The notes under the pieces are model-generated. The model saw only the letters and a program-made list of their open reading frames with translations. It was not told the origin of the DNA and did not search any database. From assembly GCF_900537085.1 (NCBI RefSeq), contig NZ_UNRE01000006.1, positions 62,001 to 126,000 of the forward strand: a stretch of DNA of 64,000 bases, given 5' to 3'. How positions within the stretch are numbered: the first letter of the stretch is position 1; every line of letters begins with the position of its first letter. This document shows positions 1 through 64,000 of this stretch, in pieces. The translations under genes and the position numbers were made by a program. Source of the stretch: Agarivorans sp. Alg241-V36. GTDB taxonomy: Bacteria; Pseudomonadota; Gammaproteobacteria; Enterobacterales; Celerinatantimonadaceae.

Positions 1-1
1 C

Positions 2-982
2 CGCGGCGACATTAAAACCTCCAGTGCCGATACCTTGGGTTACGAGAATTTAGCTGACCTAGGTATGAACTACTACACCGATTCTGCTGCTGCAGCAACG
101 GCCATTTCTACCGGTCGTAAAGCTATCTCAGGCACCATTGCTCAAGCTCGCCCAGGCGATGGTTCTGATTTAGAAACCATTTTGGAATACGCGCAAAAGC
201 AGGGTAAGTCGGTAGGTATTGTTGCCACTTCACACTGTGTTCACGCTACTCCAGCGGCTTTTGCCTCGCACGGTCCTAACCGTAATGACTTTGTTACGCT
301 TGCTACAAGCATGTTTGGTGACGTTCAACCTAACGTGGCGCTATGTGGCAGCAAGCAAGTGGATGGCGTAGATGTGATTAGTCAGCAAGCTGGCTTAGGC
401 GGCTACACCGTGGTTAAAACTAAAACCGATTTAATCCCTGCTGTTGCAGCGTTACCAGCTACAGATCCTGATGCAGAAATTTTGTTTGCCGGTATCTTTG
501 GTGAAGACGAAATCCCTTATGTATTGCCATTGGATGGACAGAAAAGCTATGAAGATCAAGACATTCCTCAGCTGAATGAAATGACTGAAGTGGCTATCGA
601 AATATTGTCGAAAAACCCTAACGGCTTTGTATTGATGGTAGAAGGCTCACAAATTGATTTTGCTGGCCACCTTAACGATGAAGAGCGACTAATTCATGAA
701 ACCGTTGCTTTTGATAAGACAGTGGAAGAAGTGGTTAATTGGTCTGATTTGCGCAGCGACAGCATGGTGATTGTAACTGCAGACCATGAAACCGGCGGTT
801 TGGCGCTTGAGAAAACCAACGGTATTGGCGTGATTCCAGAAGTTAGTTGGAAGTGGGGAAGCCACACCAATGTAGACGTACCAATTGCATCTTGGGGTTT
901 AAACTCTCACGCTTTTGTTGGTCGTACTGTTGATAACACGGCTATTTACAATGTAATGCGTGGCGCCTTAGACGCTAACTAA
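2..982 (+). CDS. Alkaline phosphatase, C-terminal part (cut by window edge)
   Basis: Periplasmic or secreted metal-dependent phosphomonoesterase of the PhoA/alkaline phosphatase superfamily. The reading frame is open from base 2, so the true start and signal peptide lie off the left edge; the TTG near base 35 is not a start. The nucleophile motif DSAAAATA has its serine codon at 83-85, matching the E. coli PhoA DSAASATA motif. EGSQIDFAGHLND, TADHETGGL and a late HTNVDVPI histidine supply the expected metal ligands. The protein ends at TAA 980-982, followed by a hairpin. It probably releases phosphate from organic esters; whether a Pho box controls it cannot be seen. Confidence 0.93.
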   Translation, partial: RGDIKTSSADTLGYENLADLGMNYYTDSAAAATAISTGRKAISGTIAQARPGDGSDLETILEYAQKQGKSVGIVATSHCVHATPAAFASHGPNRNDFVTLATSMFGDVQPNVALCGSKQVDGVDVISQQAGLGGYTVVKTKTDLIPAVAALPATDPDAEILFAGIFGEDEIPYVLPLDGQKSYEDQDIPQLNEMTEVAIEILSKNPNGFVLMVEGSQIDFAGHLNDEERLIHETVAFDKTVEEVVNWSDLRSDSMVIVTADHETGGLALEKTNGIGVIPEVSWKWGSHTNVDVPIASWGLNSHAFVGRTVDNTAIYNVMRGALDAN

Positions 983-992
983 CTCTCTACGC

Positions 993-1016
993 TAAGCCCG
1001 GCATAAGCCGGGCTTA
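993..1016 (+). terminator. Hairpin after alkaline phosphatase gene
   Basis: A perfect 10-bp stem (TAAGCCCGGC / GCCGGGCTTA) with an ATAA loop starts 10 bases after the stop codon. No long T-run follows, so it may be a weak terminator or an mRNA 3'-end stabiliser. Confidence 0.55.
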
Positions 1017-1028
1017 AAGGTCTTTATT

Positions 1029-1505
1029 ATGTTGCGTATTTTATATTTAAGTTTAGTTGTTTTGGTCAGCCCAAGTGCGCTGGCTGCGGCGAATCCTTGG
1101 CAAACACTTATTCCTGAACTGGAACGCGGCCAACAGCTGGCACCGATCAATCATGATGTGCAGCTAGAGGAGCGCGCTCCGCAAATTAAAAGCGGCGGTT
1201 TGGTGCATGCTTTGGATGGGCAAGCAATGCGAATGCCGGGCTTTATTGTGCCGCTAGAAAGTGACGGCAATAAAATTACCGAGTTTTTTTTAGTCCCGTT
1301 TTTTGGCGCATGTTTGCACCTACCCCCACCGCCGCCGAACCAGATTATTCATGTAAAACACCCTCAAGGCATCGATATGATAGAACCTTGGGAAGTGGTG
1401 TGGTTGAGCGGTGAGATGCAGGTAAAAGCCACCGATATTGAAGGCTTGGCCAGTGCAGGTTACGCCATGACACTCTCTAAAGCGCCGGAAAAGTACGCGC
1501 CATAA
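1029..1505 (+). CDS. DUF3299 family secreted protein
   Basis: A 158-residue protein with a signal peptide (about residues 1-20, ending ALAAA). The rest matches what I know of DUF3299: a GGLVHALDGQAMRMPGFIVPLE stretch (shown here only as its start GGLVHALDG and end FIVPLE), then FFLVPFFGACLHLPPPPPNQ, which is typical of the family. Members are exported proteins, often near ABC-type exporters or metal-related genes; the function is not established. The ATG at 1029 follows AAAGG with suitable spacing. It lies just downstream of the alkaline phosphatase hairpin and appears to be a single gene. Confidence 0.8.
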   Translation: MLRILYLSLVVLVSPSALAAANPWQTLIPELERGQQLAPINHDVQLEERAPQIKSGGLVHALDGQAMRMPGFIVPLESDGNKITEFFLVPFFGACLHLPPPPPNQIIHVKHPQGIDMIEPWEVVWLSGEMQVKATDIEGLASAGYAMTLSKAPEKYAP

Positions 1506-1572
1506 ACAAACACTAGTGCAGTGCTCCCATTCCATGAGAACATTGAGTTAATCAACAGGGAGCAATGTAACG

Positions 1573-2229
1573 GTGCACATTCCAAAGCATTTTAAGCAAG
1601 ACGATTGGCGTGAAGTTTCGCGGCTAATCCAGCAATATCCGCTGGCCTGCGTAAGCACCTATAGCGATCAGGGTTTAGTGGCCGATCATGTTCCCTTGAT
1701 ACTGGCTAAAAATGCCGATCACCAGTGGTGTTTGCAAGGGCATATCGCGCGCATTAACCCCTTAGCAAAACGCTTAGCTACGCCGCTGGCTGGCTTGGCA
1801 GTATTTCAGGGTGAAGATGCCTATGTATCACCCAATTATTATCCGTCTAAGCAAAGCAATCCTAAAGTAGTGCCTACTTGGAATTATCAAGTAGTGCATG
1901 TAAATGGCACTTTGCACAAGCGTGATGAACTCGACTTGAAGTTAAGCTTGTTGCAAAGGCTTACCGAGCAAAACGAACAAGCTCAGGCCAAACCTTGGCA
2001 AGTGAGTGACGCGCCAGATAAATTTATTGAACAGCTAAATAAGGCCATTGTGGGCTTTGAAATAAGCATCGACAGCTGGCAGGCGCAGTTTAAGCAAAGT
2101 CAAAATCATAGCCTAGAAAACCAACTGGGCGTGGCTAAAGGTTTGGCCGACGAGAAGCCGCTGATGGCGCAACAAATTGAGCGCTTTGTCCAAAGCCTGG
2201 CGAGCAATGGCCGAGGTGACAATGACTAA
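1573..2229 (+). CDS. FMN-binding negative transcriptional regulator, PaiB family
   Basis: A 218-residue protein beginning MHIPKHF and continuing through HVPLIL, HIARINPLAK and YVSPNYYPSK, the hallmark segments of the PaiB / FMN-binding split-barrel family. In Bacillus, PaiB takes part in repressing sporulation and protease genes; here the role is unknown, and many members are probably flavin-binding enzymes rather than DNA binders. The start is GTG at 1573, preceded by GGGAG about ten bases upstream. The stop overlaps the next gene by 8 bases, so translational coupling is likely. Confidence 0.85.
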   Translation: MHIPKHFKQDDWREVSRLIQQYPLACVSTYSDQGLVADHVPLILAKNADHQWCLQGHIARINPLAKRLATPLAGLAVFQGEDAYVSPNYYPSKQSNPKVVPTWNYQVVHVNGTLHKRDELDLKLSLLQRLTEQNEQAQAKPWQVSDAPDKFIEQLNKAIVGFEISIDSWQAQFKQSQNHSLENQLGVAKGLADEKPLMAQQIERFVQSLASNGRGDND

Positions 2230-2863
2230 AGCAAAATTGGCTTCGTGGAACCGCGCTAAAGGCTTTGGTTTTCTCAGTTTGAGTGGCGAGCCCAAGGCTA
2301 AGCAGTTGTTTGTGCATGTCAGTGATTTTTCCGATAAAAAGCTCGACCCAGAAAAACTAGTAGGTCATTGGTTTAACTATACTTTAGCAAAGGATAAGCA
2401 AGGTCGACCATGCGCCAAGCGGCTAAGTTTGGTGGGAGCCAAGCCTGTATTTTCTGGCAAAAGTAACGATGCTGGTAAACGGGCTGGCTTATCTGCCTTG
2501 GCTTTTTTCGCTTTGTTAGGCGCTTTGGTGCTGCTGCAAAAGCTGCCAATTGCTTTACTGGTGTTCTATTGCGTGGTGAGTGTGGTCACTTTTGCATTAT
2601 ACGCTCTGGATAAATCGGCGGCTCAAGCTGGCCGTTGGCGAGTTCAAGAGGCCAAACTGCATGTGTTTGCGCTAATGGGTGGCTGGCCGGGCGCCATGCT
2701 GGCACAACAAGTATTGCGCCATAAAACCCAAAAGCAGTCTTTTCGCTGGGGCTATTATTGTACGGTGCTGGTCAATATAGCGGCTTTGTTATATTTGCTT
2801 AGCCCCTATGGCGAGCCAATGCTGTTACAAGTTAATCACGCGTTATCGAGCATATTGCCGTGA
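2222..2863 (+). CDS. Cold-shock domain plus DUF1294 membrane protein
   Basis: A 213-residue protein. Residues 1 to about 65 form a cold-shock/OB-fold nucleic-acid-binding domain (ASWNRAKGFGFLS, then LFVHVSDF), and residues about 75-210 hold three or four hydrophobic helices of the DUF1294 family with the conserved YALDKSAAQAGRWRVQE segment. This fusion is common in gammaproteobacteria and its function is unknown. I chose ATG 2222, not an upstream in-frame ATG inside the PaiB gene, because GAGGTGAC sits directly in front and an 8-base overlap suits coupled translation. Its stop overlaps the next start (GTGA). Confidence 0.85.
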   Translation: MTKAKLASWNRAKGFGFLSLSGEPKAKQLFVHVSDFSDKKLDPEKLVGHWFNYTLAKDKQGRPCAKRLSLVGAKPVFSGKSNDAGKRAGLSALAFFALLGALVLLQKLPIALLVFYCVVSVVTFALYALDKSAAQAGRWRVQEAKLHVFALMGGWPGAMLAQQVLRHKTQKQSFRWGYYCTVLVNIAALLYLLSPYGEPMLLQVNHALSSILP

Positions 2864-3330
2864 ACTTAAGTATCGCGACTTATAGCGATGAATATTGCCA
2901 CGCGGTGGCAGACTTGTTTACTCAATCCGTGCATGCAATTGATAACGCGCTTTATTCCAAGGAGCAAAAAGCTGCCTGGGCACCGCTGGATATTGATTAC
3001 TCTCGCTGGCAACAGCGCTTGAAAGCCAAGCGCTGTTTTTTGGCTTTGGCCGACAAGCAGTTGTTGGGATTTATAGAGTTAGACGATGACTATATAGATT
3101 GCTTTTATGTAGCGCCGCAGCATCAGGGTCAAGCAGTGGGTAGGGAACTTTATCAACACATTGAAAAAATTGCTCGCGAAAAGAAACTAGCAGGTTTGCG
3201 GGTTGATGCATCCTTAGCAGCGAAAGACTTCTTTGCTCAGCAAGGCTTTGCAGTGGTTTCGCACAATCAACTATTACGGTTAGGGACAAAGCTTGAGAAC
3301 ATTAGTATGTTCAAAGGTTTTTATACTTAA
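2860..3330 (+). CDS. GNAT family N-acetyltransferase
   Basis: A 156-residue single-domain acyl-CoA-dependent acetyltransferase. The central strand and acetyl-CoA loop are visible as CFYVAPQHQGQAVGRELYQHIE (key residues Q-x-x-G-Q-A-V-G-R), with a C-terminal ASLAAKDFFAQQGF helix-strand typical of the YafP-like branch. The substrate is unknown. The start is GTG 2860, overlapping the preceding TGA stop by four bases, so this is the third gene of a coupled PaiB-like / DUF1294 / GNAT operon. Confidence 0.85.
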   Translation: MNLSIATYSDEYCHAVADLFTQSVHAIDNALYSKEQKAAWAPLDIDYSRWQQRLKAKRCFLALADKQLLGFIELDDDYIDCFYVAPQHQGQAVGRELYQHIEKIAREKKLAGLRVDASLAAKDFFAQQGFAVVSHNQLLRLGTKLENISMFKGFYT

Positions 3331-3430
3331 GTTAATGCAGTGAATTCACTTGCTGACAATTCTCATAAGGAAGCTGTCGACATATTTGCCTAACATTATT
3401 GCTTATAGGCAGAGTGGGAGGGATTCAGCC

Positions 3431-3640
3431 ATGCGAAACATACTGATTGTGTTTAGTGTAATGGTAGTCAGTGCTTGTAGTCAGCAGCAGGCTTACCAAG
3501 CCATGCAGGGCAACCAGCAACGCCAGTGCGATAAACATACTAACCATCAAGACTATTTAACTTGTATGGATCAGGCTGATGTAAGCTTTGAAGAGTATCA
3601 GCGCCAACGCCAAGCCCTGCTAGAGGGTGACGAGCAGTAA
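3431..3640 (+). CDS. Small lipoprotein, hypothetical
   Basis: A 69-residue predicted lipoprotein. The start at ATG 3431 is preceded by a strong GGGAGGG site, which argues against the longer frame opening at 3350. MRNILIVFSVMVVSAC gives a short lipoprotein signal with lipobox VSAC, so the mature protein begins at Cys-16. The remainder is polar and Gln-rich (QQQAYQAMQGNQQRQC) with two further Cys residues. I do not recognise a family. It is followed at once by a strong terminator. Confidence 0.65.
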   Translation: MRNILIVFSVMVVSACSQQQAYQAMQGNQQRQCDKHTNHQDYLTCMDQADVSFEEYQRQRQALLEGDEQ

Positions 3641-3668
3641 AAAAACCAAGCCTTGGCTTGGTTTTTTT
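3641..3668. terminator. Bidirectional intrinsic terminator
   Basis: CCAAGCC / GGCTTGG stem with a TT loop, flanked by A5 on the left and T7 on the right. It separates the convergent lipoprotein gene (plus) and ohr (minus), and can work in both directions. Confidence 0.85.
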
Positions 3669-3681
3669 ATATCTGCAGAAC

Positions 3682-4104
3682 TTAAATGGCAGTGCCGTTT
3701 ACCGATAGTTTTACATCAATATTGCCACGGGTAGCGTTTGAGTAAGGACATACTTGGTGGGCAACTTTTACCAGCTCTTCTGCCGCAGCTTGCTCTAATT
3801 CAAGCTCTACTGCTAGGGCAACGGTTAACGCAAAACCACCATTGTCATTTGGACCAATACCCACAGTAGCAGTGGTTGGCGCAGCATTAATTGCTACCTT
3901 GCCTTCACGAGCTACATGTAAAATAGCGTTAGAGAAACAGGCAGCATAACCCGCCGCAAACAGCTGCTCTGGGTTAGTGGCTTCGCCACTGCCGCCCATT
4001 TCTTTTGGGTAACTAAGTGCTAGATCTAGTTTTTTGTCATCGGTACTCACTTGACCATTACGACCGGCTAATGCGGTAGCTGATGTTGTGTATAGGGTTG
4101 TCAT
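3682..4104 (-). CDS. ohr: Organic hydroperoxide resistance protein Ohr
   Basis: A 140-residue thiol peroxidase that reduces organic hydroperoxides in the cytoplasm, using lipoyl-type reductants in characterised relatives. The catalytic pair is Cys-56 (in AACFSNA) and Cys-119 (in VCPYSNATRG), with the usual family length. I took the ATG at 4104, giving MTTLYTTSA, rather than the GTG nine bases upstream, because AAGGTG is then correctly spaced. It is divergent from ohrR, with two palindromes between them, the classical arrangement for peroxide-induced derepression. Confidence 0.95.
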   Translation of the reverse strand: MTTLYTTSATALAGRNGQVSTDDKKLDLALSYPKEMGGSGEATNPEQLFAAGYAACFSNAILHVAREGKVAINAAPTTATVGIGPNDNGGFALTVALAVELELEQAAAEELVKVAHQVCPYSNATRGNIDVKLSVNGTAI

Positions 4105-4125
4105 AATATTCACCTTGTGATTTAT

Positions 4126-4137
4126 ATTGTGTGCAAT
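4126..4137. promoter_or_regulatory. Candidate OhrR operator 1
   Basis: ATTGTGTGCAAT, an imperfect palindrome with ATTG/CAAT outer arms, lies 22 bases upstream of the ohr start. It resembles the second site at 4184-4195 and sits where a repressor would block ohr transcription. Confidence 0.55.
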
Positions 4138-4183
4138 TTAATTGTTTGCAACTTTAGTTGAGGTGAAAATGAATTGCAAGTAT

Positions 4184-4195
4184 ATTGTGCACAAT
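4184..4195. promoter_or_regulatory. Candidate OhrR operator 2
   Basis: ATTGTGCACAAT, a perfect 12-bp palindrome 25 bases upstream of the ohrR start. AT-rich palindromes with ACAATT/AATTGT arms are typical of OhrR-family binding sites. Together with 4126-4137 it suggests control of both divergent genes. Confidence 0.6.
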
Positions 4196-4219
4196 TTATT
4201 TTATAGCGAGAGAATGATG

Positions 4220-4666
4220 ATGTCTGAACAGCCAGAACAAAGTGTTAGCCTGCGTTTGGATAAGCAGTTGTGCTTCTCATTGTATAGCGCATCTAATGCC
4301 ATGGGACGTGCCTATCGCCCTTTGCTGGATAAACTGGACCTCACTTACTTGCAATACATCGTAATGATGGTGTTGTGGGAGCACGATAGTGTAAGTGTTA
4401 AAGCCTTGGGTGAGCGGGTGCACTTAGACTCTGGCACGCTAACCCCATTGCTTAAACGCCTTGAAACTAAGGGCTTAGTGCGCAGAGCGAGAAGTGAGCA
4501 AGACGAGCGTGTTCGGGTAATTAGCCTAACGCCGCAGGGCCTAGCGTTACGTGAACCAGCAGAGGCTGTGCCTCAAGCAATGTTGTGCCAAGCTGATTTA
4601 CCGCTAGAGGAGTTACAAGCCCTTAAAGCAGGCTGCGATCGTTTATTAGCAAAGTTAATGAAATAG
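4220..4666 (+). CDS. ohrR: Organic hydroperoxide-sensing MarR-family repressor OhrR
   Basis: A 148-residue winged-helix regulator. The conserved N-terminal sensing cysteine is Cys-18 in LDKQLCFSLYSA, and the DNA-binding wing region reads LDSGTLTPLLKRLETKGLV followed by RSEQDERVRVISLT, as in OhrR proteins. A second Cys in QAMLCQADL could form the inter-subunit disulfide of the 2-Cys type. Three in-frame ATG codons lie at 4214, 4217 and 4220; the last has the best spacing from GAGAG. It is divergent from ohr, and organic peroxide should relieve repression. Confidence 0.92.
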   Translation: MSEQPEQSVSLRLDKQLCFSLYSASNAMGRAYRPLLDKLDLTYLQYIVMMVLWEHDSVSVKALGERVHLDSGTLTPLLKRLETKGLVRRARSEQDERVRVISLTPQGLALREPAEAVPQAMLCQADLPLEELQALKAGCDRLLAKLMK

Positions 4667-4798
4667 CATGCATAAGGTTTAAGGATAATATGTGCTTGGC
4701 TACAAACACGATAAAAATAAGCGTTAAACCGAAAAAAGTAAGCTTATTGATACGCCAGCTAGCTACAATGTATTGTTGCCCTCGATTGGAGCTATTGG

Positions 4799-6136
4799 AT
4801 GCCGCAAGCCGCTGTAAATAAACTAAAACTATTTAGCTTGGCTTGGCCGATATTAGTTGAGCAGTTAACTGGTGGCATTGTGGTGATGGCCGACATTTAC
4901 TTTCTTAGTCTATTGGGCGAAGAAGCCGCCGCTACCGCTGGCTTGCTAATGCCCTATTTGTGGATAGGCTTTTTTGTATTGCCCATGCTCTCCACCGGAG
5001 GCACTGCAGCCGCCTCTCAATATTACGGCGCTAAAAAGCTCGACAAGGTTGTTCCGGTATTTATGAACAATGTCGCGCTACTAAGTTTAGCTGGCTTGGC
5101 CTTTGGGGCATTTACCTACCTTAACTATGACAATATTGGCTTGTGGCTAAACTTCCCTTTGCAGATGCAAGGTTACGCTGAAGAATACCTCGCCATAATG
5201 GCTTTTACCTTTGGCTTTTTTGGCCTGCGCTGCGCCTATGGTTCTATCCTTGCCGCCAAAGCAATGACCAACTGGAATATGTTGGCTTCGCTGCTTACCA
5301 ACGTAATGAACATTTTCCTTAATGCGACCTTCTTTTTTGGCTGGTTTGGCCTAGATCCGATGGGCTTAAAGGGCATCGCCTTAGGCACCGTGCTGTCTTA
5401 CGCCTTTGCGTGTTTAGCAGTAATGCTAATTGTGCACCGAAAAGCACAAGTGCGTTTTGAGTTTAACTGGACCATTTTGCCGCGTATGCGTGCGGTATTT
5501 AAACCCTTAATGAAAATTGCCATCCCCTCGGCCGCAGAGCCGGCTAATTACACCTTGCAACAAATAGTGGTGGCTGGCATTTTGGCCAGCTTGGGCGTAT
5601 TGGCGGTATCGTCTTACACCTTTGTATTGCGTTTCTTATTTGTTTCCATGGCGGTGAGTTGGGCATTGGCGGTGGCCGGGCAAATTATCATGGCGCATTA
5701 CATGGGCGCACGAAAGCTGGACGAGGTGGACGCCACCTACCATCGCTGCTTAAAGCTAGCGATGCTATTCGCATTTGTGAATATGAGCCTATTTGCTTGG
5801 TTTTACCAGCCACTTATCAGCCTGTTTAGTGACGATCCTCAGGTGGCCTTTTACGCCAAGTGGTTGCTGATTATTTGCATTGTGATGGAGCCGTTTCGCG
5901 CCATCAATATTGTTGCTGGCATGGCCTTAAAAGCTGTAGGCGATGGGCGTTTTGCTGCCAGCGTAGGAGTCGCCTTTATTTGGGGCGTGGTACCGGTAAT
6001 CTACTTGTGCTCCATTTCTTGGCAGTTAGGTATTATTGGTGCCTGGGCCTGCTTTGCGCTTGATGAAGTTATTCGCGGTTTAATTAATCACTGGCGCTGG
6101 AAAACCTACCGTTGGCACAACAAAGGAATTACTTAA
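4799..6136 (+). CDS. MATE family efflux transporter
   Basis: A 445-residue inner-membrane transporter with about twelve hydrophobic helices and the two-fold MATE organisation. N-terminal FSLAWPILVEQLTGGIVVMAD and the STGGTAAASQYYGA segment are characteristic, and a second half begins near FKPLMKIAIPSAAEP. MATE proteins export cationic drugs or metabolites using Na+ or H+ gradients; the substrate here is unknown. The start is ATG 4799 after TTGGAG. It appears monocistronic, 130 bases after ohrR. Confidence 0.92.
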   Translation: MPQAAVNKLKLFSLAWPILVEQLTGGIVVMADIYFLSLLGEEAAATAGLLMPYLWIGFFVLPMLSTGGTAAASQYYGAKKLDKVVPVFMNNVALLSLAGLAFGAFTYLNYDNIGLWLNFPLQMQGYAEEYLAIMAFTFGFFGLRCAYGSILAAKAMTNWNMLASLLTNVMNIFLNATFFFGWFGLDPMGLKGIALGTVLSYAFACLAVMLIVHRKAQVRFEFNWTILPRMRAVFKPLMKIAIPSAAEPANYTLQQIVVAGILASLGVLAVSSYTFVLRFLFVSMAVSWALAVAGQIIMAHYMGARKLDEVDATYHRCLKLAMLFAFVNMSLFAWFYQPLISLFSDDPQVAFYAKWLLIICIVMEPFRAINIVAGMALKAVGDGRFAASVGVAFIWGVVPVIYLCSISWQLGIIGAWACFALDEVIRGLINHWRWKTYRWHNKGIT

Positions 6137-6475
6137 ATTTGCTCTCTTAGCTTACTTAGTGAAGGGTCTTACAAAGCAATCGCGCCAAATGTGTTTTTAT
6201 TCATCGATAAGCAATACGGCGTAATTGCTAAGCCGCGGTTAAGAAATGCCAGTATTTTTCACAACATGAAAATTATCAAACTGAGCTGACAAAGTTTGCC
6301 TAGCGATGGATCACAAAGCGCGATACTTCTATTATCTTTTCAGGCCTAGTTTAGGCTACAACTAACACTTTACGTTGATCCTCGGTTTATTGTTGGTGGC
6401 CAGCAATAAATGGAATTGCCAGCTAAGAGCGCTGACAAACAGGGTTGTTATATTCCTTTAGTAGCGAGAACAGTA
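6137..6475. other. Intergenic region before metY with candidate regulatory repeats
   Basis: No gene is supported here. Three short inverted repeats are visible: TTTTCA-N5-TGAAAA at 6256-6272, GCCTA-GTT-TAGGC at 6344-6356, and ATTGTTGG/CCAGCAAT around 6389-6407 close to the metY leader. The first has the dyad form of a LysR-type sulfur or methionine regulator site, but I cannot assign it. Confidence 0.4.
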
Positions 6476-7747
6476 ATGAAATTAGAGTCTTTAGCACTTC
6501 ACCATGGCTATGAGTCAGAAGCGACCACCAAAGCGGCCGCGGTGCCTATTTATCAAACCACTTCGTATACTTTTGATGATACTCAGCATGGTGCCGACCT
6601 GTTTGATTTAAAGGTTCCAGGGAATATTTATACCCGCATCATGAACCCAACAACTGATGTGCTAGAGCAGCGCGTTGCGGCCATGGAAGGAGGCATTGCG
6701 GGTTTGGCTTTGGCCTCTGGCATGGCGGCAATTACCTATGCAATTCAGTGTATTTGTGAAGTAGGCACTAACATTGTGAGCACTAGCCAGCTGTATGGCG
6801 GAACTTACAACCTGTTTGCTCATAGCTTTCCTAAGCAGGGCATTGATGTGCGCATGGTATCGGCTGATGACTACGCAGGCTTTGAAGCCGCTATTGATGA
6901 GAATACTCGAGCAATTTTCTGTGAATCTATCGGTAACCCAGCAGGTAACATCGTAGATTTGGTTAAGCTGGCTGAAATTGCTCACAAGCATGGCTTGCCT
7001 TTAATGGTAGATAATACCGTTGCTACGCCGTTTTTATGTCGTCCTATTGAGCTTGGTGCTGACATCGTCATTCACTCGCTAACCAAATACATTGGTGGTC
7101 ACGGTACCTCGATCGGCGGCATTATCGTTGATTCTGGTAAGTTTGACTGGGTGGCTAATAAAGAGCGTTTCAAAATTCTAAACGAGCCAGATCCTTCCTA
7201 CCATGGCGTGGTTTACACCGAAGCACTCGGCCCTGCTGCTTATATTGGTCGTTGCCGAGTTGTTCCTCTACGTAATACCGGCGCAGCTATTTCTCCAATG
7301 AATGCCTTCCAAATTATGCAAGGTTTAGAAACACTGGGCTTGCGTATGGAACGCCACTGCGAAAACGCCGAAAAACTCGCTGCTTACTTAAAACAGCACC
7401 CTAAAGTTGAGTGGGTAAACTATGCTGCTTTACCAAGCAGCCCATACCACGACGCTTGTCAGAAAATCTCTGGTGGCAAGGCCTCAGGCATTCTGAGCTT
7501 TGGGATTCAAGGCGGCAAAGAAGCTGGCGGTCGTTTCATCGATGCATTAGAGATGATTTTACGTTTGGTGAATATTGGCGATGCTAAATCATTGGCCTGC
7601 CACCCTGCGTCTACTACTCACCGTCAGTTAAATGATGAAGAGCTTGCTAAAGCTGGGGTAAGTGCCGACTTGATTCGCATCTCAGTGGGCATTGAAAACA
7701 TCGATGATATTATTGCGGATGTTAGCCAGGCGCTAGATAAAGCTTAA
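6476..7747 (+). CDS. metY: O-acetylhomoserine aminocarboxypropyltransferase / sulfhydrylase
   Basis: A 423-residue PLP enzyme of the Cys/Met metabolism family that makes homocysteine from O-acetylhomoserine and sulfide (cysteine from O-acetylserine as a side activity). The PLP lysine is K204 in HSLTKYIGGHG; TRIMNPTTDVLE, LASGMAAITYA and the C-terminal LACHPASTTHRQL are signature segments of this subgroup. I chose ATG 6476 (MKLESLALHHGYES) over an in-frame ATG at 6410, which would add 22 atypical residues. A strong terminator follows, so it is transcribed alone. Confidence 0.94.
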   Translation: MKLESLALHHGYESEATTKAAAVPIYQTTSYTFDDTQHGADLFDLKVPGNIYTRIMNPTTDVLEQRVAAMEGGIAGLALASGMAAITYAIQCICEVGTNIVSTSQLYGGTYNLFAHSFPKQGIDVRMVSADDYAGFEAAIDENTRAIFCESIGNPAGNIVDLVKLAEIAHKHGLPLMVDNTVATPFLCRPIELGADIVIHSLTKYIGGHGTSIGGIIVDSGKFDWVANKERFKILNEPDPSYHGVVYTEALGPAAYIGRCRVVPLRNTGAAISPMNAFQIMQGLETLGLRMERHCENAEKLAAYLKQHPKVEWVNYAALPSSPYHDACQKISGGKASGILSFGIQGGKEAGGRFIDALEMILRLVNIGDAKSLACHPASTTHRQLNDEELAKAGVSADLIRISVGIENIDDIIADVSQALDKA

Positions 7748-7770
7748 ATTCTTAGGTTGCTTAAAAGTAG

Positions 7771-7797
7771 AAAGCCGACGTACTGTCGGCTTTTTTG
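7771..7797 (+). terminator. Intrinsic terminator of metY
   Basis: AAAGCCGAC / GTCGGCTTT stem with a GTACT loop followed by a T-run. It also lies at the 3' side of the convergent gene at 7812-8159 and may serve both. Confidence 0.85.
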
Positions 7798-7811
7798 TAG
7801 GCTAATTACCG

Positions 7812-8159
7812 CTATTTATCGATGCGGAAGTCATACACCTTGCAGTTACTCCAAGATTCTACGCGAGCTGAAACTTGCTTGTTGTTCATGGAAGACGCCA
7901 GGAACAAAGTTATTAGGTTTTGATCGTTCTTGTCGATGTAGCAAAAACCGCCATTGGCGTGTCCAGAGATATCTGGCCCACACATCTCACAACTGTTAAC
8001 TGCTTCACCACTGCTGTTGGTATGCTGAACTTTAAAGTTCAAATACTCATTTCGATAATGAATGTTGCTAATTTCACCTTCTTGGATGGCCTCAGACGCT
8101 CCAGCAACAGGAACGATTGATGTACTGAACAGAATTGCGCTGATTAGTAATGACTTCAT
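7812..8159 (-). CDS. Small secreted protein, hypothetical
   Basis: A 115-residue protein with a clear signal peptide (MKSLLISAILFSTSIVPVAGASE). The mature part of about 95 residues has a CEMCG motif, another Cys in GGFCYIDKNDQN and one in WSNCKVYDF, so one or two disulfides are likely. The pattern of short beta-like segments suggests a small extracytoplasmic beta domain. I do not recognise a family. The start is preceded by AGAGAA. It is convergent with metY and has no obvious operon partner. Confidence 0.65.
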   Translation of the reverse strand: MKSLLISAILFSTSIVPVAGASEAIQEGEISNIHYRNEYLNFKVQHTNSSGEAVNSCEMCGPDISGHANGGFCYIDKNDQNLITLFLASSMNNKQVSARVESWSNCKVYDFRIDK

Positions 8160-8524
8160 TTGTTTTCTCTTTTTATAATATATTTCATGGCGTTAGGGAT
8201 TATTGATGCAAATGAATGTTTGATGCAACGCTGACTAAAAGTTGATATTTTCTCGCTTCGCTTCTGTTTCGTGTTTTTATTTCAATATTGCATTACCTTT
8301 CGACTTATTAAGGCTTTCTTGGTGGTGCCTACTAGAGCTTTACGCTTTTTTGGCCATTTCCTGTTTGTTTGTCCGTTCTGTGCTATTGATTGCTATTGTT
8401 GGCTTTATTTAACCAAGTCTAACGATTTTTCATATTCTTCAATTAGTTGAACTTGGCTTCAGTTTCTCTTTGTAGTGCTGCTTATAATCGCAATGTGGTT
8501 TTGCTAGCCTAAAAAGGAAGAGTC
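8160..8524. other. Intergenic region between divergent secreted-protein and GH5 genes
   Basis: No open frame with a good start is visible. It must contain promoters for both divergent genes. One imperfect inverted repeat, CCAAGTCTAAC (8413-8423) with GTTGAACTTGG (8446-8456), could form a stem about 70-110 bases before the GH5 start. Nothing else is recognisable. Confidence 0.4.
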
Positions 8525-10192
8525 ATGCGGCTTGTTTTATCAGTAATAGTTGCAGCGGTACTATTAAACTTGCTGGCCTGCAGTGCAGCAGGGGGTAAGC
8601 CGGAGTTGGCACTGGAACAGGTTCAAACCTATCAAGCCGCAAGCCCATATGATGACAACTTACGACTGCGCGTAGATGGCCGTTTTATTGTGAATGGCCA
8701 AGGTGAAAAGATACGTTTAAAAGGCGTGGCTTTTGGTAATGAAGTTTGGGCGAATACTCGGATTCCTAGTCAGCATCACAACGAGCAAGATTTTATTCGC
8801 CTTAAGCAAATGGGCTTTAATAGCATCCGTTTTTATCTAAATTATCAAACCTTTGAAAGCGATAGCGCGCCTTATGTTTATCATCAGTCGGGTTGGGATT
8901 GGTTAGACAAAAATGTGCAATGGGCAGAAAAACATGGCATTTACCTTGTACTTAACATGCATGTTCCTCAGGGCGGATTTCAGTCTAATGGACGTGGAGA
9001 AGCACTGTGGGATGAGCCTAGCAATCAGCAGCGTTTAATCAAGTTATGGCAAGCCATTGCCAAGCGTTATAAGGGCCACCCTAATGTCGCCGCATTAGAT
9101 TTGCTGAATGAGCCAGTGACTACCCAAAGCAAGCAACAATGGGAAAATTTGGCCAGCGAATTGGTAGCCGCTATTCGCCAAGTTAATCAGCAACAGATGA
9201 TTTTTGTCGAGCGCTTACTGGCCGTTAAGGGGCAGTGGCAAATAGATGAGCAGCAGAACTTCTTTAAGTTAGATGATCCCAACATCGTCTATCAATACCA
9301 CTTTTATGAGCCCATGGCATTTAGCCATCAGCAAGCTTCATGGTTACGCCAATATCAGGTTCCGGCCACTTACCCAGACCCTAATCGCGTAAAAGTAATT
9401 GGTTCGCCCAACTGGTATGGCGCTCAGTTTGATAACCCTTCTATAAGTAGCGATAGCGATTGGCAGTATGTCGAAGGCAAAAAACTGCAACATCAAGACT
9501 CAAAAGTAGATCTTATTTATCCGGCTTTAGTTTCTGCAAACAATGCGGGAGATAGCTGGTTTAAACAGGTAGTGATTAAGGAATATGCGCCCGATGGTGA
9601 AACCTTGTTACGAGAGATTGAAATCGATCTAAGCCGCCAAGCCGATTGGTATTTGTGGTCTGCTAATCAGCGAGGCCGTTCACAGCATCTTCGCCAAGGT
9701 GGTGAAGACATATTGCAGATTAGCGAGACGACTAGCGATGCCAACAATGGTAGTTCGCAGCAATTTGTAGTGCCTAAGCTTGACCATTATTATCAGATTT
9801 CAGGTTGGATAAAAACTCGAGGAACAGGAGCGAGCAGCCATGTTCAGCTACGATTAGATTTTCAAAATGGTGTTAGCGATATTGTTGCGTGGGACAAGCC
9901 CTTAATCGAGAGAATCATTGCGCCTATAGAGCAATGGGGCGAGCAACAGCAGGTGCCACTCTATTTAGGTGAGTTTGGCTGTATTCGAGGTTGTTTCGAG
10001 CAACAACGTGGTGGCTTGCAATGGATGAGCGATGTGCTGGATGTGGTAGACCAGTATCAAACTCACTTTAACTTTCACAGCTACCATGAAGACGCCTTTG
10101 CTTTATATTATGGCTATGGACGCTTGCCAACGGAGAGCAATGCAAATCAGCCCTTAATTGAATTGTTTAAGCAGCGTTTGGCTAAGCCCTAA
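8525..10192 (+). CDS. GH5-family glycoside hydrolase lipoprotein with inserted domain
   Basis: A 555-residue predicted outer-membrane or surface lipoprotein (signal ending LLNLLAC, Cys-19). Residues about 45-290 and 470-550 form a GH5-type (beta/alpha)8 barrel: IRLKGVAFGNEVW, MGFNSIRFYLNY, then LLNEP with likely acid/base E196, HFYEP, and LYLGEFGC with likely nucleophile E483. Cellulase or mannanase-type beta-1,4-glycanase activity is probable; the exact substrate is not predictable. Residues about 315-455 interrupt the barrel before the nucleophile strand with a beta-rich segment resembling a carbohydrate-binding jelly roll. AAGGAAG precedes the ATG. Confidence 0.88.
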   Translation: MRLVLSVIVAAVLLNLLACSAAGGKPELALEQVQTYQAASPYDDNLRLRVDGRFIVNGQGEKIRLKGVAFGNEVWANTRIPSQHHNEQDFIRLKQMGFNSIRFYLNYQTFESDSAPYVYHQSGWDWLDKNVQWAEKHGIYLVLNMHVPQGGFQSNGRGEALWDEPSNQQRLIKLWQAIAKRYKGHPNVAALDLLNEPVTTQSKQQWENLASELVAAIRQVNQQQMIFVERLLAVKGQWQIDEQQNFFKLDDPNIVYQYHFYEPMAFSHQQASWLRQYQVPATYPDPNRVKVIGSPNWYGAQFDNPSISSDSDWQYVEGKKLQHQDSKVDLIYPALVSANNAGDSWFKQVVIKEYAPDGETLLREIEIDLSRQADWYLWSANQRGRSQHLRQGGEDILQISETTSDANNGSSQQFVVPKLDHYYQISGWIKTRGTGASSHVQLRLDFQNGVSDIVAWDKPLIERIIAPIEQWGEQQQVPLYLGEFGCIRGCFEQQRGGLQWMSDVLDVVDQYQTHFNFHSYHEDAFALYYGYGRLPTESNANQPLIELFKQRLAKP

Positions 10193-10311
10193 TTAACTTA
10201 GGTCAATAAATGAACATGTTTATCAATATGGCGGCTTGATTTAGCCAGTAATTAGCTACAATAAAAAGTAGATTGTCAGTTATTACTTCCTTTTTAGGTT
10301 AAGGAAATAGC

Positions 10312-10989
10312 ATGCGAACTGCCTGTTTGTTTATGCTAACACTCTGGTGTGCTGGGGTGAGTGCTGAGCCCAGTTTACGCATCTCTACCGCTGAAACCAT
10401 TGCTGCTTATCCTCAAGTACGTGATACGGTAACAGCTGCCTATTCAGAGCTTGGTTATACAGTGGAAATTGTTCCTATGCCTGCCAAGCGCTCTTTGCAT
10501 CATGCTAGAGATAATCACCATATTGATGCCGAGCTGGCCAGAACCCGCTACGCTAGCGCCTACCTCCCTAATCATATTTTAATCCCGGTAGCGGTGGGGC
10601 ATATCACCATTGCTGCTTTTGTTAAAAAAGATAAAGCAGTGGTGACGGATTGGCAAAGTTTGCAGCAATACCGGGTGGCCGGGGTGCGTGGCCATTTGTT
10701 TCTAGAAGACAAATTGCACAACCATAGTGATACTCAGTTTTTTAACTCAGCTCACCAAGCTCTCACTATGCTAGGCAGAGAGCGGGTAGATGTTGTGATA
10801 TTGCCGCTATCTATTGGAGAGTATGTGATTAAAAAGTATTGGCATAAGCAAATAACCACAGTGAGCCCCGCGCTCGACTACGTCCCGCTGTACCACTTCC
10901 TTCATAACAAACATCAAGATAAAGCTGAGCAGTTAGCCGAAGTATTACAAAAATTCACTACTGAGCCACTCGCTCAAAGGCAAGAGTAA
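10312..10989 (+). CDS. Periplasmic solute-binding-like protein (SBP_bac_3 type)
   Basis: A 225-residue secreted protein with signal peptide MRTACLFMLTLWCAGVSAEP. The mature part follows the small two-lobe pattern of extracytoplasmic amino-acid-type binding proteins: LRISTAETIAAYPQ, a central AGVRGHLFLED hinge, and VDVVILPLSIGEYVI. No permease or ATPase is adjacent, so it is an orphan and may feed a sensor rather than a transporter. The start ATG 10312 follows AAGGAAATAGC. Ligand unknown. Confidence 0.7.
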   Translation: MRTACLFMLTLWCAGVSAEPSLRISTAETIAAYPQVRDTVTAAYSELGYTVEIVPMPAKRSLHHARDNHHIDAELARTRYASAYLPNHILIPVAVGHITIAAFVKKDKAVVTDWQSLQQYRVAGVRGHLFLEDKLHNHSDTQFFNSAHQALTMLGRERVDVVILPLSIGEYVIKKYWHKQITTVSPALDYVPLYHFLHNKHQDKAEQLAEVLQKFTTEPLAQRQE

Positions 10990-11192
10990 TTAGCCAAGCT
11001 CTATTAGAAGTAATTGATTAATCGTTTATTTTATTCCTATAAAGGCTATTATTTGGCGAATAGTTAAGTGCTTTGTTGCGCGGCTTTTTAGTGTTTTTAC
11101 TAAGATGAACAAAATGTAATGTTGTGGCCACCTTGCGGTAAGGGCGGTTTTAGTAATCTGCTCATGTCGATTACACAACGAGGATTAGCCAA

Positions 11193-11756
11193 ATGAAACT
11201 TCCAATTAAATTATCAAAAAAAATCTGTGTTGCAGCTGCGGTTGCATTAACGTCTACCGCAGTAATGGCCGATGACGATGCACTGTCTGCACTAGCGATT
11301 AAAAAAGCAGGTTTTAGCCTAGAGCAAGCCATTGAAAAAGTGCATAACACATATCCAGGGCAAATAACCGAGCTAGAGTTAGATGATTACCGTGGCCAAG
11401 CTGTTTATGAAGTAGATGTAGTAAACCTAGCTCAAGAGCAAAAGCACAAACTAAAGCTGAGCCTAGCCGATGGCGAAATGTTGAAAAATGAAAGCAGTAA
11501 ATTAAGCATTCTAGGCGTTAGCAAGTTAGATGAAGATGAGCGTATAGCACTAGAGCAGTTAGCTGAATCAGAGTTGTCTTTGCAACAAACAGTAGCCATG
11601 CTGAACAACAAATACCAAGCGCAGGTTATTGAGTTCGAATTAGAAAACGAAAAAGGCATTACTTTTTATAAGTTCAAGCTACTGGGTGAGCAAGGCAAAC
11701 AGCGAGTGATTGTTGATGTAGCAAGTGGCGAAACCATTCCGGTACTAAAACACTAA
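11193..11756 (+). CDS. PepSY domain-containing secreted protein
   Basis: A 187-residue exported protein with signal peptide ending STAVMADD. It contains two PepSY-like units, residues about 35-100 (FSLEQAIEKVHNTYPGQITELELDD) and about 115-185 (LSLQQTVAMLNNKYQAQVIEFELEN; key residues Q, Y, I-x-E-x-E-L). PepSY proteins are periplasmic and often sit beside OmpR/QseC-type two-component systems, as here, where they may modulate the sensor. A perfect hairpin follows at 11767-11789 before the regulator gene, so expression of the three genes may be partly uncoupled. Confidence 0.85.
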   Translation: MKLPIKLSKKICVAAAVALTSTAVMADDDALSALAIKKAGFSLEQAIEKVHNTYPGQITELELDDYRGQAVYEVDVVNLAQEQKHKLKLSLADGEMLKNESSKLSILGVSKLDEDERIALEQLAESELSLQQTVAMLNNKYQAQVIEFELENEKGITFYKFKLLGEQGKQRVIVDVASGETIPVLKH

Positions 11757-11766
11757 GCTGAGTGAC

Positions 11767-11789
11767 AGAGGTAGCCAAGGGCTACCTCT
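11767..11789 (+). terminator. Hairpin between PepSY gene and response regulator
   Basis: A perfect 10-bp stem AGAGGTAGCC / GGCTACCTCT with an AAG loop, 10 bases after the PepSY stop. The downstream tract (TAGCATTTTTG) is only moderately T-rich, so partial termination or mRNA processing is as likely as full termination. Confidence 0.6.
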
Positions 11790-11811
11790 TAGCATTTTTG
11801 AGGTAAGCAAT

Positions 11812-12492
11812 GTGCGAATATTAATCGTAGAAGACGACCAGACTACCCAGCAATTTTTGCATCGGGCACTTAGTGAGCAAGGGTATCAAGTAGATGTGGC
11901 CAGTGATGGCCAAGAAGGTTTATTTTTAGCCTTAGAGCATGACTATCAGCTGATTGTACTAGACCGCATGTTGCCCAAGCTAGATGGTTTAACGGTGTTG
12001 TCTACCTTGCGAAATGCCAATAAACACTTGCCGGTGCTAATACTCAGTGCCCTAGACAGCGTTGATGAGCGAGTCAAGGGTTTGCGCGAAGGCGGTGACG
12101 ATTACCTAGTAAAACCCTTTGCCTTAGCTGAGCTTTTGGTGCGTATCGAAATATTGCTACAGCGCCAACGGGGCCAAGCCGAACCAAGTTTAAACAAGCT
12201 GCAAGTGGCCGATTTAAGCATGGACCTATTAGCTAGGCGAGTATGGCGCGGCCAACAAGAAATACTACTGCAGCCCAAAGAGTTTAAGTTATTACGCTAC
12301 TTAATGGAGCACGCTGGTCAAGTAGTAACCCGCACCTTATTGTTTGAAGCGGTATGGAATTACGACTTTGATCCACAAACCAATGTTATTGATGTGCACG
12401 TGGCACGTTTACGCAAAAAGGTAGAGCTAGATGGCCATAGTGCCTTACTTGAAACCGTACGTGGCGTCGGTTACCGCATGGTGGAAAAATAA
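11812..12492 (+). CDS. OmpR-family response regulator (QseB/PmrA-like)
   Basis: A 226-residue two-domain regulator. The receiver domain (1-115) has acidic E7-D8-D9, phospho-acceptor D51 in LIVLDRMLP and K in YLVKPF. The winged-helix domain (about 125-223) reads LQPKEFKLLRYLMEHAGQVV and VDVHVARLRKKVE. The start is GTG 11812 because the overlapping ATG at 11810 is out of frame; GAGG lies in front. The partner kinase follows immediately. The adjacent PepSY gene suggests an envelope-related stimulus, but none is identifiable. Confidence 0.92.
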   Translation: MRILIVEDDQTTQQFLHRALSEQGYQVDVASDGQEGLFLALEHDYQLIVLDRMLPKLDGLTVLSTLRNANKHLPVLILSALDSVDERVKGLREGGDDYLVKPFALAELLVRIEILLQRQRGQAEPSLNKLQVADLSMDLLARRVWRGQQEILLQPKEFKLLRYLMEHAGQVVTRTLLFEAVWNYDFDPQTNVIDVHVARLRKKVELDGHSALLETVRGVGYRMVEK

Positions 12493-13831
12493 ACGTCAAA
12501 CGGGCTACGCGTGGCGGTTAACCCGCAATAGTTCAATTTGGCGTTTAACTCGAATGTATACCGCACTGCTGATGTTAGTAGTGGGGATTTTGCTGTGGGT
12601 GCTGTATCAGCTCAGCATTGGTCAATTAAGTCGTAGCCAAGCTCAGCAGCTCGATCAACTGGTTCAACAGCAAACCCTGTTGGCCGAAGAGTTAAACCCT
12701 CAAGATTTCATCAATCAGTTTCTATTACAAGCCGAGCAGTCTCGCCAGTTTGTATTGGCTTATGACGATGGAAGCAAGACTTACGGGCGCTTAGATAGCA
12801 TTCCTAAGCGCTTGGCTCAGTGCCCTGTGCTAGCGCGCTTTCCGGTGTATAACTACAACAAAATCCGTCTTTATTCAGGCTGCGTGCAAACCTTGGATAG
12901 CGGCCGTTTATTGGTGGCCAGTGATGATGAAGCGCTGTTTGATTTACGCGAGCACTTCATTCAGGCAAGCATTGTTGCACTGAGTTTAGCGCTAGCCTTA
13001 GGCTTAGTAACAGGCTGGTTTTTCTCCGCCCAGGTTCTGCGACGGGTAAACGGCATTAATCAGATCGCTCAACAAGTAGAGGCAGGGGAGCTAAGCGCTC
13101 GCGTTGCTTTAAGTCCGCGCAATGATGAGTTCGATCATATGGCGACGCACATTAACAAGATGCTAGCGCAAGTGGAGCATTCTTTTGATGCCATCGCTGG
13201 CGTAACCGATGCGATTGCTCATGATCTTCGCACGCCTTTAGGTCGCCTACGTTTACGCTTAGAACAAGCCCTGCTCGATAGTGAACAGCAAGCGGTGAGC
13301 GCGGAACAACTGGCCAGTATGCTGCAGGAGCTAGATGGAATATTAGCGACCTTTAGTTCCATGTTGGAGCTAACGCGCTTAGAGCATCAGCAGCAGTCTA
13401 ATTTTAGCCAGTTACAACTGGAAAACATTGCCGAAGACGCCGTTGAATTAATTCAGCCACTTTGTGCAGAGCGCCAACAGGATATTTCATTAACGCTTGA
13501 GCAGCCGTGTAAGCTACAAGGTGACGCCACTTTATTGTTCCGCGCCATTTATAACTTACTGGAAAATGCCAGTAAATACGCTGGTGAACAGGCGCAAATT
13601 CAATTAACTGTTAAGGCCAATGGCTTTGAGCTAAGTGACACTGGCCCTGGCATCCCCGAGGAAGAATTGGATAAGGTATTCCAGCGTTTGTACCGTTTAG
13701 AGAGTAGTCGCCACAGCCCCGGTTATGGTCTTGGCTTGCCATTGGTTCGGGCGATTGTTCGACTACATGGTGGCGAGATAAAATTGCTCAATCAGCAAAG
13801 CGGTTTACAGGTTATTGTAGTGTTTAGCTAA
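12431..13831 (+). CDS. Sensor histidine kinase (QseC/PmrB-like)
   Basis: Inner-membrane kinase partner of the preceding regulator. There is a transmembrane helix near residues 43-63, a periplasmic sensing region of about 125 residues, a second helix near 178-200 and a HAMP domain (RRVNGINQIAQQVEAGEL). The phospho-histidine is H264 in AHDLRTPLGRL, with N-box NLLENASKYA, G1 DTGPGIPEEE and G2 GYGLGLPLV. The start is uncertain: ATG 12431 has AAAGG in front but overlaps the regulator by 62 bases; later choices are GTG 12461 or ATG 12554, the latter just before the first helix. Confidence 0.9.
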   Translation: MAIVPYLKPYVASVTAWWKNKRQTGYAWRLTRNSSIWRLTRMYTALLMLVVGILLWVLYQLSIGQLSRSQAQQLDQLVQQQTLLAEELNPQDFINQFLLQAEQSRQFVLAYDDGSKTYGRLDSIPKRLAQCPVLARFPVYNYNKIRLYSGCVQTLDSGRLLVASDDEALFDLREHFIQASIVALSLALALGLVTGWFFSAQVLRRVNGINQIAQQVEAGELSARVALSPRNDEFDHMATHINKMLAQVEHSFDAIAGVTDAIAHDLRTPLGRLRLRLEQALLDSEQQAVSAEQLASMLQELDGILATFSSMLELTRLEHQQQSNFSQLQLENIAEDAVELIQPLCAERQQDISLTLEQPCKLQGDATLLFRAIYNLLENASKYAGEQAQIQLTVKANGFELSDTGPGIPEEELDKVFQRLYRLESSRHSPGYGLGLPLVRAIVRLHGGEIKLLNQQSGLQVIVVFS

Positions 13832-13843
13832 GCGGGAAAAAGT

Positions 13844-13876
13844 AAAAACCAGCCTTGCAAGCAAGGCTGGTTTTTA
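13844..13876 (+). terminator. Intrinsic terminator of two-component operon
   Basis: A 15-bp near-continuous stem AAAAACCAGCCTTGC / GCAAGGCTGGTTTTT with a two-base AA loop, ending in a T-run. It lies 12 bases after the kinase stop codon. Confidence 0.85.
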
Positions 13877-14314
13877 AGGTCTTATCAATTCTGGCAACAG
13901 ATAATACAGAGAAGGCCTGTGTTACAAAGAGCAACTTATGAATGTACTTTTGCCTTCTTTAGCTTGTTAGCTTTTCGTGCAAAGTAGTTTACGTAATAAG
14001 TAAAATAAAACTGTTCCATAGTATTCCCCACCATCCAATGTTAATCACTGATGCGTCAGGCAAACGGCCTAATCGCACGCACAACCGGCCTAAACCAAGG
14101 TTGCAAGGTGCGAGCAAATTGCTCTACTTCACCAACTTAGCACTGCACAAATTTGTTTACAGAATGGACAGATAAAATTGTGACTAATGTTGATGACTTG
14201 TTGCTTTTGTGTTTAAAGATGTGAGCTATCCGAAGTTATGAAAATTGTTTTTCTGTTTTCTAATTAAAGTAATGATTTCGTTAATGTTTGATAAGGACTG
14301 CTTTATTGAGCTTA
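13877..14314. other. Intergenic region with one candidate micro-ORF
   Basis: Apart from the small minus-strand frame at 13936-14019, this region shows no gene. It lies between the two-component terminator and the 3' end of the exporter operon, so it could also carry an independent small transcript; no further terminator is obvious. Confidence 0.35.
13936..14019 (-). CDS. Candidate 27-residue small protein
   Basis: An open frame of 27 codons, ATG at 14019 to TAA at 13936, preceded on its own strand by GGTGGGGAATACT, a plausible ribosome site. The peptide starts MEQFYFTYYVNYFARKA and ends with a basic KLKKAKVHS tail: an aromatic N-terminal half and a positively charged C-terminal half, suggestive of a small membrane-associated protein. 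No family is recognised. The region between convergent operons has no other explanation, but this could be chance. Confidence 0.3.
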   Translation of the reverse strand: MEQFYFTYYVNYFARKANKLKKAKVHS

Positions 14315-15487
14315 TTAAAGCAGCTTTTCAGCACGGTGAAGAGAGCGGAAAACTGTCGCTTTTTGCCGATAAAGTAAAGCCAATGCTAAACCGCTAAAAG
14401 TAATGGCGAGCAGCCATAGATGAGTAAAATGAGCTTGTATTTCACTAAAGCTGGCACCCATTTGGTTGACCTTTAACATGGCTAAGACCATGGGTTTGGC
14501 CGGGATCAGGTCTGCCAAAATATTAATGGCTGGTGGAATAGAGCTCAACGGCCAGATAAAACCACACACAAACACCGTAGGTAATGAGGTCATTAAACCA
14601 ACAATGGTGGCGTAATCGCGTTTAGGTAATAACACCGCTATGCACTGAGCTAAGCCGGCAGTCGCGATTAAAAACGGTAGCAGCAACTGGCATATCTGAG
14701 AAACACTCGCCCAGTGATGCACTCCATAGAAATTAAGCACCACGCCAAAATAAAAGCTGCTCATTACACTGTACATAGCAGCAAAAATCACACTACGGCA
14801 TAGCACTAGCTGCCACGGGGCAGCATAGCGCAAGAGCTTAGCTTGTGAGCTAGAGGCTGCTGGCGCTGCGTGTAATCCGACTGCAATCAGTAGCGTTTGG
14901 TGCAAAATCACCACAAATACCGCCGGAATAACATAGTCCAAGTAACCTTGGTGGGCGTTAAAGGCCGCATTAGCACTTAGTTGGATTGGCGAATGCAAGG
15001 TGCTAGCAAGTGCTAGTGGGATGCCATCGGCTACCATTTTTGCCACTTTTACTTGAGCGGCTAAGGTGCCAGAGGTGCTGGCTAAACCTTGCACAATAGT
15101 GCCATAAACCAAAAAGTATGAGGCATCTCCTGCGTAAGACAGCGTCGGCGATCTACCCATTAATACATCGCGATAAAAATGCTCGGGGATAACTAACAAA
15201 CCGCCCACTTTCCTTTCGATTAACTGTTGTTGGGCTTGTTCTATACTGGCTACTTGGCTGGTCACTTGCAGCAAAGGGCTAGCGTCGACCATGCGAATTA
15301 ATTGCCGACTTAGTTGACTGCCATCGGCATTAATCACTGCAATGGGTTGCTGAAGGGGAGTTTGGTTTAAATAAGGTTGGGGGTACAAAAATGCGTAAAG
15401 TAGCAAACCGCCAAACACCGTTAATAGCAGGGCGCGATTGCCCATTATTCGGCGAAGTTCCAAGCGCATCACTAAGGCTGTTTTCAT
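14315..15487 (-). CDS. ABC-2 type transporter permease (YhhJ/YbhR-like), second copy
   Basis: A 390-residue inner-membrane permease. It has an N-terminal helix, a periplasmic loop of about 150 residues (INADGSQLSRQLIRMVDASP, shortened here; key stretch QLSRQLIRMVDA), then five or six helices from about residue 175 with the ABC-2 signature region LMTSLPTVFVCGFIWPLSSIP. It is last in a TolC-HlyD-permease-permease operon, overlapping the previous permease by 4 bases (ATGA). It probably forms the exporter channel with its partner. No ATPase gene is present nearby. Confidence 0.88.
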   Translation of the reverse strand: MKTALVMRLELRRIMGNRALLLTVFGGLLLYAFLYPQPYLNQTPLQQPIAVINADGSQLSRQLIRMVDASPLLQVTSQVASIEQAQQQLIERKVGGLLVIPEHFYRDVLMGRSPTLSYAGDASYFLVYGTIVQGLASTSGTLAAQVKVAKMVADGIPLALASTLHSPIQLSANAAFNAHQGYLDYVIPAVFVVILHQTLLIAVGLHAAPAASSSQAKLLRYAAPWQLVLCRSVIFAAMYSVMSSFYFGVVLNFYGVHHWASVSQICQLLLPFLIATAGLAQCIAVLLPKRDYATIVGLMTSLPTVFVCGFIWPLSSIPPAINILADLIPAKPMVLAMLKVNQMGASFSEIQAHFTHLWLLAITFSGLALALLYRQKATVFRSLHRAEKLL

Positions 15488-16665
15488 GTGTTATGCCCTA
15501 GTTGTGCTGGCTTAGCAAAGCGCATTTTTACCAAAAAGGCAGCACTAATAAAGGCCAATCCAAATACTAACAAAGCTGATAAGTTGGGCAGTGATTGCGC
15601 GACACTAGCCCCGTAGTTGGCTTGGGCTATTTGCACTTCTATATAATGGGTGATTGGGATGAGTTGACGCCAAAACTGAGCAAACCAAGGCATGTCGCTC
15701 ACCGGGAAGGTCACTCCCATAAAGGCAAAACTGGGCGCAGTAAGTGCGCCAGCAAAACTGAGTGCCCGGGCGACGTCTTGAAACAACAACATAAAGATCA
15801 ACGCTATCGCTTGTGAAGCTAGCACGCACAGCAGCAAAGCTAGCAATAATACACTCCAAGAACCTCGCATTGGCCAGTCAAAGCCGTGGAACATCAGGGT
15901 ACAAAGCAGTACGCCTTGCAGCCATAACAAGCCTCCAAAAAAGCTGAGTTTTATCGCCAGCTTTTGCCATGCTTGGCTTGCTAACCAATCTTTAAAGCTA
16001 TTGTTTTTTAGCTCTGCACCTAGCGCCAAAATCATTACCGCCATGATCAAAATTTGCCAAAAAGCTGGCAGGGCAGCAGACACAATAAACTGGGCGTAGT
16101 TGCTATTACCGTTATATAAGGCACTGATTTGATTGCGAATAGGAACCGCATTGCCCAAAGCTTGTAAGGTTTGGGTATTGCCATGGCTAAGCGCTTTTGC
16201 CACCGCAACTTTGGCACTAAAAGTACCATGAGCCTGCTGCAGCGCAGAGTTGACTTGCTTGCCTATTACCATGAATTGGCTGTTGTAGTAGGCAGCAACC
16301 GTAGGTGTTTGTGCCAACTTAGTGTGTTTTTCTAGATTGGCTGGAATAATCACTAACGCAGACACATCGCCAGTGCGTAGCAGCGATCGAGCTTGTGGTT
16401 CACTATAAACGCTGCGCACTTGCAGTGTTGGGCTGGCGTCATAGTGGCCAATTAGGCTGCGCGATAATTGGCTGTGGTCATGGTCGACTACCGCAATAGG
16501 GAGCTCGCGAGTTAAGCCCGACGAAAATACCCACCACACAGCTAAAAAAGCCAGTAGTGGCAACCAAGTGAGCATAGCCATTAACCAAGCGTTATCGCGC
16601 AGTAGTAAGCACTGTTGAATAAACAGTTGCCTTAAGCTGAGCGATGGCTCGCTGGTGGCATTCAT
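15484..16665 (-). CDS. ABC-2 type transporter permease, first copy
   Basis: A 393-residue paralogue of the next permease: N-terminal helix LTWLPLLAFLAVWWVFSS, a periplasmic region containing DHDHSQLSRSLIGHYDASP, then a multi-helix part ending with TAPSFAFMGVTFPVSDMP. The shared QLSR-x-LI-x-x-x-DASP element shows common descent with the second copy. I chose ATG 16665, one base after the HlyD stop; a longer frame opens at 16689 inside the HlyD gene. It likely heterodimerises with its neighbour in a YhiI/YhhJ-type efflux or secretion complex. Confidence 0.88.
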   Translation of the reverse strand: MNATSEPSLSLRQLFIQQCLLLRDNAWLMAMLTWLPLLAFLAVWWVFSSGLTRELPIAVVDHDHSQLSRSLIGHYDASPTLQVRSVYSEPQARSLLRTGDVSALVIIPANLEKHTKLAQTPTVAAYYNSQFMVIGKQVNSALQQAHGTFSAKVAVAKALSHGNTQTLQALGNAVPIRNQISALYNGNSNYAQFIVSAALPAFWQILIMAVMILALGAELKNNSFKDWLASQAWQKLAIKLSFFGGLLWLQGVLLCTLMFHGFDWPMRGSWSVLLLALLLCVLASQAIALIFMLLFQDVARALSFAGALTAPSFAFMGVTFPVSDMPWFAQFWRQLIPITHYIEVQIAQANYGASVAQSLPNLSALLVFGLAFISAAFLVKMRFAKPAQLGHNT

Positions 16666-16666
16666 C

Positions 16667-17653
16667 TTAAGGTTGCTCAAGCTCAACAATGGCGCTCATG
16701 CCTACGCGTAGTTGCTCAATTTGTTGCAAAGGGCGTGCTTCTACTTCAAAGGTGCGTAAATCAAAGCCAGTGCGGCTATCGGTGGCGCGCCAAGTGGCAA
16801 AATCGCCCATCACGGCCACATGGGCTACTTCAAACTTATAGCTTTGATTATCTAGCGCTGGAAGATTGGCACTAAACTGCTGCCCTTTTTGAAATTGACT
16901 TAGTTGGTCTTCACGAACATGTAAAACCAACCAGGCATCTTGCATGTCAATAATCGACACCACTGGGAAGCCAGTAGGAGCCAATTCACCGCTTTGTAAC
17001 AGCAGTTGGCTTACCTCGCCCGAATGCCAGCTTGTCACTAAGGTGTCGCTGGTAAATGCTTCAACTTCTGCCACTACGCCAGCTGCCGCGCGGGCTTGTT
17101 CAGAGGCGGCGCGTTTGGTTTCATCACGCGCGCCTTCTTTTGCCAGTTGATACATTTGTGACGCGGCGTTTTCGGTATAACGAGCTGCTTGCCATTGGGT
17201 GTAGGCTTCGTCGCGTTTTTGTTCGGCTACTACGCCATCTTTATAAAGATTATCGACTCGCTGATAGGTTTTTTCGGCTAAGTTAGCGGCGGCTAGAGCC
17301 TTTTGCCATTGGTCTTTGGCGGCGGCAATTTCTTGTGCTCGAGCGCCGTTTTCGGCTTGCTCTGCCATGGCTGTTGCCGCTTGCTGTCCTGCTTTAGCTT
17401 GCTCTAACTTTGCATCAAGCTCGGGGCTGGTGATTGAAAATATCAGTTGCCCTGGTTCTACTTGGTCGCCTTTGCGCACTAATACCTGATCAATCCGCCC
17501 AGCTACTTTGGAGGAAATGTTGTATTGCTGAGCCTCTATCTGGCCTTGTAATGTGTAAGGCTGAGGCTGGTATGCTTGCCAAAATGAATAGCCAACCCAA
17601 GCAATAATCGCCACCAAGGGCAAAATGGGTAACACAGCAGAAAATTTACGCAT
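16667..17653 (-). CDS. HlyD-family membrane fusion (adaptor) protein
   Basis: A 328-residue periplasmic adaptor with one N-terminal transmembrane helix (VLPILPLVAIIAWVGYSFW). It has biotinyl-lipoyl halves (NISSKVAGRIDQVLVRKGDQVEPGQ; key GRIDQVLV-x-x-GDxVxxGQ), a long alpha-hairpin of about 90 residues rich in Ala/Gln/Glu, and a beta-barrel (VVSIIDMQDAWLVLHVRE). It should link the TolC-like channel to the inner-membrane permeases. It begins 8 bases after the tolC-like stop, with AGGGTC in front. Confidence 0.92.
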   Translation of the reverse strand: MRKFSAVLPILPLVAIIAWVGYSFWQAYQPQPYTLQGQIEAQQYNISSKVAGRIDQVLVRKGDQVEPGQLIFSITSPELDAKLEQAKAGQQAATAMAEQAENGARAQEIAAAKDQWQKALAAANLAEKTYQRVDNLYKDGVVAEQKRDEAYTQWQAARYTENAASQMYQLAKEGARDETKRAASEQARAAAGVVAEVEAFTSDTLVTSWHSGEVSQLLLQSGELAPTGFPVVSIIDMQDAWLVLHVREDQLSQFQKGQQFSANLPALDNQSYKFEVAHVAVMGDFATWRATDSRTGFDLRTFEVEARPLQQIEQLRVGMSAIVELEQP

Positions 17654-17661
17654 AATAGACC

Positions 17662-19059
17662 CTAGTTAAATCGGTAATATTGAGAAAAGTTAGCCATTTC
17701 ACCACTTAAGGCGGTGAGTTTAGCCAGTGCGATTACATGGCTGTACGCGGCAGATTGACGCTGAGTTTTTACGCTAGCTTGGTACATCTCGGCATCCACA
17801 ACATCTAAAGAGGTCGCCAAACCTTGGCTAAAAGCCTTAAGCCGAATACGCAGATTCTCTTTAGCCAACGCAAGGGTAGATTCTAAGCCTTGGTATTCTT
17901 CTAAGGCTAACTCGGCTTCTCGGTAGGTTTTTTCTACCAGTAATCCTAGATCTCGCTCGGCTTGGGCGCGTATATAAGAGATTTGCACCACCGTGCTATT
18001 GGCTGCATTAACTTTGCCGGAACGACCGGAGTTATCAATAATAGGCACCGATACACCCACTCCAACCATCCAATCTGGGGCGTATTTAGCCGCTAAACTA
18101 TCACCCTTATAAATGTCGTAGTTACCAAACATGTATACCTCGGGCATGTAACTGCCTTTGGCAATAGTGACTAACTTTTTCGCTTGCTCAGACTTGCTGT
18201 CTAGTATCGCCAAACCCGGGTAACTATTAAGGGTATGCGACATAAAGCTTTCAAGTTCTGGGATCTCGGGATGGGTGAACAGGCTGGTACTGGGTTGAAT
18301 GGCTTGATTGCTGTGCAATAGTTCTTTTAAAGCCAGTTGAGCAATTTGGTAGTTGCGTAGAGCCTTTTTGGTATCCACCTTGGCTTTGTCATAAGAGGCG
18401 TCGGCTTGCAGTCGCTCAACAAACGCTATTTGTCCCTGTTGCTCTAGTTTCAATGCATTACGTTGATGTTTCTTAAGTCCATCTTCTACGTCTTTGTAGG
18501 TTTCAGCTACCTGTGCAGCCAATACCACGCCAAAGTAGATCTTGGCTAAATCTTCAAACTTGGCCTGCTGCTGCATGGCCAATACTTTTCCCGCTTCAAT
18601 ATTTTGTTCTCTGGCAATATCGATGGCGGCACCGCGGCGGCCACCGGTGTAGAGTGGCCAAATGGCTCTAATTGAACTGGTGGTAATGTCTTGTTCGGTG
18701 AAGTTAGTTACCGTGGGTAGGTTTAACAGTGGCGCTAAAATTTGCCCTAGGGCTGGATCTAGCCCACTTAAATCTAGGGAGGCGAGAGGTTCTAGGTCTT
18801 TTAAATCCAGCGATACTGGCTTTTCTAAGCGAGTGTAGTTACCGGTTAAATCTACTTTGGGGTAGTACAAGTCTTTTGCGGCTTCGCGCAGGGCTTCGCT
18901 GCGGGCAACGCTTTCTTTGTTAGCAGCTAGGCTTTGGTTTTTCTCAAGTACTTCTTGCCAAGCTTGTTCAAAGCTAATGGCATTGGCCGTTACTGGCTGT
19001 AATAGGCTCAGCAAGCAGCTCAGGCCAGCCACCTTTATACTCCAAAAGTGTCTTATCAC
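17662..19059 (-). CDS. TolC-family outer membrane efflux protein
   Basis: A 465-residue outer-membrane channel with signal peptide ending VTANA and the two-fold repeat of long helical hairpins found in TolC proteins: ISFEQAWQEVLEKNQSL at the N-terminus, RAIWPLYTGGRRGAAIDIA, then a second repeat from about residue 275 with VGVGVSVPIIDNSGRSGK. First gene of the export operon, it provides the outer-membrane exit. A perfect 16-bp palindrome lies 23 bases upstream of its start. The exported substrate is unknown. Confidence 0.92.
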   Translation of the reverse strand: MIRHFWSIKVAGLSCLLSLLQPVTANAISFEQAWQEVLEKNQSLAANKESVARSEALREAAKDLYYPKVDLTGNYTRLEKPVSLDLKDLEPLASLDLSGLDPALGQILAPLLNLPTVTNFTEQDITTSSIRAIWPLYTGGRRGAAIDIAREQNIEAGKVLAMQQQAKFEDLAKIYFGVVLAAQVAETYKDVEDGLKKHQRNALKLEQQGQIAFVERLQADASYDKAKVDTKKALRNYQIAQLALKELLHSNQAIQPSTSLFTHPEIPELESFMSHTLNSYPGLAILDSKSEQAKKLVTIAKGSYMPEVYMFGNYDIYKGDSLAAKYAPDWMVGVGVSVPIIDNSGRSGKVNAANSTVVQISYIRAQAERDLGLLVEKTYREAELALEEYQGLESTLALAKENLRIRLKAFSQGLATSLDVVDAEMYQASVKTQRQSAAYSHVIALAKLTALSGEMANFSQYYRFN

Positions 19060-19081
19060 TTTCCCACAGTCCTTATGAAAT

Positions 19082-19097
19082 TAGAGTAAATACTCTA
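19082..19097. promoter_or_regulatory. Perfect palindromic operator candidate of the export operon
   Basis: TAGAGTA-AA-TACTCTA, 7-2-7 perfect dyad, 23 bases upstream of the tolC-like start. This form and position fit a TetR- or MarR-type repressor site; no such regulator gene is adjacent. Confidence 0.55.
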
Positions 19098-19568
19098 CAG
19101 CATGCTGGCGGTATTATTCAAGTGCTTTGCAGCGAGCATTTTTAGTATTTGTTAAGCCTAGAACAGTTTGTAGCAAGATGTTGTGTTTCCCAGTAATTAC
19201 TTTGCTAAACAAACTGTTGAAGTAAGTTTCTATGATTCTAGAAGGGCTTTATTGGGTGGCTAAACACCGCCAATGTAGCCGCTTTACAGAGCTGAAGTTT
19301 TTGCTTTAAAGAACTGGCCTACTGGTATTTTAGCGGTGAGGAACTAACAAATGTTGGTTATCACGCCATCTCGAGAGCTTAATCAATGCAAGAGGGTTTG
19401 CTTGCCAGTGGCAATTAGCCAATAGTTGAACACTTAACCTAGCTTATTAATCTCCTACTGATTTATATCATAGTTTCTTTTATAACAATGGCTTAACTTT
19501 ATTTCGTGCTGGCGCAGTTTACGCCGGTTTTGGATTGGTTTAGTAAAAAAGAATATATAAGGAATACA
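19098..19568. other. Intergenic region between divergent tolC-like and DUF805 genes
   Basis: No supported gene. A 10-bp inverted repeat, AACAGTTTGT (19162-19171) and ACAAACTGTT (19209-19218), spaced by 37 bases, is present and could belong to a small RNA or regulator site. An AAGGA ribosome site precedes the DUF805 ATG. Confidence 0.35.
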
Positions 19569-19922
19569 ATGGAATACTTTATTGGCGCATTAAAAAAATA
19601 CGCAGATTTTTCGGGACGCGCTCGTAGAAAAGAGTACTGGATGTTCATCTTGTTCTACTTCATTTTTAGCATTGTAGCTAACATCATTGATGCGCTAATT
19701 GGCTTGCCACTACTTTCATTAATACTAACAATTGGTTTAATTGTGCCTAGCTTAAGTATTGCAGCGAGACGCTTGCATGATACTGGGCGCACTGGTTGGT
19801 GGCAGCTTATTGCACTTATCCCACTGGTTGGCGTTATTATCTTACTGATTTTCTTAGCTTCAGATAGTCACGACGATAATAACTATGGCGCGAACCCTAA
19901 AGCTGAAGGCGCGATGGCTTAG
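19569..19922 (+). CDS. DUF805 family small membrane protein
   Basis: A 117-residue inner-membrane protein with three or four hydrophobic helices. Family features: FSGRARRKEYWMF at residues 13-25, then a second half with IAARRLHDTGRTGWWQL and a C-terminal hydrophilic SDSHDDNNYG tail, as in YhaH/YhaI-type proteins. Function unknown. The start is ATG 19569, with AAGGAATAC in front; the longer frame from 19506 has no ribosome site. Confidence 0.9.
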   Translation: MEYFIGALKKYADFSGRARRKEYWMFILFYFIFSIVANIIDALIGLPLLSLILTIGLIVPSLSIAARRLHDTGRTGWWQLIALIPLVGVIILLIFLASDSHDDNNYGANPKAEGAMA

Positions 19923-19942
19923 CCTTTGCTTTGATCGTTGGG

Positions 19943-20446
19943 CTAGTAGATTGGCCCAACTTCTTCTAATTGAGTTAGATAAACCCGCATATCAAATTCT
20001 AGTTGGTGATAGTTAGGCAACATGTGCTGGCAAAGCTGATAAAAAGCTTTGTTATGTTGTTTTTCTTTTAGGTGGGCCAGTTCGTGCACCACAATCATAT
20101 TTAAAAAGTCTTCCGGCACTTTTTGAAACAAGCTACTGATTATTATCTCATTTTTACTTTTAAGTTTGCTTCCCTGCACCCTCGACACATAGCTGTGTAA
20201 GCCTAGGGCATGGTTCACCACATGGATCTTCTTGTCGTAAATCACCTTACTGAGAGGGGCCGATTTACGCATATATTGGCTTTTAAGGGCTAAGCAATAG
20301 TCGCGTAACGCTTTATCGCTGTAGATCTCATGAGTTGTTGGGTATTTGTTTAAGATAAACTCGGCCAAGCGTTGCTGCGTGAGCAAGTCTTCAATCCTGC
20401 TCGTGAGTGCTTCAGGGTAAGCGGCTAGATATTTAAGTGTAGTCAT
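19943..20446 (-). CDS. YgjP-like metallopeptidase-domain protein
   Basis: A 167-residue protein of the YgjP-like (DUF45/M48-related) metal-dependent hydrolase family. The zinc motif is HELAHLKEKQHNKAFY, i.e. HExxH with a third His six residues later. Starting at ATG 20446 (MTTLKYLAAYPEAL) gives the usual length; an upstream in-frame ATG at 20515 would add an unlikely hydrophobic leader. Family members are poorly characterised, probably cytoplasmic. It is convergent with the DUF805 gene. Confidence 0.85.
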   Translation of the reverse strand: MTTLKYLAAYPEALTSRIEDLLTQQRLAEFILNKYPTTHEIYSDKALRDYCLALKSQYMRKSAPLSKVIYDKKIHVVNHALGLHSYVSRVQGSKLKSKNEIIISSLFQKVPEDFLNMIVVHELAHLKEKQHNKAFYQLCQHMLPNYHQLEFDMRVYLTQLEEVGPIY

Positions 20447-20527
20447 GAGATTAGCAGTAATAAGCAGATGCGGCAGTGTAACCTGAGAGTAAAACCAGGC
20501 ATAGCCTAAGGCCATGCCCGGTTTGGT

Positions 20528-21469
20528 TTATTTTTTGTTTAACAGGGTAACGGCTACCACCACTAGGCTAATGCCAAGTAGTTGTAGTAAGCCAATGCTG
20601 TCACCTAGTATCCAGGCCGCCATAATTAAGGTAAACACTGGGCCAGCGCTGCCACTTATCGCGGTGCGTTGTGAGCCGATACGATTGATTGCCTCACTAA
20701 ACAGAAATGAAGGGATCACCGTAGAAAACAGCGCCATGTAGCCAGCATACCAATACACTTGTGTTGGATAAGAAGCCAAAGAGGTAAAATCTCCCTGCAA
20801 GGCGAAATGGATGAAGATGGCTAGGCTTGCTGCAATCATCGCGATAAGCGTAAAGGCTTGGCTGCCAATTTTGGCCACAATGTTTTTGCTAAATACCAAG
20901 TAAAAAGCAAAACTAAATGCGCTCGCAACCACAAGGCTTGTGCCCCACAGGAGTTGCTGCCTATCATGTTGCCGGCCCATTTCACTCCACATCATTAAGC
21001 CTACACCGATCCAGCTTAGGGGAAGGGCCAGCACAACAATCAACTGCGGCTTTTGACGGTACACCCACCACGCCAACAAAATGGTAAAGCCAGGGTAGGC
21101 GTACAATACCACTCGCTCAAGCGGCGCCGATATGTACTGCAAACCGCTTAAATCTAGGAAGCTCGCGAGGTAGTACCCGACTATGCCTACAATTGACGCA
21201 AGCAATATATTCCCTTTTAGCTTTTGGTGCTCTAGTCGGCCTTGCTTCCACCAAAACATTGCCAGCAACAAGTAAATTGGCAGGCTAAAGGCCATTCGCA
21301 GGGTCATTAAGCTGGCGGGATCGATACCAAATTGGTAGGCAAGCTTGATCCAAATGCCTTTGAGAGAAAACAGCGCGGTGGCGATTAACGCTAAACTGAG
21401 CCCTTTGGCAGTTGCAGAAAGTTGGGGCATAGACGCGATGAAGCGAGAACCAGATTTACTAATATTCAT
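20528..21469 (-). CDS. EamA/DMT superfamily transporter
   Basis: A 313-residue inner-membrane protein with ten predicted helices arranged as two EamA repeats (first beginning GLSLALIATALFSLKGIWIK, second near LLWGTSLVVASAFSFAFYLVF). Such carriers export amino acids or metabolites; the substrate is unknown. The start is uncertain: ATG 21469 has AAGGA close by, and another ATG lies at 21430. It is preceded on the same strand by a hairpin and a tiny ORF. Confidence 0.88.
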   Translation of the reverse strand: MNISKSGSRFIASMPQLSATAKGLSLALIATALFSLKGIWIKLAYQFGIDPASLMTLRMAFSLPIYLLLAMFWWKQGRLEHQKLKGNILLASIVGIVGYYLASFLDLSGLQYISAPLERVVLYAYPGFTILLAWWVYRQKPQLIVVLALPLSWIGVGLMMWSEMGRQHDRQQLLWGTSLVVASAFSFAFYLVFSKNIVAKIGSQAFTLIAMIAASLAIFIHFALQGDFTSLASYPTQVYWYAGYMALFSTVIPSFLFSEAINRIGSQRTAISGSAGPVFTLIMAAWILGDSIGLLQLLGISLVVVAVTLLNKK

Positions 21470-21523
21470 ATCCTTGCGTGCCTTGTATTAAGAGTTGCAT
21501 AAGGCTACGAAGGGCAAAAGAGT

Positions 21524-21544
21524 CTGGCTGCGCTTCGCAGCCAG
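21524..21544 (-). terminator. Hairpin after candidate micro-ORF
   Basis: Perfect 9-bp stem CTGGCTGCG / CGCAGCCAG with a 3-base loop; on the minus strand it is followed by ACTCTTTTG. It likely ends the short transcript that carries the 37-codon frame. Confidence 0.55.
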
Positions 21545-21556
21545 TGAAAAATATAA

Positions 21557-21670
21557 CTAATCTTCACCGCTGCTAATAATAAGCAGCAGCCACAGCTTCG
21601 CCAAGGCAATAGCAGCGCCAAGTGGGCTTACATTGCTTGTTTGAGCAGGCTTGATGAAGATGAGTGTCAT
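21557..21670 (-). CDS. Candidate 37-residue small protein
   Basis: ATG 21670 to stop at 21557, with a good AAGGAAATGAT ribosome site. The peptide begins MTLIFIKPAQTSNVSPLG and continues with a hydrophobic stretch (AAIALAKLWLLLIISS) ending GED. It lies between a terminator for the upstream gene (21739-21769) and its own hairpin (21524-21544), the layout of an independent small gene. It could be a small membrane protein or a leader peptide; family not recognised. Confidence 0.45.
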   Translation of the reverse strand: MTLIFIKPAQTSNVSPLGAAIALAKLWLLLIISSGED

Positions 21671-21738
21671 ATCATTTCCTTGATGGTGAATCTTTAGCCT
21701 AGGGCAATTGCATGTTCGCCGCAAGCTGGAATTGAAAC

Positions 21739-21769
21739 AAAAAAGCACCACGCTGAGGTGATGCTTTTT
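21739..21769 (-). terminator. Intrinsic terminator of PEP-CTERM gene
   Basis: On the minus strand AAAAGCA-x-CAC / GTG-x-TGCTTTT forms a stem with one mismatch, followed by a T-run. It lies 16 bases after the stop of the PEP-CTERM gene. Confidence 0.75.
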
Positions 21770-21784
21770 GTTTATCAATTTGAA

Positions 21785-22414
21785 CTATTTTTTGACGCGG
21801 CGAGCGCTTAAGCCAAGTAATGCTAAAGCAAATATGGCCAAGCTTGAAGGCTCTGGCACTGTAGCTGGCGCTTGACCTAAGCTGTACTCAAAACCAATAG
21901 CACCAATATCGCTGGTGCCTGCTTCAGAGCTTACAGCATCGTTGTTGTTTAAGGTTTGGCGGATTAGTCGCGTAAAACTAATGTCATTGGCGCCAATAGT
22001 ATGAGTGCTGTCTTGTGAATAAGGCGTTTCATTTAAGTCGTTATCATAGGCTAGGAAGCCCAAAATGGTGCCAGCAGCAATGTTTAGATTTAAATCAATC
22101 TTTGAACTTTGGTTTTCGAATAAACCAAGCTGAGTGAAGTCGGTAGTTGAGGCGCCAAACTCTGGAGGAGCTGCAGAAAACTGTAGAATTTGTAAATCGT
22201 AGTTTTGCGATACGCCAGAGCTGTTTAATAGCCAAATTGATTCAAAAGTCATGTCTTCTAAGGTTTCAAACCAGTAGCCGCGCTCACCAAAACCACAGCA
22301 ACCGCCGCCGGTAGGGGTTGGCTCTACAATTACTCCTGCGCTTGCTGTACTTACAAAGGCAGACGACAGTAGCAGTATCGATGCAGCAAAAAAGCTTAAA
22401 AACCTGTTTAACAT
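21785..22414 (-). CDS. PEP-CTERM sorting domain protein
   Basis: A 209-residue secreted protein: signal peptide ending STASAG, a mature beta-rich part and a C-terminal sorting signal VPEPSSLAIFALALLGL followed by the basic tail SARRVKK. PEP-CTERM proteins are processed by exosortase EpsH/XrtA and linked to exopolysaccharide export; no exosortase is in the window. A Gly-Cys cluster (GGGCCGFGERGYWF) near the mature N-terminus is unusual. The middle looks like a lectin- or CBM-type beta sandwich without a clear family. Confidence 0.88.
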   Translation of the reverse strand: MLNRFLSFFAASILLLSSAFVSTASAGVIVEPTPTGGGCCGFGERGYWFETLEDMTFESIWLLNSSGVSQNYDLQILQFSAAPPEFGASTTDFTQLGLFENQSSKIDLNLNIAAGTILGFLAYDNDLNETPYSQDSTHTIGANDISFTRLIRQTLNNNDAVSSEAGTSDIGAIGFEYSLGQAPATVPEPSSLAIFALALLGLSARRVKK

Positions 22415-22581
22415 GTTGATTATATTCCTATTTGATATTGTGTCGCATAACTAAAGTCGACCAATAAAGCAGGAACTGCGCCAATTTATAATATTGTTTA
22501 TTATCAATGTGTTACTTTTGCTTGTGAGTATATTGTATTAAGTTATGTAAAAACTTCTGACACTTTGAGCATGGGTGGCTT

Positions 22582-23847
22582 TTAATGCGGCTTTGCTGGC
22601 TTTAGGCGCCTTTGCAGTAGCTTAACTAGTTGCTGTATCGCTAAAAATACACAACATAATACTAATACGTAGATACTTTGCTGGCCTAAGGCCACTAACA
22701 ATAGGCCACATAGCAGCATGCCTATAAGGGCTAGCACCCTAAAAAATCCACGAAGTAGAATCACGCCAGCCACCATGCTCAGTAGGTAGACCACGATGAA
22801 ATTGCCATTGGCATAGCGAATTAACTCATCCAGTGGTAACTCAAATAACCAAGCCAGCACACAGCTTATCGCGCAAGCTGCAACAATGGTGCTTAGCGCA
22901 TTCAGGGGTATTTTGTTTTTGGACAGACCCGCCAATGGCTTAAATACTTGCCCCTCATCAGCCATGCTCCAAAGTAGCCTCGCAAAACCTTGGATATAAA
23001 TGTTAATGCTAGCGTAACAGGCTAAATAGCCAACAATGGCGGCAAGCCACTTGGCTTTTTGACCAAAGATAATCGCTACCAAATGCGGCAAAGATTGGGT
23101 ATTGGCCAGCTGATCGCCATAGCTTGCGTATTTAAGCACTACTACTGATGTCGCCCAGTACACAGCGCCAGCAACAAATACGCCGAGCAATAAAGCGATG
23201 GGGAAGTCGCGCTCCGGCCGGCGAAACTCTTCGCCCATATGGGCAAAGGCCTCAATACCTACAAAGCACCAAAACATTACCGCTAAGGCAGGCACAATAC
23301 TGGGAATGTCGATCTGCTCGGGCAAATGATAGTCGCTGGCTTCAACGCCACCTTGCCACCACAGCGCTGCCACTAAAAGCACGATGGCAATCGCAATTAA
23401 ACTTTGAATATTGCCAGAGAGTTTAGCGCCACCCATGCCTAGCAACCACATGCTGAACAGTGTGCTTAGTTGAATTAACAGGGCCGTAGTGGGCGTGATG
23501 GTAAACACCGCCTGCCAAAAGCCCGTGGCCATTAGCAAGGCCGCGGGTAAACCCACTGGTAATACCGATATGAATAGAAAAGCCGTGAGTTTTTCTGCGC
23601 TAGGCCCCAACGCTTTAGCAACAAAATGTGCGGCTCCGCCGGCATGGGGGTAGCGCCTACCTAATGCTGCAAAGGTGAAGGCGATGGGCAGGACTAAGCT
23701 AATCAGCAATAACCATGCAAATAATGAGCTACGCCCAGCGATGCTGGCTGAAATGGCGGGAATTACAAATATGCCAGTGCCGAGTAAAGAGGTGGCAAGT
23801 AGTGCGATACCTTGGCTAATGCCAAGTTGTTTATTTAAGCGGCTCAT
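22582..23847 (-). CDS. yjeH: L-methionine / branched-chain amino acid exporter YjeH-like
   Basis: A 421-residue APC-superfamily transporter with about twelve helices. The N-terminus LGISQGIALLATSLLGTGIFVIPA and LGRRYPHAGGAAHFVAKALGP closely follow E. coli YjeH, an inner-membrane exporter of methionine and branched-chain amino acids. Length is normal. It is monocistronic between a PEP-CTERM gene and a solute-binding-like gene. Confidence 0.85.
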   Translation of the reverse strand: MSRLNKQLGISQGIALLATSLLGTGIFVIPAISASIAGRSSLFAWLLLISLVLPIAFTFAALGRRYPHAGGAAHFVAKALGPSAEKLTAFLFISVLPVGLPAALLMATGFWQAVFTITPTTALLIQLSTLFSMWLLGMGGAKLSGNIQSLIAIAIVLLVAALWWQGGVEASDYHLPEQIDIPSIVPALAVMFWCFVGIEAFAHMGEEFRRPERDFPIALLLGVFVAGAVYWATSVVVLKYASYGDQLANTQSLPHLVAIIFGQKAKWLAAIVGYLACYASINIYIQGFARLLWSMADEGQVFKPLAGLSKNKIPLNALSTIVAACAISCVLAWLFELPLDELIRYANGNFIVVYLLSMVAGVILLRGFFRVLALIGMLLCGLLLVALGQQSIYVLVLCCVFLAIQQLVKLLQRRLKPAKPH

Positions 23848-23950
23848 GAATCTTCACTGCTAATAGATAAAGTGAAAGCATAACGCCAATCAAAGTATAT
23901 TTAAGCAGTAAAAGTAGCGGAAAGTTACGGCAAATAGTCGGTGTTTGCCG

Positions 23951-24766
23951 TTAATTTAACGGTTTGGCCGAGTGTGATTTAAGCTGCAGTAATAGCTCGG
24001 CATAGCGCCCGCTAGCTTTAAGCTTTGCGAGACCTCGGTTAAATTGCAGCAAATAGTGCTGGTTTTCTGGATGTTGCTTCGAGAGCATCAAGCGGTAGTG
24101 ACGCTGCTCCAATAGGGTTTCGGAATAGGTAATTTGATGAAATTCTGCGTCAGTTAAGTGATGAGTCATGTAGTGCAGGGCAACGGTTTTAGTTAGGGCT
24201 ACGGCGTCGATACGTTTATACAATAAACGCTCAAACAGGCTCTGATAATCGCCAACCTTTTCTAAGGCAATGATATTGTTTTTTGTGGCTTCTTCTAAGC
24301 TTGGGTAAACAGAGAACATGGTGCCACCAATCCTAAGTCCGCCTAAGTCTTCTATTTTTTGCCAATTTACAGGTTTCGACTTTAAGGAAAACAATATCTC
24401 TTTATCGCTCACTATCGGGTCACTAAACCAAAAATGTTGATCACGTTGCTCGGTTTCAATCCACGCTAAGCTGCCGTGCCACTTAAAGCTTGCCGCGCCA
24501 AATCCGCGTCGAGCATACTCAAAGGAACGCTTCCAGGGGTAGTAACCGTAATAGGTATTTATGCCTTGCTGGGCGAAAGCTTCGCTAACCATTTGCGCGG
24601 CTATACCGCCTTTAGGCAAATTGATGGATAGATAAGGAGGCCACTCACCACTGGTTAAATTGATATTTCTAACAGCAAAAGCAGAAGTTGAAAACAGCCC
24701 TAATACACAAGCGAGCGTGCAAAATAAGCTGCAATAACATTTACTTAACCTTTTTATCATTCCCAT
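23951..24766 (-). CDS. Periplasmic solute-binding-like protein (SBP_bac_3 type)
   Basis: A 271-residue exported protein with signal peptide ending STSAFA. It has the N-terminal ligand lobe motif LTSGEWPPYLSINLPKGG, the EAFAQQGI and GYYPWKRSFEYAR elements of orphan amino-acid-type binding proteins, and LGGLRIGGTMFSVYP at the hinge. No transporter genes adjoin, so it may be a sensory or orphan binding protein, like the protein at 10312. ATG 24766 or the third codon ATG may be the start. Confidence 0.8.
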   Translation of the reverse strand: MGMIKRLSKCYCSLFCTLACVLGLFSTSAFAVRNINLTSGEWPPYLSINLPKGGIAAQMVSEAFAQQGINTYYGYYPWKRSFEYARRGFGAASFKWHGSLAWIETEQRDQHFWFSDPIVSDKEILFSLKSKPVNWQKIEDLGGLRIGGTMFSVYPSLEEATKNNIIALEKVGDYQSLFERLLYKRIDAVALTKTVALHYMTHHLTDAEFHQITYSETLLEQRHYRLMLSKQHPENQHYLLQFNRGLAKLKASGRYAELLLQLKSHSAKPLN

Positions 24767-25082
24767 TGTTGTTTGTTAACGTTTGCCTTTTCCAAGTGTA
24801 GCTGAGTGCTAAAAAACAGTGCTCAATTTTCAAACCAACTACCTATTTTGAGTAGCTTTGTAAAAAATATTTTGTTTATTTCACAAAATCAAGTTCGCCG
24901 ACGAACGTGAATTTTGGCGTCATTTTATTACCCTAATGAAATTAAATTACAGAATTTGATGGCTTTATGTGCTCTATACCTCTTTAGGGTAGTTTAAAGT
25001 TGTTATTGATCTACATCATTCTTTTATTTTTGTTACATCCTATTATCCGCGCATTAATCTTACTTTTGTCGCTGGGAAATAT
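24767..25082. other. Promoter region of the nirBDC operon
   Basis: An AT-rich intergenic region between divergent genes. It carries the FNR-like box at 25006-25019, a 5-4-5 dyad GTTCG-CCGA-CGAAC at 24893-24906, and TACCTCTTTAGGGTA at 24977-24991, which partly resembles paired NarL/NarP heptamers (one arm fits, the other has a mismatch). No gene is present. Confidence 0.5.
25006..25019. promoter_or_regulatory. FNR/CRP-family box upstream of nirB
   Basis: TTGAT-CTAC-ATCAT matches the FNR consensus TTGAT-N4-ATCAA at nine of ten arm positions. It lies 64 bases upstream of the nirB start, suitable for anaerobic activation. Confidence 0.65.
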
Positions 25083-27641
25083 ATGAGCAAGTTGAAGCTA
25101 GTCGTTGTTGGTAACGGTATGGTAGGTCACCGTTATTTAGAAGATTTGGTCGACAAGGCTGACTTAAGCCAATTCGACGTAACAGTTTTCTGTGAAGAGC
25201 CTCGCGTTGCTTATGATCGTGTGCACTTGTCTTCGTACTTTTCTCACCATACCGCTGAAGAATTGTCACTGGTTAAACATGGCTTCTATGAAAAACACGG
25301 TATTGAAGTATTGCTTGGCGAGCGCGCGATCAACATTAACCGTGAGCAAAAAGTGGTTTACTCAAGCACCGGCCGTGAGATTGCTTACGATAAGCTGGTA
25401 ATGGCCACGGGCTCTTATCCTTGGGTTCCACCCATTAAAGGTAGCGAAAATAAAGACTGTTTTGTTTATCGCACCATTGAAGATCTAAAAGCCATCGAAG
25501 CATCTGCCAAGAAAAGTAAAAGCGGTGCAGTAGTAGGCGGCGGTTTATTAGGCTTAGAAGCTGCTGGTGCCTTAAAAGCGCTAGGAGTAGAGACTCACGT
25601 TATTGAGTTTGCTCCAGTATTAATGGCCGAGCAGCTTGACCAACAGGGCGGCTTGTTATTACGCAACAAAATTGAGCGCATGGGTGTGCAGGTTCATACC
25701 AGCAAAAACACCTTAGAGATCCAAGCGCAAGGCGAAACGGCTCGCAACACCATGCAGTTTGCCGACGAGACCAAGCTAGAAGTTGATTTCATCGTATTCT
25801 CTACCGGTATTCGCCCACAAGATAAGTTAGCTCGTCAATCGGAACTAAACATTGCGCCACGTGGCGGCATTGCAATTAACGACCAGTGCTTAACGTCTGA
25901 TGAGAACATCTACGCCATTGGTGAGTGTGCTTCTTGGAACGAAAGCTTCTTTGGTTTGGTTGCGCCGGGTTACAAAATGGCCCAAGTAGCGGTTGACCAT
26001 CTGTTAGGTAACAACAGCGCTTTTGAAGGCGCAGACATGAGCGCCAAACTTAAGTTACTGGGCGTAAAGGTAGGCAGTATTGGCGACGCCAATGGTCGCA
26101 CACCTAACTGTAAGAGCTTTGTTTACCAAAACGATGAAGAAGGTGTCTACAAGCGCCTTATCGTATCTGAAGATGGCAAGAAATTATTAGGTGCAGTATT
26201 GGTGGGTGACACCGCTGACTATGGCAACCTATTGCAACTTAAGCTGAATGACATCGACTTACCCGAGCATCCCGATACGCTAATTTTGCCTGCCCACGCT
26301 GGCGCAGAAAAACCAGCAATGGGTGCCGACTCGTTACCTGATTCAGCAGTAATTTGTTCTTGCTTCGATGTTACCAAGGGTAAGATCGCCGCTGCTGTAG
26401 CCGATGGCCAAACAACTATGGCTGAGATTAAAGCCTCTACCAACGCAGGTACTGGCTGTGGCGGTTGTTTACCACTGATTGGCCAAGTACTAAATGCTGA
26501 GTTAGCTAAAGCAGGCGTAGAAGTTAATAACCACTTGTGTGAGCACTTTGAATACTCGCGCCAAGAGTTGTTCCACCTCGTTCGAATTGAAGGTCATAAG
26601 AGCTTTGAGCAAGTATTAAATAAACACGGTAAAGGCTACGGATGTGAAGTATGTAAGCCAGCGGTTGGTTCAATCTTGGCATCTTGTTGGGGTGACCACG
26701 TATTAGCGCCAGAGCTAGTAAGCCTGCAAGATACCAACGATAACTTCCTTGGCAACATGCAAAAAGATGGCACTTATTCGGTGATTCCACGCATGGCTGG
26801 TGGTGAAGTAACTCCTAAAGCACTTGGCGTACTGGCTGAAGTGGCCGAAGAATATGCCCTTTATACCAAAGTGACCGGCGCTCAGCGCATTGGTTTATTT
26901 GGTGCGCAAAAAGACGACCTTCCTAATATTTGGCGCAAGCTAATTGCCGCGGGTTACGAAACCGGCCAAGCCTACGGTAAAGCCCTACGCATGGCTAAAA
27001 CCTGTGTGGGCAGCACTTGGTGTCGCTTTGGTGTGCAAGACAGTGTTGGCTTGGGCGTAATGCTAGAGAACCGCTACAAGGGCATTCGTACTCCGCACAA
27101 AATGAAGTTTGGTGTGTCTGGCTGTACTCGCGAATGTGCCGAAGCCCAAGGTAAAGATTTAGGCATTATTGCCACCGATGCAGGCTGGAATATGTACGTA
27201 GGCGGAAACGGCGGTATGAAACCTCGCCACGGCGACCTACTGGCTGCCGATCTAGATCAAGAAACCCTAATCAAATACGTAGATCGCTTCATGATGTTCT
27301 ACATTCGCACCGCCGACAAATTACAACGTACTTCGGTGTGGTTAGAGAACCTAGAAGGCGGCGTTGATTACCTACGCGAAGTAGTGGTTAACGACAAGCT
27401 TGGCATTAACCAACAACTTGAAGTCGACGTGGCTAAATTGGTTGAGAGCTACAGCTGTGAGTGGAGCGACACCCTAAACGACGAAGCTCAACTTAAACGT
27501 TTTGCACACTTCATTAACAGTGAGCAACGTGATGAAAACGTCGTGTTTGTTAGCGAGCGCGAACAGCATCGCCCGGCGACCTTTGCCGAGAAACACCCAC
27601 AGGCAAAAGGCGACATTCTACACGTTGAGTTGGAGGCATAA
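25083..27641 (+). CDS. nirB: NAD(P)H nitrite reductase large subunit NirB
   Basis: An 852-residue cytoplasmic enzyme reducing nitrite to ammonium with six electrons. Residues 1 to about 320 form the FAD/NAD(H) oxidoreductase domain (VVVGNGMVGHRYLE, AVVGGGLLGLEAAGAL, IYAIGECAS). Two BFD-like Fe-S segments follow (ICSCFDVTKG with GTGCGGCLPL; GYGCEVCKPAVGS). The C-terminal part is a sirohaem/[4Fe-4S] domain with TCVGSTWCRFG and GVSGCTRECAEAQGKDLG. Length is typical. It starts the nirB-nirD-nirC-cobA group. Confidence 0.97.
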   Translation: MSKLKLVVVGNGMVGHRYLEDLVDKADLSQFDVTVFCEEPRVAYDRVHLSSYFSHHTAEELSLVKHGFYEKHGIEVLLGERAININREQKVVYSSTGREIAYDKLVMATGSYPWVPPIKGSENKDCFVYRTIEDLKAIEASAKKSKSGAVVGGGLLGLEAAGALKALGVETHVIEFAPVLMAEQLDQQGGLLLRNKIERMGVQVHTSKNTLEIQAQGETARNTMQFADETKLEVDFIVFSTGIRPQDKLARQSELNIAPRGGIAINDQCLTSDENIYAIGECASWNESFFGLVAPGYKMAQVAVDHLLGNNSAFEGADMSAKLKLLGVKVGSIGDANGRTPNCKSFVYQNDEEGVYKRLIVSEDGKKLLGAVLVGDTADYGNLLQLKLNDIDLPEHPDTLILPAHAGAEKPAMGADSLPDSAVICSCFDVTKGKIAAAVADGQTTMAEIKASTNAGTGCGGCLPLIGQVLNAELAKAGVEVNNHLCEHFEYSRQELFHLVRIEGHKSFEQVLNKHGKGYGCEVCKPAVGSILASCWGDHVLAPELVSLQDTNDNFLGNMQKDGTYSVIPRMAGGEVTPKALGVLAEVAEEYALYTKVTGAQRIGLFGAQKDDLPNIWRKLIAAGYETGQAYGKALRMAKTCVGSTWCRFGVQDSVGLGVMLENRYKGIRTPHKMKFGVSGCTRECAEAQGKDLGIIATDAGWNMYVGGNGGMKPRHGDLLAADLDQETLIKYVDRFMMFYIRTADKLQRTSVWLENLEGGVDYLREVVVNDKLGINQQLEVDVAKLVESYSCEWSDTLNDEAQLKRFAHFINSEQRDENVVFVSEREQHRPATFAEKHPQAKGDILHVELEA

Positions 27642-27643
27642 TT

Positions 27644-27967
27644 ATGAGTTTCGAAACCGTTTGTAAGCTAAACGATATTACCCCAGGTACCGGCATTTGC
27701 GCGCTAGTTAATGGCCAGCAAGTTGCCCTTTTTCGCCCACGTAACGATGAGCAAGTTTTTGCCATCAATAATATGGACCCTTTTGCTAATTCGAACGTAT
27801 TGTCGCGCGGATTGATTTGTGAGCATCAAGGCCAACTTTGGGTAGCAAGCCCACTTAAGAAGCAACGTTTTAATCTTGAAACTGGCGCCTGCCTAGAGAA
27901 CCCAACGGTCTCGGTAGCTAGCTATAAAGTGCAGATTAAAGCAGGCAGTGTTGCGGTGAGTGCATAA
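27644..27967 (+). CDS. nirD: Nitrite reductase small subunit NirD
   Basis: A 107-residue Rieske-fold small subunit (GTGICALVNGQQVALFRP, then FAINNMDPFANSNVLSRG, key residues shown) with the Rieske cluster ligands absent, as usual in NirD. It begins 2 bases after the nirB stop and is required with NirB for nitrite reduction. Confidence 0.95.
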   Translation: MSFETVCKLNDITPGTGICALVNGQQVALFRPRNDEQVFAINNMDPFANSNVLSRGLICEHQGQLWVASPLKKQRFNLETGACLENPTVSVASYKVQIKAGSVAVSA

Positions 27968-27999
27968 CAGATTTTATTTTGGAAAATTAAGGAAGCTTT

Positions 28000-28812
28000 A
28001 TGTCTTACGTAAAACCCGCTGAATTCGTTCAAACCATGATCGATGCTGGCGAAAGCAAAGTGTTTATGTCTACCCGCGATACCATTGTGCGCGGCATTAT
28101 GGCTGGTGCAATTTTAGCGATTGCGGTAGCCGTAGCCATTACCGCAGCGGTACAAACCGGTATACCCATTGTGGGCGCTTTAGTCTTCCCTGTTGGTTTC
28201 TGTATTTTAAACCTAATGGGCTTTGACTTGCTGACTGGCGTATTTGCTTTAGCGCCTTTGTCACTGTTTGAAAAACGCAAAGGTGTAACCGCTAAAGGTG
28301 TATTGCGCAACTGGCTATTAGTTGGCTTAGGCAACTTGATTGGTGCGGTAGCAGTCGCCTTTTTGGTAGCTTTAACCTTCACCATGAACTTCAGTGTTGA
28401 GCCAGGTGCAGTGGGCCAAGCATTTGTTAAGGCTTCAACCGCACGTACCTTAGGCTTTGCAGAGCACGGCCTAAACGGTTGGATTACTGTGTTTGTAAAA
28501 GGCATCTTGTGTAACTGGATGGTGTGTTTAGGTGTTGTTGGCGCAATGACCTCTAAAACCGTAGGCGGTAAAGTATTGGCGATGTGGTTCCCAATCTTCA
28601 TCTTCTTCGGTTTGGTATTTGAACACGCCGTTGTAAACATGTACCTATTCCCATTAGGTATGATGTTAGGTGCTGAGTTCACCATCACTGATTGGTTAGT
28701 ATGGAACCAAATCCCAGTTACTCTTGGTAACTTGGTGGGTGGTTTGTTAGTGACAGGTTTAAGCCTTTACGTTACTCACGGTAAAACCTTACCGCAACGC
28801 AAGGCGGCTTAA
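28000..28812 (+). CDS. nirC: Formate/nitrite family channel NirC
   Basis: A 270-residue FNT-family inner-membrane channel with six helices. FPVGFCILNLMGFDLLTGVF and KGILCNWMVCLGV are the conserved FNT pore elements. In this operon it most likely imports nitrite for NirBD (NirC), although FocA-type formate traffic cannot be excluded from sequence alone. It lies 32 bases after nirD, with AAGGAAGC as ribosome site. Confidence 0.92.
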   Translation: MSYVKPAEFVQTMIDAGESKVFMSTRDTIVRGIMAGAILAIAVAVAITAAVQTGIPIVGALVFPVGFCILNLMGFDLLTGVFALAPLSLFEKRKGVTAKGVLRNWLLVGLGNLIGAVAVAFLVALTFTMNFSVEPGAVGQAFVKASTARTLGFAEHGLNGWITVFVKGILCNWMVCLGVVGAMTSKTVGGKVLAMWFPIFIFFGLVFEHAVVNMYLFPLGMMLGAEFTITDWLVWNQIPVTLGNLVGGLLVTGLSLYVTHGKTLPQRKAA

Positions 28813-28846
28813 GCTCTACTCGTCCTAAGATTTACGCTAAAATTTT

Positions 28847-28876
28847 AACCCCTTGCTCAGGCTAGGGGTTTTTTTG
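28847..28876 (+). terminator. Intrinsic terminator after nirC
   Basis: AACCCCT / AGGGGTT stem with a 10-base loop and a long T-run. It separates nirBDC from cobA, so cobA may be partly or wholly on its own promoter. Confidence 0.8.
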
Positions 28877-28971
28877 TATTTGGGCCCTATGAACTGATAC
28901 TCTACGGTTTTGGCTTAAGGCCACTGCACTTAGCAAATTGTTCGCTCTACCATGTAATAAGGAAACAGACG

Positions 28972-29748
28972 ATGTCCCACTCTTCATTTACCCCTGATAA
29001 CGAGCTGGGTTTTGTTTCACTGGTGGGTGCCGGTCCTGGCGACCCCGATTTACTTACCGTAAAGGCAGTTAAGCGGATCCGCACCGCCGACGTGATTGTG
29101 TTTGACCGTTTGGTATCGCAAGAGATCCTCGATTTAGCCTCGCCTACCGCAGAGTTGGTCTACGTAGGTAAAAAGCTCGACCACCACTTTGTGCCGCAAG
29201 ACGAGATTAACCAGATATTGGTCGACCAAGCCAAGCTAGGAAAACACGTTGTTAGGTTAAAGGGTGGTGACCCGTTTATTTTTGGCCGTGGCGGTGAAGA
29301 GTTGCAATCGCTGGCTGTCGAAAACCTGCCCTTTGAAGTCGTTCCTGGCATTACCGCAGCAGTGGGCTGTACCGCTTATGCTGGCATACCGCTTACTCAT
29401 CGCGACCACGCCCAGAGCGTGCAATTTATTACTGGGCATTTAAAGCAGCATGGTGAAGATATTGATTGGCCATCTTTAGCGCATTCTAATCACACCTTAG
29501 TGTTCTATATGGGCCTTAAGCAGTGCCCTACCATTCAAGCTAAGTTAATTAGCAATGGCTTAGCCGACACAACGCCTTGTGCCATTATCGAACGTGGTGC
29601 TACGCCGCAACAACGGGTATCAAGTGGTAGCTTACAAGAGCTACCCGCCTTGGCAGAGCAAGCCGAAAGCCCTTCACTGATTGTTGTTGGCAGCGTTACT
29701 GAGCTGCATCAACAGTTAGCATGGTTTAAGCCAGAGCTAGACGTTTAA
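28972..29748 (+). CDS. cobA: Uroporphyrinogen-III C-methyltransferase
   Basis: A 258-residue SAM-dependent methylase converting uroporphyrinogen III to precorrin-2, the first step to sirohaem. Motifs: VGAGPGDPDLLTVKA near the N-terminus, RLKGGDPFIFGRGGEE, GITAAVGCTAYAGIPLTHR and the C-terminal SLIVVGSVTEL. Its place after nirBDC fits supply of sirohaem for NirB. It is a stand-alone CobA, not fused to CysG dehydrogenase/chelatase. A MITE-like element starts two bases after its stop. Confidence 0.93.
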   Translation: MSHSSFTPDNELGFVSLVGAGPGDPDLLTVKAVKRIRTADVIVFDRLVSQEILDLASPTAELVYVGKKLDHHFVPQDEINQILVDQAKLGKHVVRLKGGDPFIFGRGGEELQSLAVENLPFEVVPGITAAVGCTAYAGIPLTHRDHAQSVQFITGHLKQHGEDIDWPSLAHSNHTLVFYMGLKQCPTIQAKLISNGLADTTPCAIIERGATPQQRVSSGSLQELPALAEQAESPSLIVVGSVTELHQQLAWFKPELDV

Positions 29749-29749
29749 T

Positions 29750-29906
29750 ACCAATCACACTAAGTCAGTGATCGGAAATTGCGCAGGAAAAATGCTCGAG
29801 AATAAGGCAGGGTTTTCGATAAGTAGTTATTCTACAATCAAAAATCCTAACCCAGTTATCGAGTATTTTAACCAGATAGAATGAACAGTTATTTAGTACG
29901 ATTGGT
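29750..29906. mobile_element. MITE-like element with terminal inverted repeats
   Basis: A 157-bp segment bounded by ACCAATC and GATTGGT. The ends form an imperfect inverted repeat of about 24 bp (ACCAATCACACTAAGTCAG against ACCAATCGTACTAAATAAC read from the other end). Inner segments CTCGAG-x-ATAAGGCAGGGTT and AACCCAGTTATCGAG pair as well, so the whole element can fold into a long hairpin. No coding capacity is credible; frames crossing it are shadows. It may also act as a terminator for cobA. Confidence 0.6.
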
Positions 29907-29945
29907 GTAAAGACCAGCCGAAAGGCAATAAAAGGAAGTGCTAAC

Positions 29946-30371
29946 TTGGACAAGTTTGACCAAAAGATCCTTGCTATTTTGGTGGGCAATGCGCGTACTC
30001 CAGTGAGCCAAATAGCGCGACAAGTAAATCTTTCGCGCTCGGCCACGGCGGAGCGCATCGCCAACCTAGAGAACAACGGCAAGATAAGCGGTTACCACGC
30101 TAGCTTAGGCAGTAACAATGGCCAGGCTCCCATTGCTGCCCATTTAGAGTTACGCTACAAAGAGCATAACTGTGAAGCCTATGCCGAGATTATGCGTGGC
30201 ATTCCAGAAATAAAGCGTTGTCAGGCTATTTCTGGTGACGTTGACATGCTGTTGTACATCGAAGTTGCTTCAATGACACGGCTAGAAGAGATTCGCCTTC
30301 AGCTCGAGCAAATGGAAAAGATGGTCATGGTGCGCACGCACATGGTTCTAAGGGAAATGTTTAGTCGCTAA
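29946..30371 (+). CDS. Lrp/AsnC family transcriptional regulator
   Basis: A 141-residue regulator with N-terminal helix-turn-helix (FDQKILAILVGNARTPVSQ, then ARQVNLSRSATAERIANLE) and a C-terminal RAM ligand domain (CQAISGDVDMLLYIEV). It starts at TTG 29946, preceded by AAGGAAG. Function is likely amino-acid-responsive control of unlinked or neighbouring genes; the target is unknown. The next gene follows after 8 bases. Confidence 0.9.
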   Translation: MDKFDQKILAILVGNARTPVSQIARQVNLSRSATAERIANLENNGKISGYHASLGSNNGQAPIAAHLELRYKEHNCEAYAEIMRGIPEIKRCQAISGDVDMLLYIEVASMTRLEEIRLQLEQMEKMVMVRTHMVLREMFSR

Positions 30372-30379
30372 GGGTGGCA

Positions 30380-30586
30380 ATGGATCAAGTTATTATCGGC
30401 TTTCAATTAGACGAAGAGCGCCATTGGGTAGCTCGATTAGCTTGTGGCCATTACCAGCATGTACGTCATCAACCGCCTTGGCAAAACCGCCCTTGGGTAA
30501 CTAGCTACCAAGGTCGTGCTAGCATGTTAGGTAAAGAGCTCACTTGTGTAAAATGCCTCGAAAACGCCCCCCGCGATTGGAATTAA
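30380..30586 (+). CDS. DUF3565 family small protein
   Basis: A 68-residue protein with the DUF3565 pattern: GFQLDEERHWVARLACGHYQHVRH and a C-terminal LTCVKCLENAPRDW. Two Cys-x2-Cys type residues and a CGH motif suggest a small metal-binding protein. I chose ATG 30380 because AAGGG is then well spaced; GTG 30374 is an alternative. It is coupled to the Lrp/AsnC gene. Confidence 0.88.
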   Translation: MDQVIIGFQLDEERHWVARLACGHYQHVRHQPPWQNRPWVTSYQGRASMLGKELTCVKCLENAPRDWN

Positions 30587-30664
30587 CAAATAATTCAAGC
30601 CTGTAGATCCATTTTTATTCGCCGCCCGTTTTATTAGTACTGTTTAAAACTGGCGTGGGTAGAT

Positions 30665-31210
30665 ATGCAACTAGCCTCTAGTGTACATCGTAGATATCTG
30701 TTTTTACTTAGCCTTCTGGCTGGCATGTGGGGCTGTTCGAGCGCAGATGTGTCCAGTTACGCAAGTAACCAACCGGCCCTAGTGCTGGAAGACTTTTTTG
30801 ACGGCCAGCTTAGTGCTCATGGCATAGTGAAAAACCGCAGTGGCGAGCTCACTCGCTACTTTAATGTTGAGATCACTGCTAGCTGGGACGAACAAGGCGT
30901 AGGCACCCTTGATGAACACTTCGTGTTTGACGATGGCGAAAAGCAGCAACGCATTTGGACTCTTACCAAACAAGCTGATGGCAGCTTTCTGGCTCGTGCT
31001 AATGACGTTAGCCAACCGGCACAAATGCACCTAGCTGGGAATGCCTTGTTTATGGACTATGTGCTCACTTTGCAATATAAAGGCAAACCGCTAGATGTGG
31101 TGGTAGAAGATAAAATGTATTTAGTGAACCCAAACACTATTGTGAACGAGTCAGTGATGCGAAAATTCGGCTTTAAAGTGGGCTCAGTAAGCTTAGTGAT
31201 TCAAAAGTAG
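30665..31210 (+). CDS. DUF3833 family lipoprotein
   Basis: A 181-residue predicted lipoprotein (LLAGMWGC, lipid Cys-24). The mature part has FFDGQLSAHGIVKNRSGELTRYFNVEI and EHFVFDDGEKQQRIWTL (only parts of longer conserved stretches), which fits DUF3833. Members are lipocalin-like envelope proteins of unknown role. Monocistronic, before the folX operon. Confidence 0.87.
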   Translation: MQLASSVHRRYLFLLSLLAGMWGCSSADVSSYASNQPALVLEDFFDGQLSAHGIVKNRSGELTRYFNVEITASWDEQGVGTLDEHFVFDDGEKQQRIWTLTKQADGSFLARANDVSQPAQMHLAGNALFMDYVLTLQYKGKPLDVVVEDKMYLVNPNTIVNESVMRKFGFKVGSVSLVIQK

Positions 31211-31319
31211 TCTTAGTTTGTCTTCACACAAACGTAAGCTAAACAGCGCTTCAGCTGTTAAAGCCCGGCAAACTGGGCTAGGTATGTAGTAAGCAATTTA
31301 AATATTAAGAGAGAGCTCT

Positions 31320-31745
31320 ATGAGCAATGTGTCTAAAACGAACGTCTCTAACTTAGCGCCATTGGCCAATAGTTTTAAGCTAGAGCCTGCGTTAATTACC
31401 ATCACCAATTTACGTTTGCGTACTTATATTGGTTTTAACGAAGAAGAGCTCAGTAAGCAGCAAGATGTAGTCATTAATGCCGAAATTCGCTACCAAGCGA
31501 CTCAAGCTTGTGAAGCCGATAGCGAAGATTTAGCACTCAATTACAAAGTGATTACCAAGGCGATGATTGCCCATGTAGAGCAAGGTCATTTTCGTTTACT
31601 GGAAAAATTATGTGCCGACTTGCTAACTCTCGCGATGGATGAGCCACGGGTGATTAATGCCAGCATTGCCGTAGATAAACCCCATGCCTTGCGATTTGCT
31701 GACTCGGTATCGGTGACCTTATCGGGCTCGCGTGATGCCGAGTAA
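31320..31745 (+). CDS. folX: Dihydroneopterin triphosphate 2'-epimerase FolX
   Basis: A 141-residue T-fold enzyme epimerising dihydroneopterin triphosphate to the monapterin form. ALITITNLRLRTYIGFNEEEL and FRLLEKLCADLLTLAMDEP match FolX/FolB proteins; the N-terminal extension of about 20 residues is longer than in E. coli FolX. First gene of the folX-folM-folE set that supplies tetrahydromonapterin, a pterin cofactor of phenylalanine hydroxylase in Pseudomonas-like bacteria. Confidence 0.88.
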   Translation: MSNVSKTNVSNLAPLANSFKLEPALITITNLRLRTYIGFNEEELSKQQDVVINAEIRYQATQACEADSEDLALNYKVITKAMIAHVEQGHFRLLEKLCADLLTLAMDEPRVINASIAVDKPHALRFADSVSVTLSGSRDAE

Positions 31746-32469
31746 ATCAGTCAAGAGCAATGCGCCGGTATTGATTACCGGAGGTACTCAGCGTTTAGGT
31801 TTGGCGATTGCCGAAGATTTACTGCAGCAAGGCTATCCGGTGATTGTTACTTACCGTCGCGACAAACCTGCGGTACAGGCCTTGCGTGACAAAGGCGCAG
31901 ATTGTGTAAAAGCCGATTTCAGTGATGAACAGGGCATCAGCCAGTTTATTGGCTATGTCTTAGCCAATTACCAAGCATTGCGAGCGCTGATTCATAATGC
32001 TTCGCAGTGGTTAAATAATACGGCTTTAGACAATCAACATCAGCTGATGCAAACAATGTGGAGTGTGCATGTGAGCGCGCCTTACCAAATGAACCTGGCC
32101 TTTGAAGAGTTATTAAAGAACCAAGCAGAGCAGCAAGCCGGCGACATTATTCACATGACAGATTATGTCGCAGATAAAGGCAGTAGCAAGCATATTGCTT
32201 ATGCTGCGAGTAAAGCTGGATTGGCCAATTTAACCCATTCTTTTGCCGCTAAGCTTGCACCCGCGGTAAAAGTGAATAGTATTGCGCCCTCGTTGTTAAT
32301 GTTTAACCAAGATGATCAGCCTGAATATCGGGCCAAAGCCTTGGCTAAATCCTTGATGGCGCTTGAGCCGGGAGCGGGTGAAGCAGTAGCCGCAGTGAAC
32401 TACTTGCTGGCTAGCCAATACATAACCGGTCGCACCATCGGCTTAGACGGTGGTCGCCATCTGGTCTAG
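31735..32469 (+). CDS. folM: Dihydromonapterin reductase FolM
   Basis: A 244-residue short-chain dehydrogenase/reductase. N-terminal PVLITGGTQRLGLAIAEDL is the NADPH-binding motif; the catalytic YxxxK lies in IAYAASKAGLANL, and a late TGRTIGLDGGRHL closes the fold. Placement between folX and folE supports FolM: it reduces dihydromonapterin to tetrahydromonapterin. ATG 31735 overlaps folX by 11 bases; GTG 31732 directly precedes it. Confidence 0.9.
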   Translation: MPSKSVKSNAPVLITGGTQRLGLAIAEDLLQQGYPVIVTYRRDKPAVQALRDKGADCVKADFSDEQGISQFIGYVLANYQALRALIHNASQWLNNTALDNQHQLMQTMWSVHVSAPYQMNLAFEELLKNQAEQQAGDIIHMTDYVADKGSSKHIAYAASKAGLANLTHSFAAKLAPAVKVNSIAPSLLMFNQDDQPEYRAKALAKSLMALEPGAGEAVAAVNYLLASQYITGRTIGLDGGRHLV

Positions 32470-32533
32470 GGTTAATAGTGTTGTTAACTAAACCGTAGCG
32501 GGTGAACCAAGAAACTATCTAAAGGAAGTGATT

Positions 32534-33214
32534 ATGAAAGTAGCGTTAGCTGAAAAACAATTTAGAAAAGACGCTTGCTTGTCACCAGAGGCAATTCAAG
32601 TACGCCAAGCGTTGATTGATAAAGGGATTGAGACTCCCTTAGTGGATAATCAATTAAGCAATGAGCAGAAGTACAATAAGATTAAAGCCTCTTTGACTGA
32701 TGTAGTGGCTACCTTGGGTTTAGATTTAAGCGATGATAGCTTGGCCGAAACTCCGCATCGTATTGCAAAAATGTTTGTCGATGAGGTGTTCTCGGGCTTA
32801 GATTATTCGCGTTTCCCGAAAATCAGCATCATTGAAAATAAAATGGCAGTAGAGGAAATGGTGAAGATTTCAGACATTGCCTTTACCAGTACCTGTGAGC
32901 ACCATTTTGTGACCATTGATGGCTTAGCTAAAGTGGCTTACATCCCTAAAGATAACATTATTGGCTTATCTAAAATTAACCGCATAGTGAGGTTCTTTGC
33001 GCAGCGGCCACAGGTGCAAGAGCGATTAACTCAGCAAATCTTAGTCGCCTTGCAAAGCCTGCTTGGTACAGACGACGTAGCCGTTACTATGGATGCCACT
33101 CACTTTTGCGTAAAAGCACGCGGAGTGATGGATGCGAGCTCAAGCACCCAAACATCGGCTTATGGTGGCAAGTTCAAATCGAGTAAGTCTGCTCGCAGAG
33201 AGTTTATAGGTTAA
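32534..33214 (+). CDS. folE: GTP cyclohydrolase I
   Basis: A 226-residue enzyme making dihydroneopterin triphosphate from GTP, the first step of folate and monapterin synthesis. Zinc-ligand segment [12 protein letters not shown], then [24 protein letters not shown] (conserved parts only) and [14 protein letters not shown] are diagnostic and very like E. coli FolE. The start is ATG 32534, with AAGGAAG in front. It ends the folX-folM-folE operon; this copy may be dedicated to monapterin or be the main housekeeping copy. Confidence 0.96.
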
Positions 33215-33218
33215 TAAA

Positions 33219-33241
33219 AAGCCCAGCATGTAGCTGGGCTT
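33219..33241. terminator. Convergent terminator between folE and rhlE
   Basis: AAGCCCAGC / GCTGGGCTT stem with an ATGTA loop. The A-run at its left gives a good U-tract for the minus-strand rhlE transcript; in the plus direction the following tract is weaker. Confidence 0.75.
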
Positions 33242-33257
33242 CTTGATTGATTATCGC

Positions 33258-34610
33258 TTATCTATTACCCGATGATGCGGGTTTCGGTTTCGCGAAACGG
33301 CGGCTGGTTTTATTGGTTCCACCTTCGGTATGGCGACGGTTTTTACCCACCGGTTTATTGCCCCGTGAATTTTCGCTTGAGCGTTGACCATCGCGATGTC
33401 CGTTGCGGTGCTGCTTTGGTTTCTTCGGCTTTTTCGGTTTAATTGGCTTACCACTTAGCGTAGTTGCAGGCAAAAGCGTTGCAGGCTCAAACCCTTCCAT
33501 TTCCTTACGCTCTAATAGCTTGCCAGTTAAGTGTTCAATACCGCTTAAATCAGCAATTTCATCGGCACAAACTAATGAAATAGCTTGGCCAGTAGAGCCC
33601 GCGCGACCGGTTCGGCCGATGCGGTGAACATAGTCTTCAGCTACGTTAGGTAAATCAAAGTTAACCACTTGTGGTAGTTGATCAATATCTAAACCACGCG
33701 CTGCGATGTCGGTGGCGACTAGTACGCGTACTTCACCACTTTTAAAGTTTGCCAGTGCACGGGTTCGAGCGCCTTGGCTTTTATTGCCATGGATAGCTGC
33801 CGCTGTAATTTGGCTATGTTCGAGGTGTTTAGCCAAACGGTTGGCACCGTGTTTGGTGCGGCTAAATACCAATACTTGTTGCCACTTATTGTCATGAATA
33901 AGGCGGGTTAATAAGGCCGATTTTTTTGATTTATCGACCGGTACAATCCATTGGTCTACCGTAGGTGCGGCAGCGTTGGGTGGTGTAACGGAGACTTCTA
34001 CAGGGTTATTCACCAAGCTTTTAGCTAATGTGCGGATCTCGTTAGAGAAAGTGGCCGAGAACATCAATGTTTGACGCTGTTTTGGCAGCAAAGCCAAAAT
34101 CTTTTTAATGTCGTGGATAAAGCCCATGTCTAACATGCGGTCGGCTTCATCAAATACAATCACTTCTAACTGCTGAAAACGAAAGGCATTTTGCTGGTAG
34201 AGATCTAGCAAGCGGCCAGGCGTTGCCACTAGTACATCTGCCCCGCGACGCAGCTTTTGCATTTGCGGATTAATCTTCACCCCACCAAATACTACCGTAG
34301 AGCTAAGTGCCATGTTTTTGCCATAGGTAGTTACGCTTTCGCCCACTTGAGCCGCTAATTCACGGGTTGGGGTAAGCACTAAGGCGCGTACTTGGTTGGC
34401 GCGCACTTTTTTCCCCCTACTTAGCAACTCTAGCAGTGGCAAGGTAAAGCCAGCAGTTTTACCGGTGCCAGTTTGCGCGGCGGCCATGATGTCTTTGCCT
34501 TCTAGGATCACAGGAATGGCTTTGGCTTGAATAGGTGAGGGCGTGTCGTAACCTTGTGCTGCTACGGCGTCTAATAAAGGTTTAGATAAACCCAGGGAGT
34601 CAAAGCTCAT
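33258..34610 (-). CDS. rhlE: DEAD-box RNA helicase RhlE
   Basis: A 450-residue ATP-dependent RNA helicase. Q-motif and Walker [17 protein letters not shown] box [15 protein letters not shown] (SATFSNEI), and [10 protein letters not shown] are all present. The tail after residue about 375 is basic and Lys/Arg/Asn-rich ([20 protein letters not shown] region), typical of RhlE-type RNA binding. Roles of the family include ribosome assembly and cold-related RNA remodelling. Confidence 0.93.
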
Positions 34611-34776
34611 AGTTGGTCTCTTGTGATAATAAGTATGGCCGCTAGGTGGCGGGCGTGCAGCTTACAGTAAGTTAGGGTTAAGCGCCAATCTTGAGCAAGC
34701 AAAAGCGAGCTGCTGAAATCATGCTAGTCTGAAGGCAACCAAGGGCGTTAACGACATTTAATCAGGGAGCAACTCA

Positions 34777-35238
34777 ATGAGTATAGCCGAGCGTTTAGTA
34801 GAGCTAGGGATTAGTTTACCTAAACCCACTGGTCCGGCAGCCAGCTATAGTAATTGCGTGCAAACCGGCAACTTACTGTATGTCTCGGGTAAAGGACCGG
34901 TTGCCGGCTTAAGTGAAATACCTAAAGGTAAGTTAGGTAACGAGTTTACTAGCCAACAGGGGGCCCAGTTTGCCCGTTTGGCAGGCTTAGATATTCTAGC
35001 GGCGGTAGAGCAACACTTAGGATCATTAGACCGTGTGAACCAAGTGGTGAAGCTACAGGGGTTCATTAATGCCACCGAGCAGTTTGAGCAACACCCCGAA
35101 GTGCTAGATGGCTGCTCTAAATTGATGGTGGAAGTGTTTGGCGATAAGGGCTTACATGCTCGCTCGGTATTTGGCGCTATGTCACTGCGCGCCAATCTGC
35201 CTCTGGTGATTGATTCAATTTTCGAGGTAAGTGAGTAA
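34777..35238 (+). CDS. RidA family protein (YjgF/YjgH type)
   Basis: A 153-residue protein of the RidA superfamily: YSNCVQTGNLLYVSGKGP, LDILAAVEQHLGSLDRVNQVVK (partial) and the C-terminal HARSVFGAMSLRANLPLVID. RidA proteins deaminate reactive enamine/imine intermediates; this branch, longer than RidA itself, is of uncertain function and lacks a clear RidA arginine context. Stop overlaps the next ATG by one base. Confidence 0.88.
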   Translation: MSIAERLVELGISLPKPTGPAASYSNCVQTGNLLYVSGKGPVAGLSEIPKGKLGNEFTSQQGAQFARLAGLDILAAVEQHLGSLDRVNQVVKLQGFINATEQFEQHPEVLDGCSKLMVEVFGDKGLHARSVFGAMSLRANLPLVIDSIFEVSE

Positions 35239-35567
35239 TGGCCTACGATTTGACCTTGGCAGAGATGATTCGTCAGGCTCTGGCGGATAAAGTTGAGTTT
35301 AGCGAGCGCAAAATGTTTGGTGGTTTGTGTTTTATGGTCGCCGGCCATATGTGTTGTGGCATTGTGGACAAGCAATTAATGGCGCGGGTAGGGCCGAATC
35401 AATACCAAGATTGTCTGGCCTTAGAGTTTGCCTCGGAGATGACCTTTACCGGCAAACCAATGAAAGGCATGATTTATGTTGCCCCAGAAGGCTTAATAAG
35501 CGCAGAGCAACGTGAGCAGTGGCTACAATACTGCCTTAACTTTGTGCATAGTTTGCCGCCAAAGTAG
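35238..35567 (+). CDS. TfoX/Sxy N-terminal domain protein
   Basis: A 109-residue protein made of the TfoX N-terminal domain only: FSERKMFGGLCFMVAGHMCCGI, then MARVGPNQY and MTFTGKPMKGMIYVAPEG are the conserved parts. Full-length TfoX regulates competence, but single-domain proteins like this are widespread and of unknown role. It overlaps the RidA-like stop by one base (TAATG), so the pair is translationally coupled. Confidence 0.88.
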   Translation: MAYDLTLAEMIRQALADKVEFSERKMFGGLCFMVAGHMCCGIVDKQLMARVGPNQYQDCLALEFASEMTFTGKPMKGMIYVAPEGLISAEQREQWLQYCLNFVHSLPPK

Positions 35568-35603
35568 CCCTATTCTGTTCATTTTTAGCTAAGAAGAGAT
35601 GAT

Positions 35604-36152
35604 ATGCTGCAATTCCCAATTAAAGCCAAAGATGGTCGAGACTTTTTGCTTAGGCCGCTTAATCAACAAGATGCATTCGCCCTAGGCGCTTTTTTTGTCG
35701 CGCTAAGTGATGCCACTCGCAGCCGCTTTGGCCCTCACCCTCTGACTAACGAATATGCTCAGCACTTGTGTGGGGCACTTGCCAGTGATAGTGCAAAGCG
35801 TTGGATAATTTGTGATGACAGCTTGGTGGTGGGTTATTTCATTTTTGAGCAGCAAATATTAGAGCCCGAATACCAGCGCTTTTATGGACAGGGCGTTAGC
35901 CTACAAGCTGGGCTGGATGTGATTCTTGCACCATGCATTGCCGATGACTACCAAAACGCAGGGTTGGCCATGGCGGCTATGCAAGCTTTGATGGCAGAGT
36001 TTAAGCGCCAAGGTGCGCGTAGTTTGGTATTAATGGGTGGAACCCAACAAAGCAACCATCGCGCGCGGCACTTTTATCAGCGCTGTGGATTTGATGAGTA
36101 TGGTGGTTTTCAAACCGAGGTGTACAACATTGATATGCGCCTTATCTTGTAA
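35604..36152 (+). CDS. GNAT family N-acetyltransferase
   Basis: A 182-residue acetyltransferase-like protein. The acetyl-CoA part reads IADDYQNAGLAMAAMQALMAEF with a late LMGGTQQSNHRARHFYQRCGFDEYGGF (key N, F-Y-x-R-x-G-F), fitting GNAT. Substrate unknown. ATG 35604 is preceded by AAGAAGAG. Confidence 0.8.
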   Translation: MLQFPIKAKDGRDFLLRPLNQQDAFALGAFFVALSDATRSRFGPHPLTNEYAQHLCGALASDSAKRWIICDDSLVVGYFIFEQQILEPEYQRFYGQGVSLQAGLDVILAPCIADDYQNAGLAMAAMQALMAEFKRQGARSLVLMGGTQQSNHRARHFYQRCGFDEYGGFQTEVYNIDMRLIL

Positions 36153-36204
36153 TTAGCAGCCACTTGGGCATAGTAGCGGCATTATTGTTGGAAGAGAGAA
36201 TACC

Positions 36205-36660
36205 ATGAAGATTTGGGTAGATGCCGACGCCTGTCCGGTGGTGATTAAAGAGATTTTGTTTCGCGCTGCCGAACGAACCCAAATACCTTTAATCTTGGTG
36301 GCGAATCAGTACATTAAAACGCCGCCCTCTAAGGTGATTAGTAGCCTGCAGGTAAGTGCGGGTTTTGATGTGGCGGATAACGAGATTGTGGCGCGAGTTG
36401 CGGTTGGCGATTTAGTGATTACCTCGGATATTCCCTTAGCCGACGAGGTGATTACCAAGCAGGCTCAAGCATTAAGCCCAAGGGGCGAGCTATATACCAA
36501 AAGTAATATTAAGTCGCGACTCAACATGCGTGATTTTATGGATACTATGCGCTCTAGTGGGGTGCATACTGGCGGCCCTGCAGCGCTAAGCCAAGCCGAC
36601 CGCAAAGCCTTTGCTAGCCACTTAGATTCAATTCTCGCTAAACATCAATCAGCCAAATGA
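36205..36660 (+). CDS. yaiI: YaiI/YqxD family protein (UPF0178)
   Basis: A 151-residue PIN-like protein. [18 protein letters not shown] is the family's opening with acidic residues D6 and D8; [14 protein letters not shown] and [20 protein letters not shown] follow. It may be a nuclease-like domain; the biological role is unknown. It ends before a strong terminator. Confidence 0.92.
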
Positions 36661-36685
36661 GGCTAAGCTGGTCTACTTAAAAATG

Positions 36686-36717
36686 AAAAAAGCTTAAGCA
36701 CTGGCTTAAGCTTTTTT
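36686..36717. terminator. Bidirectional intrinsic terminator
   Basis: AAAAAAGCTTAAGC / GCTTAAGCTTTTTT with an ACTG loop. It lies between convergent yaiI and the chemoreceptor gene and has U-tracts in both directions. Confidence 0.88.
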
Positions 36718-36736
36718 ATTTGAATTGAGCTGCGCA

Positions 36737-38215
36737 CTAATACTTAAAGCGATTTACTTGAGTCACCATTTGATGGCCTACTTCTAGTAGGTCTTCGGTG
36801 GCTTGTTGCAGTTGTTTACTGTCTTCACTGAGTGATTGCGCGCCAAGACTCAGCGATTCCATATCTGCGGTCACCGCACTAGTCACATTAGATTGCTCTT
36901 CACTGGCGCTGGCTATCATGGTGATCATGTCATTGACCGAGTTCATCTCTTGGTTTATTTGCACTAACGATTCACCGGTGCCTTCGGCTGATGAAATAGT
37001 CTGGCTGACCATTTCTTTACCCGCTTGAGTGGCTTGGTAAGAGGTCTCAGCCTGGCTTTGTAAATCTCCAATAATGGACTCAATTTCTGAGGTAGATTCA
37101 TGGGTTTTACTGGCGAGAGCGCGTACTTCGTCGGCAACTACCGCAAAACCTCTGCCTGATTCACCTGCTCGAGCCGCTTCAATGGCGGCATTTAGGGCGA
37201 GTAAGTTAGTTTGCTCGGCAATACCCTTAATCACATCTAATACGCTGCCAATGTTGTCGCTCACTTGCTTGAGGCTAGTAACTTCATCAGCGGTGCGGTC
37301 AAGGTTTTTCACAAGCTCACTCACCTGTGCAATGTTGTCATCAATGGCTTGGTGTCCATCCATGGAAAGCTGGTAAGCCTGCTGAGTGCGAGAGGCGGTG
37401 CTTTCGGCATTGCCTGCAATCTCTTTAGTCGCAATGCCAAGTTGCTGTAAGTTGGTTAAAGACGTAGAGGTTAGTTCGGTTTGTTCAAAGGTATTGGCGG
37501 TGTTTTTGTCGTTAATTACGCGGACACTTTCAGATACCAACTCTAGCTGAGTCGCAGCCTCTGCCATGTCTTGCACAATGCTTTGTACTGTTTCGATAAA
37601 GCTGTTGAAGTTGTGGCCAAGTTGGCCTATTTCATCTTCGCTAGTTACCGGAATGCGCGCAGTTAAATCGCCATCGCCTTGAGCGATGCCCGCCAGTACG
37701 CTATTCACGTTAGCGAGTGGTGCGATAATCACTTTACGCAGTGCGAGAATCAGCAGCACGATAATCAGCGCCGTCATTAAAATGATGGTTAGGATGTCTT
37801 CGCTTAACTCACTGCTTAGGGCGCTGTTAATCGCCTGTTTGGTGACGCTAATTTCGATAGTGCCTAGCGGTTTGCCATCCCAGTCTAGTTCAATGTTAAT
37901 GGTTTCATCTGGACTAGAGCCCGAATCGTGGTTTTCGGCCATTAGTTTGCCACGCTGATCGCTTACCTTTATGCCTGCAATCATCGGTTCATCGATAAAG
38001 GCATCAATGGTGGCTTTGATTACGTCAAAGTCATAAACAAACACTGGCTCTTTTAGAATGATGCTCATTTGTTTGGTGAGCGCCTGCTTATCGCTTTCGT
38101 ATTGCTGGTTTAATGAGGCGCTGCTAAGCCAATATAGTGCGCTGACGACAATGACCCCAGACACCAGAATAACGATAACGAGTAGGGAGGCGAGTTTTGC
38201 GGTAATTGTTTTCAT
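36737..38215 (-). CDS. Methyl-accepting chemotaxis protein
   Basis: A 492-residue membrane chemoreceptor. First helix at residues about 8-30 ([22 protein letters not shown]), a short periplasmic region of about 120 residues, second helix near 145-170, HAMP, then a signalling domain with the hairpin tip [28 protein letters not shown] (key parts). It begins 4 bases after the solute-binding protein gene stop, so the longer frame from 38266, which runs into that gene, is not favoured. It probably senses the ligand bound by the upstream periplasmic protein. Confidence 0.9.
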
Positions 38216-38219
38216 ATAA

Positions 38220-39065
38220 TTATTGTCCAGCCAGTGGGTCAAACCAAATCTTCTGCGGAATGGCATTCACTTTATCGGTGAGGTAGGGGTTTTCTAGATC
38301 AAATATGGTGCGCTTTTCTAGCTTGCCTAAGGCCAAGGCATTCTTTACGTCTGGGTCATTAAGAAACAGTTTTTGGTAACTGCCTTCTTCAAACATTTGA
38401 TAAAGAATATCGCTGAGGTGTTTGGCTAAGCTTTGATTATCTTTTTTCACAAAAAAGAAAAATGGCATCTTGTAGCGCAGCATGACATAGCTATCAATGG
38501 TGAGATTGTATTTTGCTTCGCGCTTCACTTCGCTCCAAGGCTCGAAAATGCCGCGAGGGAAGTAGTCACAGCGATCTCCCTCTAACATGGCGAATATATT
38601 GCTATAACCTAAGCTTTTAGCCACTTTTATACCGTTGGCTTCAAGAATGGCGGTATCGGCCCATAACTTACCTTGGCAGGGAATGTATTGGCGCATTTGT
38701 GCAAAACTGCTTACGTTTTTGAAGGTGTCGCTTTTGTCTTGTTCAACAATGCCTAGGCGCATACCCAAGGTGCCGCGATAGAGAGGAAAGTAAACTGCTG
38801 TTTGTTTCTGCTCTCGTTCAGCCGAGGTGGCTGTCCAAAATAGATCGAGTACGCCCTCATTTAAATCGGCCACGGTTTTGGAAAAGGAGGTTTCGCCAGC
38901 ATCGCCATATGGATAACCCACCGAGTCATAAATATCGCTGCGCTTAACGATTTCTTTAGCGAGAGCAAACGGCAAGGTTTCGCCCTTGGGCGAGCCCGGA
39001 ATGTTTAAGGTTTTGGCAGAACATATTGATGATAAAAAAATCAACAGAAAGAGAGTCTTTTGCAT
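38220..39065 (-). CDS. Periplasmic solute-binding-like protein paired with chemoreceptor
   Basis: A 281-residue exported protein, signal peptide [18 protein letters not shown]. It has a two-lobe binding-protein pattern: [41 protein letters not shown], then [20 protein letters not shown]. Cys residues in CQGKLW and DRCDYF could pair. GGAGG precedes the ATG. Its coupling to a methyl-accepting protein and absence of transport genes suggest that it presents a small ligand, possibly an amino acid or organic acid, to the receptor. Confidence 0.82.
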
Positions 39066-39253
39066 ATAGCCTCCATGCTTTTATATAGCTTAGATAGGGC
39101 TGCTGAAGAGGTATATGATTAGATTTTAAAGCGTGATTTAGATCAAATTTATAATTCTTTGATGACTATTTGCTAAGCAATGTAGTGAGAATTAATCATT
39201 GCTTGTTACTTTGGTAAGTAGTTGAGGATTTTAGTGATTATTGAGGTAAGTAA

Positions 39254-39826
39254 ATGGGCAAGCAATTTAGTGCAATGATTCCGCCGCACATCGAGTTTAT
39301 CGCAGAGCAAAAAATGTTTTTTGTGGCAACCGCAGCGGCCGAGGGAAAAGTGAATCTGTCGCCAAAGGGTATGGACTCATTTCGAGTGCTTAATCAGCAG
39401 CAAGTGGTTTGGCTCAACTTAACCGGCAGTGGCAACGAAACCGCTGCACATCTAAAACAAAACTCACGCATGACCATTATGTTTTGTGCCTTTGAGGGCA
39501 AACCGGTGATACTACGATTATATGGTCAAGCCAAAGCCATCCATCGTGGCGATGCAGAGTGGCAGCAATACATTGAATTATTTCCCGAGCAACAAGGCGC
39601 ACGGCAACTGTATCTGCTAGACATTGATATGGTGCAAAGCTCCTGCGGCATGTCGGTCCCTTTGTTCGACTTTGTGTCACAGCGCGATGAATTGGCCAAC
39701 TGGGCTAGCAAACAAGGGGAGCAAGGTATCCATCAATATTGGGCGAAGAAAAATCAACATAGTTTAGATGGCGTCGCCACTGATATATTGAGCCGCTCTG
39801 GTCTGGCCGAGGAAACTGAAAATTAG
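39254..39826 (+). CDS. Pyridoxamine 5'-phosphate oxidase-family flavoprotein
   Basis: A 190-residue split-barrel protein. FVATAAAEGKVNLSPKGMDSF, WLNLTGSGNETAAHLK and RMTIMFCAFEGKP are the conserved FMN-barrel elements of the general PNPOx-like group. It is probably FMN- or F420-type; real substrate unknown and not the classic PdxH. Confidence 0.85.
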   Translation: MGKQFSAMIPPHIEFIAEQKMFFVATAAAEGKVNLSPKGMDSFRVLNQQQVVWLNLTGSGNETAAHLKQNSRMTIMFCAFEGKPVILRLYGQAKAIHRGDAEWQQYIELFPEQQGARQLYLLDIDMVQSSCGMSVPLFDFVSQRDELANWASKQGEQGIHQYWAKKNQHSLDGVATDILSRSGLAEETEN

Positions 39827-39849
39827 TTTGAGCTATAACTATTATCTAA

Positions 39850-40341
39850 CTACTTATTTAGATCTTTATGAGGTGCATTAATATCTAGTAGTGGTGAGGC
39901 GTCGATGGATTGGGCGTCCATCATTGAGGCAATATGCTGCAAAGACGACAAAATTTGTGTTTTTTCCCAGTCTTGCAAGCTTTCAAAACGCTGAATAAAT
40001 TCTTCGTGAAGCAGTGGCGGTACGGTGGTGAGGATGCTTATCCCCTTCTCGGTTAGCCTTGGGTTCACAATACGTCGGTCGCTTGCGCTGCGGATCCGCT
40101 CAATTAGCTGGCGTTCCTCTAAACGGTTCAAAATAGTGGTTACCGTGGCTTGGCTTAGCGATACCTCGTCCGATAAGTGCTTCACTGTTACGGTACCTAG
40201 TTCTTCAATTGCTCGCAGCACCATTACTTGAGGAATGGTTAATCCACAAGCTTTCACAATCCGTTTAGATTGCAGATCTGTAGCGCGAATGATTTTGCGC
40301 AAAGAGATGAGTACGTCTTGCCAGTAAGCCGATTTTTGCAT
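39850..40341 (-). CDS. MarR-family regulator, CosR-like
   Basis: A 163-residue winged-helix regulator with HTH and wing elements VKHLSDEVSLSQATVTTILNRLEERQLIERI and SASDRRIVNPRLTEKG (key parts). The SLSQATVT-x-I-x-x-RLE segment and placement, divergent from a betaine transporter, recall CosR, the compatible-solute repressor of Vibrio. I chose ATG 40341 (MQKSAYWQDV) over the longer frame to 40407, although neither has a clear ribosome site. High salt would be expected to derepress the adjacent transporter. Confidence 0.78.
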   Translation of the reverse strand: MQKSAYWQDVLISLRKIIRATDLQSKRIVKACGLTIPQVMVLRAIEELGTVTVKHLSDEVSLSQATVTTILNRLEERQLIERIRSASDRRIVNPRLTEKGISILTTVPPLLHEEFIQRFESLQDWEKTQILSSLQHIASMMDAQSIDASPLLDINAPHKDLNK

Positions 40342-40486
40342 TGGTGGTTGCGGGTCAAATTGGTTTTTTCGGGAGTATATCCCATACTTAAGGCACAGGG
40401 TATACACCGCAGTTAATTTGAACTCTAATTATTTGAAGTGTATGATCCTAGGCGCTATGAAAGCACACAAAGGGAAGGATAGGGAT

Positions 40487-41479
40487 ATGAAGCTAAGATA
40501 CGCAGCACTGCTTTTGGTGAGCGGATTTGCTCAAGCAGAAGACAGCTGTGGCAGTGTTACCATTGCCGACATGAACTGGAGCTCTGCAACAGTTATTGCC
40601 AATGTAGACAAATTTATTTTAGAACATGGCTACGGCTGTGACGCTGAACTGGTGCCAGGGGACACTATGCCAACCACCGTCTCTATGATGGAAAAAGGCG
40701 AACCAGACATTGCCCCTGAGTTATGGACTAACTCTGCCAAAGAAACCCTAGAGCGTGGCGTAGCCGAAAAACGCTTACGTTTTGCCGGTAAGTCATTATC
40801 TGACGGCGGTGAAGAAGGTTTTTGGGTTCCTCAGTACTTGGTTGACCAATACCCAGAAATCGCCACCATCGAAGGTGTTAAAAAACACGCCAAATTATTT
40901 GTTCATCCAGAAAGCAAAGAACTTTCAGGTTTCTTCGGCTGTCCAGCTGGCTGGAACTGTCAAATCTCTGCAAACAACTTATTTGAAGCTTTAGAGCTTG
41001 AGAAATCAGGTTTTGAACTAATTGATCCAGGCTCAGGTGCTGGTTTATCTGGTTCTATTGCTAAAGCTTATACTCGCGAGCAAGGCTGGTTTGGTTACTA
41101 CTGGGCGCCAACCGCGGTGCTAGGTAAATACAAAATGGTAAAAGTAGATACCGGTAATGGTATCGACGAGCAAGAATTCTTAACTTGTACTACTCAAGAA
41201 GATTGTGAAAATCCAAAAGTAACCATGTACCCACCTTCAGCTGTGCATTCAGTAACAACTGAAAGCTTTGCTAGCAAAGCACCAGCTGCTTATGAATACA
41301 TCACAAAGCGTTCATTTACCAATGCGCAAATGAACGAGTTATTAGCTTGGATGGAAGACAACCAAGCCGATGGTGATGCAGCCATGTACCACTACTTAAG
41401 TGAAAATCCAGATAGCTGGAAAGCTTGGGTGCCGGAAGATGTTGCCGCTAAGGTAAGTAAAGCCTTAGCCAGTATGTAG
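40487..41479 (+). CDS. Glycine betaine/proline-type ABC transporter substrate-binding protein
   Basis: A 330-residue periplasmic binding protein with signal peptide MKLRYAALLLVSGFAQAED. OpuAC/ProX-like features include VTIADMNWSSATVIANV, ELVPGDTMPTTVSMMEKG and LSGFFGCPAGWNCQISANN; aromatic residues Trp/Tyr (W-F-G-Y-Y-W) line the quaternary-amine pocket in relatives. First gene of a proX-proW-proV-type operon. The frame opens at 40418, but ATG 40487 after AGGGAT gives the signal peptide directly. Confidence 0.9.
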   Translation: MKLRYAALLLVSGFAQAEDSCGSVTIADMNWSSATVIANVDKFILEHGYGCDAELVPGDTMPTTVSMMEKGEPDIAPELWTNSAKETLERGVAEKRLRFAGKSLSDGGEEGFWVPQYLVDQYPEIATIEGVKKHAKLFVHPESKELSGFFGCPAGWNCQISANNLFEALELEKSGFELIDPGSGAGLSGSIAKAYTREQGWFGYYWAPTAVLGKYKMVKVDTGNGIDEQEFLTCTTQEDCENPKVTMYPPSAVHSVTTESFASKAPAAYEYITKRSFTNAQMNELLAWMEDNQADGDAAMYHYLSENPDSWKAWVPEDVAAKVSKALASM

Positions 41480-41490
41480 TTTGAGTAAAA

Positions 41491-41515
41491 AAAGGCCAAC
41501 CTTAGGTTGGCCTTT
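41491..41515 (+). terminator. Attenuating hairpin between binding protein and permease genes
   Basis: AAAGGCCAACC / GGTTGGCCTTT with a TTA loop, then CGCGTTTTT. In transporter operons such hairpins often lower permease and ATPase expression relative to the binding protein. Confidence 0.7.
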
Positions 41516-41542
41516 CGCGTTTTTATATAGAGGTAGTTAGTT

Positions 41543-42442
41543 ATGGCGGATTCGTCATGGTTGGAACGTTTTCCACAAATGAGTCGAGCCGATCTCACCG
41601 TTATTCGTAAAGCTTTAGATGGTGCATATCGTGATTTTTCCCGAGAGTATGGCGAAGCCATCGAATCGTTTTTTGATCCCCTTCTGCAATTTTTAGTTTG
41701 GTTTGAAAAACTGCTGATCACCACACCTTGGTGGTTGGTATTGATTGTATGTGCAGGCTTAGTGTATTTGGCTAGTCGTTCTTGGAAGTTAGTCATTGGC
41801 TCCGTAGTCTCGCTGCTATTAGTGGGCTACTTTGGTATGTGGGAAGACATGATGCGAACCATGAGCATCATTACCGTGTGTACCATGTTGGCGATTGCCT
41901 TAGGCATACCCATTGGCATCATCATGGCGCGCTCCAATCGCGCTCAAGCCATTATTACCCCTATGCTCGACGTTATGCAGACGCTGCCAGCATTTGTATA
42001 TTTGATTCCGGTAGTAATGTTGTTAGGTATTGGCAAGATACCTGGCGTAATTGCGGTAGTTATTTACGGCATACCACCGGTAATTCGTTTGACCAACCTA
42101 GGTATTCGTTTAGTTGACAAAGAAGTACTCGAAGCGGCTACGGCTTATGGTGCTAGCGCCTGGCAACGTTTGTTTGGAGTGCAAATGCCGCTGGCAATGC
42201 CAACCATTATGGCAGGCATTAACCAAACCATTATGATGGCTTTGTCGATGGTGGTTATTGCCTCGATGATCGGCGTTAAAGGTTTAGGCCAGCCGGTGTT
42301 AAAATCAATTACCAACCAATATTTCACTTTGGGTTTGCTTAACGGTTTAGCCATTGTTGCTTTAGCTATTATTTTTGACCGTGTGTCGCAAGCTTATGCC
42401 AAGCGCACCCAAGCTCACCTTCAAGGATTAAAGCATGACTGA
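41543..42442 (+). CDS. Betaine-type ABC transporter permease (ProW-like)
   Basis: A 299-residue inner-membrane permease with an extended N-terminal hydrophilic region, five or six helices and the EAA loop (EVLEAATAYGASAWQRLFGVQMPLAMPTI, key EAATAYGAS). It overlaps the ATPase gene by 8 bases. Quaternary ammonium uptake for osmoprotection is the likely role. Confidence 0.92.
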   Translation: MADSSWLERFPQMSRADLTVIRKALDGAYRDFSREYGEAIESFFDPLLQFLVWFEKLLITTPWWLVLIVCAGLVYLASRSWKLVIGSVVSLLLVGYFGMWEDMMRTMSIITVCTMLAIALGIPIGIIMARSNRAQAIITPMLDVMQTLPAFVYLIPVVMLLGIGKIPGVIAVVIYGIPPVIRLTNLGIRLVDKEVLEAATAYGASAWQRLFGVQMPLAMPTIMAGINQTIMMALSMVVIASMIGVKGLGQPVLKSITNQYFTLGLLNGLAIVALAIIFDRVSQAYAKRTQAHLQGLKHD

Positions 42443-43652
42443 GCCGCTAGTTAAAATTCAGGGCTTGTACAAGCTATTTGGTGAGAACCCTAAACAGGTA
42501 ATGTCGCGGGTGAAAGCTGGAGAAAGCAAAGATAAAATCTTAGCTGATACTGGCCATACACTGGGCCTAAAAGACATTAATCTTGAGATTCAACAGGGTG
42601 AGATTTACGTAATTATGGGCTTGTCGGGCTCTGGTAAATCAACCCTTATTCGTCACTTCAATCGCTTAATTGACCCTACCGAAGGGGTGATTAGTATTGA
42701 AGGCACCGACGTGATGAAGTTAAGCCCTAAAGAGCTACAAGACTTTCGTCGTCATAAAATGTCGATGGTATTCCAGCGCTTTGGCCTAATGCCACATCGC
42801 ACGGTAATTGAAAACGTGGCCTATGGTCTCACCGTGCAAGGTGTGGCAAAAGAGCAGCGTTTAGCCAAAGCTCAAGAATGGTTAGATACTGTAGGCTTAA
42901 ATGGCTACGAGCAGCAATACCCAGCGCAATTATCTGGTGGGCAACAACAGCGTGTTGGTTTAGCCCGTGCCTTGGCTACCGATGCTGAGATTCTGTTGAT
43001 GGATGAAGCCTTTTCAGCTCTGGATCCACTGATTCGCAGTGAAATGCAGGATCAGCTGATTGAGTTGCAAGAAACCTTGCACAAAACCATTATCTTCATT
43101 ACTCACGATTTAGATGAAGCTCTACGTTTGGGTGACAAAATTGCCATTCTTAAAGATGGTGAGGTCGTTCAGCAAGGTACGCCAGATGATATTCTGCTGC
43201 ATCCTGCCACCGATTATGTAGAAGCCTTTGTTAAAGACGTAAACCGCGCTCGCGCCTTAACGGTTGAAACAGTAATGCAACCGCCTGCTCGCCGGATTAC
43301 TGCTGACACCATTTGCGAAGCCTTGCAGCAGATGAAGAAAATTAAAGGTGATTATGCCTATCACGTTACCGATGATGGCTATCAAGGTATCGTCACTCAA
43401 GATGCCTTGGAAGAAGCTTCAATCCATAAAGCGGGTGAGCAGCTTGAATCTTGTGAGTATCAAGATGTGCCAACGGTTTCTCCTGATGCGATCATTGAAA
43501 GTGTGCTTACCGAAAGTTTAGAAACGGAGTTTTCTCTGCCGGTGGTAGATGAAGATGGCAACCTTAAGGGTGAGTTAACCCGCAGCTCTGTGGCGGAAGT
43601 ATTCGCCGAACCAGAGACTGAAGAGGAAACAGCAAACGCTGCCTCGAAATAA
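42435..43652 (+). CDS. Betaine-type ABC transporter ATPase (ProV-like)
   Basis: A 405-residue ATPase with Walker A GLSGSGKST, Q-loop MVFQRFGLMPHRT, signature LSGGQQQRVGLARAL, Walker B EILLMDEAFSALDP and switch His in FITHDLDEA. Residues about 275-395 form two CBS domains that in OpuA-type transporters sense ionic strength and gate uptake. Coupled by overlap to the permease gene. Confidence 0.93.
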   Translation: MTEPLVKIQGLYKLFGENPKQVMSRVKAGESKDKILADTGHTLGLKDINLEIQQGEIYVIMGLSGSGKSTLIRHFNRLIDPTEGVISIEGTDVMKLSPKELQDFRRHKMSMVFQRFGLMPHRTVIENVAYGLTVQGVAKEQRLAKAQEWLDTVGLNGYEQQYPAQLSGGQQQRVGLARALATDAEILLMDEAFSALDPLIRSEMQDQLIELQETLHKTIIFITHDLDEALRLGDKIAILKDGEVVQQGTPDDILLHPATDYVEAFVKDVNRARALTVETVMQPPARRITADTICEALQQMKKIKGDYAYHVTDDGYQGIVTQDALEEASIHKAGEQLESCEYQDVPTVSPDAIIESVLTESLETEFSLPVVDEDGNLKGELTRSSVAEVFAEPETEEETANAASK

Positions 43653-43663
43653 TAATGTCAAAC

Positions 43664-43700
43664 AGCCTTGTTAGAGTCCTTCTAACAAGGCTTTGATTTT
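43664..43700 (+). terminator. Intrinsic terminator of betaine transporter operon
   Basis: A perfect 12-bp stem AGCCTTGTTAGA / TCTAACAAGGCT with a GTCCT loop, followed by TTTGATTTTT. Confidence 0.85.
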
Positions 43701-43734
43701 TCTACTATATAGAGCTTATTACTAGGAGATGGTT

Positions 43735-44214
43735 TTGAGTTTTATTATTTGTCCTATCGATGCTTCACACAACCAAGCGGTAAAACAGATCATTCAGCAT
43801 GGTGGCCGTGAGTTTGGTGCTATTGGTGATGGTTTTGGCCCTTCGGACACTGAAGTAGAGGCGATGAGTCTTCACTACAATCAGCCTCAACGGGGTTATT
43901 GGGTGGCGCTGCAAAACGACATTGTAGTGGGCTGCGGCGGCATCGCAGAACTTGACGATGCTTCCAAGACTTGTGAATTACGTAAGCTGTTTGTTAACCC
44001 GCAATGCCGAGGTCAAGGCCTTGGTAAAGCTCTGGCTGAGCATTGTTTACAAGAGGCTAAAAGGCGAGCTTATAAGCAGTGTTACCTAGATACTTTGAGC
44101 AGCATGCACTCAGCTATTGCCTTGTATCAAGCCTTGGGTTTCTATCATTTGCCAGAGCCTTTTTCTGCCAGCATTCATAGCGGCTGCGATGTATGGATGA
44201 TGAAGGCATTGTGA
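43735..44214 (+). CDS. GNAT family N-acetyltransferase
   Basis: A 159-residue acetyltransferase. GCGGIAELDDASKTCELRKLFV, then CRGQGLGKALAEHCL give the acetyl-CoA site, and LDTLSSMHSAIALYQALGF the C-terminal helix. ATG 43729 immediately abuts AGGAG (43724-43728), leaving no spacer, whereas TTG 43735, six bases after it, is better placed; I chose TTG. Adding MV to the N-terminus is the alternative. The next gene is another GNAT, 20 bases downstream. Confidence 0.85.
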   Translation: MSFIICPIDASHNQAVKQIIQHGGREFGAIGDGFGPSDTEVEAMSLHYNQPQRGYWVALQNDIVVGCGGIAELDDASKTCELRKLFVNPQCRGQGLGKALAEHCLQEAKRRAYKQCYLDTLSSMHSAIALYQALGFYHLPEPFSASIHSGCDVWMMKAL

Positions 44215-44234
44215 TTTTATAACTGAGAGTAGCT

Positions 44235-44657
44235 ATGCAGATTAAATTGTTCGATCCTCAGGATGATATAGCAAAGCTTGCCGAGGTAATGCTAGTGCTG
44301 CGCCCAAGCTTTACTAAAGAACAGTTGATGGAACAAATAAGCCTGCAACAGCAACAGGGCTATCAATTGGCTTATTTAGTCGCAGATCAGCAAGTTGTTG
44401 CGGTAGCGGGTTTTGTAATTGGCTGGAAGTTGTCTTGGGGTAAGCATTTATACTTAGATGATTTAGTCACTGTGGAAAATGTGCGTTCAAAGGGCTTTGG
44501 TTTGCAGTTGCTACAGTGGTTGGAGAATTACGCTAAACAACAGGACTGTGGGCAATTTCACTTGGGCTCAGGAGTACAGCGTTTTGGCGCTCATCGATTT
44601 TATCTGCGTAATGGCTTTGATATTAAGAGTCATCACTTTACCAAACACCTAGGCTAG
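44235..44657 (+). CDS. GNAT family N-acetyltransferase
   Basis: A 140-residue single-domain GNAT protein. Acetyl-CoA segment LYLDDLVTVENVRSKGFGLQLLQW (key V-R-S-K-G-F-G) and a late HRFYLRNGFDIKSHHF. Distinct in sequence from the preceding GNAT, so not a recent duplicate. It ends in a bidirectional terminator. Confidence 0.85.
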   Translation: MQIKLFDPQDDIAKLAEVMLVLRPSFTKEQLMEQISLQQQQGYQLAYLVADQQVVAVAGFVIGWKLSWGKHLYLDDLVTVENVRSKGFGLQLLQWLENYAKQQDCGQFHLGSGVQRFGAHRFYLRNGFDIKSHHFTKHLG

Positions 44658-44690
44658 ACGGCGTATAACACAAGAGTAATCAAAATATAC

Positions 44691-44720
44691 AAAAAGAGCA
44701 GCCACTGGCTGCTCTTTTTT
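44691..44720. terminator. Bidirectional intrinsic terminator
   Basis: AAAAAGAGCAGCC / GGCTGCTCTTTTTT with an ACT loop; it serves the convergent GNAT gene and the secreted protein gene at 44723. Confidence 0.88.
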
Positions 44721-44722
44721 AC

Positions 44723-45238
44723 TTAGCGCATTGCTAAATCAACATGGCCTACAGAGCAGAGTTGTTGCATGCGGTCATAGGTTGTAGCAAAACCTTTTAG
44801 AGATATTGAATTTCTATCTAGTTTTACATTACCCGTTGTAATAGCTTGATCGCTAAATAATAAATACCTACCGCGCTTTAGCTGTTCAACTTGTTCCATT
44901 GAACTTAAGCTATAGTTCACTTGGCTAAGTGTGGTTTTTAGTGCTTGGTTATCAACAGATACGTGCTGGCTTGGGCCATTTAGTAAGTTGTGTTTAACCG
45001 AAACGCTACCATCATTGGCACAGCTTAGTTTTAGTACAGCGTATCCGTCGATGATACCAACTAAACCTCGAATTCCTGCTGGGCGCTTACCTTTGCTAGT
45101 GGTATAGCTTTGATAGTTAATTTGAGCATTGGCATTGATAAATTCCGCAGGAGTGGTTTCTACCAAATGACTGTTAAATGCCCATGATTGAAAAGACAGC
45201 GTGCTAAGCAATCCAATCATTGTTGCTAATGTTCTCAC
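44723..45238 (-). CDS. Secreted protein, paralogue 1 of a tandem pair
   Basis: A 171-residue secreted protein with signal peptide ending FQSWAFN. It shares a layout with the next gene: FNSHLVETTPAEF, NAQINYQSYTTSKG, then a central GLVGIIDGYAVLKLSCANDGSVSVKHNL, and C-terminal SISLKGFATTYDRMQQLC (conserved parts only). Two Cys residues (LKLSC and QQLC) are matched in the paralogue, suggesting a disulfide. Family not recognised. Confidence 0.7.
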   Translation of the reverse strand: MRTLATMIGLLSTLSFQSWAFNSHLVETTPAEFINANAQINYQSYTTSKGKRPAGIRGLVGIIDGYAVLKLSCANDGSVSVKHNLLNGPSQHVSVDNQALKTTLSQVNYSLSSMEQVEQLKRGRYLLFSDQAITTGNVKLDRNSISLKGFATTYDRMQQLCSVGHVDLAMR

Positions 45239-45360
45239 GAAAGTTCCTTGATAAATATCTTTATAATTCGTTTACTTATTAGCCTGTTTTTCCGTTTTGA
45301 TTTGAATATACAGATGCAAAAAAGTGGATACAAGTTTGTATGACAAATTGCGCGGTTTTT

Positions 45361-45858
45361 TCATAAATTTGTGTTAACGCTAACGTTTTTCTGCTCCAAG
45401 CAGAGCTCATTGACTCGTAAATAAGTTTGCCTAAAACCCTGTAGCGAGATTGTTGATCGAGTAATGTTATGGTTGGCTAAGGTTGTTGTGGCTTGTATAA
45501 GTCGAATATGATCTTGGTTTTTTAGTTGATTGGTTTGTTGCGGACTAAGTGGCAGGCCGAATGTTGGCAGGTGTTGCTGGTCATCCAGTATCGCATTGTT
45601 ATTGTTCATCAGGTTGTGGTGAACATTAACTTCGCCGTTTGCCGCGCAGTTAAGTTTTAAGGTGGCGTAATTATCAACCAAGCCTACTAGACCCTCTATC
45701 CGAACCTTTATTGGCCCCTTGCTGGTTTGGTGAAACAAGTAGTTTACTTGCGCGTTAGGGGTTATTTGTTCGCTGGGAGTTGAATGAATTTTATAACTAT
45801 TGAAGGCAAAGCAAAGGCTTGAGCTCAAGCTCAGGCTAAGCAATAGTAGTAATCGCAC
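45361..45858 (-). CDS. Secreted protein, paralogue 2 of a tandem pair
   Basis: A 165-residue secreted protein related to the previous one. Shared elements: FNSYKIHSTPSE, NAQVNYLFHQTSKG, GLVGLVDNYATLKLNCAANGEVNVHHNLMN (partial) and STISLQGFRQTYLRVNELC. Both have signal peptides and a matched Cys pair. The spacing of 122 bases between them could hold a separate promoter. Function unknown; divergence is considerable, so the duplication is not recent. Confidence 0.7.
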   Translation of the reverse strand: MRLLLLLSLSLSSSLCFAFNSYKIHSTPSEQITPNAQVNYLFHQTSKGPIKVRIEGLVGLVDNYATLKLNCAANGEVNVHHNLMNNNNAILDDQQHLPTFGLPLSPQQTNQLKNQDHIRLIQATTTLANHNITRSTISLQGFRQTYLRVNELCLEQKNVSVNTNL

Positions 45859-46063
45859 GTTTAATCCTTAAGTCGATGCTAAACATTACTAAGCCCTCGC
45901 TGGGCGATTAAGGGCAGTATTAAAGCAGACTAATGTGACAATTTACGCGGTGTGATTGGTAGTGTTTTAAAACACATCATAGGATGTTGATTTTTATTGA
46001 AATCAATTCATATTTGTTTAATGACTTGCTTGAAATTTCAATTAAAACATAGGGCTAAGTGGG

Positions 46064-46603
46064 ATGTTTAAAGTGGGACAGTTGATTAGGGACGCTCAAG
46101 AGGGTGACAGCCTGCAAATTTGCCAAATCTATAATTACTATATCGAAAACAGTGCAACGACCTTTGAAGAGCAGAGGGTTGAGCAATGTACCATGGCGAA
46201 GCGCATTGCCTCGATTCAAACTAGCTTGCCTTGGTTAGTATATGAAGAGGCTGGTGAGATTCTTGGGTACGCTTATGTTAGCCCATGGAAAGAACGCAGT
46301 GCTTATCGCTTTGCGGTCGAAAGCTCAATCTATATTGCCAATAGTGCAGCAGGTAAAGGCATTGGTAAGCGTTTGTATCAAGCCTTGTTAGAACGATTGG
46401 CCGACTATTCTATAAGCACGGTCATTGCTGGCATTACTTTGCCAAATCCCGCTAGCATCGTATTGCATGAGCGCTTGGGTTTTAACAAAGTAGCAGAGTT
46501 CGAGCGAGTGGGCTTTAAGTTTGGCAATTGGATGAACGTGGGTTATTGGCAGCGGCAGATAAAAACAGAAGAGCAGCTCAATCACTTGTCGAATAGGGAC
46601 TAG
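46064..46603 (+). CDS. GNAT acetyltransferase, phosphinothricin acetyltransferase-like
   Basis: A 179-residue enzyme of the Pat/MddA type: YNYYIENSATTFEEQ, GYAYVSPWKERSAYRFAVESSIYI (key part SPWKERSAYR), GKGIGKRLYQALLERL and NPASIVLHERLGF are all typical. Members acetylate phosphinothricin, methionine sulfone or similar amino acid analogues. The ATG at 46064 follows AAGTGGG. Confidence 0.9.
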   Translation: MFKVGQLIRDAQEGDSLQICQIYNYYIENSATTFEEQRVEQCTMAKRIASIQTSLPWLVYEEAGEILGYAYVSPWKERSAYRFAVESSIYIANSAAGKGIGKRLYQALLERLADYSISTVIAGITLPNPASIVLHERLGFNKVAEFERVGFKFGNWMNVGYWQRQIKTEEQLNHLSNRD

Positions 46604-46605
46604 TT

Positions 46606-46854
46606 ATGTCGAAAATTGAATTTTCTAGTGAACAAAAAAACGCCTTGGTCAGCAAAATTCAAGATTATTGTGAGCAGCAATTAGATCTTGAAGTAGGCCA
46701 GTTTGATGCTGAGTTCTTGTTAGATTTCTTTTCTGAAGAAGTGGGCGCTTATTACTACAATCAAGGCTTACAAGATGCTCAAACAGTGGTGCAGAATCGT
46801 ATTGATAGCATTGCTGATGAGCTTTATGAAATAGAGAAACCCACCAAATGGTAA
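46606..46854 (+). CDS. DUF2164 family protein
   Basis: An 82-residue acidic protein with the DUF2164 pattern: an N-terminal MSKIEFSSEQKNALVSKIQ, then FFSEEVGAYYYNQGLQDAQ and a C-terminal helix. Function unknown. It begins two bases after the GNAT stop and is followed by the racemase gene, so the three genes are probably co-transcribed. Confidence 0.87.
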   Translation: MSKIEFSSEQKNALVSKIQDYCEQQLDLEVGQFDAEFLLDFFSEEVGAYYYNQGLQDAQTVVQNRIDSIADELYEIEKPTKW

Positions 46855-46872
46855 TCGGAGAGAAGGCTAGCG

Positions 46873-47565
46873 ATGAAAACAATAGGCATTATTGGTGGCA
46901 TGAGCTGGGAATCCAGTCTTAGCTACTATCAACAGTTAAATATTGCGATTAAACAGGCCAAGGGTGGCTTGCACTCGGCAAAAGTTAACTTGGTGAGCGT
47001 TGATTTTGCAGAGATAGAAGCCTTGCAACACCAAGGTGACTGGCCTGCTTTGGCCGACAAAATGGTAGCTGCGGGTTTATCGGTGCAAGCCTCCGGCGCT
47101 GATTTTTTACTCATTGCTACTAATACTATGCACAAAGTGGCAGCAGAGGTAGAGCAGGCTTTGCAGATCCCTTTGTTGCATATTGCCGATGCCACAGCCG
47201 ATAAATTGCTGGAGCAAGGAGTAAACCGAGTTGGCTTGCTAGGTACCCGTTTCACTATGGAGCAGGATTTCTATAAAGGGCGACTAGAGCAACGCGGCTT
47301 GCAAGTATTGGTTCCACAAGAAAAGGGTATTGAAACAGTTCATCAGATTATTTATCAAGAGCTGTGTTTAGGTGACATTAAGGCTGAGTCTCGAGAACTT
47401 TATCTTACAGAAATTGCTGAGTTAGCGGCGCGAGGTGCCGAGGCGGTGATCTTGGGGTGTACTGAGATTGGTTTATTAGTCCAGCAAAGTCATTGTGATT
47501 TGCCGCTGTTTGATACCACTGCCATTCATGTTGCAGCTGCTGCGGCTGAGTCTTTAGCGGATTAA
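46873..47565 (+). CDS. Aspartate/glutamate racemase-family protein (YgeA-like)
   Basis: A 230-residue pyridoxal-independent racemase-like enzyme. IGIIGGMSWESSLSYY and LLIATNTMHKV are typical; the first catalytic position is Thr (TNT) instead of the usual Cys, whereas the second Cys is kept in ILGCTEIGLL. The same Thr/Cys pair occurs in E. coli YgeA-type broad-specificity amino acid racemase, so relaxed substrate range is plausible. Confidence 0.88.
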   Translation: MKTIGIIGGMSWESSLSYYQQLNIAIKQAKGGLHSAKVNLVSVDFAEIEALQHQGDWPALADKMVAAGLSVQASGADFLLIATNTMHKVAAEVEQALQIPLLHIADATADKLLEQGVNRVGLLGTRFTMEQDFYKGRLEQRGLQVLVPQEKGIETVHQIIYQELCLGDIKAESRELYLTEIAELAARGAEAVILGCTEIGLLVQQSHCDLPLFDTTAIHVAAAAAESLAD

Positions 47566-47590
47566 AGCGTTAACGCTAGGGTTTAAAAAC

Positions 47591-47619
47591 AAAAAACGGT
47601 CCGTAGGGACCGTTTTTTT
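47591..47619. terminator. Bidirectional intrinsic terminator
   Basis: ACGGTCC / GGACCGT stem, GTAG loop, A-run on the left and T-run on the right. It ends the GNAT-DUF2164-racemase unit and may serve the convergent cold-shock gene. Confidence 0.85.
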
Positions 47620-47681
47620 AGCTTAAAGCTAGTGTCTAATTAATCTAAGACCAATTAGATACTTATGCCTTAAAAAGCAGC

Positions 47682-47882
47682 TTAAGCAACTTTTACGTTA
47701 GCAGCTTGAGGGCCTTTAGGACCTTCTTCTACTTCAAAAGTAACTTCTTGGCCTTCAGCTAAAGTTTTGTAACCTTCGCTTTGAATAGCACGGAAGTGTA
47801 CGAATACATCTTTACCGTCTGGACGCTCGATGAAACCAAAACCTTTTTGCTCGTCGAACCATTTTACGCGACCTGTAGCCAT
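47682..47882 (-). CDS. Cold-shock protein, CspA family
   Basis: A 66-residue OB-fold RNA-binding protein with RNP1 [15 protein letters not shown] and RNP2 VFVHFRAI. The length and sequence are those of CspA/CspE proteins acting as RNA chaperones. GGAG precedes the start. The long upstream region could be the structured leader typical of cold-induced csp genes. Confidence 0.95.
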
Positions 47883-48186
47883 GAGTAATCTCCAAAAATA
47901 ATAAATAAAACTTGCCCAAAAATAGACAAATTAGGGTGCCGAAAGATGCAGAAATTACTTACGAACAAACAGGGTGAAATCGCGAAAAATCAACGTATTT
48001 GTATGGGGCATAAATATCCGCTGTAACCTTTACCAGCGAGCGAAGTGTAACGTATATTGGGGTAATGTAAAGGTGTATTCGTGATCTTTCGTCAACTGTT
48101 CAGAGCAGTGGGGTCACTTCTCTTGAATCAAGCATACCCGCGGGCTAGCTAGCCATTAGACTTTAGTTTAAGCAACAAGGACTGTT
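47883..48186. other. Divergent promoter/leader region between csp and phzF-like genes
   Basis: No gene is evident. The csp-proximal half is AT-rich and could hold a long 5' leader of the csp mRNA; a cold-box or thermosensor structure could not be assigned by eye. The phzF-like gene has CAAGGACTGTT as its ribosome site. Confidence 0.4.
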
Positions 48187-48978
48187 ATGAACTTAAAAAT
48201 GCACCAAGTAGATAGCTTTACTCGTGATCTTTTCAAGGGCAATCCTGCTGCGATTATTGTCTTAGAGGCCTGGTTAGAAGATAGCGTAATGCAGGCGATT
48301 GCTATTGAAAACAACCTTTCTGAAACTGCCTTTCTAGTTGCTAGCGAACCTGGTCAATATTTTATCCGTTGGTTTTCGCCGATCTGCGAAATTGACTTCT
48401 GTGGTCATGCTACGCTGGCTGCCGCTCATATTTTGTTTGGCCAACAGCCAGCATTGCAAGAGTTACATTTTACCACCTTGCAGGTGGGTGAGTTAAAAGC
48501 TCGTCGTGGTGATGGCGGTTTAATTGCTATGGACTTCCCAAGTTGCCCACCACACATGGAATTTGAAACGCCTTCCGCTTTGCTGGATGGTGTATCTGTT
48601 AAACCCAATGAAGTATGGCGAAATCAACAGGCCTATTTTCTGGTCTATGAACAACAATCGCAAATTGAAGCCTTAGAGGTGGATCTTGAATTGCTAGAAA
48701 CGCTGGCCCCGTATGATGTGGTGGTAACCGCACCGGGAGAGCAGTTTGACTTTGTCTCTCGCTATTTTTGGCCGGCTAATGGTGGCGCCGAGGACCCAGT
48801 TACTGGCTCGATTCACGCTGGCTTAACGCCGTTTTGGGCTAAGCACTTAGGCAAAGACCAGTTGTTGGCCTATCAGGCTTCTCAACGTGGTGGGATCTTA
48901 CATTGCCAACAAGTTGGCGAGCGGGTAACTATTGCCGGGCATGCCAAAACCTATTTTGAAGGCACGGTGTTTTTATAA
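48187..48978 (+). CDS. PhzF-family isomerase/epimerase
   Basis: A 263-residue protein of the PhzF/YddE fold. HQVDSFTRDLFKGNPAAII, IENNLSETAFLV (with the conserved catalytic Glu), RWFSPICEIDFCGHATLAAA and AEDPVTGSIHAGL are characteristic. Stand-alone members are probable isomerases of unknown substrate; no phenazine pathway is present here. It heads a run of compactly spaced plus-strand genes to 52.3 kb. Confidence 0.92.
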   Translation: MNLKMHQVDSFTRDLFKGNPAAIIVLEAWLEDSVMQAIAIENNLSETAFLVASEPGQYFIRWFSPICEIDFCGHATLAAAHILFGQQPALQELHFTTLQVGELKARRGDGGLIAMDFPSCPPHMEFETPSALLDGVSVKPNEVWRNQQAYFLVYEQQSQIEALEVDLELLETLAPYDVVVTAPGEQFDFVSRYFWPANGGAEDPVTGSIHAGLTPFWAKHLGKDQLLAYQASQRGGILHCQQVGERVTIAGHAKTYFEGTVFL

Positions 48979-49008
48979 GCCAGTATTTTAGTAGCCAAGG
49001 ACAGAACT

Positions 49009-49365
49009 ATGAACCAGCACGAAAAATTAAACTATGTGGAATTTCCCAGTAGTAATTTAGCGGCCACTAAGCAGTTTTTTAGCCAGGCTTTTGGTTGGCA
49101 GTTTGAGGACTTTGGTGAGCAATACAGCGCTTTTTCTGGTCAAGGTTTAGATGGCGGTTTTTTCCAAGCCCCTTTGTCGTCTAATACCGAAAATGGCGCC
49201 GCCTTATTGGTTTTTTACAGCGAAAAACTTGAAAACACCTTAAGTAAAGTAGAAGCCGCCGGTGGGCGAATTGTAAAAGATATTTTTAGTTTTCCTGGTG
49301 GGCGACGCTTCCATTTTTGCGAACCTAGCGGCAATGAATTCGCAGTGTGGTCAGACAGTGAATAA
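49009..49365 (+). CDS. VOC (glyoxalase/dioxygenase) family protein
   Basis: A 118-residue single-domain vicinal-oxygen-chelate protein: LNYVEFPSSNLAATKQFFSQAFGWQFE and GGRRFHFCEPSGNEFAVW, both ends of the family's beta-alpha-beta units. It may bind metal or resist a thiol- or antibiotic-type compound; substrate unknown. Its 3' end overlaps the next gene by 8 bases. Confidence 0.88.
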   Translation: MNQHEKLNYVEFPSSNLAATKQFFSQAFGWQFEDFGEQYSAFSGQGLDGGFFQAPLSSNTENGAALLVFYSEKLENTLSKVEAAGGRIVKDIFSFPGGRRFHFCEPSGNEFAVWSDSE

Positions 49366-50242
49366 GACTAGCTCCTACACAACTTGGCTAGCTACTGTTA
49401 CAGCTTTAATTGCCTTTGCCGGTAACTCGGTGCTGTGCCGATTAGCCTTAGGCGAGCCACAAATTGATGCCGCGAGCTTTACGGCGGTGCGATTATTGGC
49501 TGGCGCAATTACCTTGGCGATATTGCTGAGCTTAAAGCCCTCTTCTGGCTCTACTCAAAGTAAAGGCAGTTGGTGGTCTGGCTTGATGCTATTTAGTTAT
49601 GCAGCTTGTTTCTCCTTTGCTTATCTTTACTTAGACACAGGAATTGGCGCATTGATATTGTTTGCCGCGGTGCAGCTGAGCATGGTGGGGATTTCTGTCT
49701 TTAAGGGCGTTCGTTTAGGCCTAGGCGAGCTTGCCGGTATTTTGTTGGCCTTTAGTGGTTTAATTGTTTTACTGACGCCTAGTGAGCAAGCCTCGGTGTC
49801 GCTGCTAGGTTTTGTTCTTATGTTAGTTGCCGGCTGCGCTTGGGGAGTTTATACCTTGAATGGTCGAGGCTCCTTAAGCCCTAGCAGAGATACCTGTTTT
49901 AACTTCTGGCGCAGCCTACCATTTCTGGTGCTATTGCTGCCTTGGCTGGCCATGCAATCTTCTATTAGCACATACGGCTTAATCTTGGCAGTGAACTCGG
50001 GCGCGCTGGCTTCTGGGCTAGGGTATTGGATTTGGTATATTGCCTTGGGCGGATTATCGGCGAGCCAAGCTGCAGTGCTGCAATTGCTGGTACCATTGAT
50101 TGCCGCACTAGGAGGGTGGGTATTTGCTAGTGAGCCGCTTGGTTTAGGTTTTTTACTATCGGCAGGGTTGGTATTAGGCGGCATTTTACTCACCATCTAT
50201 AGTCGTCAACGACTTGCAAAAATAGCAGTGCAGGGAGGCTGA
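49358..50242 (+). CDS. EamA/DMT superfamily transporter
   Basis: A 294-residue membrane protein with ten helices in two EamA repeats (first TWLATVTALIAFAGNSVLCRLA, second from VSLLGFVLMLVAGCAWGVYTLNG). I chose GTG 49358, which fits the hydrophobic start; ATG 49334 is an alternative, and the frame opens at 49298. Coupled by overlap to the VOC gene. Substrate unknown. Confidence 0.87.
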   Translation: MNKTSSYTTWLATVTALIAFAGNSVLCRLALGEPQIDAASFTAVRLLAGAITLAILLSLKPSSGSTQSKGSWWSGLMLFSYAACFSFAYLYLDTGIGALILFAAVQLSMVGISVFKGVRLGLGELAGILLAFSGLIVLLTPSEQASVSLLGFVLMLVAGCAWGVYTLNGRGSLSPSRDTCFNFWRSLPFLVLLLPWLAMQSSISTYGLILAVNSGALASGLGYWIWYIALGGLSASQAAVLQLLVPLIAALGGWVFASEPLGLGFLLSAGLVLGGILLTIYSRQRLAKIAVQGG

Positions 50243-50243
50243 T

Positions 50244-50846
50244 ATGGCGCAAGTGCTTCAATTAATAGTGGGACGAGACTCAACCTGGTCATTGCGGGCT
50301 TATCTTTGTATGCAGTTGGCAGAGCTCGAGTTTAGCTGCAGCGCAATTGCACTGGGTGAAGCAAACTATCAGCAACAACTCGCAAAGTTGTCACCCAGTA
50401 AACTAGTGCCAGTATTGCATGTAGACGACTTGGTAATTCATGACTCTTTAGCCATTAGCGAGTATCTAAATGAACAATCTTCAGGCAAGCTTTACCCGGT
50501 TCAAATTCACATGCGCGCTCAAGCTCGTAGCTATTTAGCAGAGTTGCATGCAGGTTTTATGGCTATTCGCCAAGGCTTGCCTTTTCATTTTGAAGAACAA
50601 GGCAAACCCACTGATTTATCGGCCGAGATAAGGGCTGAGCTAGAACGCTTGAGCACTATTTGGCAACAGTTTGACGGCTGCTTTGCCTTCAATAAAGCTG
50701 GAGCTGTTGATGCTTTTTATGCAGTAATGGCGTTGCGTTTAGCCAATTACGGTATCGAGTTTGATGGTGCAGCGGGGCGTTATCAGCAGCATCTTATTTC
50801 TTGGCCGCTATTTCAACGCGCCATAGACATAGCGAAGCAATGGTAA
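50244..50846 (+). CDS. Glutathione S-transferase family protein
   Basis: A 200-residue GST with N-terminal thioredoxin-like domain (LIVGRDSTWSLRAYLCMQ, KLVPVLHVDDLVIHDSLAISEYL) and a C-terminal helical domain. The catalytic Ser is likely in DSTWSLR, the zeta/beta-like position. Its substrate is unknown. Stop overlaps the next ATG by one base. Confidence 0.88.
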   Translation: MAQVLQLIVGRDSTWSLRAYLCMQLAELEFSCSAIALGEANYQQQLAKLSPSKLVPVLHVDDLVIHDSLAISEYLNEQSSGKLYPVQIHMRAQARSYLAELHAGFMAIRQGLPFHFEEQGKPTDLSAEIRAELERLSTIWQQFDGCFAFNKAGAVDAFYAVMALRLANYGIEFDGAAGRYQQHLISWPLFQRAIDIAKQW

Positions 50847-51262
50847 TGGATAAGCCCTTAAAAGCGGAATTGCAGGCAGCTATTGCAAGCTACCCTGCAG
50901 CTGTGCAGCAACAAGTATTAAGGCTTCGAGCTGAAATTCAGGCAGTTGCTGCTAGTTCTGAAGGCGTAGGAGAGCTGTTAGAAACGCTAAAATGGGGCGA
51001 ACTGTCCTTTGTGACTGAACAAAGTAAATCGGGCAGCACCTTGCGGGTTGCATGGCAAACTAAGCAGCCTGAGTATTTGGGTTTGTACGTAAACTGTAAA
51101 ACCAGTTTGGTTGATAGCTATCAAACCTTGTTTCCGGGCTTATTTGTTTATCAAAAACAGCGCGCTTTGTTGCTTCCTTTAGACCAAGTTTGGCCTTTAG
51201 CCGAATTGCGGATCTGCATTGCCATGGCCTTGCGCTATCATTTAGATAAACGAAAACACTAA
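50846..51262 (+). CDS. DUF1801 family protein
   Basis: A 138-residue protein with the DUF1801 pattern: VLRLRAEIQAVAASSEGVGELLETLKWGE (conserved part LETLKWGELSF), TLRVAWQTKQPEYLGLYVNCKT and a C-terminal CIAMALRYHLDK. Function unknown. ATG 50846 gives TAATG coupling with the GST gene and is favoured over upstream in-frame starts at 50801 and 50840. Confidence 0.85.
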   Translation: MDKPLKAELQAAIASYPAAVQQQVLRLRAEIQAVAASSEGVGELLETLKWGELSFVTEQSKSGSTLRVAWQTKQPEYLGLYVNCKTSLVDSYQTLFPGLFVYQKQRALLLPLDQVWPLAELRICIAMALRYHLDKRKH

Positions 51263-51288
51263 TAACTACCGTTAAGCAGGAGAAGTCG

Positions 51289-52329
51289 TTGCGGTTTACT
51301 TCATGGATGAATGTTATTAACGCTTGTCGCTATTGGCTGGCTGCTAGCTTGTTATTATGCGCGACCTATAGCCAAGCTGCATTGGTAGACGGGCACTTAG
51401 AAGATGAAATATTGCCGGTGCTACAGCGTAATTTAGCGGGTACCTTTGCTGCCGATGCAGTGATTCACGACCGCGAAACGGTAACCATTGGTTTTGTAAA
51501 CTTTGACCCTTCTGGCTTTATCCCCATTGACGATGACAACTTAGGTGGTGATGACGCTAACCGACTGAAAAACGAGTTAAAAACCATCACCTTACCATTA
51601 ACCTTGGCTTTGCCTTGGTATGGTAAGGGCTGGGAAACTTATGCCACCGGACGCTTGGGTTATACCCAACGTTTTCACGATATTACCCTGTACGAAGAAT
51701 TGGACCCTACGCGCGACCATGAAAAGCTTAGGGTGTATTCGGGCTTCTTAGCTGGTGGTGCCCACTGGGATGGCATTGATCATTGGCGCTTAAGTGCTGA
51801 GCTGGGCGGTAGTGTTCGGCGTTTAAAACAAGAGTACATTTATAACAATTCAATTAGTCAGGCTTTCCAGCCATTGTTTGATGGTGTGCTAACCAATTTT
51901 TCTCTTAACGCTTGGATGCTACAACCCAGCCTAGCTGTGCAGTATCAAAAACGTTGGAGTCACCACAAACTTAAATACCGCTCGCGCTTTGCCTATATGT
52001 ACGGAGAGAGTTTTGGTTCCGATGTGCCGTCACATCAGGTGGATATTGCAGCCAGCTCTTGGCGAAATACCCTATTTTACTCGCATCCTATTGGCCGAAT
52101 GTTGGACATTTCTTTTGCCGGGCAGCTTTCTGCTTCCCGTGTTGACCTAGGTGGGAATACTAACGAGGCCTTTCAAACGCCACATTACTACGAGTTTGGC
52201 TTTGATTTGTTAATGGGAACTGGCGCCTATGGTGAGGGCTGGATTGATAATGTAAGCATCGGATTATTGTTTAATTACGGCAGCGTGCTTAAAGGCGGCA
52301 GTTTAGTATTTAACTACAATACCTATTAA
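51289..52329 (+). CDS. Solitary outer-membrane autotransporter-like beta-barrel protein
   Basis: A 346-residue predicted outer-membrane beta-barrel with signal peptide ending YSQAALVDG and many alternating amphipathic strands up to a final aromatic LVFNYNTY. It fits the solitary Omp autotransporter-barrel family (PF11557) by overall pattern. The start is TTG 51289 after AGGAG with a six-base spacer; an ATG at 51307 would cut into the signal. Passenger domain is absent, and its role is unknown. Confidence 0.8.
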   Translation: MRFTSWMNVINACRYWLAASLLLCATYSQAALVDGHLEDEILPVLQRNLAGTFAADAVIHDRETVTIGFVNFDPSGFIPIDDDNLGGDDANRLKNELKTITLPLTLALPWYGKGWETYATGRLGYTQRFHDITLYEELDPTRDHEKLRVYSGFLAGGAHWDGIDHWRLSAELGGSVRRLKQEYIYNNSISQAFQPLFDGVLTNFSLNAWMLQPSLAVQYQKRWSHHKLKYRSRFAYMYGESFGSDVPSHQVDIAASSWRNTLFYSHPIGRMLDISFAGQLSASRVDLGGNTNEAFQTPHYYEFGFDLLMGTGAYGEGWIDNVSIGLLFNYGSVLKGGSLVFNYNTY

Positions 52330-52330
52330 A

Positions 52331-52354
52331 ACTCGCCAGCATCAGCCAGCGAGT
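52331..52354. terminator. Hairpin between convergent barrel and dbpA genes
   Basis: ACTCGC / GCGAGT arms around a partly self-complementary CAGCATCAGCCA loop; no T-run follows, so its terminating strength is uncertain. Confidence 0.45.
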
Positions 52355-52374
52355 GAATGTTTGATTCCCTTAAA

Positions 52375-53763
52375 CTAGCAAGGTAAGTGACGCACTCTAA
52401 AGGAGCGTCCCTTCATTTTTCCGTGCTCTAGCTTTTTGCGAGCGTGCTTTAAGGCATCGCGTTCTACCGCTACATAGGCACGGTTATCAAACAGGTTAAT
52501 TTTACCTACTTGGCTACCAGAAATACCGTTTTCGCCAGTCAGTGCACCAAGAATATCTCCGGCACGTACTTTTTGCTTTTTACCACCATCAATTTGCAGA
52601 GTCGCCATTAGCGGTGCAGTGGGCTTTTTGTTAAGTAAAGCCATCGACGGTAGTTCTTCGTCGTTAATGCTGCGACCAAGGTAGTCTTCTAATAAAGCTA
52701 CTTTGTAGTGCTCTTTATCGCTAAAGAAAGAGCAGGCAATGCCTTTGCTGCCCGCACGACCTGTACGGCCAATGCGATGCACATGCACCTCGGTATCGCG
52801 GGCAAGGTGGTAGTTAAACACGGCATCTAAGGAATCTATGTCTAGGCCACGTGCTGCTACATCGGTAGCCACTAGAATAGCAGCGCTGTTATTGGCAAAT
52901 TGCACCAAAGTTTGGTCGCGTTCACGTTGCTCTAAATCACCGTGCAGTGCTAAGGCGCTAAAGCCTAGTAGGCTAAGTTCATCAGCTACTTCTTGAGCTT
53001 CTCGCTTGGTATTACAAAACACTACGCTGGATTTAGGGCGGTGTTGCAGAAGCAGTAGGCGCAAAGCCAACATGCGCTGTTCATTGTCATCCACTTTGAA
53101 AAAGTGCTGTGAGATAGACGAGTTGTCGTGAGTGCTGGCCACTTCCACTCGCACAGGCTGCTGCATAATGTTGTTAGCGATGCTTTCAATTTGTTCAGGA
53201 AAAGTGGCACTAAACAGCAGCGTTTGGCGCTGTTTCGGGGCTAAGTCGATAATGGCATCAATGGCCGATTGAAAGCCCATTTCTAGCATGCGGTCGGCTT
53301 CATCTAAGATCAGGTTCTTCACGTTATCTAAACGCAGTGTTCCTTTACGTAGGTGCTCTTCAATTCTCCCTGGTGTGCCTACCACAATATGCGCGCCGTG
53401 TTCTAATGAGCCAATTTGTGGGCCAAAGGGCATGCCGCCGCACAAGGTAAGAACCTTAATGTTGTGAATGCTGCGCGCCAGTTTGCGAATTTCTTTAGCT
53501 ACTTGGTCAGCCAGTTCGCGAGTAGGGCACAATACTAGGGTTTGAATGCGGAAGCGTTTCACTTCTAGAGCATTTAGCAAGCCTAAGCCAAAAGCCGCAG
53601 TTTTCCCCGAGCCGGTTTTACCCTGAGCGATAACATCTTTACCGGCTAAAATTAGCGGCAAGCTTTGCGCTTGAATTGGCGTCATTGAGCTGTAACCCAG
53701 GGTCTCTAAGTTTTTGAGCAAGTCTGGATGTAGGTCTAAGGTAGAAAAGTCTGTTTGGCTCAC
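52375..53763 (-). CDS. dbpA: ATP-dependent RNA helicase DbpA
   Basis: A 462-residue DEAD-box helicase that acts on 23S rRNA during large-subunit assembly. Motifs: AQGKTGSGKTAAFG, LILDEADRMLEMG, SATF and [10 protein letters not shown]. The C-terminal DbpA domain begins near residue 390 and includes VRAGDILGALTGENGIS and KINLFDNRAYVAV, which contact hairpin 92 in relatives. Length is normal. Confidence 0.96.
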   Translation of the reverse strand: MSQTDFSTLDLHPDLLKNLETLGYSSMTPIQAQSLPLILAGKDVIAQGKTGSGKTAAFGLGLLNALEVKRFRIQTLVLCPTRELADQVAKEIRKLARSIHNIKVLTLCGGMPFGPQIGSLEHGAHIVVGTPGRIEEHLRKGTLRLDNVKNLILDEADRMLEMGFQSAIDAIIDLAPKQRQTLLFSATFPEQIESIANNIMQQPVRVEVASTHDNSSISQHFFKVDDNEQRMLALRLLLLQHRPKSSVVFCNTKREAQEVADELSLLGFSALALHGDLEQRERDQTLVQFANNSAAILVATDVAARGLDIDSLDAVFNYHLARDTEVHVHRIGRTGRAGSKGIACSFFSDKEHYKVALLEDYLGRSINDEELPSMALLNKKPTAPLMATLQIDGGKKQKVRAGDILGALTGENGISGSQVGKINLFDNRAYVAVERDALKHARKKLEHGKMKGRSFRVRHLPC

Positions 53764-53969
53764 AATGGCGTCCTCTTCGAGGGAAAATTAGGGTATTACC
53801 GCAGCTGCTTTAGCATCGGGGGCGCGATAATAGCCGAAAACGTCTCGCAATTGGGTAAAAAATAGCAAGTTTTTCACTTTAATGGAGCCGAATAGCCAAA
53901 GTGTTTGTTAAAAAGGACTAAATAGACGCCGGTATTAGCCTACTGTGGGGTAGGGATTTTTTGCTCGGC

Positions 53970-54503
53970 TTATTGCAATAAAGGTTGTTCGATGGCTTGG
54001 TAGGCACTGGCAGAGTTAATTAAAGCATGGGCAGTAAGAGTAGGTACGCCATAAACTAGGGTTTCTACATCGTAATCTTGGTTTATTTTGTCGAGAAGAA
54101 TGGCGAAGTCACCATCGCCAGACAGTAGCACAACCATATCCACTTCGCGGGCAGCTTCTAATACGTCGATAGTAATACCCACATCCCAGTCGCCTTTGGC
54201 AGAGCCATCGCTGCGCTGAATAAAGGGTTTAAGTTTTACCTCAAAACCAATGTGCTTTAAGGCATCTTGAAATTTGAGTTGCTGATTATCGCCACGATCA
54301 ATCGCATAGGCGTAGGCTGCAACAACGCTGCCTTGCTCTTGCAATTGTTGCCATAACCTACGGTAGTTAAATTGTTTAGCGTAGGCCTCTCGGCAGGTGT
54401 AATAGATGTTTTGAACATCGGCGAATACGGCAATTTTTTTCACTAGGCGCTCTCTTAGCGGTTGGCTATGAAATGGCTGGCGGCTATTAGATGTTGCAAG
54501 CAT
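53970..54503 (-). CDS. NYN domain-containing protein (LabA/DUF88 type)
   Basis: A 177-residue PIN-like RNase-fold protein. N-terminal region KKIAVFADVQNIYYTCREAY with an acidic Asp, then KGDWDVGITIDVLEAAREVD and VVLLSGDGDFAILLDKI supply the four conserved acidic residues. It may be a ribonuclease. The first 20 residues of the frame may be untranslated if a later GTG near KKIAVF is used. Downstream lies the terminator of the large fusion gene. Confidence 0.88.
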   Translation of the reverse strand: MLATSNSRQPFHSQPLRERLVKKIAVFADVQNIYYTCREAYAKQFNYRRLWQQLQEQGSVVAAYAYAIDRGDNQQLKFQDALKHIGFEVKLKPFIQRSDGSAKGDWDVGITIDVLEAAREVDMVVLLSGDGDFAILLDKINQDYDVETLVYGVPTLTAHALINSASAYQAIEQPLLQ

Positions 54504-54520
54504 TATTACATGCTCCTATT

Positions 54521-54566
54521 AAAAAGCCCCGCTCTTGCTGATTTGGATAAGCAAAAACGGGGGCTA
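54521..54566 (-). terminator. Intrinsic terminator of the large fusion gene
   Basis: Read on the minus strand, AGCCCCCG / CGGGGCT arms with a partly paired loop (TTGC/GCAA) end in a run of five Ts. It lies 17 bases after the stop codon at 54583. Confidence 0.75.
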
Positions 54567-54582
54567 GCTTAAATTATGCTCA

Positions 54583-57500
54583 CTATAAAGAGCGTAAGAA
54601 CTTCAGTAATTGCTCTTGTTCAGAAGGTGTTGCCGTTTCATAGGCTTCTCGTGCTGCACTGGCTTCACCATTGTGTGCACGCACTGCTGCGTCTAAACCT
54701 TTGGCCCGACCATCGTGCATAAACAATACAGTGCTCTCGTCGGCTGGGCGAGATTCGCGCTGGGCGACGGCGTGGGCAGCATTTTTCTGGCCATTTACGA
54801 TCATGTCCATACTAAAGGCTGCTACGTCGGCGGTGCGACCTAAACCCCACAGTGGCGCGGTTCTAAACAAGCCGTCACCTAAATCGTGAGTTAGCAAGTC
54901 GGAGTATGGGCGAATCACATTCCCTTGTTGGGTTATCTGGGTTTCGGTATGACAGCTGCTACATTGCATGGCGTTGTTAAATAGTTCTTCACCGGCCAAA
55001 ACGTCTGCATCAAACAGTAAACTTTTATCTCGCTGCGGTACCCCAACAAATTGGCTGTAGTTGGTAAGGCGTTCCACCATGGTGGTGTCTGGATTGTTTA
55101 GGCCAAAGTCTGTTGCAAGGGCAAAGCGCACAGAATCTTCAATGTCGAGGCGATTACCTTCCCAGCCAAAGCCTGCTTTACCGGCGAAGCTAACTTGTTC
55201 TAGCAAACCTAGGCCAATCAGCGGCGGAGCAATGCGTGGTCCAACATTTGGCACGTCAAAGATCACTTGGCTGCGGCCATCGTTAATATGACAGCTTTCA
55301 CAGGTATTAAAGCCCGGATTTACGTCATCACCAATGTTTACCCGTAGGTCTTCATGTTGCTCTACAAAGTCACGAACCACTTTTAACGATGAAGTGTGTT
55401 CGTGCTGCATAAATGCTGCGGCACGTTCAAACTCATTGGCGCCAAAGGCATCGATACTGGCATCACCGCCTAACAAGGCGCGTGGATCGCTCGACTCTTT
55501 TGCCCAACCATGGCCTTTCACGTAGTAAAGCATTTGTGTGTAAAGGTTGAAGTCGGCACTGTCTTTGGGAATAACCCGCAATTCCCAATCGATGTTTTGC
55601 CCATAAGACAAGCCTTGACCGAGATTACAAACAGCGATGTTGCCACTGGCGTCGCTAGGCGCACATTGGTTGCTCAGTGAATGACGAGGGCTACCGCCAC
55701 CGGCACGCTCTTCGCTGCCTTCAATACCCGACCAGGTAATATCGATGGTTGAATCAAGTGTCGAATAAGACTCGTAGGTTAAGTCTACTTGGAATAACAA
55801 GTCTTTACCCGGCTCATCTTGTAACAAGCTAATGGTGAAACGAGGAACGTTTTTAAAGTGACCAGCACTTTGGTTTACTGGGTCGATACGCTCGTTAAAT
55901 ACGTTGTGGTCGTTAAAGAAGCCCTGCGGGTGCTGGAAGCGTAGCCAACCGGCAAAGTCTTCAGACTCACCGGTGTAGGCACCGTTTACACAACCCTTGT
56001 TAAGTCCATACAAGGCACTATCGTGATAAGCCAATGCATCACCCAGTTCATTGACTAATGGAGTGACTAAGCGCTCGAAGGACACGTAGTAAACGCTATT
56101 TCCGTCTAACCAATCGCTCGGTACGGTCATGGTTGCTCTGTCACCATTACGGGTGGCATCTACGCTACCAAGTAGTTTTAGGCGGCCTTCGCTGTTGTTG
56201 CGGAAGAATACCGTACGTGCATTGGTTCCCCATACTTTACTCGCAAGCTCAGAGCCTGCTTGAAACACAACTTGGTTGTTTTCGGTATAAATGTGATAGC
56301 CATAAATTGGCAACGTTGTGCCGTTGTACATATCTCCACAGGCTGGTACTACCGACTTCTCCCAAGTGTTGTCAGCAAAGCTTGCACTTGGTAGATCGGC
56401 GACCCACCACACGCTGTTAACACTGTGGCCAGTGGTGTCGCCAGGGTTGCTGTCGCCAGCGAAGTAATAAAGAGGTTCATTATTTAAAGTGAGTTGCAGG
56501 CTGCCATCCTCACGGGCGCTTACACCCAAGCCGCTAACCCCACTAGGCGCTAGAATATCGCTGGCCGAGTCAACAATAAATGGTGGCCAAGTGGTGGCAC
56601 AATTTCCGTTACATTGGCTAGGACCGGCATTATCTATATCAAAGGTATATAGGGTGAATCCCGGCTGACTCGCATCATTTCCGGCACTTAAGAAGCTACC
56701 TAATACAGGGTCGTTTGAGATGTTCACGGTGTCACTGATAACAGCTTCAACGTTTACATTTAAACTCGCTTCTACACCCGTAAAGCTATGGTCTGCGTTG
56801 GCTAGTTTGGCGACGGCGGTATGCAGACCAATTTCTAGATTGCTAAGGCTGATTGCAGTGTTTGAATATTGCGGCCCTAAGTCTTCTCCGTCCACAATCA
56901 AGTGGAAGTGTTGTTCGCCTTCGGCGATCGGCCAGTTGGCGAGCGCTGGGGTAATAACCCAGTCTTCACCTTGTTTAATAGTAGCTGGGCCACTTAAGTT
57001 AATGCTTGGCTGGCTGCCCGCTTGTACATCTACTGTTGCCGAGTCTTCAGCTGTTGCACCTTGGTTGTCGCTTGCTACTACACGAATTTGATAGTTGCCA
57101 GCAATCACATTGTTAATGGAGGTGGTGAATGGAGCGCTATTTACTTCGGCAATTAAGTTCTCTGTGGCATTGGGCGCTGTAGCATAAAAACGCACATTAC
57201 TAATGCTGCCATCGCTGTCTTCTGCTGACGCATTTAAAGTAAGGGTTTCGCCAGCGACCACAGCGCTTGGGCTAGTACTCAAACTTACACTGGGGGCTTG
57301 ATTACTCGGCGGGGTATCGCCCGCCAAAAATACTACGCCTGTTCGCTCCGCAATAAACTGGCTTAGGCTGTTGTCTTGAACTTTAAACTCTAAATCGTAG
57401 CTTTGGCCTAATTGAGCCCTTACATCACGATAGTAGATACCGTTGTCTAAGGTTGCTGCGCGACAATCACCATTAATACATAGATAGTTCCAGTTAGCCG

Positions 57501-59913
57501 TCCAGCCCTGATCGAGATGATAAACCCGCATGGTATTGTCATCGATGTAACTAATGCCGAACTCTTCGCTAGGTGCAACAGGTTGCTCCGGTTGTTCACT
57601 CGCCTTCACTGTAAAACTGGTACTATCACTTGCAGTAGCTGCTTGGTTATCGCTAGCCACTACGCGCAGTTGATAAGTACCTGCTAGCAAATTAGCTACG
57701 TTTGCTTGGTAAGGAGCGGCGGTGTCGCTGGCTAGTAACTGCTCGCTCGCGCCCGGTGCTGTTAAGTAAAAGTTCACCGAGTTAATAGAACCGTCGCTGT
57801 CGCTAGCAGTTGCAGTGATGCTAAGGTCATCTCCCTCGCTTAAGCTATTACCCACCGATGAAATAGCCACGCTGGGCAGCTGATTACTCGGCTGTTCACC
57901 ACCCCCAGTACCTTGTTCAAAGGCAAAAGTATCGTTAACGATATATTGGCTAAGCACCGCGTCTTGAACTTTAAACTCAATGGCGTAGCTTTGACCTAAC
58001 GTGGCGCTTACTTCACGATAGTATTCGCCATTGGCTAGAGTAGCGGGGCGACAATCACCATTAATACATAAGTAGTTCCAGTCAGCTGTCCAACCCTCAT
58101 CGAGGTGATAAACACGCATGGTGCTGTCGTCTACATAGCTAATACCGAAGTCTGGCTTAGGCCCTACCACTGGTGCGTCAGTTATCACCACGTTAACCGG
58201 CTCACTTAGGGTGGTTTCACCAGTCGTGTCAGTGGCTAGCGCTTGAATGCTACTTACATCGTTGCCATCAATTTGGCTGGCAAGAGTAAAAATATAAGGC
58301 GCATTGTTCGCTACCAAATCTGCTTGGTTTTGACCATTTACCAGCAAGCTAACTGAAGCAATGCCATCGCTGTCACTGGCATTCACTGTGACTTGTGTAG
58401 ATTGGCCACGGACAATTTCGATGCTGCCATTGGCTTGAATGCTTACTTGGGTATTGGCGCTAATTACTTCAAGTTTAACACTGTGATTGCTGCTAGAGCC
58501 CGCTGCATCAACCGCAGTAATGTTTAGGCTGTTGCTGCCTGCCTGCAAGTCGCTAGCGGCGATAGCCCAGCTGTAAACGGCATTGCCAAGGCTTTGGCTA
58601 GGGTAGGCGATACCGTTAATGCTTAGGTCAACTATATTCACCCCTTCTGGGCTATCGACAACGGTGCAGCTGTAGCTGAGATCTTGTCCTTCACTAATTG
58701 GGCTGCTTGGCTCGGTTGAACAATTTGAAAATACCGGCCCGTTGTTTTGTTCTCCGGCCAAGATAAAGCCATTTTCTGGGCTGACTAAATCAATAAAGTG
58801 CTGCTTTATTTCGGGGTTTTGCTGCACTCGCGAATCAGTATATTTAAAGAAGTTAGCGCCAGCTTGATCAGCTGCGCTCTCCCATTGTGGTTGGGCTGTC
58901 CAGTCTGCATTAATGTAATGCCAAGCTTTGTTTACCGTGCGCATGATTTCGGCATTTTTTTCGGTAAACCAATCTAGATTGTTGACGATGGTTACTGGGT
59001 TAGCACTGCCTTGGGCAACTTGCTGGCTGCTATTAAATGGCAGTTTGTAGTCGTACTGAACACCTAAATCACCATGCGGAGTAACTTCAGCGATAAACAG
59101 CGGCAAGCCTTCAATTTCGGCGATCTCGGCTTCTTCGTTTATGTCGCTATTAAATTGTGAAACTCCTACCCAATCTACATATTGCTTACCTGGCCAATAT
59201 CCTTGCTCGGTATTGCCTAAGGCTTGATTACTAGGGCGACCGGTGCCGTGGTAAGCATCCGATTGCCAAACGTGAGCAACGTTAGTTACTCCTTGCGCGT
59301 CTAAGAAACTACGAACATGTTTAAAGATACCCCGAAAATGTTCAAAGCTTAAACCGTGAGCATCGCCGTTAAATTCATAACAAGTTCGTAAAAAGAAACC
59401 GGTTTCATTGTGGAGTTTGAAAAAATCCGCTAACTCAATCAACAGATCGTCATGCGCGCCGTCGTTGTATAAGCTAGGGGCTTGAGCATTGCCAGGACAA
59501 AACATCCCCAGCGCTACTACTTCGGGCTGATAGTTCTCAATCACCCATTGCGCGTTTTGCACTCCGGAACCCCATTGGTTGCGGCGTTCGCTATCCGCAC
59601 AGCCTTGTGCTTGGTTGGAGTTGTAGTTGTCGAGGTTTTTAAGGCCATCTAAACCCTTAAAGCAGTAGTCGGTAACGTCTTCGGTCGCACCGCGGGTAAG
59701 GGTGGTGTACATAGTAAACCCATGGGGGCGGGGTAAGGATGGATCGGCCATGTATTGTTCAATAGATACTTGGTCCTGACCCAAGATAAATAAGCGTTCT
59801 CCATCAACGGGAATGGCGGGTTTTCCTGCGCCATACGCGTTGCTGGTTATTAAGCCAGCACCTGCAATTATTGCGTAGCGTAACAGGCTGAGCTGCGGTT
59901 TTTGTATGTCCAT
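54583..59913 (-). CDS. Secreted GH26-like / Ig / CBM-like / PF03640 / di-haem oxidoreductase fusion
   Basis: A 1776-residue secreted protein. Signal peptide 1-29; residues about 35-385 form a GH26-like barrel with plausible catalytic Glu-180 (YEFNGDAHG) and Glu-276 (FIAEVTPHG). Ig-like domains follow (about 390-485 and 488-580), then 71-residue module 1 (589-659), Ig-like (about 675-770), module 2 (785-855), Ig-like (about 870-965), a further beta domain (to about 1060), a PF03640-type repeat (about 1064-1174; TWPPFIV, LYYFAGD, WWVAD) and an unassigned stretch. The C-terminal about 280 residues resemble DUF1111 di-haem oxidoreductases, with CESCH (C1538) and CSSCH (C1651) and FMHDGRAKGLDAAV. 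A LacI-type operator lies upstream. Polysaccharide attack coupled to electron transfer is my inference. Confidence 0.8.
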   Translation of the reverse strand: MDIQKPQLSLLRYAIIAGAGLITSNAYGAGKPAIPVDGERLFILGQDQVSIEQYMADPSLPRPHGFTMYTTLTRGATEDVTDYCFKGLDGLKNLDNYNSNQAQGCADSERRNQWGSGVQNAQWVIENYQPEVVALGMFCPGNAQAPSLYNDGAHDDLLIELADFFKLHNETGFFLRTCYEFNGDAHGLSFEHFRGIFKHVRSFLDAQGVTNVAHVWQSDAYHGTGRPSNQALGNTEQGYWPGKQYVDWVGVSQFNSDINEEAEIAEIEGLPLFIAEVTPHGDLGVQYDYKLPFNSSQQVAQGSANPVTIVNNLDWFTEKNAEIMRTVNKAWHYINADWTAQPQWESAADQAGANFFKYTDSRVQQNPEIKQHFIDLVSPENGFILAGEQNNGPVFSNCSTEPSSPISEGQDLSYSCTVVDSPEGVNIVDLSINGIAYPSQSLGNAVYSWAIAASDLQAGSNSLNITAVDAAGSSSNHSVKLEVISANTQVSIQANGSIEIVRGQSTQVTVNASDSDGIASVSLLVNGQNQADLVANNAPYIFTLASQIDGNDVSSIQALATDTTGETTLSEPVNVVITDAPVVGPKPDFGISYVDDSTMRVYHLDEGWTADWNYLCINGDCRPATLANGEYYREVSATLGQSYAIEFKVQDAVLSQYIVNDTFAFEQGTGGGEQPSNQLPSVAISSVGNSLSEGDDLSITATASDSDGSINSVNFYLTAPGASEQLLASDTAAPYQANVANLLAGTYQLRVVASDNQAATASDSTSFTVKASEQPEQPVAPSEEFGISYIDDNTMRVYHLDQGWTANWNYLCINGDCRAATLDNGIYYRDVRAQLGQSYDLEFKVQDNSLSQFIAERTGVVFLAGDTPPSNQAPSVSLSTSPSAVVAGETLTLNASAEDSDGSISNVRFYATAPNATENLIAEVNSAPFTTSINNVIAGNYQIRVVASDNQGATAEDSATVDVQAGSQPSINLSGPATIKQGEDWVITPALANWPIAEGEQHFHLIVDGEDLGPQYSNTAISLSNLEIGLHTAVAKLANADHSFTGVEASLNVNVEAVISDTVNISNDPVLGSFLSAGNDASQPGFTLYTFDIDNAGPSQCNGNCATTWPPFIVDSASDILAPSGVSGLGVSAREDGSLQLTLNNEPLYYFAGDSNPGDTTGHSVNSVWWVADLPSASFADNTWEKSVVPACGDMYNGTTLPIYGYHIYTENNQVVFQAGSELASKVWGTNARTVFFRNNSEGRLKLLGSVDATRNGDRATMTVPSDWLDGNSVYYVSFERLVTPLVNELGDALAYHDSALYGLNKGCVNGAYTGESEDFAGWLRFQHPQGFFNDHNVFNERIDPVNQSAGHFKNVPRFTISLLQDEPGKDLLFQVDLTYESYSTLDSTIDITWSGIEGSEERAGGGSPRHSLSNQCAPSDASGNIAVCNLGQGLSYGQNIDWELRVIPKDSADFNLYTQMLYYVKGHGWAKESSDPRALLGGDASIDAFGANEFERAAAFMQHEHTSSLKVVRDFVEQHEDLRVNIGDDVNPGFNTCESCHINDGRSQVIFDVPNVGPRIAPPLIGLGLLEQVSFAGKAGFGWEGNRLDIEDSVRFALATDFGLNNPDTTMVERLTNYSQFVGVPQRDKSLLFDADVLAGEELFNNAMQCSSCHTETQITQQGNVIRPYSDLLTHDLGDGLFRTAPLWGLGRTADVAAFSMDMIVNGQKNAAHAVAQRESRPADESTVLFMHDGRAKGLDAAVRAHNGEASAAREAYETATPSEQEQLLKFLRSL
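57349..57561 (-). repeat. 71-residue module, copy 2
   Basis: Residues 785-855 of the large fusion protein. It shares 55 of 71 residues with copy 1 without any gap, including FGISY, TMRVYHLD, WNYLCINGDCR and GQSY. A Cys pair (LCINGDC) is conserved. The fold looks beta-rich and carbohydrate-binding-like, possibly near CBM56, but this is uncertain. Confidence 0.75.
57937..58149 (-). repeat. 71-residue module, copy 1
   Basis: Residues 589-659 of the large fusion protein, paralogous to copy 2 with 16 differences by my count. It is separated from copy 2 by an Ig-like linker, so the unit of duplication seems to be module plus Ig domain. Confidence 0.75.
59395..59406. promoter_or_regulatory. Intragenic LacI-family-like palindrome
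   Basis: GAAACCGGTTTC, perfect 12-bp palindrome inside the GH26-like coding part. It shares AACCGGTTTCA with the upstream site at 60190-60203 and lies about 796 bases from it, so it could be an auxiliary operator; it may also be chance in a coding region. Confidence 0.35.
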
Positions 59914-60318
59914 ATATCTCTCGCATTTAGTTTGGTTAGCACTGCCAACTTGGATTGAGAAGTTGACATATTGTTTGCTAGAAAGTTAGCTTTCTTATTA
60001 GTTTCAGTGACTTAATATATAATTCTAGATTTTTGTATCTATATAATTTTCTAGTGGTGGTCGCAAAATCACCAGTTAAGGTTAACTGTATGTGATATAG
60101 ATCGGTGTGATTGTTAATGGCCTGTGAGCGAGATCTTGCAAACGAGGGTTTTTAAATGGCAAAAACATAAGGTGATGTGAAAAAACGTTTGTAACCGGTT
60201 TCATTTTTGGGATAAAAAGTTGTAAATATGACCTTTGTTAGCTTTGTTGGGAAAGTGGTGGCTCTGCATGGCGGCTCTAAGCGATAGCCAACGGCCACCA
60301 TGTTTAGCAAAAGTGAGG
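59914..60318. other. Upstream region of the large fusion gene
   Basis: AT-rich non-coding DNA between two minus-strand genes. It holds the LacI-type operator at 60190-60203 and the promoter of the fusion gene; the 3' end of the gene at 60319 has no clear T-run terminator. No additional ORF is supported. Confidence 0.5.
60190..60203. promoter_or_regulatory. LacI-family-like operator upstream of the fusion gene
   Basis: TGTAACCGGTTTCA, near-perfect dyad around a central CG (one mismatch pair). Sugar-responsive LacI-family repressors of gammaproteobacteria use sites of this type. It lies 277 bases upstream of the start codon, so it implies a fairly long leader or a distant promoter. Confidence 0.6.
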
Positions 60319-60945
60319 TTATTTTTTCTCTATCGCAAATTCATCAACTCGAACTTCAAGTTCTTTATCTAAGCTGAGCTCTTGGCTAGTGTTAACTTCT
60401 AACAAACTAAAGATTTCTACTTGGGTATTGTTGCCAGTATTAAAATCAATAGACACTTGTTTAAAGCACTTTTTGTTTTCACCTTGAGGAGCTTGAGCCA
60501 AGTCTTTTACGTGAACTTTGGTATCTGCCAGCACTGTACCTGCCAATGGCGCATTGGTGATCACTTCGCGAACGCCAAAGTGTAATTGGGTTGGAGAATT
60601 AGCGCCTTTTTTATCACAGTAGTAAAGCGAGTAGCTCATGTCGGTATTGGCAGGTAAACCACTAACTACTTGGCTTAAACCCGGTTTAGAATTGAAATCG
60701 TGATTTGAAACATCTCGTTTAAAGCGAAAGCGTGAAGAGCCTACTTCGCCAAAAGCACTATCTTTAGAACTACCCACATCGCCTAAGCCGCCGCTAGAAT
60801 CTTCATGAGACAACCAAACAGCACTTTTTCCTTTGTCTGCACGGTACTCTGTTAATTGATGATCTTGAACGTAAGCATGAGCAGAAAATGCTAAACAGGC
60901 GGTGAACATGGTGGCACTTAAAGCTAGGTTTTTTTGAATGTGCAT
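60319..60945 (-). CDS. Secreted beta-rich protein, possibly carbohydrate-binding
   Basis: A 208-residue secreted protein with signal peptide ending AFSAHAY. The mature part looks like a CBM- or lectin-type beta-sandwich: SSRFRFKRDVSNHD, SGLPANTDMSYSLYYCDKKG, then FGVREV, and a conserved Cys pair (YYCDKKG, KKCFKQ). Similar segments occur, as I remember, in accessory domains of alginate lyases, but I cannot confirm this. It lies just upstream of the fusion gene on the same strand, and may act with it. Confidence 0.65.
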   Translation of the reverse strand: MHIQKNLALSATMFTACLAFSAHAYVQDHQLTEYRADKGKSAVWLSHEDSSGGLGDVGSSKDSAFGEVGSSRFRFKRDVSNHDFNSKPGLSQVVSGLPANTDMSYSLYYCDKKGANSPTQLHFGVREVITNAPLAGTVLADTKVHVKDLAQAPQGENKKCFKQVSIDFNTGNNTQVEIFSLLEVNTSQELSLDKELEVRVDEFAIEKK

Positions 60946-61138
60946 AGGAAGTCCCTTTAATTACGAATAACGTCTCTCCAGATTAATTGTATTATTATAT
61001 AATTTAACGACTGTGTGCTGTGAGCATTCTCGCGTTTTTGAACACCTTTCATACAGGTTGCAAGATTTGAATATCTGTTCTTTTCAGGAGGAACTCTTAG
61101 CGAGTCATAGTGTTAAAAGCGACTAAATGGCGATGATT

Positions 61139-61175
61139 TTGATACTTAGCTGGCCTTTTCCCAGCTAAGTATCAA
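61139..61175. repeat. 15-bp perfect inverted repeat
   Basis: TTGATACTTAGCTGG (61139-61153) and CCAGCTAAGTATCAA (61161-61175) around a 7-base loop. No T-run in either direction is convincing. It may be an mRNA structure, a second terminator of the kinase gene or a protein-binding site of the secreted protein gene. Confidence 0.6.
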
Positions 61176-61233
61176 TGCAACTTGGCTAAGCGTTTATTTA
61201 GAGCTGGAGGAGTATTGATACTGGTTAAGCGGA

Positions 61234-61260
61234 ATGAAAAAGGCCGATTACTCGGCCTTG
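61234..61260 (-). terminator. Intrinsic terminator of kinase gene
   Basis: AAGGCCGA / TCGGCCTT stem, 4-base loop; on the minus strand it is followed by TTTTTCATTCC. It lies 30 bases after the kinase stop. Confidence 0.8.
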
Positions 61261-61289
61261 TTATGATGAACTATTACCTACAAACCTAG

Positions 61290-63347
61290 CTAGGCATTGT
61301 CTGCTACTCGAGCATCCTGCACCTTCGTCATCAGGTCTTGGGCTTTTTTCATTACTGCACCAGCTTCTTTGGTGCGGCGTTTTTTCAGCAAGTAATCAGA
61401 GAAGCGAAGGTATTTGTTTGCCATTGTCTGACGGGTTTCTACTAAGTGAGAAAAATCGTCCGGCAAGTCTTTAGCCATGCTGTCCACTTCTTTAGCCATT
61501 TTATCTAGGGTTTTCACCCGAGTAAGGCCGTTGATGCGCTCTTGCAATTGACTAAAGTGGTTTTGGTAAAACACTTCAGCTGCTTGATAGGGAAACTCTG
61601 CTTCTTGCTCATCGGCAATCGCTTGCTTGTAGTTAGCCATGGCAGCAATCGCAGTTTTAAGCTCTAGTGCGCGAGCGATCCGCCCTTGTTGTTGCTCACT
61701 ATTGGCAAAGAAGGTTTCGCCTGTTTCAATCATTTGCGCTAAGGCAACCACATCAAGTTGGTCGGCTGCTTTATCAAATAGCTGGGTAAATACTTGTTCA
61801 GATTTTTCATTCGGAACAAATTGATAATCGGTTCTTACTTGCAGCAAATCTTGGTAGATGGTGTAAACATCATCGCCATCTTCACTGTGCTGATAACGAC
61901 CCTGCTCTAAGTGTAAGTCGAGTCGCTGAACCAGTGCTTCAACCGTGCCCATCCACCCTTGGTTAACGTCTTCAGCAATTAAGGCCAGGCTGTATGAATC
62001 TGGGTAAATGCGGTTTACTTCCTGCAGTAAAGATTGAATAGCGTAATAATCTGGATAGGCGTTTTGGCGATTGTTCAGTAAGTCGTCGATTTGTTTTTCA
62101 TAAAAATCGATCACTAAACGCTGTTTGTCTCTTAACAAGGCTTGTTTTGGCACATGCTGTTTTGCCGGAATAGTACTTAACATGGGCAAAAACTGTTGCG
62201 GGCTTAAGCTTACTAAATCTTGGTTGGCAGAGTTCTCTCGCTGCAAACGGCTTAGCTCTTGTTGGTTATGTTTTAGCTGACCATCAAGTTGCTGGAAGCC
62301 GTAACTTAGTGCGCCGGCAACGCCAACTATGGCAATTACACTTAAACTGGGCTTGATAAAGCTTTGAGTTAAGCTTTTTTCTATTTGATCTAAATCGGTA
62401 ACGCGTTGTTTAATATCGATATTTAGACCGCGCTTAAGCTTACCCCAACGCAGCAACGGTGCGTGTTTAGGTTTGCTAGGCGTAATGTTTTCTTTAGCTG
62501 CTTGATTAGCCGTTTTACGGTTAAAAGGATGTTTACTCGACAGTAACTCGTAGGCAATACAGCTAAAAGCAAATACGTCGTCGGCAATGCTAGGTGCGGC
62601 GCCGTCCAATAGCTCAGGCGAGGCATAGGTAGGAGTAAAGCCACTGACTGGCGAGGTTTCTTCTGGTTTGTCGGCAGCATACTGGTCGGCATTAAGATTA
62701 AGTGCGCGAGATACACCAAAGTCAAAAATCTTAATGGTGCCATCGCGAGACAACATGATGTTGCCAGGCTTTAAATCGGCATGTACTACGCCATTTTGAT
62801 GGGCATAGCGAAGTGCAGAAGTTAACTGAGTGAGTAATGCTAAGCTGCTTTTGAAAGGGAGGCCATTTGGACGATGACTCTTAATCACTTCGTCTAGGGT
62901 TTGCCCATCGAGCCACTCCATAACCAGGTAGTAATCTTCTTGGTCGACCCCAAAATCATGCACTCGAATAATATTGGGGTGACTTAAGCGCTGAGTTTTG
63001 CGTGCCTCTCTAATCAGAATCCGGGCAGCATCTGGCTGATCATGAAACTCTTTTTGCAGTAATTTAATTGCCACATAAGGCTGGCTATCACCGGCTGCCT
63101 CTAGCAGTAAATCTTTGGCTCGGTAAACGTCACACATACCACCATGACCCACTAGGTCTTCTATTTGGTAGCGCTTTTTAATTACCCGATTGATCACCTG
63201 CTCTTTGTTGGAGCGCGCATTGGTTTTTTTGCTGCTTGGTGTTTCAGTGTTGTTTACAACGGTTTTATCTGTAGCCGTTGAGCTTGCAGCTTTTTTCTCA
63301 GCCTTAGTCTTTGGCGAAGCAGCCTGATCTTTGTTTGCATCATCCAT
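61290..63347 (-). CDS. Membrane-anchored Ser/Thr protein kinase (PpkA-like)
   Basis: A 685-residue Hanks-type kinase. Residues 1-55 are low-complexity and polar. The kinase domain spans about 60-310: glycine loop VGHGGMCDV, ATP lysine K95 (AIKLL), catalytic D191 in HADLKPGN, DFG at 209-211. The usual HRD Arg is Ala (HAD), so this is a non-RD kinase. A transmembrane helix near residues 335-352 is followed by about 330 helical, presumably periplasmic, residues. The divergent FHA gene 421 bases away suggests a type VI secretion phosphorylation switch such as PpkA-Fha. Confidence 0.88.
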   Translation of the reverse strand: MDDANKDQAASPKTKAEKKAASSTATDKTVVNNTETPSSKKTNARSNKEQVINRVIKKRYQIEDLVGHGGMCDVYRAKDLLLEAAGDSQPYVAIKLLQKEFHDQPDAARILIREARKTQRLSHPNIIRVHDFGVDQEDYYLVMEWLDGQTLDEVIKSHRPNGLPFKSSLALLTQLTSALRYAHQNGVVHADLKPGNIMLSRDGTIKIFDFGVSRALNLNADQYAADKPEETSPVSGFTPTYASPELLDGAAPSIADDVFAFSCIAYELLSSKHPFNRKTANQAAKENITPSKPKHAPLLRWGKLKRGLNIDIKQRVTDLDQIEKSLTQSFIKPSLSVIAIVGVAGALSYGFQQLDGQLKHNQQELSRLQRENSANQDLVSLSPQQFLPMLSTIPAKQHVPKQALLRDKQRLVIDFYEKQIDDLLNNRQNAYPDYYAIQSLLQEVNRIYPDSYSLALIAEDVNQGWMGTVEALVQRLDLHLEQGRYQHSEDGDDVYTIYQDLLQVRTDYQFVPNEKSEQVFTQLFDKAADQLDVVALAQMIETGETFFANSEQQQGRIARALELKTAIAAMANYKQAIADEQEAEFPYQAAEVFYQNHFSQLQERINGLTRVKTLDKMAKEVDSMAKDLPDDFSHLVETRQTMANKYLRFSDYLLKKRRTKEAGAVMKKAQDLMTKVQDARVADNA

Positions 63348-63768
63348 GAGTACTACCCTAATTCGCTAGCCATGGACATTAATTTAATAATGCATGACAA
63401 ATATATTATTTGGTTTTTACCGTTTGTTTATAACTTTTTTTTGCTATTTAATAAATTTATTTACAAATATATTTTGCCATTATCAAGTTATTTAATATGA
63501 CATTTAAATTTGTTCAAATTTTGTCCAGTGTAAAGAAGTCCGACACTCAAACCAGCTAAAACAAAGGCTTGGATGCTAACAATAAAAATATCAAAATACA
63601 AAGCTAGTCGACAAAATTTTATTGCTTAAAATATTATTTTGTCTATTGATTGGTTTATTTATTAAGTGTAATAATAACGGCTCTTTTTCTGATGATATCT
63701 AAATCATTAGTATTTTTGAGGGAATGGGTTCTTCTCAAAATAAAAAGACTTCTAAGGGACGGAAGATT
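63348..63768. other. AT-rich divergent promoter region of kinase and FHA genes
   Basis: Very AT-rich stretch (particularly 63360-63520 and 63620-63720) between the two divergent genes. No ORF is supported. High AT content suggests H-NS-type silencing, common for secretion clusters. GGACGGAAGATT precedes the FHA gene start. Confidence 0.5.
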
Positions 63769-64000
63769 ATGAATTTGTGTTTATCTGTGATTAGTTATCA
63801 CAGATTTACCTCTGGTGTGGAAGAGAAGAAGATGCTCTCCACAACGTCAGGGGAATCAGTTATTACCATTGGTAGGGCAAGCCAGTGCTCTTGGTGTTTG
63901 CTTGATCCGGAAAGAGTTATCTCTAGCCGCCACGCACGTATTGAGTCAAACAACGGGCAGTTTTGGTTATACGATACCTCGACTAACGGCGTATTTGTTA
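63769..64000 (+). CDS. FHA-domain protein, N-terminal part (cut by window edge), TagH-like
   Basis: The frame opens at ATG 63769 and runs off the right edge; 77 residues are visible. It carries a forkhead-associated domain: VITIGRASQCSWCLLDPERVISSRHARIE (key G-R, S-x-x-H) and LYDTSTNGVFV. FHA domains bind phosphothreonine. Next to a Ser/Thr kinase it resembles TagH/Fha1 of type VI secretion systems. The rest of the cluster would lie to the right. Confidence 0.82.
   Translation, partial: MNLCLSVISYHRFTSGVEEKKMLSTTSGESVITIGRASQCSWCLLDPERVISSRHARIESNNGQFWLYDTSTNGVFV

Follow-up and report, generated by a model that had tools for sequence, protein, structure and literature searches.

Beta-1,3-xylan, a triple-helical polysaccharide, is a little-studied algal carbon pool, for which a hydrolytic pathway was recently described in Vibrio. 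Vibrio sp. EA2 has two GH26 enzymes for 1,3-xylan, and its paper names no cytochrome, oxidoreductase or LPMO; growth on 1,3-xylan is also described, in the accessible part of the source, for a Neiella isolate (PMC8517272). One GH26-CBM31-DHOR fusion is already known, namely Xyn65 of Gilvimarinus xylanilyticus HB14, a characterised 1,3-xylanase published in 2022 with the architecture GH26-CBM31-CBM6-Big-DHOR (PMC9638140), and a search of the open-access literature yielded no further DHOR-bearing xylanase in print. Xyn65 is a strict 1,3-xylanase, and among the 1,3-xylanase spectra of the secretome of cells given 1,3-xylan it made up 82.3%. Expressed from pET22b in E. coli BL21(DE3), with the native signal peptide left off, it was an active xylanase (PMC9638140), so that the haem is perhaps dispensable for hydrolysis. 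A 1673-aa protein encoded at locus L042 of HB14 has the same architecture and is taken here to be Xyn65.

The locus described here lies in a 64,000-nucleotide stretch of the Agarivorans sp. Alg241-V36 genome (hereafter the window) and encodes a protein (P0001) with the order signal peptide, GH26, Ig-like, CBM31, Ig, CBM31, Ig, two PF03640 repeats, beta-sandwich region and short DHOR. Its features, in window coordinates and from the N-terminus onward, are:

54583..59913, minus strand: whole gene of the GH26-CBM31x2-PF03640x2-DHOR protein P0001, a single uninterrupted ORF of 1776 aa
59830..59913, minus strand: putative Sec signal peptide (about residues 1-28), N-terminus read by eye
58759..59817, minus strand: GH26 domain (about residues 33-385), by phmmer to 2ddx and alignment with nine other GH26 domains
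59374..59376, minus strand: E180, candidate catalytic Glu, aligned with the Glu of the 2ddx YEvdG motif, invariant in 10/10 rows
59086..59088, minus strand: E276, candidate catalytic Glu, aligned with the Glu of the 2ddx lnEstP motif, invariant in 10/10 rows
58168..58716, minus strand: Ig-like region, probably two modules (about residues 400-582), Big_7 stretches with bounds by eye
57913..58161, minus strand: CBM31 no. 1 (residues 585-667), PF11606, phmmer to 2cov 1.2e-17
57598..57888, minus strand: Ig-like Big_7 module (about residues 676-772), Pfam
57328..57576, minus strand: CBM31 no. 2 (about residues 780-862), second PF11606 stretch, resembling the canonical xylanase CBM31
56746..57303, minus strand: Ig-like region (about residues 871-1056), Pfam
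56374..56745, minus strand: two PF03640 (Lipoprotein_15) repeats (about residues 1057-1180), Pfam
55414..56358, minus strand: region of about 315 aa kept in the redox family (residues 1186-1500), probably two beta-sandwich (Fn3/Ig-like) domains
54586..55413, minus strand: short DHOR domain (about residues 1501-1776), PF06537, di-haem peroxidase/MauG fold as predicted for a family member
55288..55302, minus strand: CESCH, haem 1 site (C1538-H1542), CxxCH invariant in 24 rows
55162..55164, minus strand: W1584, invariant, in the column of the FWDG-motif Trp of solved di-haem peroxidases
54949..54963, minus strand: CSSCH, haem 2 site (C1651-H1655), 113 residues after the haem 1 CxxCH
54673..54675, minus strand: H1747, invariant, candidate haem 2 ligand replacing the haem 2 Met of peroxidases

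Pfam matches above the respective cut-offs were obtained for AlcCBM31 (PF11606, two stretches, 3.8e-54, 181.3 bits vs. a cut-off of 25), Big_7 (four stretches, 1.2e-22), Lipoprotein_15 (PF03640, two stretches, 4.1e-20) and DHOR (PF06537, 1.5e-13, 50.5 bits vs. a cut-off of 22), the last of these spanning only profile positions 341-499 of 499, and CBM6 gave no match in P0001 at E <= 1. These matches uphold the first-pass annotation of this DNA, which had described a secreted multidomain enzyme with repeated CBM-like modules (now identified as CBM31), a PF03640 segment and two CxxCH motifs in an oxidoreductase domain (now DHOR, PF06537, in a short form); it had also placed both CxxCH motifs (C1538, C1651) and both Glu residues (E180, E276) correctly, and the GH26-like N-terminus that it proposed is supported by homology to 2ddx. 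The search that it had suggested for homologues with the same order of parts returned a full-length, 90% identical ortholog in another genome of the same genus (G370), as well as proteins with the main parts in identical order in Neiella marina (L029) and in G454 (L164); thus, the architecture of P0001 is not a product of chance. Between P0001 and the G370 copy, in a comparison where dS is near saturation, dN is lowest in GH26 (0.013), DHOR (0.032) and the beta-sandwich region (0.033); PF03640 (0.085) and the linkers (0.09-0.14) have higher values.

The GH26 domain alone matches 2ddx, the beta-1,3-xylanase XYL4 (phmmer 5.9e-14, about residues 115-373). Pfam GH26 gave no match in P0001 at E <= 1, which is not counted against this assignment because the canonical 1,3-xylanase-type protein that this genome encodes is also without a Pfam GH26 match (at E <= 0.01). 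Since the nearest solved GH26 is a beta-1,3-xylanase, with which E180 and E276 are aligned, beta-1,3-xylan is the predicted and, in our estimate, highly probable substrate, which sharpens the earlier proposal of a marine polysaccharide. The substrate is given as a prediction because this GH26 is divergent, with 30% identity to the canonical-type GH26 of its own genome (rather than to Xyn26A/B themselves) and 26% to the GH26 of Xyn65; the published cut-off is >35% identity to a characterised 1,3-xylanase (PMC12125979).

The redox module of P0001 is a short-spaced branch of DHOR with a modelled di-haem peroxidase/MauG fold. Its CxxCH motifs are 113 residues apart, whereas 16 ordinary DHORs gave spacings of 224-267, and P0001 is thus not a full-length DHOR of ordinary spacing. 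The fold of the haem part comes from the model of a Flammeovirga relative (L034), with Z of 12.4-16.8 to di-haem peroxidases, MauG and hydrazine synthase gamma; the model of P0001's own segment is poor (pLDDT 57), and its fold search, which listed beta-sandwich matches, was set aside where the haem part is concerned. The beta-sandwich reading of the region of about 315 aa likewise comes from a family-member model and is tentative (Z < 6). The column of W1584 corresponds to what we take to be the inter-haem Trp94 of P. aeruginosa CcP, and that of H1747 to Met275, presumably the haem 2 ligand of the same enzyme; further compared positions are Gln104 and Glu114, assumed here to be its catalytic residues, and Pro108. 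In alignments to 1iqc, 3o5c and 1eb7, which score low but agree with one another, the EM-motif Glu of the peroxidases (Glu114 in CcP) faces a non-conserved position of the module, with an invariant Asp two positions before it, and Pro108 faces Ala. The equivalent of Gln104 is gone in P0001 and L029, and the HHLFHG family motif is down to one His (H1520) in P0001. The invariant His at the H1747 position, also present in ordinary DHORs, is the candidate ligand in a predicted bis-His ligation of haem 2, and we consider it very likely that P0001 is loaded with haem.

CBM31 together with the same sandwich-DHOR module was found in Neiella, Aquimarina, Flammeovirga, Aliagarivorans, Gynuella, Steroidobacter, Gilvimarinus and Marinibactrum, as well as in Cellvibrio, there in two frames of a draft genome. 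CBM31 proteins carrying the module thus occur in Gammaproteobacteria and Bacteroidota, in a host scan that kept the best 80 matches and in which absent hosts carry no meaning; two module relatives from Phycisphaerae are without a CBM31 match. Among 394 genomes of the order, CBM31 (E <= 1e-5) was found in six, and full-length module matches in the same six (13 places, E <= 3.9e-156), with no such match listed for any of the remaining 388. At 1e-20 this module search, in which up to three candidates per genome were scored, matched 110 of the 394 genomes, and the listed matches outside the six all start at model position 394 or later, in the segment common to ordinary DHORs. GH26 of the P0001 clade is present in seven genomes, i.e., the six with CBM31 and G445, which has neither CBM31 nor the full module. 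As the six genomes belong to four genera in two families, they do not amount to six independent events. (This order sample replaced a first class-wide search, at E 1e-30 with two candidates scored per genome, which found the module in 1/369 genomes.)

A second locus in the window's genome encodes two CBM31-PF03640-DHOR proteins, with the gene for a GH26-CBM31x2 protein following directly downstream, and this triad of two CBM31-PF03640-DHOR genes and a xylanase gene recurs in G377 and G379. Among the best 80 matches, GH26 is fused or located within 10 kb at 9/20 module loci (a count that includes near-copies from three Flammeovirga and two loci on one Neiella contig) vs. 0/59 other DHOR loci, with some contigs ending within the 10 kb; counted by host group, the proportion is 6/10. 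In the non-fused cases, the GH26 and module genes adjoin. A GH43 and a TonB receptor adjoin the second G454 fusion, and GH43 is also present in the Cellvibrio locus. On the redox tree and the GH26 tree alike, starred branches force three changes of the fused state; the chosen outgroup of the redox tree is not one side of a branch, the GH26 tree has long branches that meet, and the G454 fusions (L164, L165) are in neither tree. A single clade of the five fused GH26s, the one arrangement addressed by the AU test, was rejected (p 2e-58). The three changes could equal a single gain followed by two losses, or an old fusion may have exchanged its GH26; common descent of the fused chain in P0001 and the Xyn65 type is not supported, given the rejected GH26 clade and the separate branches on which the redox modules of the two lie. 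Overall, the distribution suggests that the pairing of GH26 with the module is widespread and was joined more than once, and we regard it as likely that the redox module is functionally coupled to the use of 1,3-xylan.

We propose, with moderate confidence, that P0001 combines a 1,3-xylanase with an auxiliary di-haem oxidoreductase that is anchored to xylan and acts independently of LPMO. Its GH26 part would be a secreted endo-beta-1,3-xylanase cutting the beta-1,3-xylan of algal walls, while the two CBM31 modules would hold it on the insoluble substrate; the PF03640 pair, beta-sandwich region and short DHOR would form, in the same chain, an auxiliary di-haem c-type oxidoreductase module, which would reach the same surface and perform an electron-transfer or oxidative step aiding the attack on the solid polymer. 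Among the alternatives for this step, an oxidative attack on the polysaccharide or on its ends, with O2, H2O2 or another acceptor, is a tentative option. It is somewhat doubtful that the CBM31-anchored short DHOR is the first of an LPMO-independent class of oxidoreductases acting on polysaccharides, itself oxidising or loosening crystalline beta-1,3-xylan for GH26; if true, a di-haem class would fill for beta-1,3-xylan the niche of LPMOs on cellulose and chitin. Several observations weigh against the proposal of an auxiliary oxidoreductase: Vibrio sp. EA2 handles 1,3-xylan with two GH26 enzymes and no redox protein named, G445 carries this GH26 but neither CBM31 nor the full module, recombinant Xyn65 hydrolyses after ordinary E. 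coli expression, the DHOR of P0001 has lost the Gln104 equivalent and most of HHLFHG, the two Phycisphaerae relatives have no CBM31 match, and the window's genome does hold one AA10.

This AA10 bears on a role of the module as an electron donor that reduces a copper LPMO cutting the polysaccharide, as proposed for Cbp2D/E; indeed, the X183 cytochrome of Cbp2D is able to start LPMO reduction, according to the accessible parts of PMC8981238 and PMC12542752. AA10 was matched in 6/19 carrier entries, including the window's genome and G370, and two of these six are Phycisphaerae without CBM31. It gave no match in the other 13, or 12/18 distinct genomes because G437 and the L029 genome are one Neiella genome, in a census that covers the AA10 family and includes drafts. 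The AA10-negative entries comprise G377, G379, G437 and G454 (98-100% complete) and the available contigs of Neiella, Aquimarina, four Flammeovirga, Gynuella, Steroidobacter and Marinibactrum. Since most carriers are without an AA10 match, LPMO donation is rejected as a general role. Moreover, the AA10 of the window's genome carries CBM2 and sits on a different contig, and X183 domains of T. turnerae gave no electrons to LPMO under the conditions tested (PMC10916295), so that we regard this role as most improbable. The first-pass annotation had anticipated electron exchange with an oxidative partner; this is not supported for the usual form of such a partner, an AA10 LPMO, which is present in the window's genome but gave no match in most carrier entries.

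Three further readings dispense with an LPMO. Quite unlikely, in our view, is an H2O2 reductase, i.e., a di-haem cytochrome c peroxidase clearing H2O2 at the algal surface: the modelled fold matches di-haem peroxidases and MauG (Z 12.4-15.5 over about 203-224 residues) and the Trp of the WDG motif is conserved, but the EM-motif Glu position is not, Pro108 is replaced by Ala, the Gln104 equivalent is lost in P0001 and L029, and detoxification has no reason to track one sugar. An extracellular electron carrier among the cell, oxygen and surface proteins, merely parked by CBM31 and leaving the polysaccharide untouched, would fit the predicted bis-His haem 2 with its invariant His at the Met275 position, and long-distance electron delivery was suggested for CBM-cytochromes (PMC10916295); it is nonetheless unlikely, as a general carrier needs neither repeated covalent fusion to a hydrolase nor a tie to CBM31. 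The second hypothesis of the Xyn65 authors would make DHOR a redox-dead domain, now structural or xylan-binding, in keeping with a recombinant Xyn65 stable enough for activity, whose haem state is absent from the accessible part of the description; the low dN of the module and the invariance of both CxxCH motifs, the candidate haem 2 His and the Trp in 24 aligned rows make this improbable.

Beyond the single fusion described in 2022, what is new here is the short-spaced DHOR branch, its co-occurrence with CBM31, fusion in three places of the trees and the lack of an AA10 match in most carriers. A CBM31-linked module in genomes without an AA10 match makes the role of CBM-bearing extracellular cytochromes testable without an LPMO confounder. 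Compared with known systems, the module shares the fold and two haem sites with di-haem cytochrome c peroxidases, MauG and hydrazine synthase gamma. It differs from the peroxidases in having His in place of Met at haem 2 and no conserved catalytic Glu, and the CBM and beta-sandwich parts are additions in P0001. Cbp2D/Cbp2E of Cellvibrio and TERTU_2913/TERTU_3803 of Teredinibacter are, as far as the accessible descriptions go, likewise secreted c-type cytochromes directed to one insoluble polysaccharide, most of them with CBMs; they differ in their CBM2/CBM10, in X183/X132 domains with one CxxCH each, in cellulose as the target and, as described, in lacking a GH in the chain. PDB profile searches listed di-haem peroxidases, hydrazine synthase and others, none of them labelled X183/X132 (as judged by labels rather than by direct comparison). 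Xyl4 and other GH26-CBM31 beta-1,3-xylanases (2ddx, 2cov) share with P0001 the GH26 homology, the two motif Glu residues and CBM31, but have no redox part among the architectures in Table 3 of PMC9638140. The first-pass annotation knew no described enzyme with this exact combination; Xyn65 is one in its main parts. Unlike P0001, Xyn65 has CBM6, one CBM31 instead of two and no PF03640 match, its GH26 is far away on the GH26 tree and its DHOR is on another branch; nevertheless, it is likewise a secreted GH26 1,3-xylanase with CBM31, Ig-like modules and a C-terminal DHOR in one chain, and the L042 protein carries the same sandwich-DHOR module with the same CxxCH spacing of 113.

The following reading frame, the longest listed in the window, is uninterrupted and encodes a protein of 1776 aa (P0001):

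54583-59913, minus strand: GH26-CBM31-DHOR protein P0001

The overall observation made here by the first-pass annotation is right with respect to reading frame, residues, Pfam domains and GH26 homology, and E180, E276, C1538 (CESCH) and C1651 (CSSCH) all occupy the positions assigned to them. Pfam matches above the cut-off comprise CBM31 (two stretches), Big_7 (four), PF03640 (two) and DHOR PF06537, the last spanning only profile positions 341-499 out of 499. The proposed GH26-like N-terminus is borne out by homology: this domain alone retrieves (phmmer) the beta-1,3-xylanase XYL4 (2ddx, 5.9e-14), E180 and E276 aligning opposite its two motif glutamates, and their equivalents are invariant across 10 aligned GH26 domains. 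The two 71-residue modules, described previously as CBM-like, are indeed of this kind and can be identified as CBM31 (1.2e-17 to 2cov, a CBM31 structure from a beta-1,3-xylanase). The combination of CBM31 with a GH26 nearest to XYL4 points to beta-1,3-xylan as the predicted substrate. Between P0001 and its ortholog in another species of the genus (genome G370), the dN values of GH26 (0.013), the beta-sandwich region preceding the DHOR (0.033) and the DHOR (0.032) may be compared with those of CBM31 (0.06-0.08), PF03640 (0.085) and linkers (0.09-0.14); sandwich and DHOR are thus better conserved than the CBMs between these copies, while PF03640 is not.

From a search with the DHOR part across the genomes of 84,980 species, the best 80 matches were retained, representing 79 loci. 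Among these, the first 20 loci (L029-L048) differ from the other 59 by a region of 250-315 aa before the DHOR (20/20 vs. 0/59), CBM31 (18/20 vs. 1/59), PF03640 (16/20 vs. 1/59) and a GH26 in the locus or within 10 kb (9/20 vs. 0/59, a count containing near-copies that becomes 6/10 by host group). In this redox module family the CxxCH motifs are spaced by 112-115 residues (116 in one protein of G454, a genome of the same order) vs. 224-267 in 16 ordinary DHORs measured, and both motifs, a Trp and several His are invariant over 24 aligned rows. Hosts among the matches listed include Neiella, Aliagarivorans, Gynuella, Steroidobacter, Cellvibrio, Gilvimarinus, Marinibactrum, Aquimarina, Flammeovirga and Phycisphaerae, the relatives in the last of these having no CBM31 match. 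A third type in two Aliagarivorans genomes (CBM31-Big-DHOR, 763-773 aa, CxxCH spacing 135) forms a separate branch without the sandwich region:

L027:5982-8273, shorter CBM31-Big-DHOR protein
L050:8774-11095 (same gene as L167:4486-6807), shorter CBM31-Big-DHOR protein

A Thalassomonas protein (L061:7482-10448) has no CBM31 and carries four PF03640 stretches joined to a DHOR of the ordinary, long-spaced kind; by this architecture PF03640 may itself serve some redox-related function. In Flammeovirga and Aquimarina (2/3 redox genes), the redox gene is followed by a gene for a protein of 146-155 aa that is secreted and contains a CPPCRP...C..C segment:

L030:11026-11466 and 15049-15501, CPPCRP proteins
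L032-L035:~11040-11505, CPPCRP proteins
L045-L048:~10985-11445, CPPCRP proteins

The T9SS sorting domain (Por_Secre_tail) was detected in 2/3 CPPCRP proteins scanned and in none of the redox proteins scanned (L030, L032, L045); the CPPCRP protein is perhaps a surface anchor or a partner in trans.

P0001's own segment gave a poor structure model (pLDDT 57.4), and the fold was assessed with the model of a Flammeovirga member (L034, 582 aa; pLDDT 85.6, pTM 0.89). In the latter, the C-terminal part is matched by hydrazine synthase gamma (Z 16.8, 208 residues, 2.5 A), MauG (Z 15.2-15.5) and di-haem peroxidases (Z 12.4-15.3), and the portion ahead of it is a beta-sandwich with tentative Fn3-like matches (Z < 6). 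Printed alignments with the solved peroxidases 1iqc, 3o5c and 1eb7, low in score and mutually consistent, place W1584 of P0001 at the retained Trp of the WDG motif and an invariant His (H1747), shared by ordinary DHORs, opposite the Met that ligates haem 2 in di-haem cytochrome c peroxidase (CcP). The EM-motif Glu of these structures, the classical peroxidase acid, falls at a position not conserved in the family; the equivalent of Gln104 (CcP numbering) is kept in most rows and lost in P0001 and L029. His at the Met position and the non-conserved Glu suggest that haem 2 has two His ligands and that haem 1 lacks the classical peroxidase acid, by which the module would be an oxidoreductase or carrier and not a textbook peroxidase.

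The earlier proposal of electron exchange with an oxidative partner was confronted with a census of AA10 LPMOs, the one oxidase family sought, in 19 carrier entries (18 distinct genomes). AA10 occurs in six (the window genome, G370, Cellvibrio, Gilvimarinus and two Phycisphaerae); the other 13/19 have no AA10 match, four of these genomes being 98-100% complete. Electron donation to AA10 therefore cannot be the general task of the family, and the proposal is unsupported as regards AA10; the window genome does have one AA10, carrying CBM2, on a contig other than that of P0001. Among 394 Enterobacterales genomes, CBM31 (E <= 1e-5) is found in six, and the same six hold full-length module matches in 13 places (up to three candidates scored per genome), matches listed in other genomes covering the ordinary DHOR end only. 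The GH26 clade occurs in 7 of the 394, i.e., the six CBM31 carriers and G445. Since the six represent four genera and two families, the CBM31-module agreement does not amount to six independent events.

Within the 4.7-Mb window genome, which lies near Aliagarivorans, the P0001 gene is flanked by genes for 177 aa and 208 aa, the latter's product being probably secreted. The full-gene ortholog in G370 is 90% identical, and the remaining five same-genus genomes have no match to P0001 at 1e-30. An empty site of 211-394 bases lies between the same neighbours in 4/4 same-genus genomes fetched (G369, G371, G372, G373; G374, with no match for the 208-aa protein, was left out). By these four sites, the P0001 gene is clean presence/absence cargo within window 54503-60319. 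The 208-aa neighbour (window 60319-60945) has no Pfam match and copies, as a protein on its own, a domain found close to the C-terminus of a beta-helix-like protein (896-aa frame) elsewhere in the genome (L184), whose likeness to lyases was judged by eye.

On contig 5 of this genome, a GH26 protein of the canonical 1,3-xylanase type, with two CBM31, is encoded directly after two proteins of CBM31-Big-PF03640-DHOR architecture (1212 and 1230 aa); the parts separate in this triad are joined in P0001. The same triad is present in G377, of the same order, and in G379, of the same family, whose triad is the one of Aliagarivorans marinus (NZ_KE386908.1). Its first redox gene in G377 is broken in the draft into two frames by one in-frame TAG (L025:6243-9818), while the G379 counterpart is whole; a Cellvibrio OA-2007 redox gene (L040:7485-11161) is likewise in two frames in the draft. 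A PL7-type alginate lyase (PF08787, L010:9399-10328) lies ~3 kb from the triad in the window genome, and G379 has a further GH26-like protein (L166:4389-5771, 460 aa, one CBM31) with just 22-23% identity to other GH26s.

GH26-module fusions of one type comprise P0001, its G370 ortholog, L029 of Neiella and a G454 protein; others are L042 (taken as Xyn65) and one further protein each in Neiella (L039:693-5522) and G454 (L165:7609-12099). The redox tree has 39 rows and the GH26 tree has 14, five of them fused in either tree; on both, three changes are required for the fused state and are forced by starred branches. A single clade of the five fused GH26s was rejected (p 2e-58). Neighbours of module loci, i.e., GH43 and a TonB receptor in G454, GH43 in Cellvibrio and a protein with a GH120 insertion-domain match in Gilvimarinus, fit a xylan locus.

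No described enzyme with this exact combination was given in the first-pass annotation; its kind is already known from one, Xyn65 of Gilvimarinus xylanilyticus HB14, of which P0001 is a separately joined variant. According to PMC9638140, Xyn65 (GH26-CBM31-CBM6-Big-DHOR) is a strict 1,3-xylanase that, in the secretome on 1,3-xylan, supplied 82.3% of the spectra assigned to 1,3-xylanases; the recombinant protein was produced in E. coli BL21(DE3) from pET22b with its own signal peptide omitted; and its authors, by whose account DHOR was previously not found in GHs, proposed that it may either bring a new activity or help in binding or stabilisation. Vibrio sp. EA2 also uses 1,3-xylan, and the account of its locus, enzymes and distribution (PMC12125979) names no cytochrome, oxidoreductase or LPMO. 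Cbp2D/E and the Teredinibacter proteins are secreted cytochromes for cellulose, with domain types other than those of P0001 and a role that is unsettled (PMC10916295, PMC8981238, PMC12542752). In the open-access literature searched, the CBM31-DHOR family at large was not found to be described. P0001 itself was correctly observed, its predicted substrate can be named and one enzyme of its kind was already known. What is new, and can be tested, is the family: a di-haem module linked to 1,3-xylan and with no need of an AA10 LPMO.
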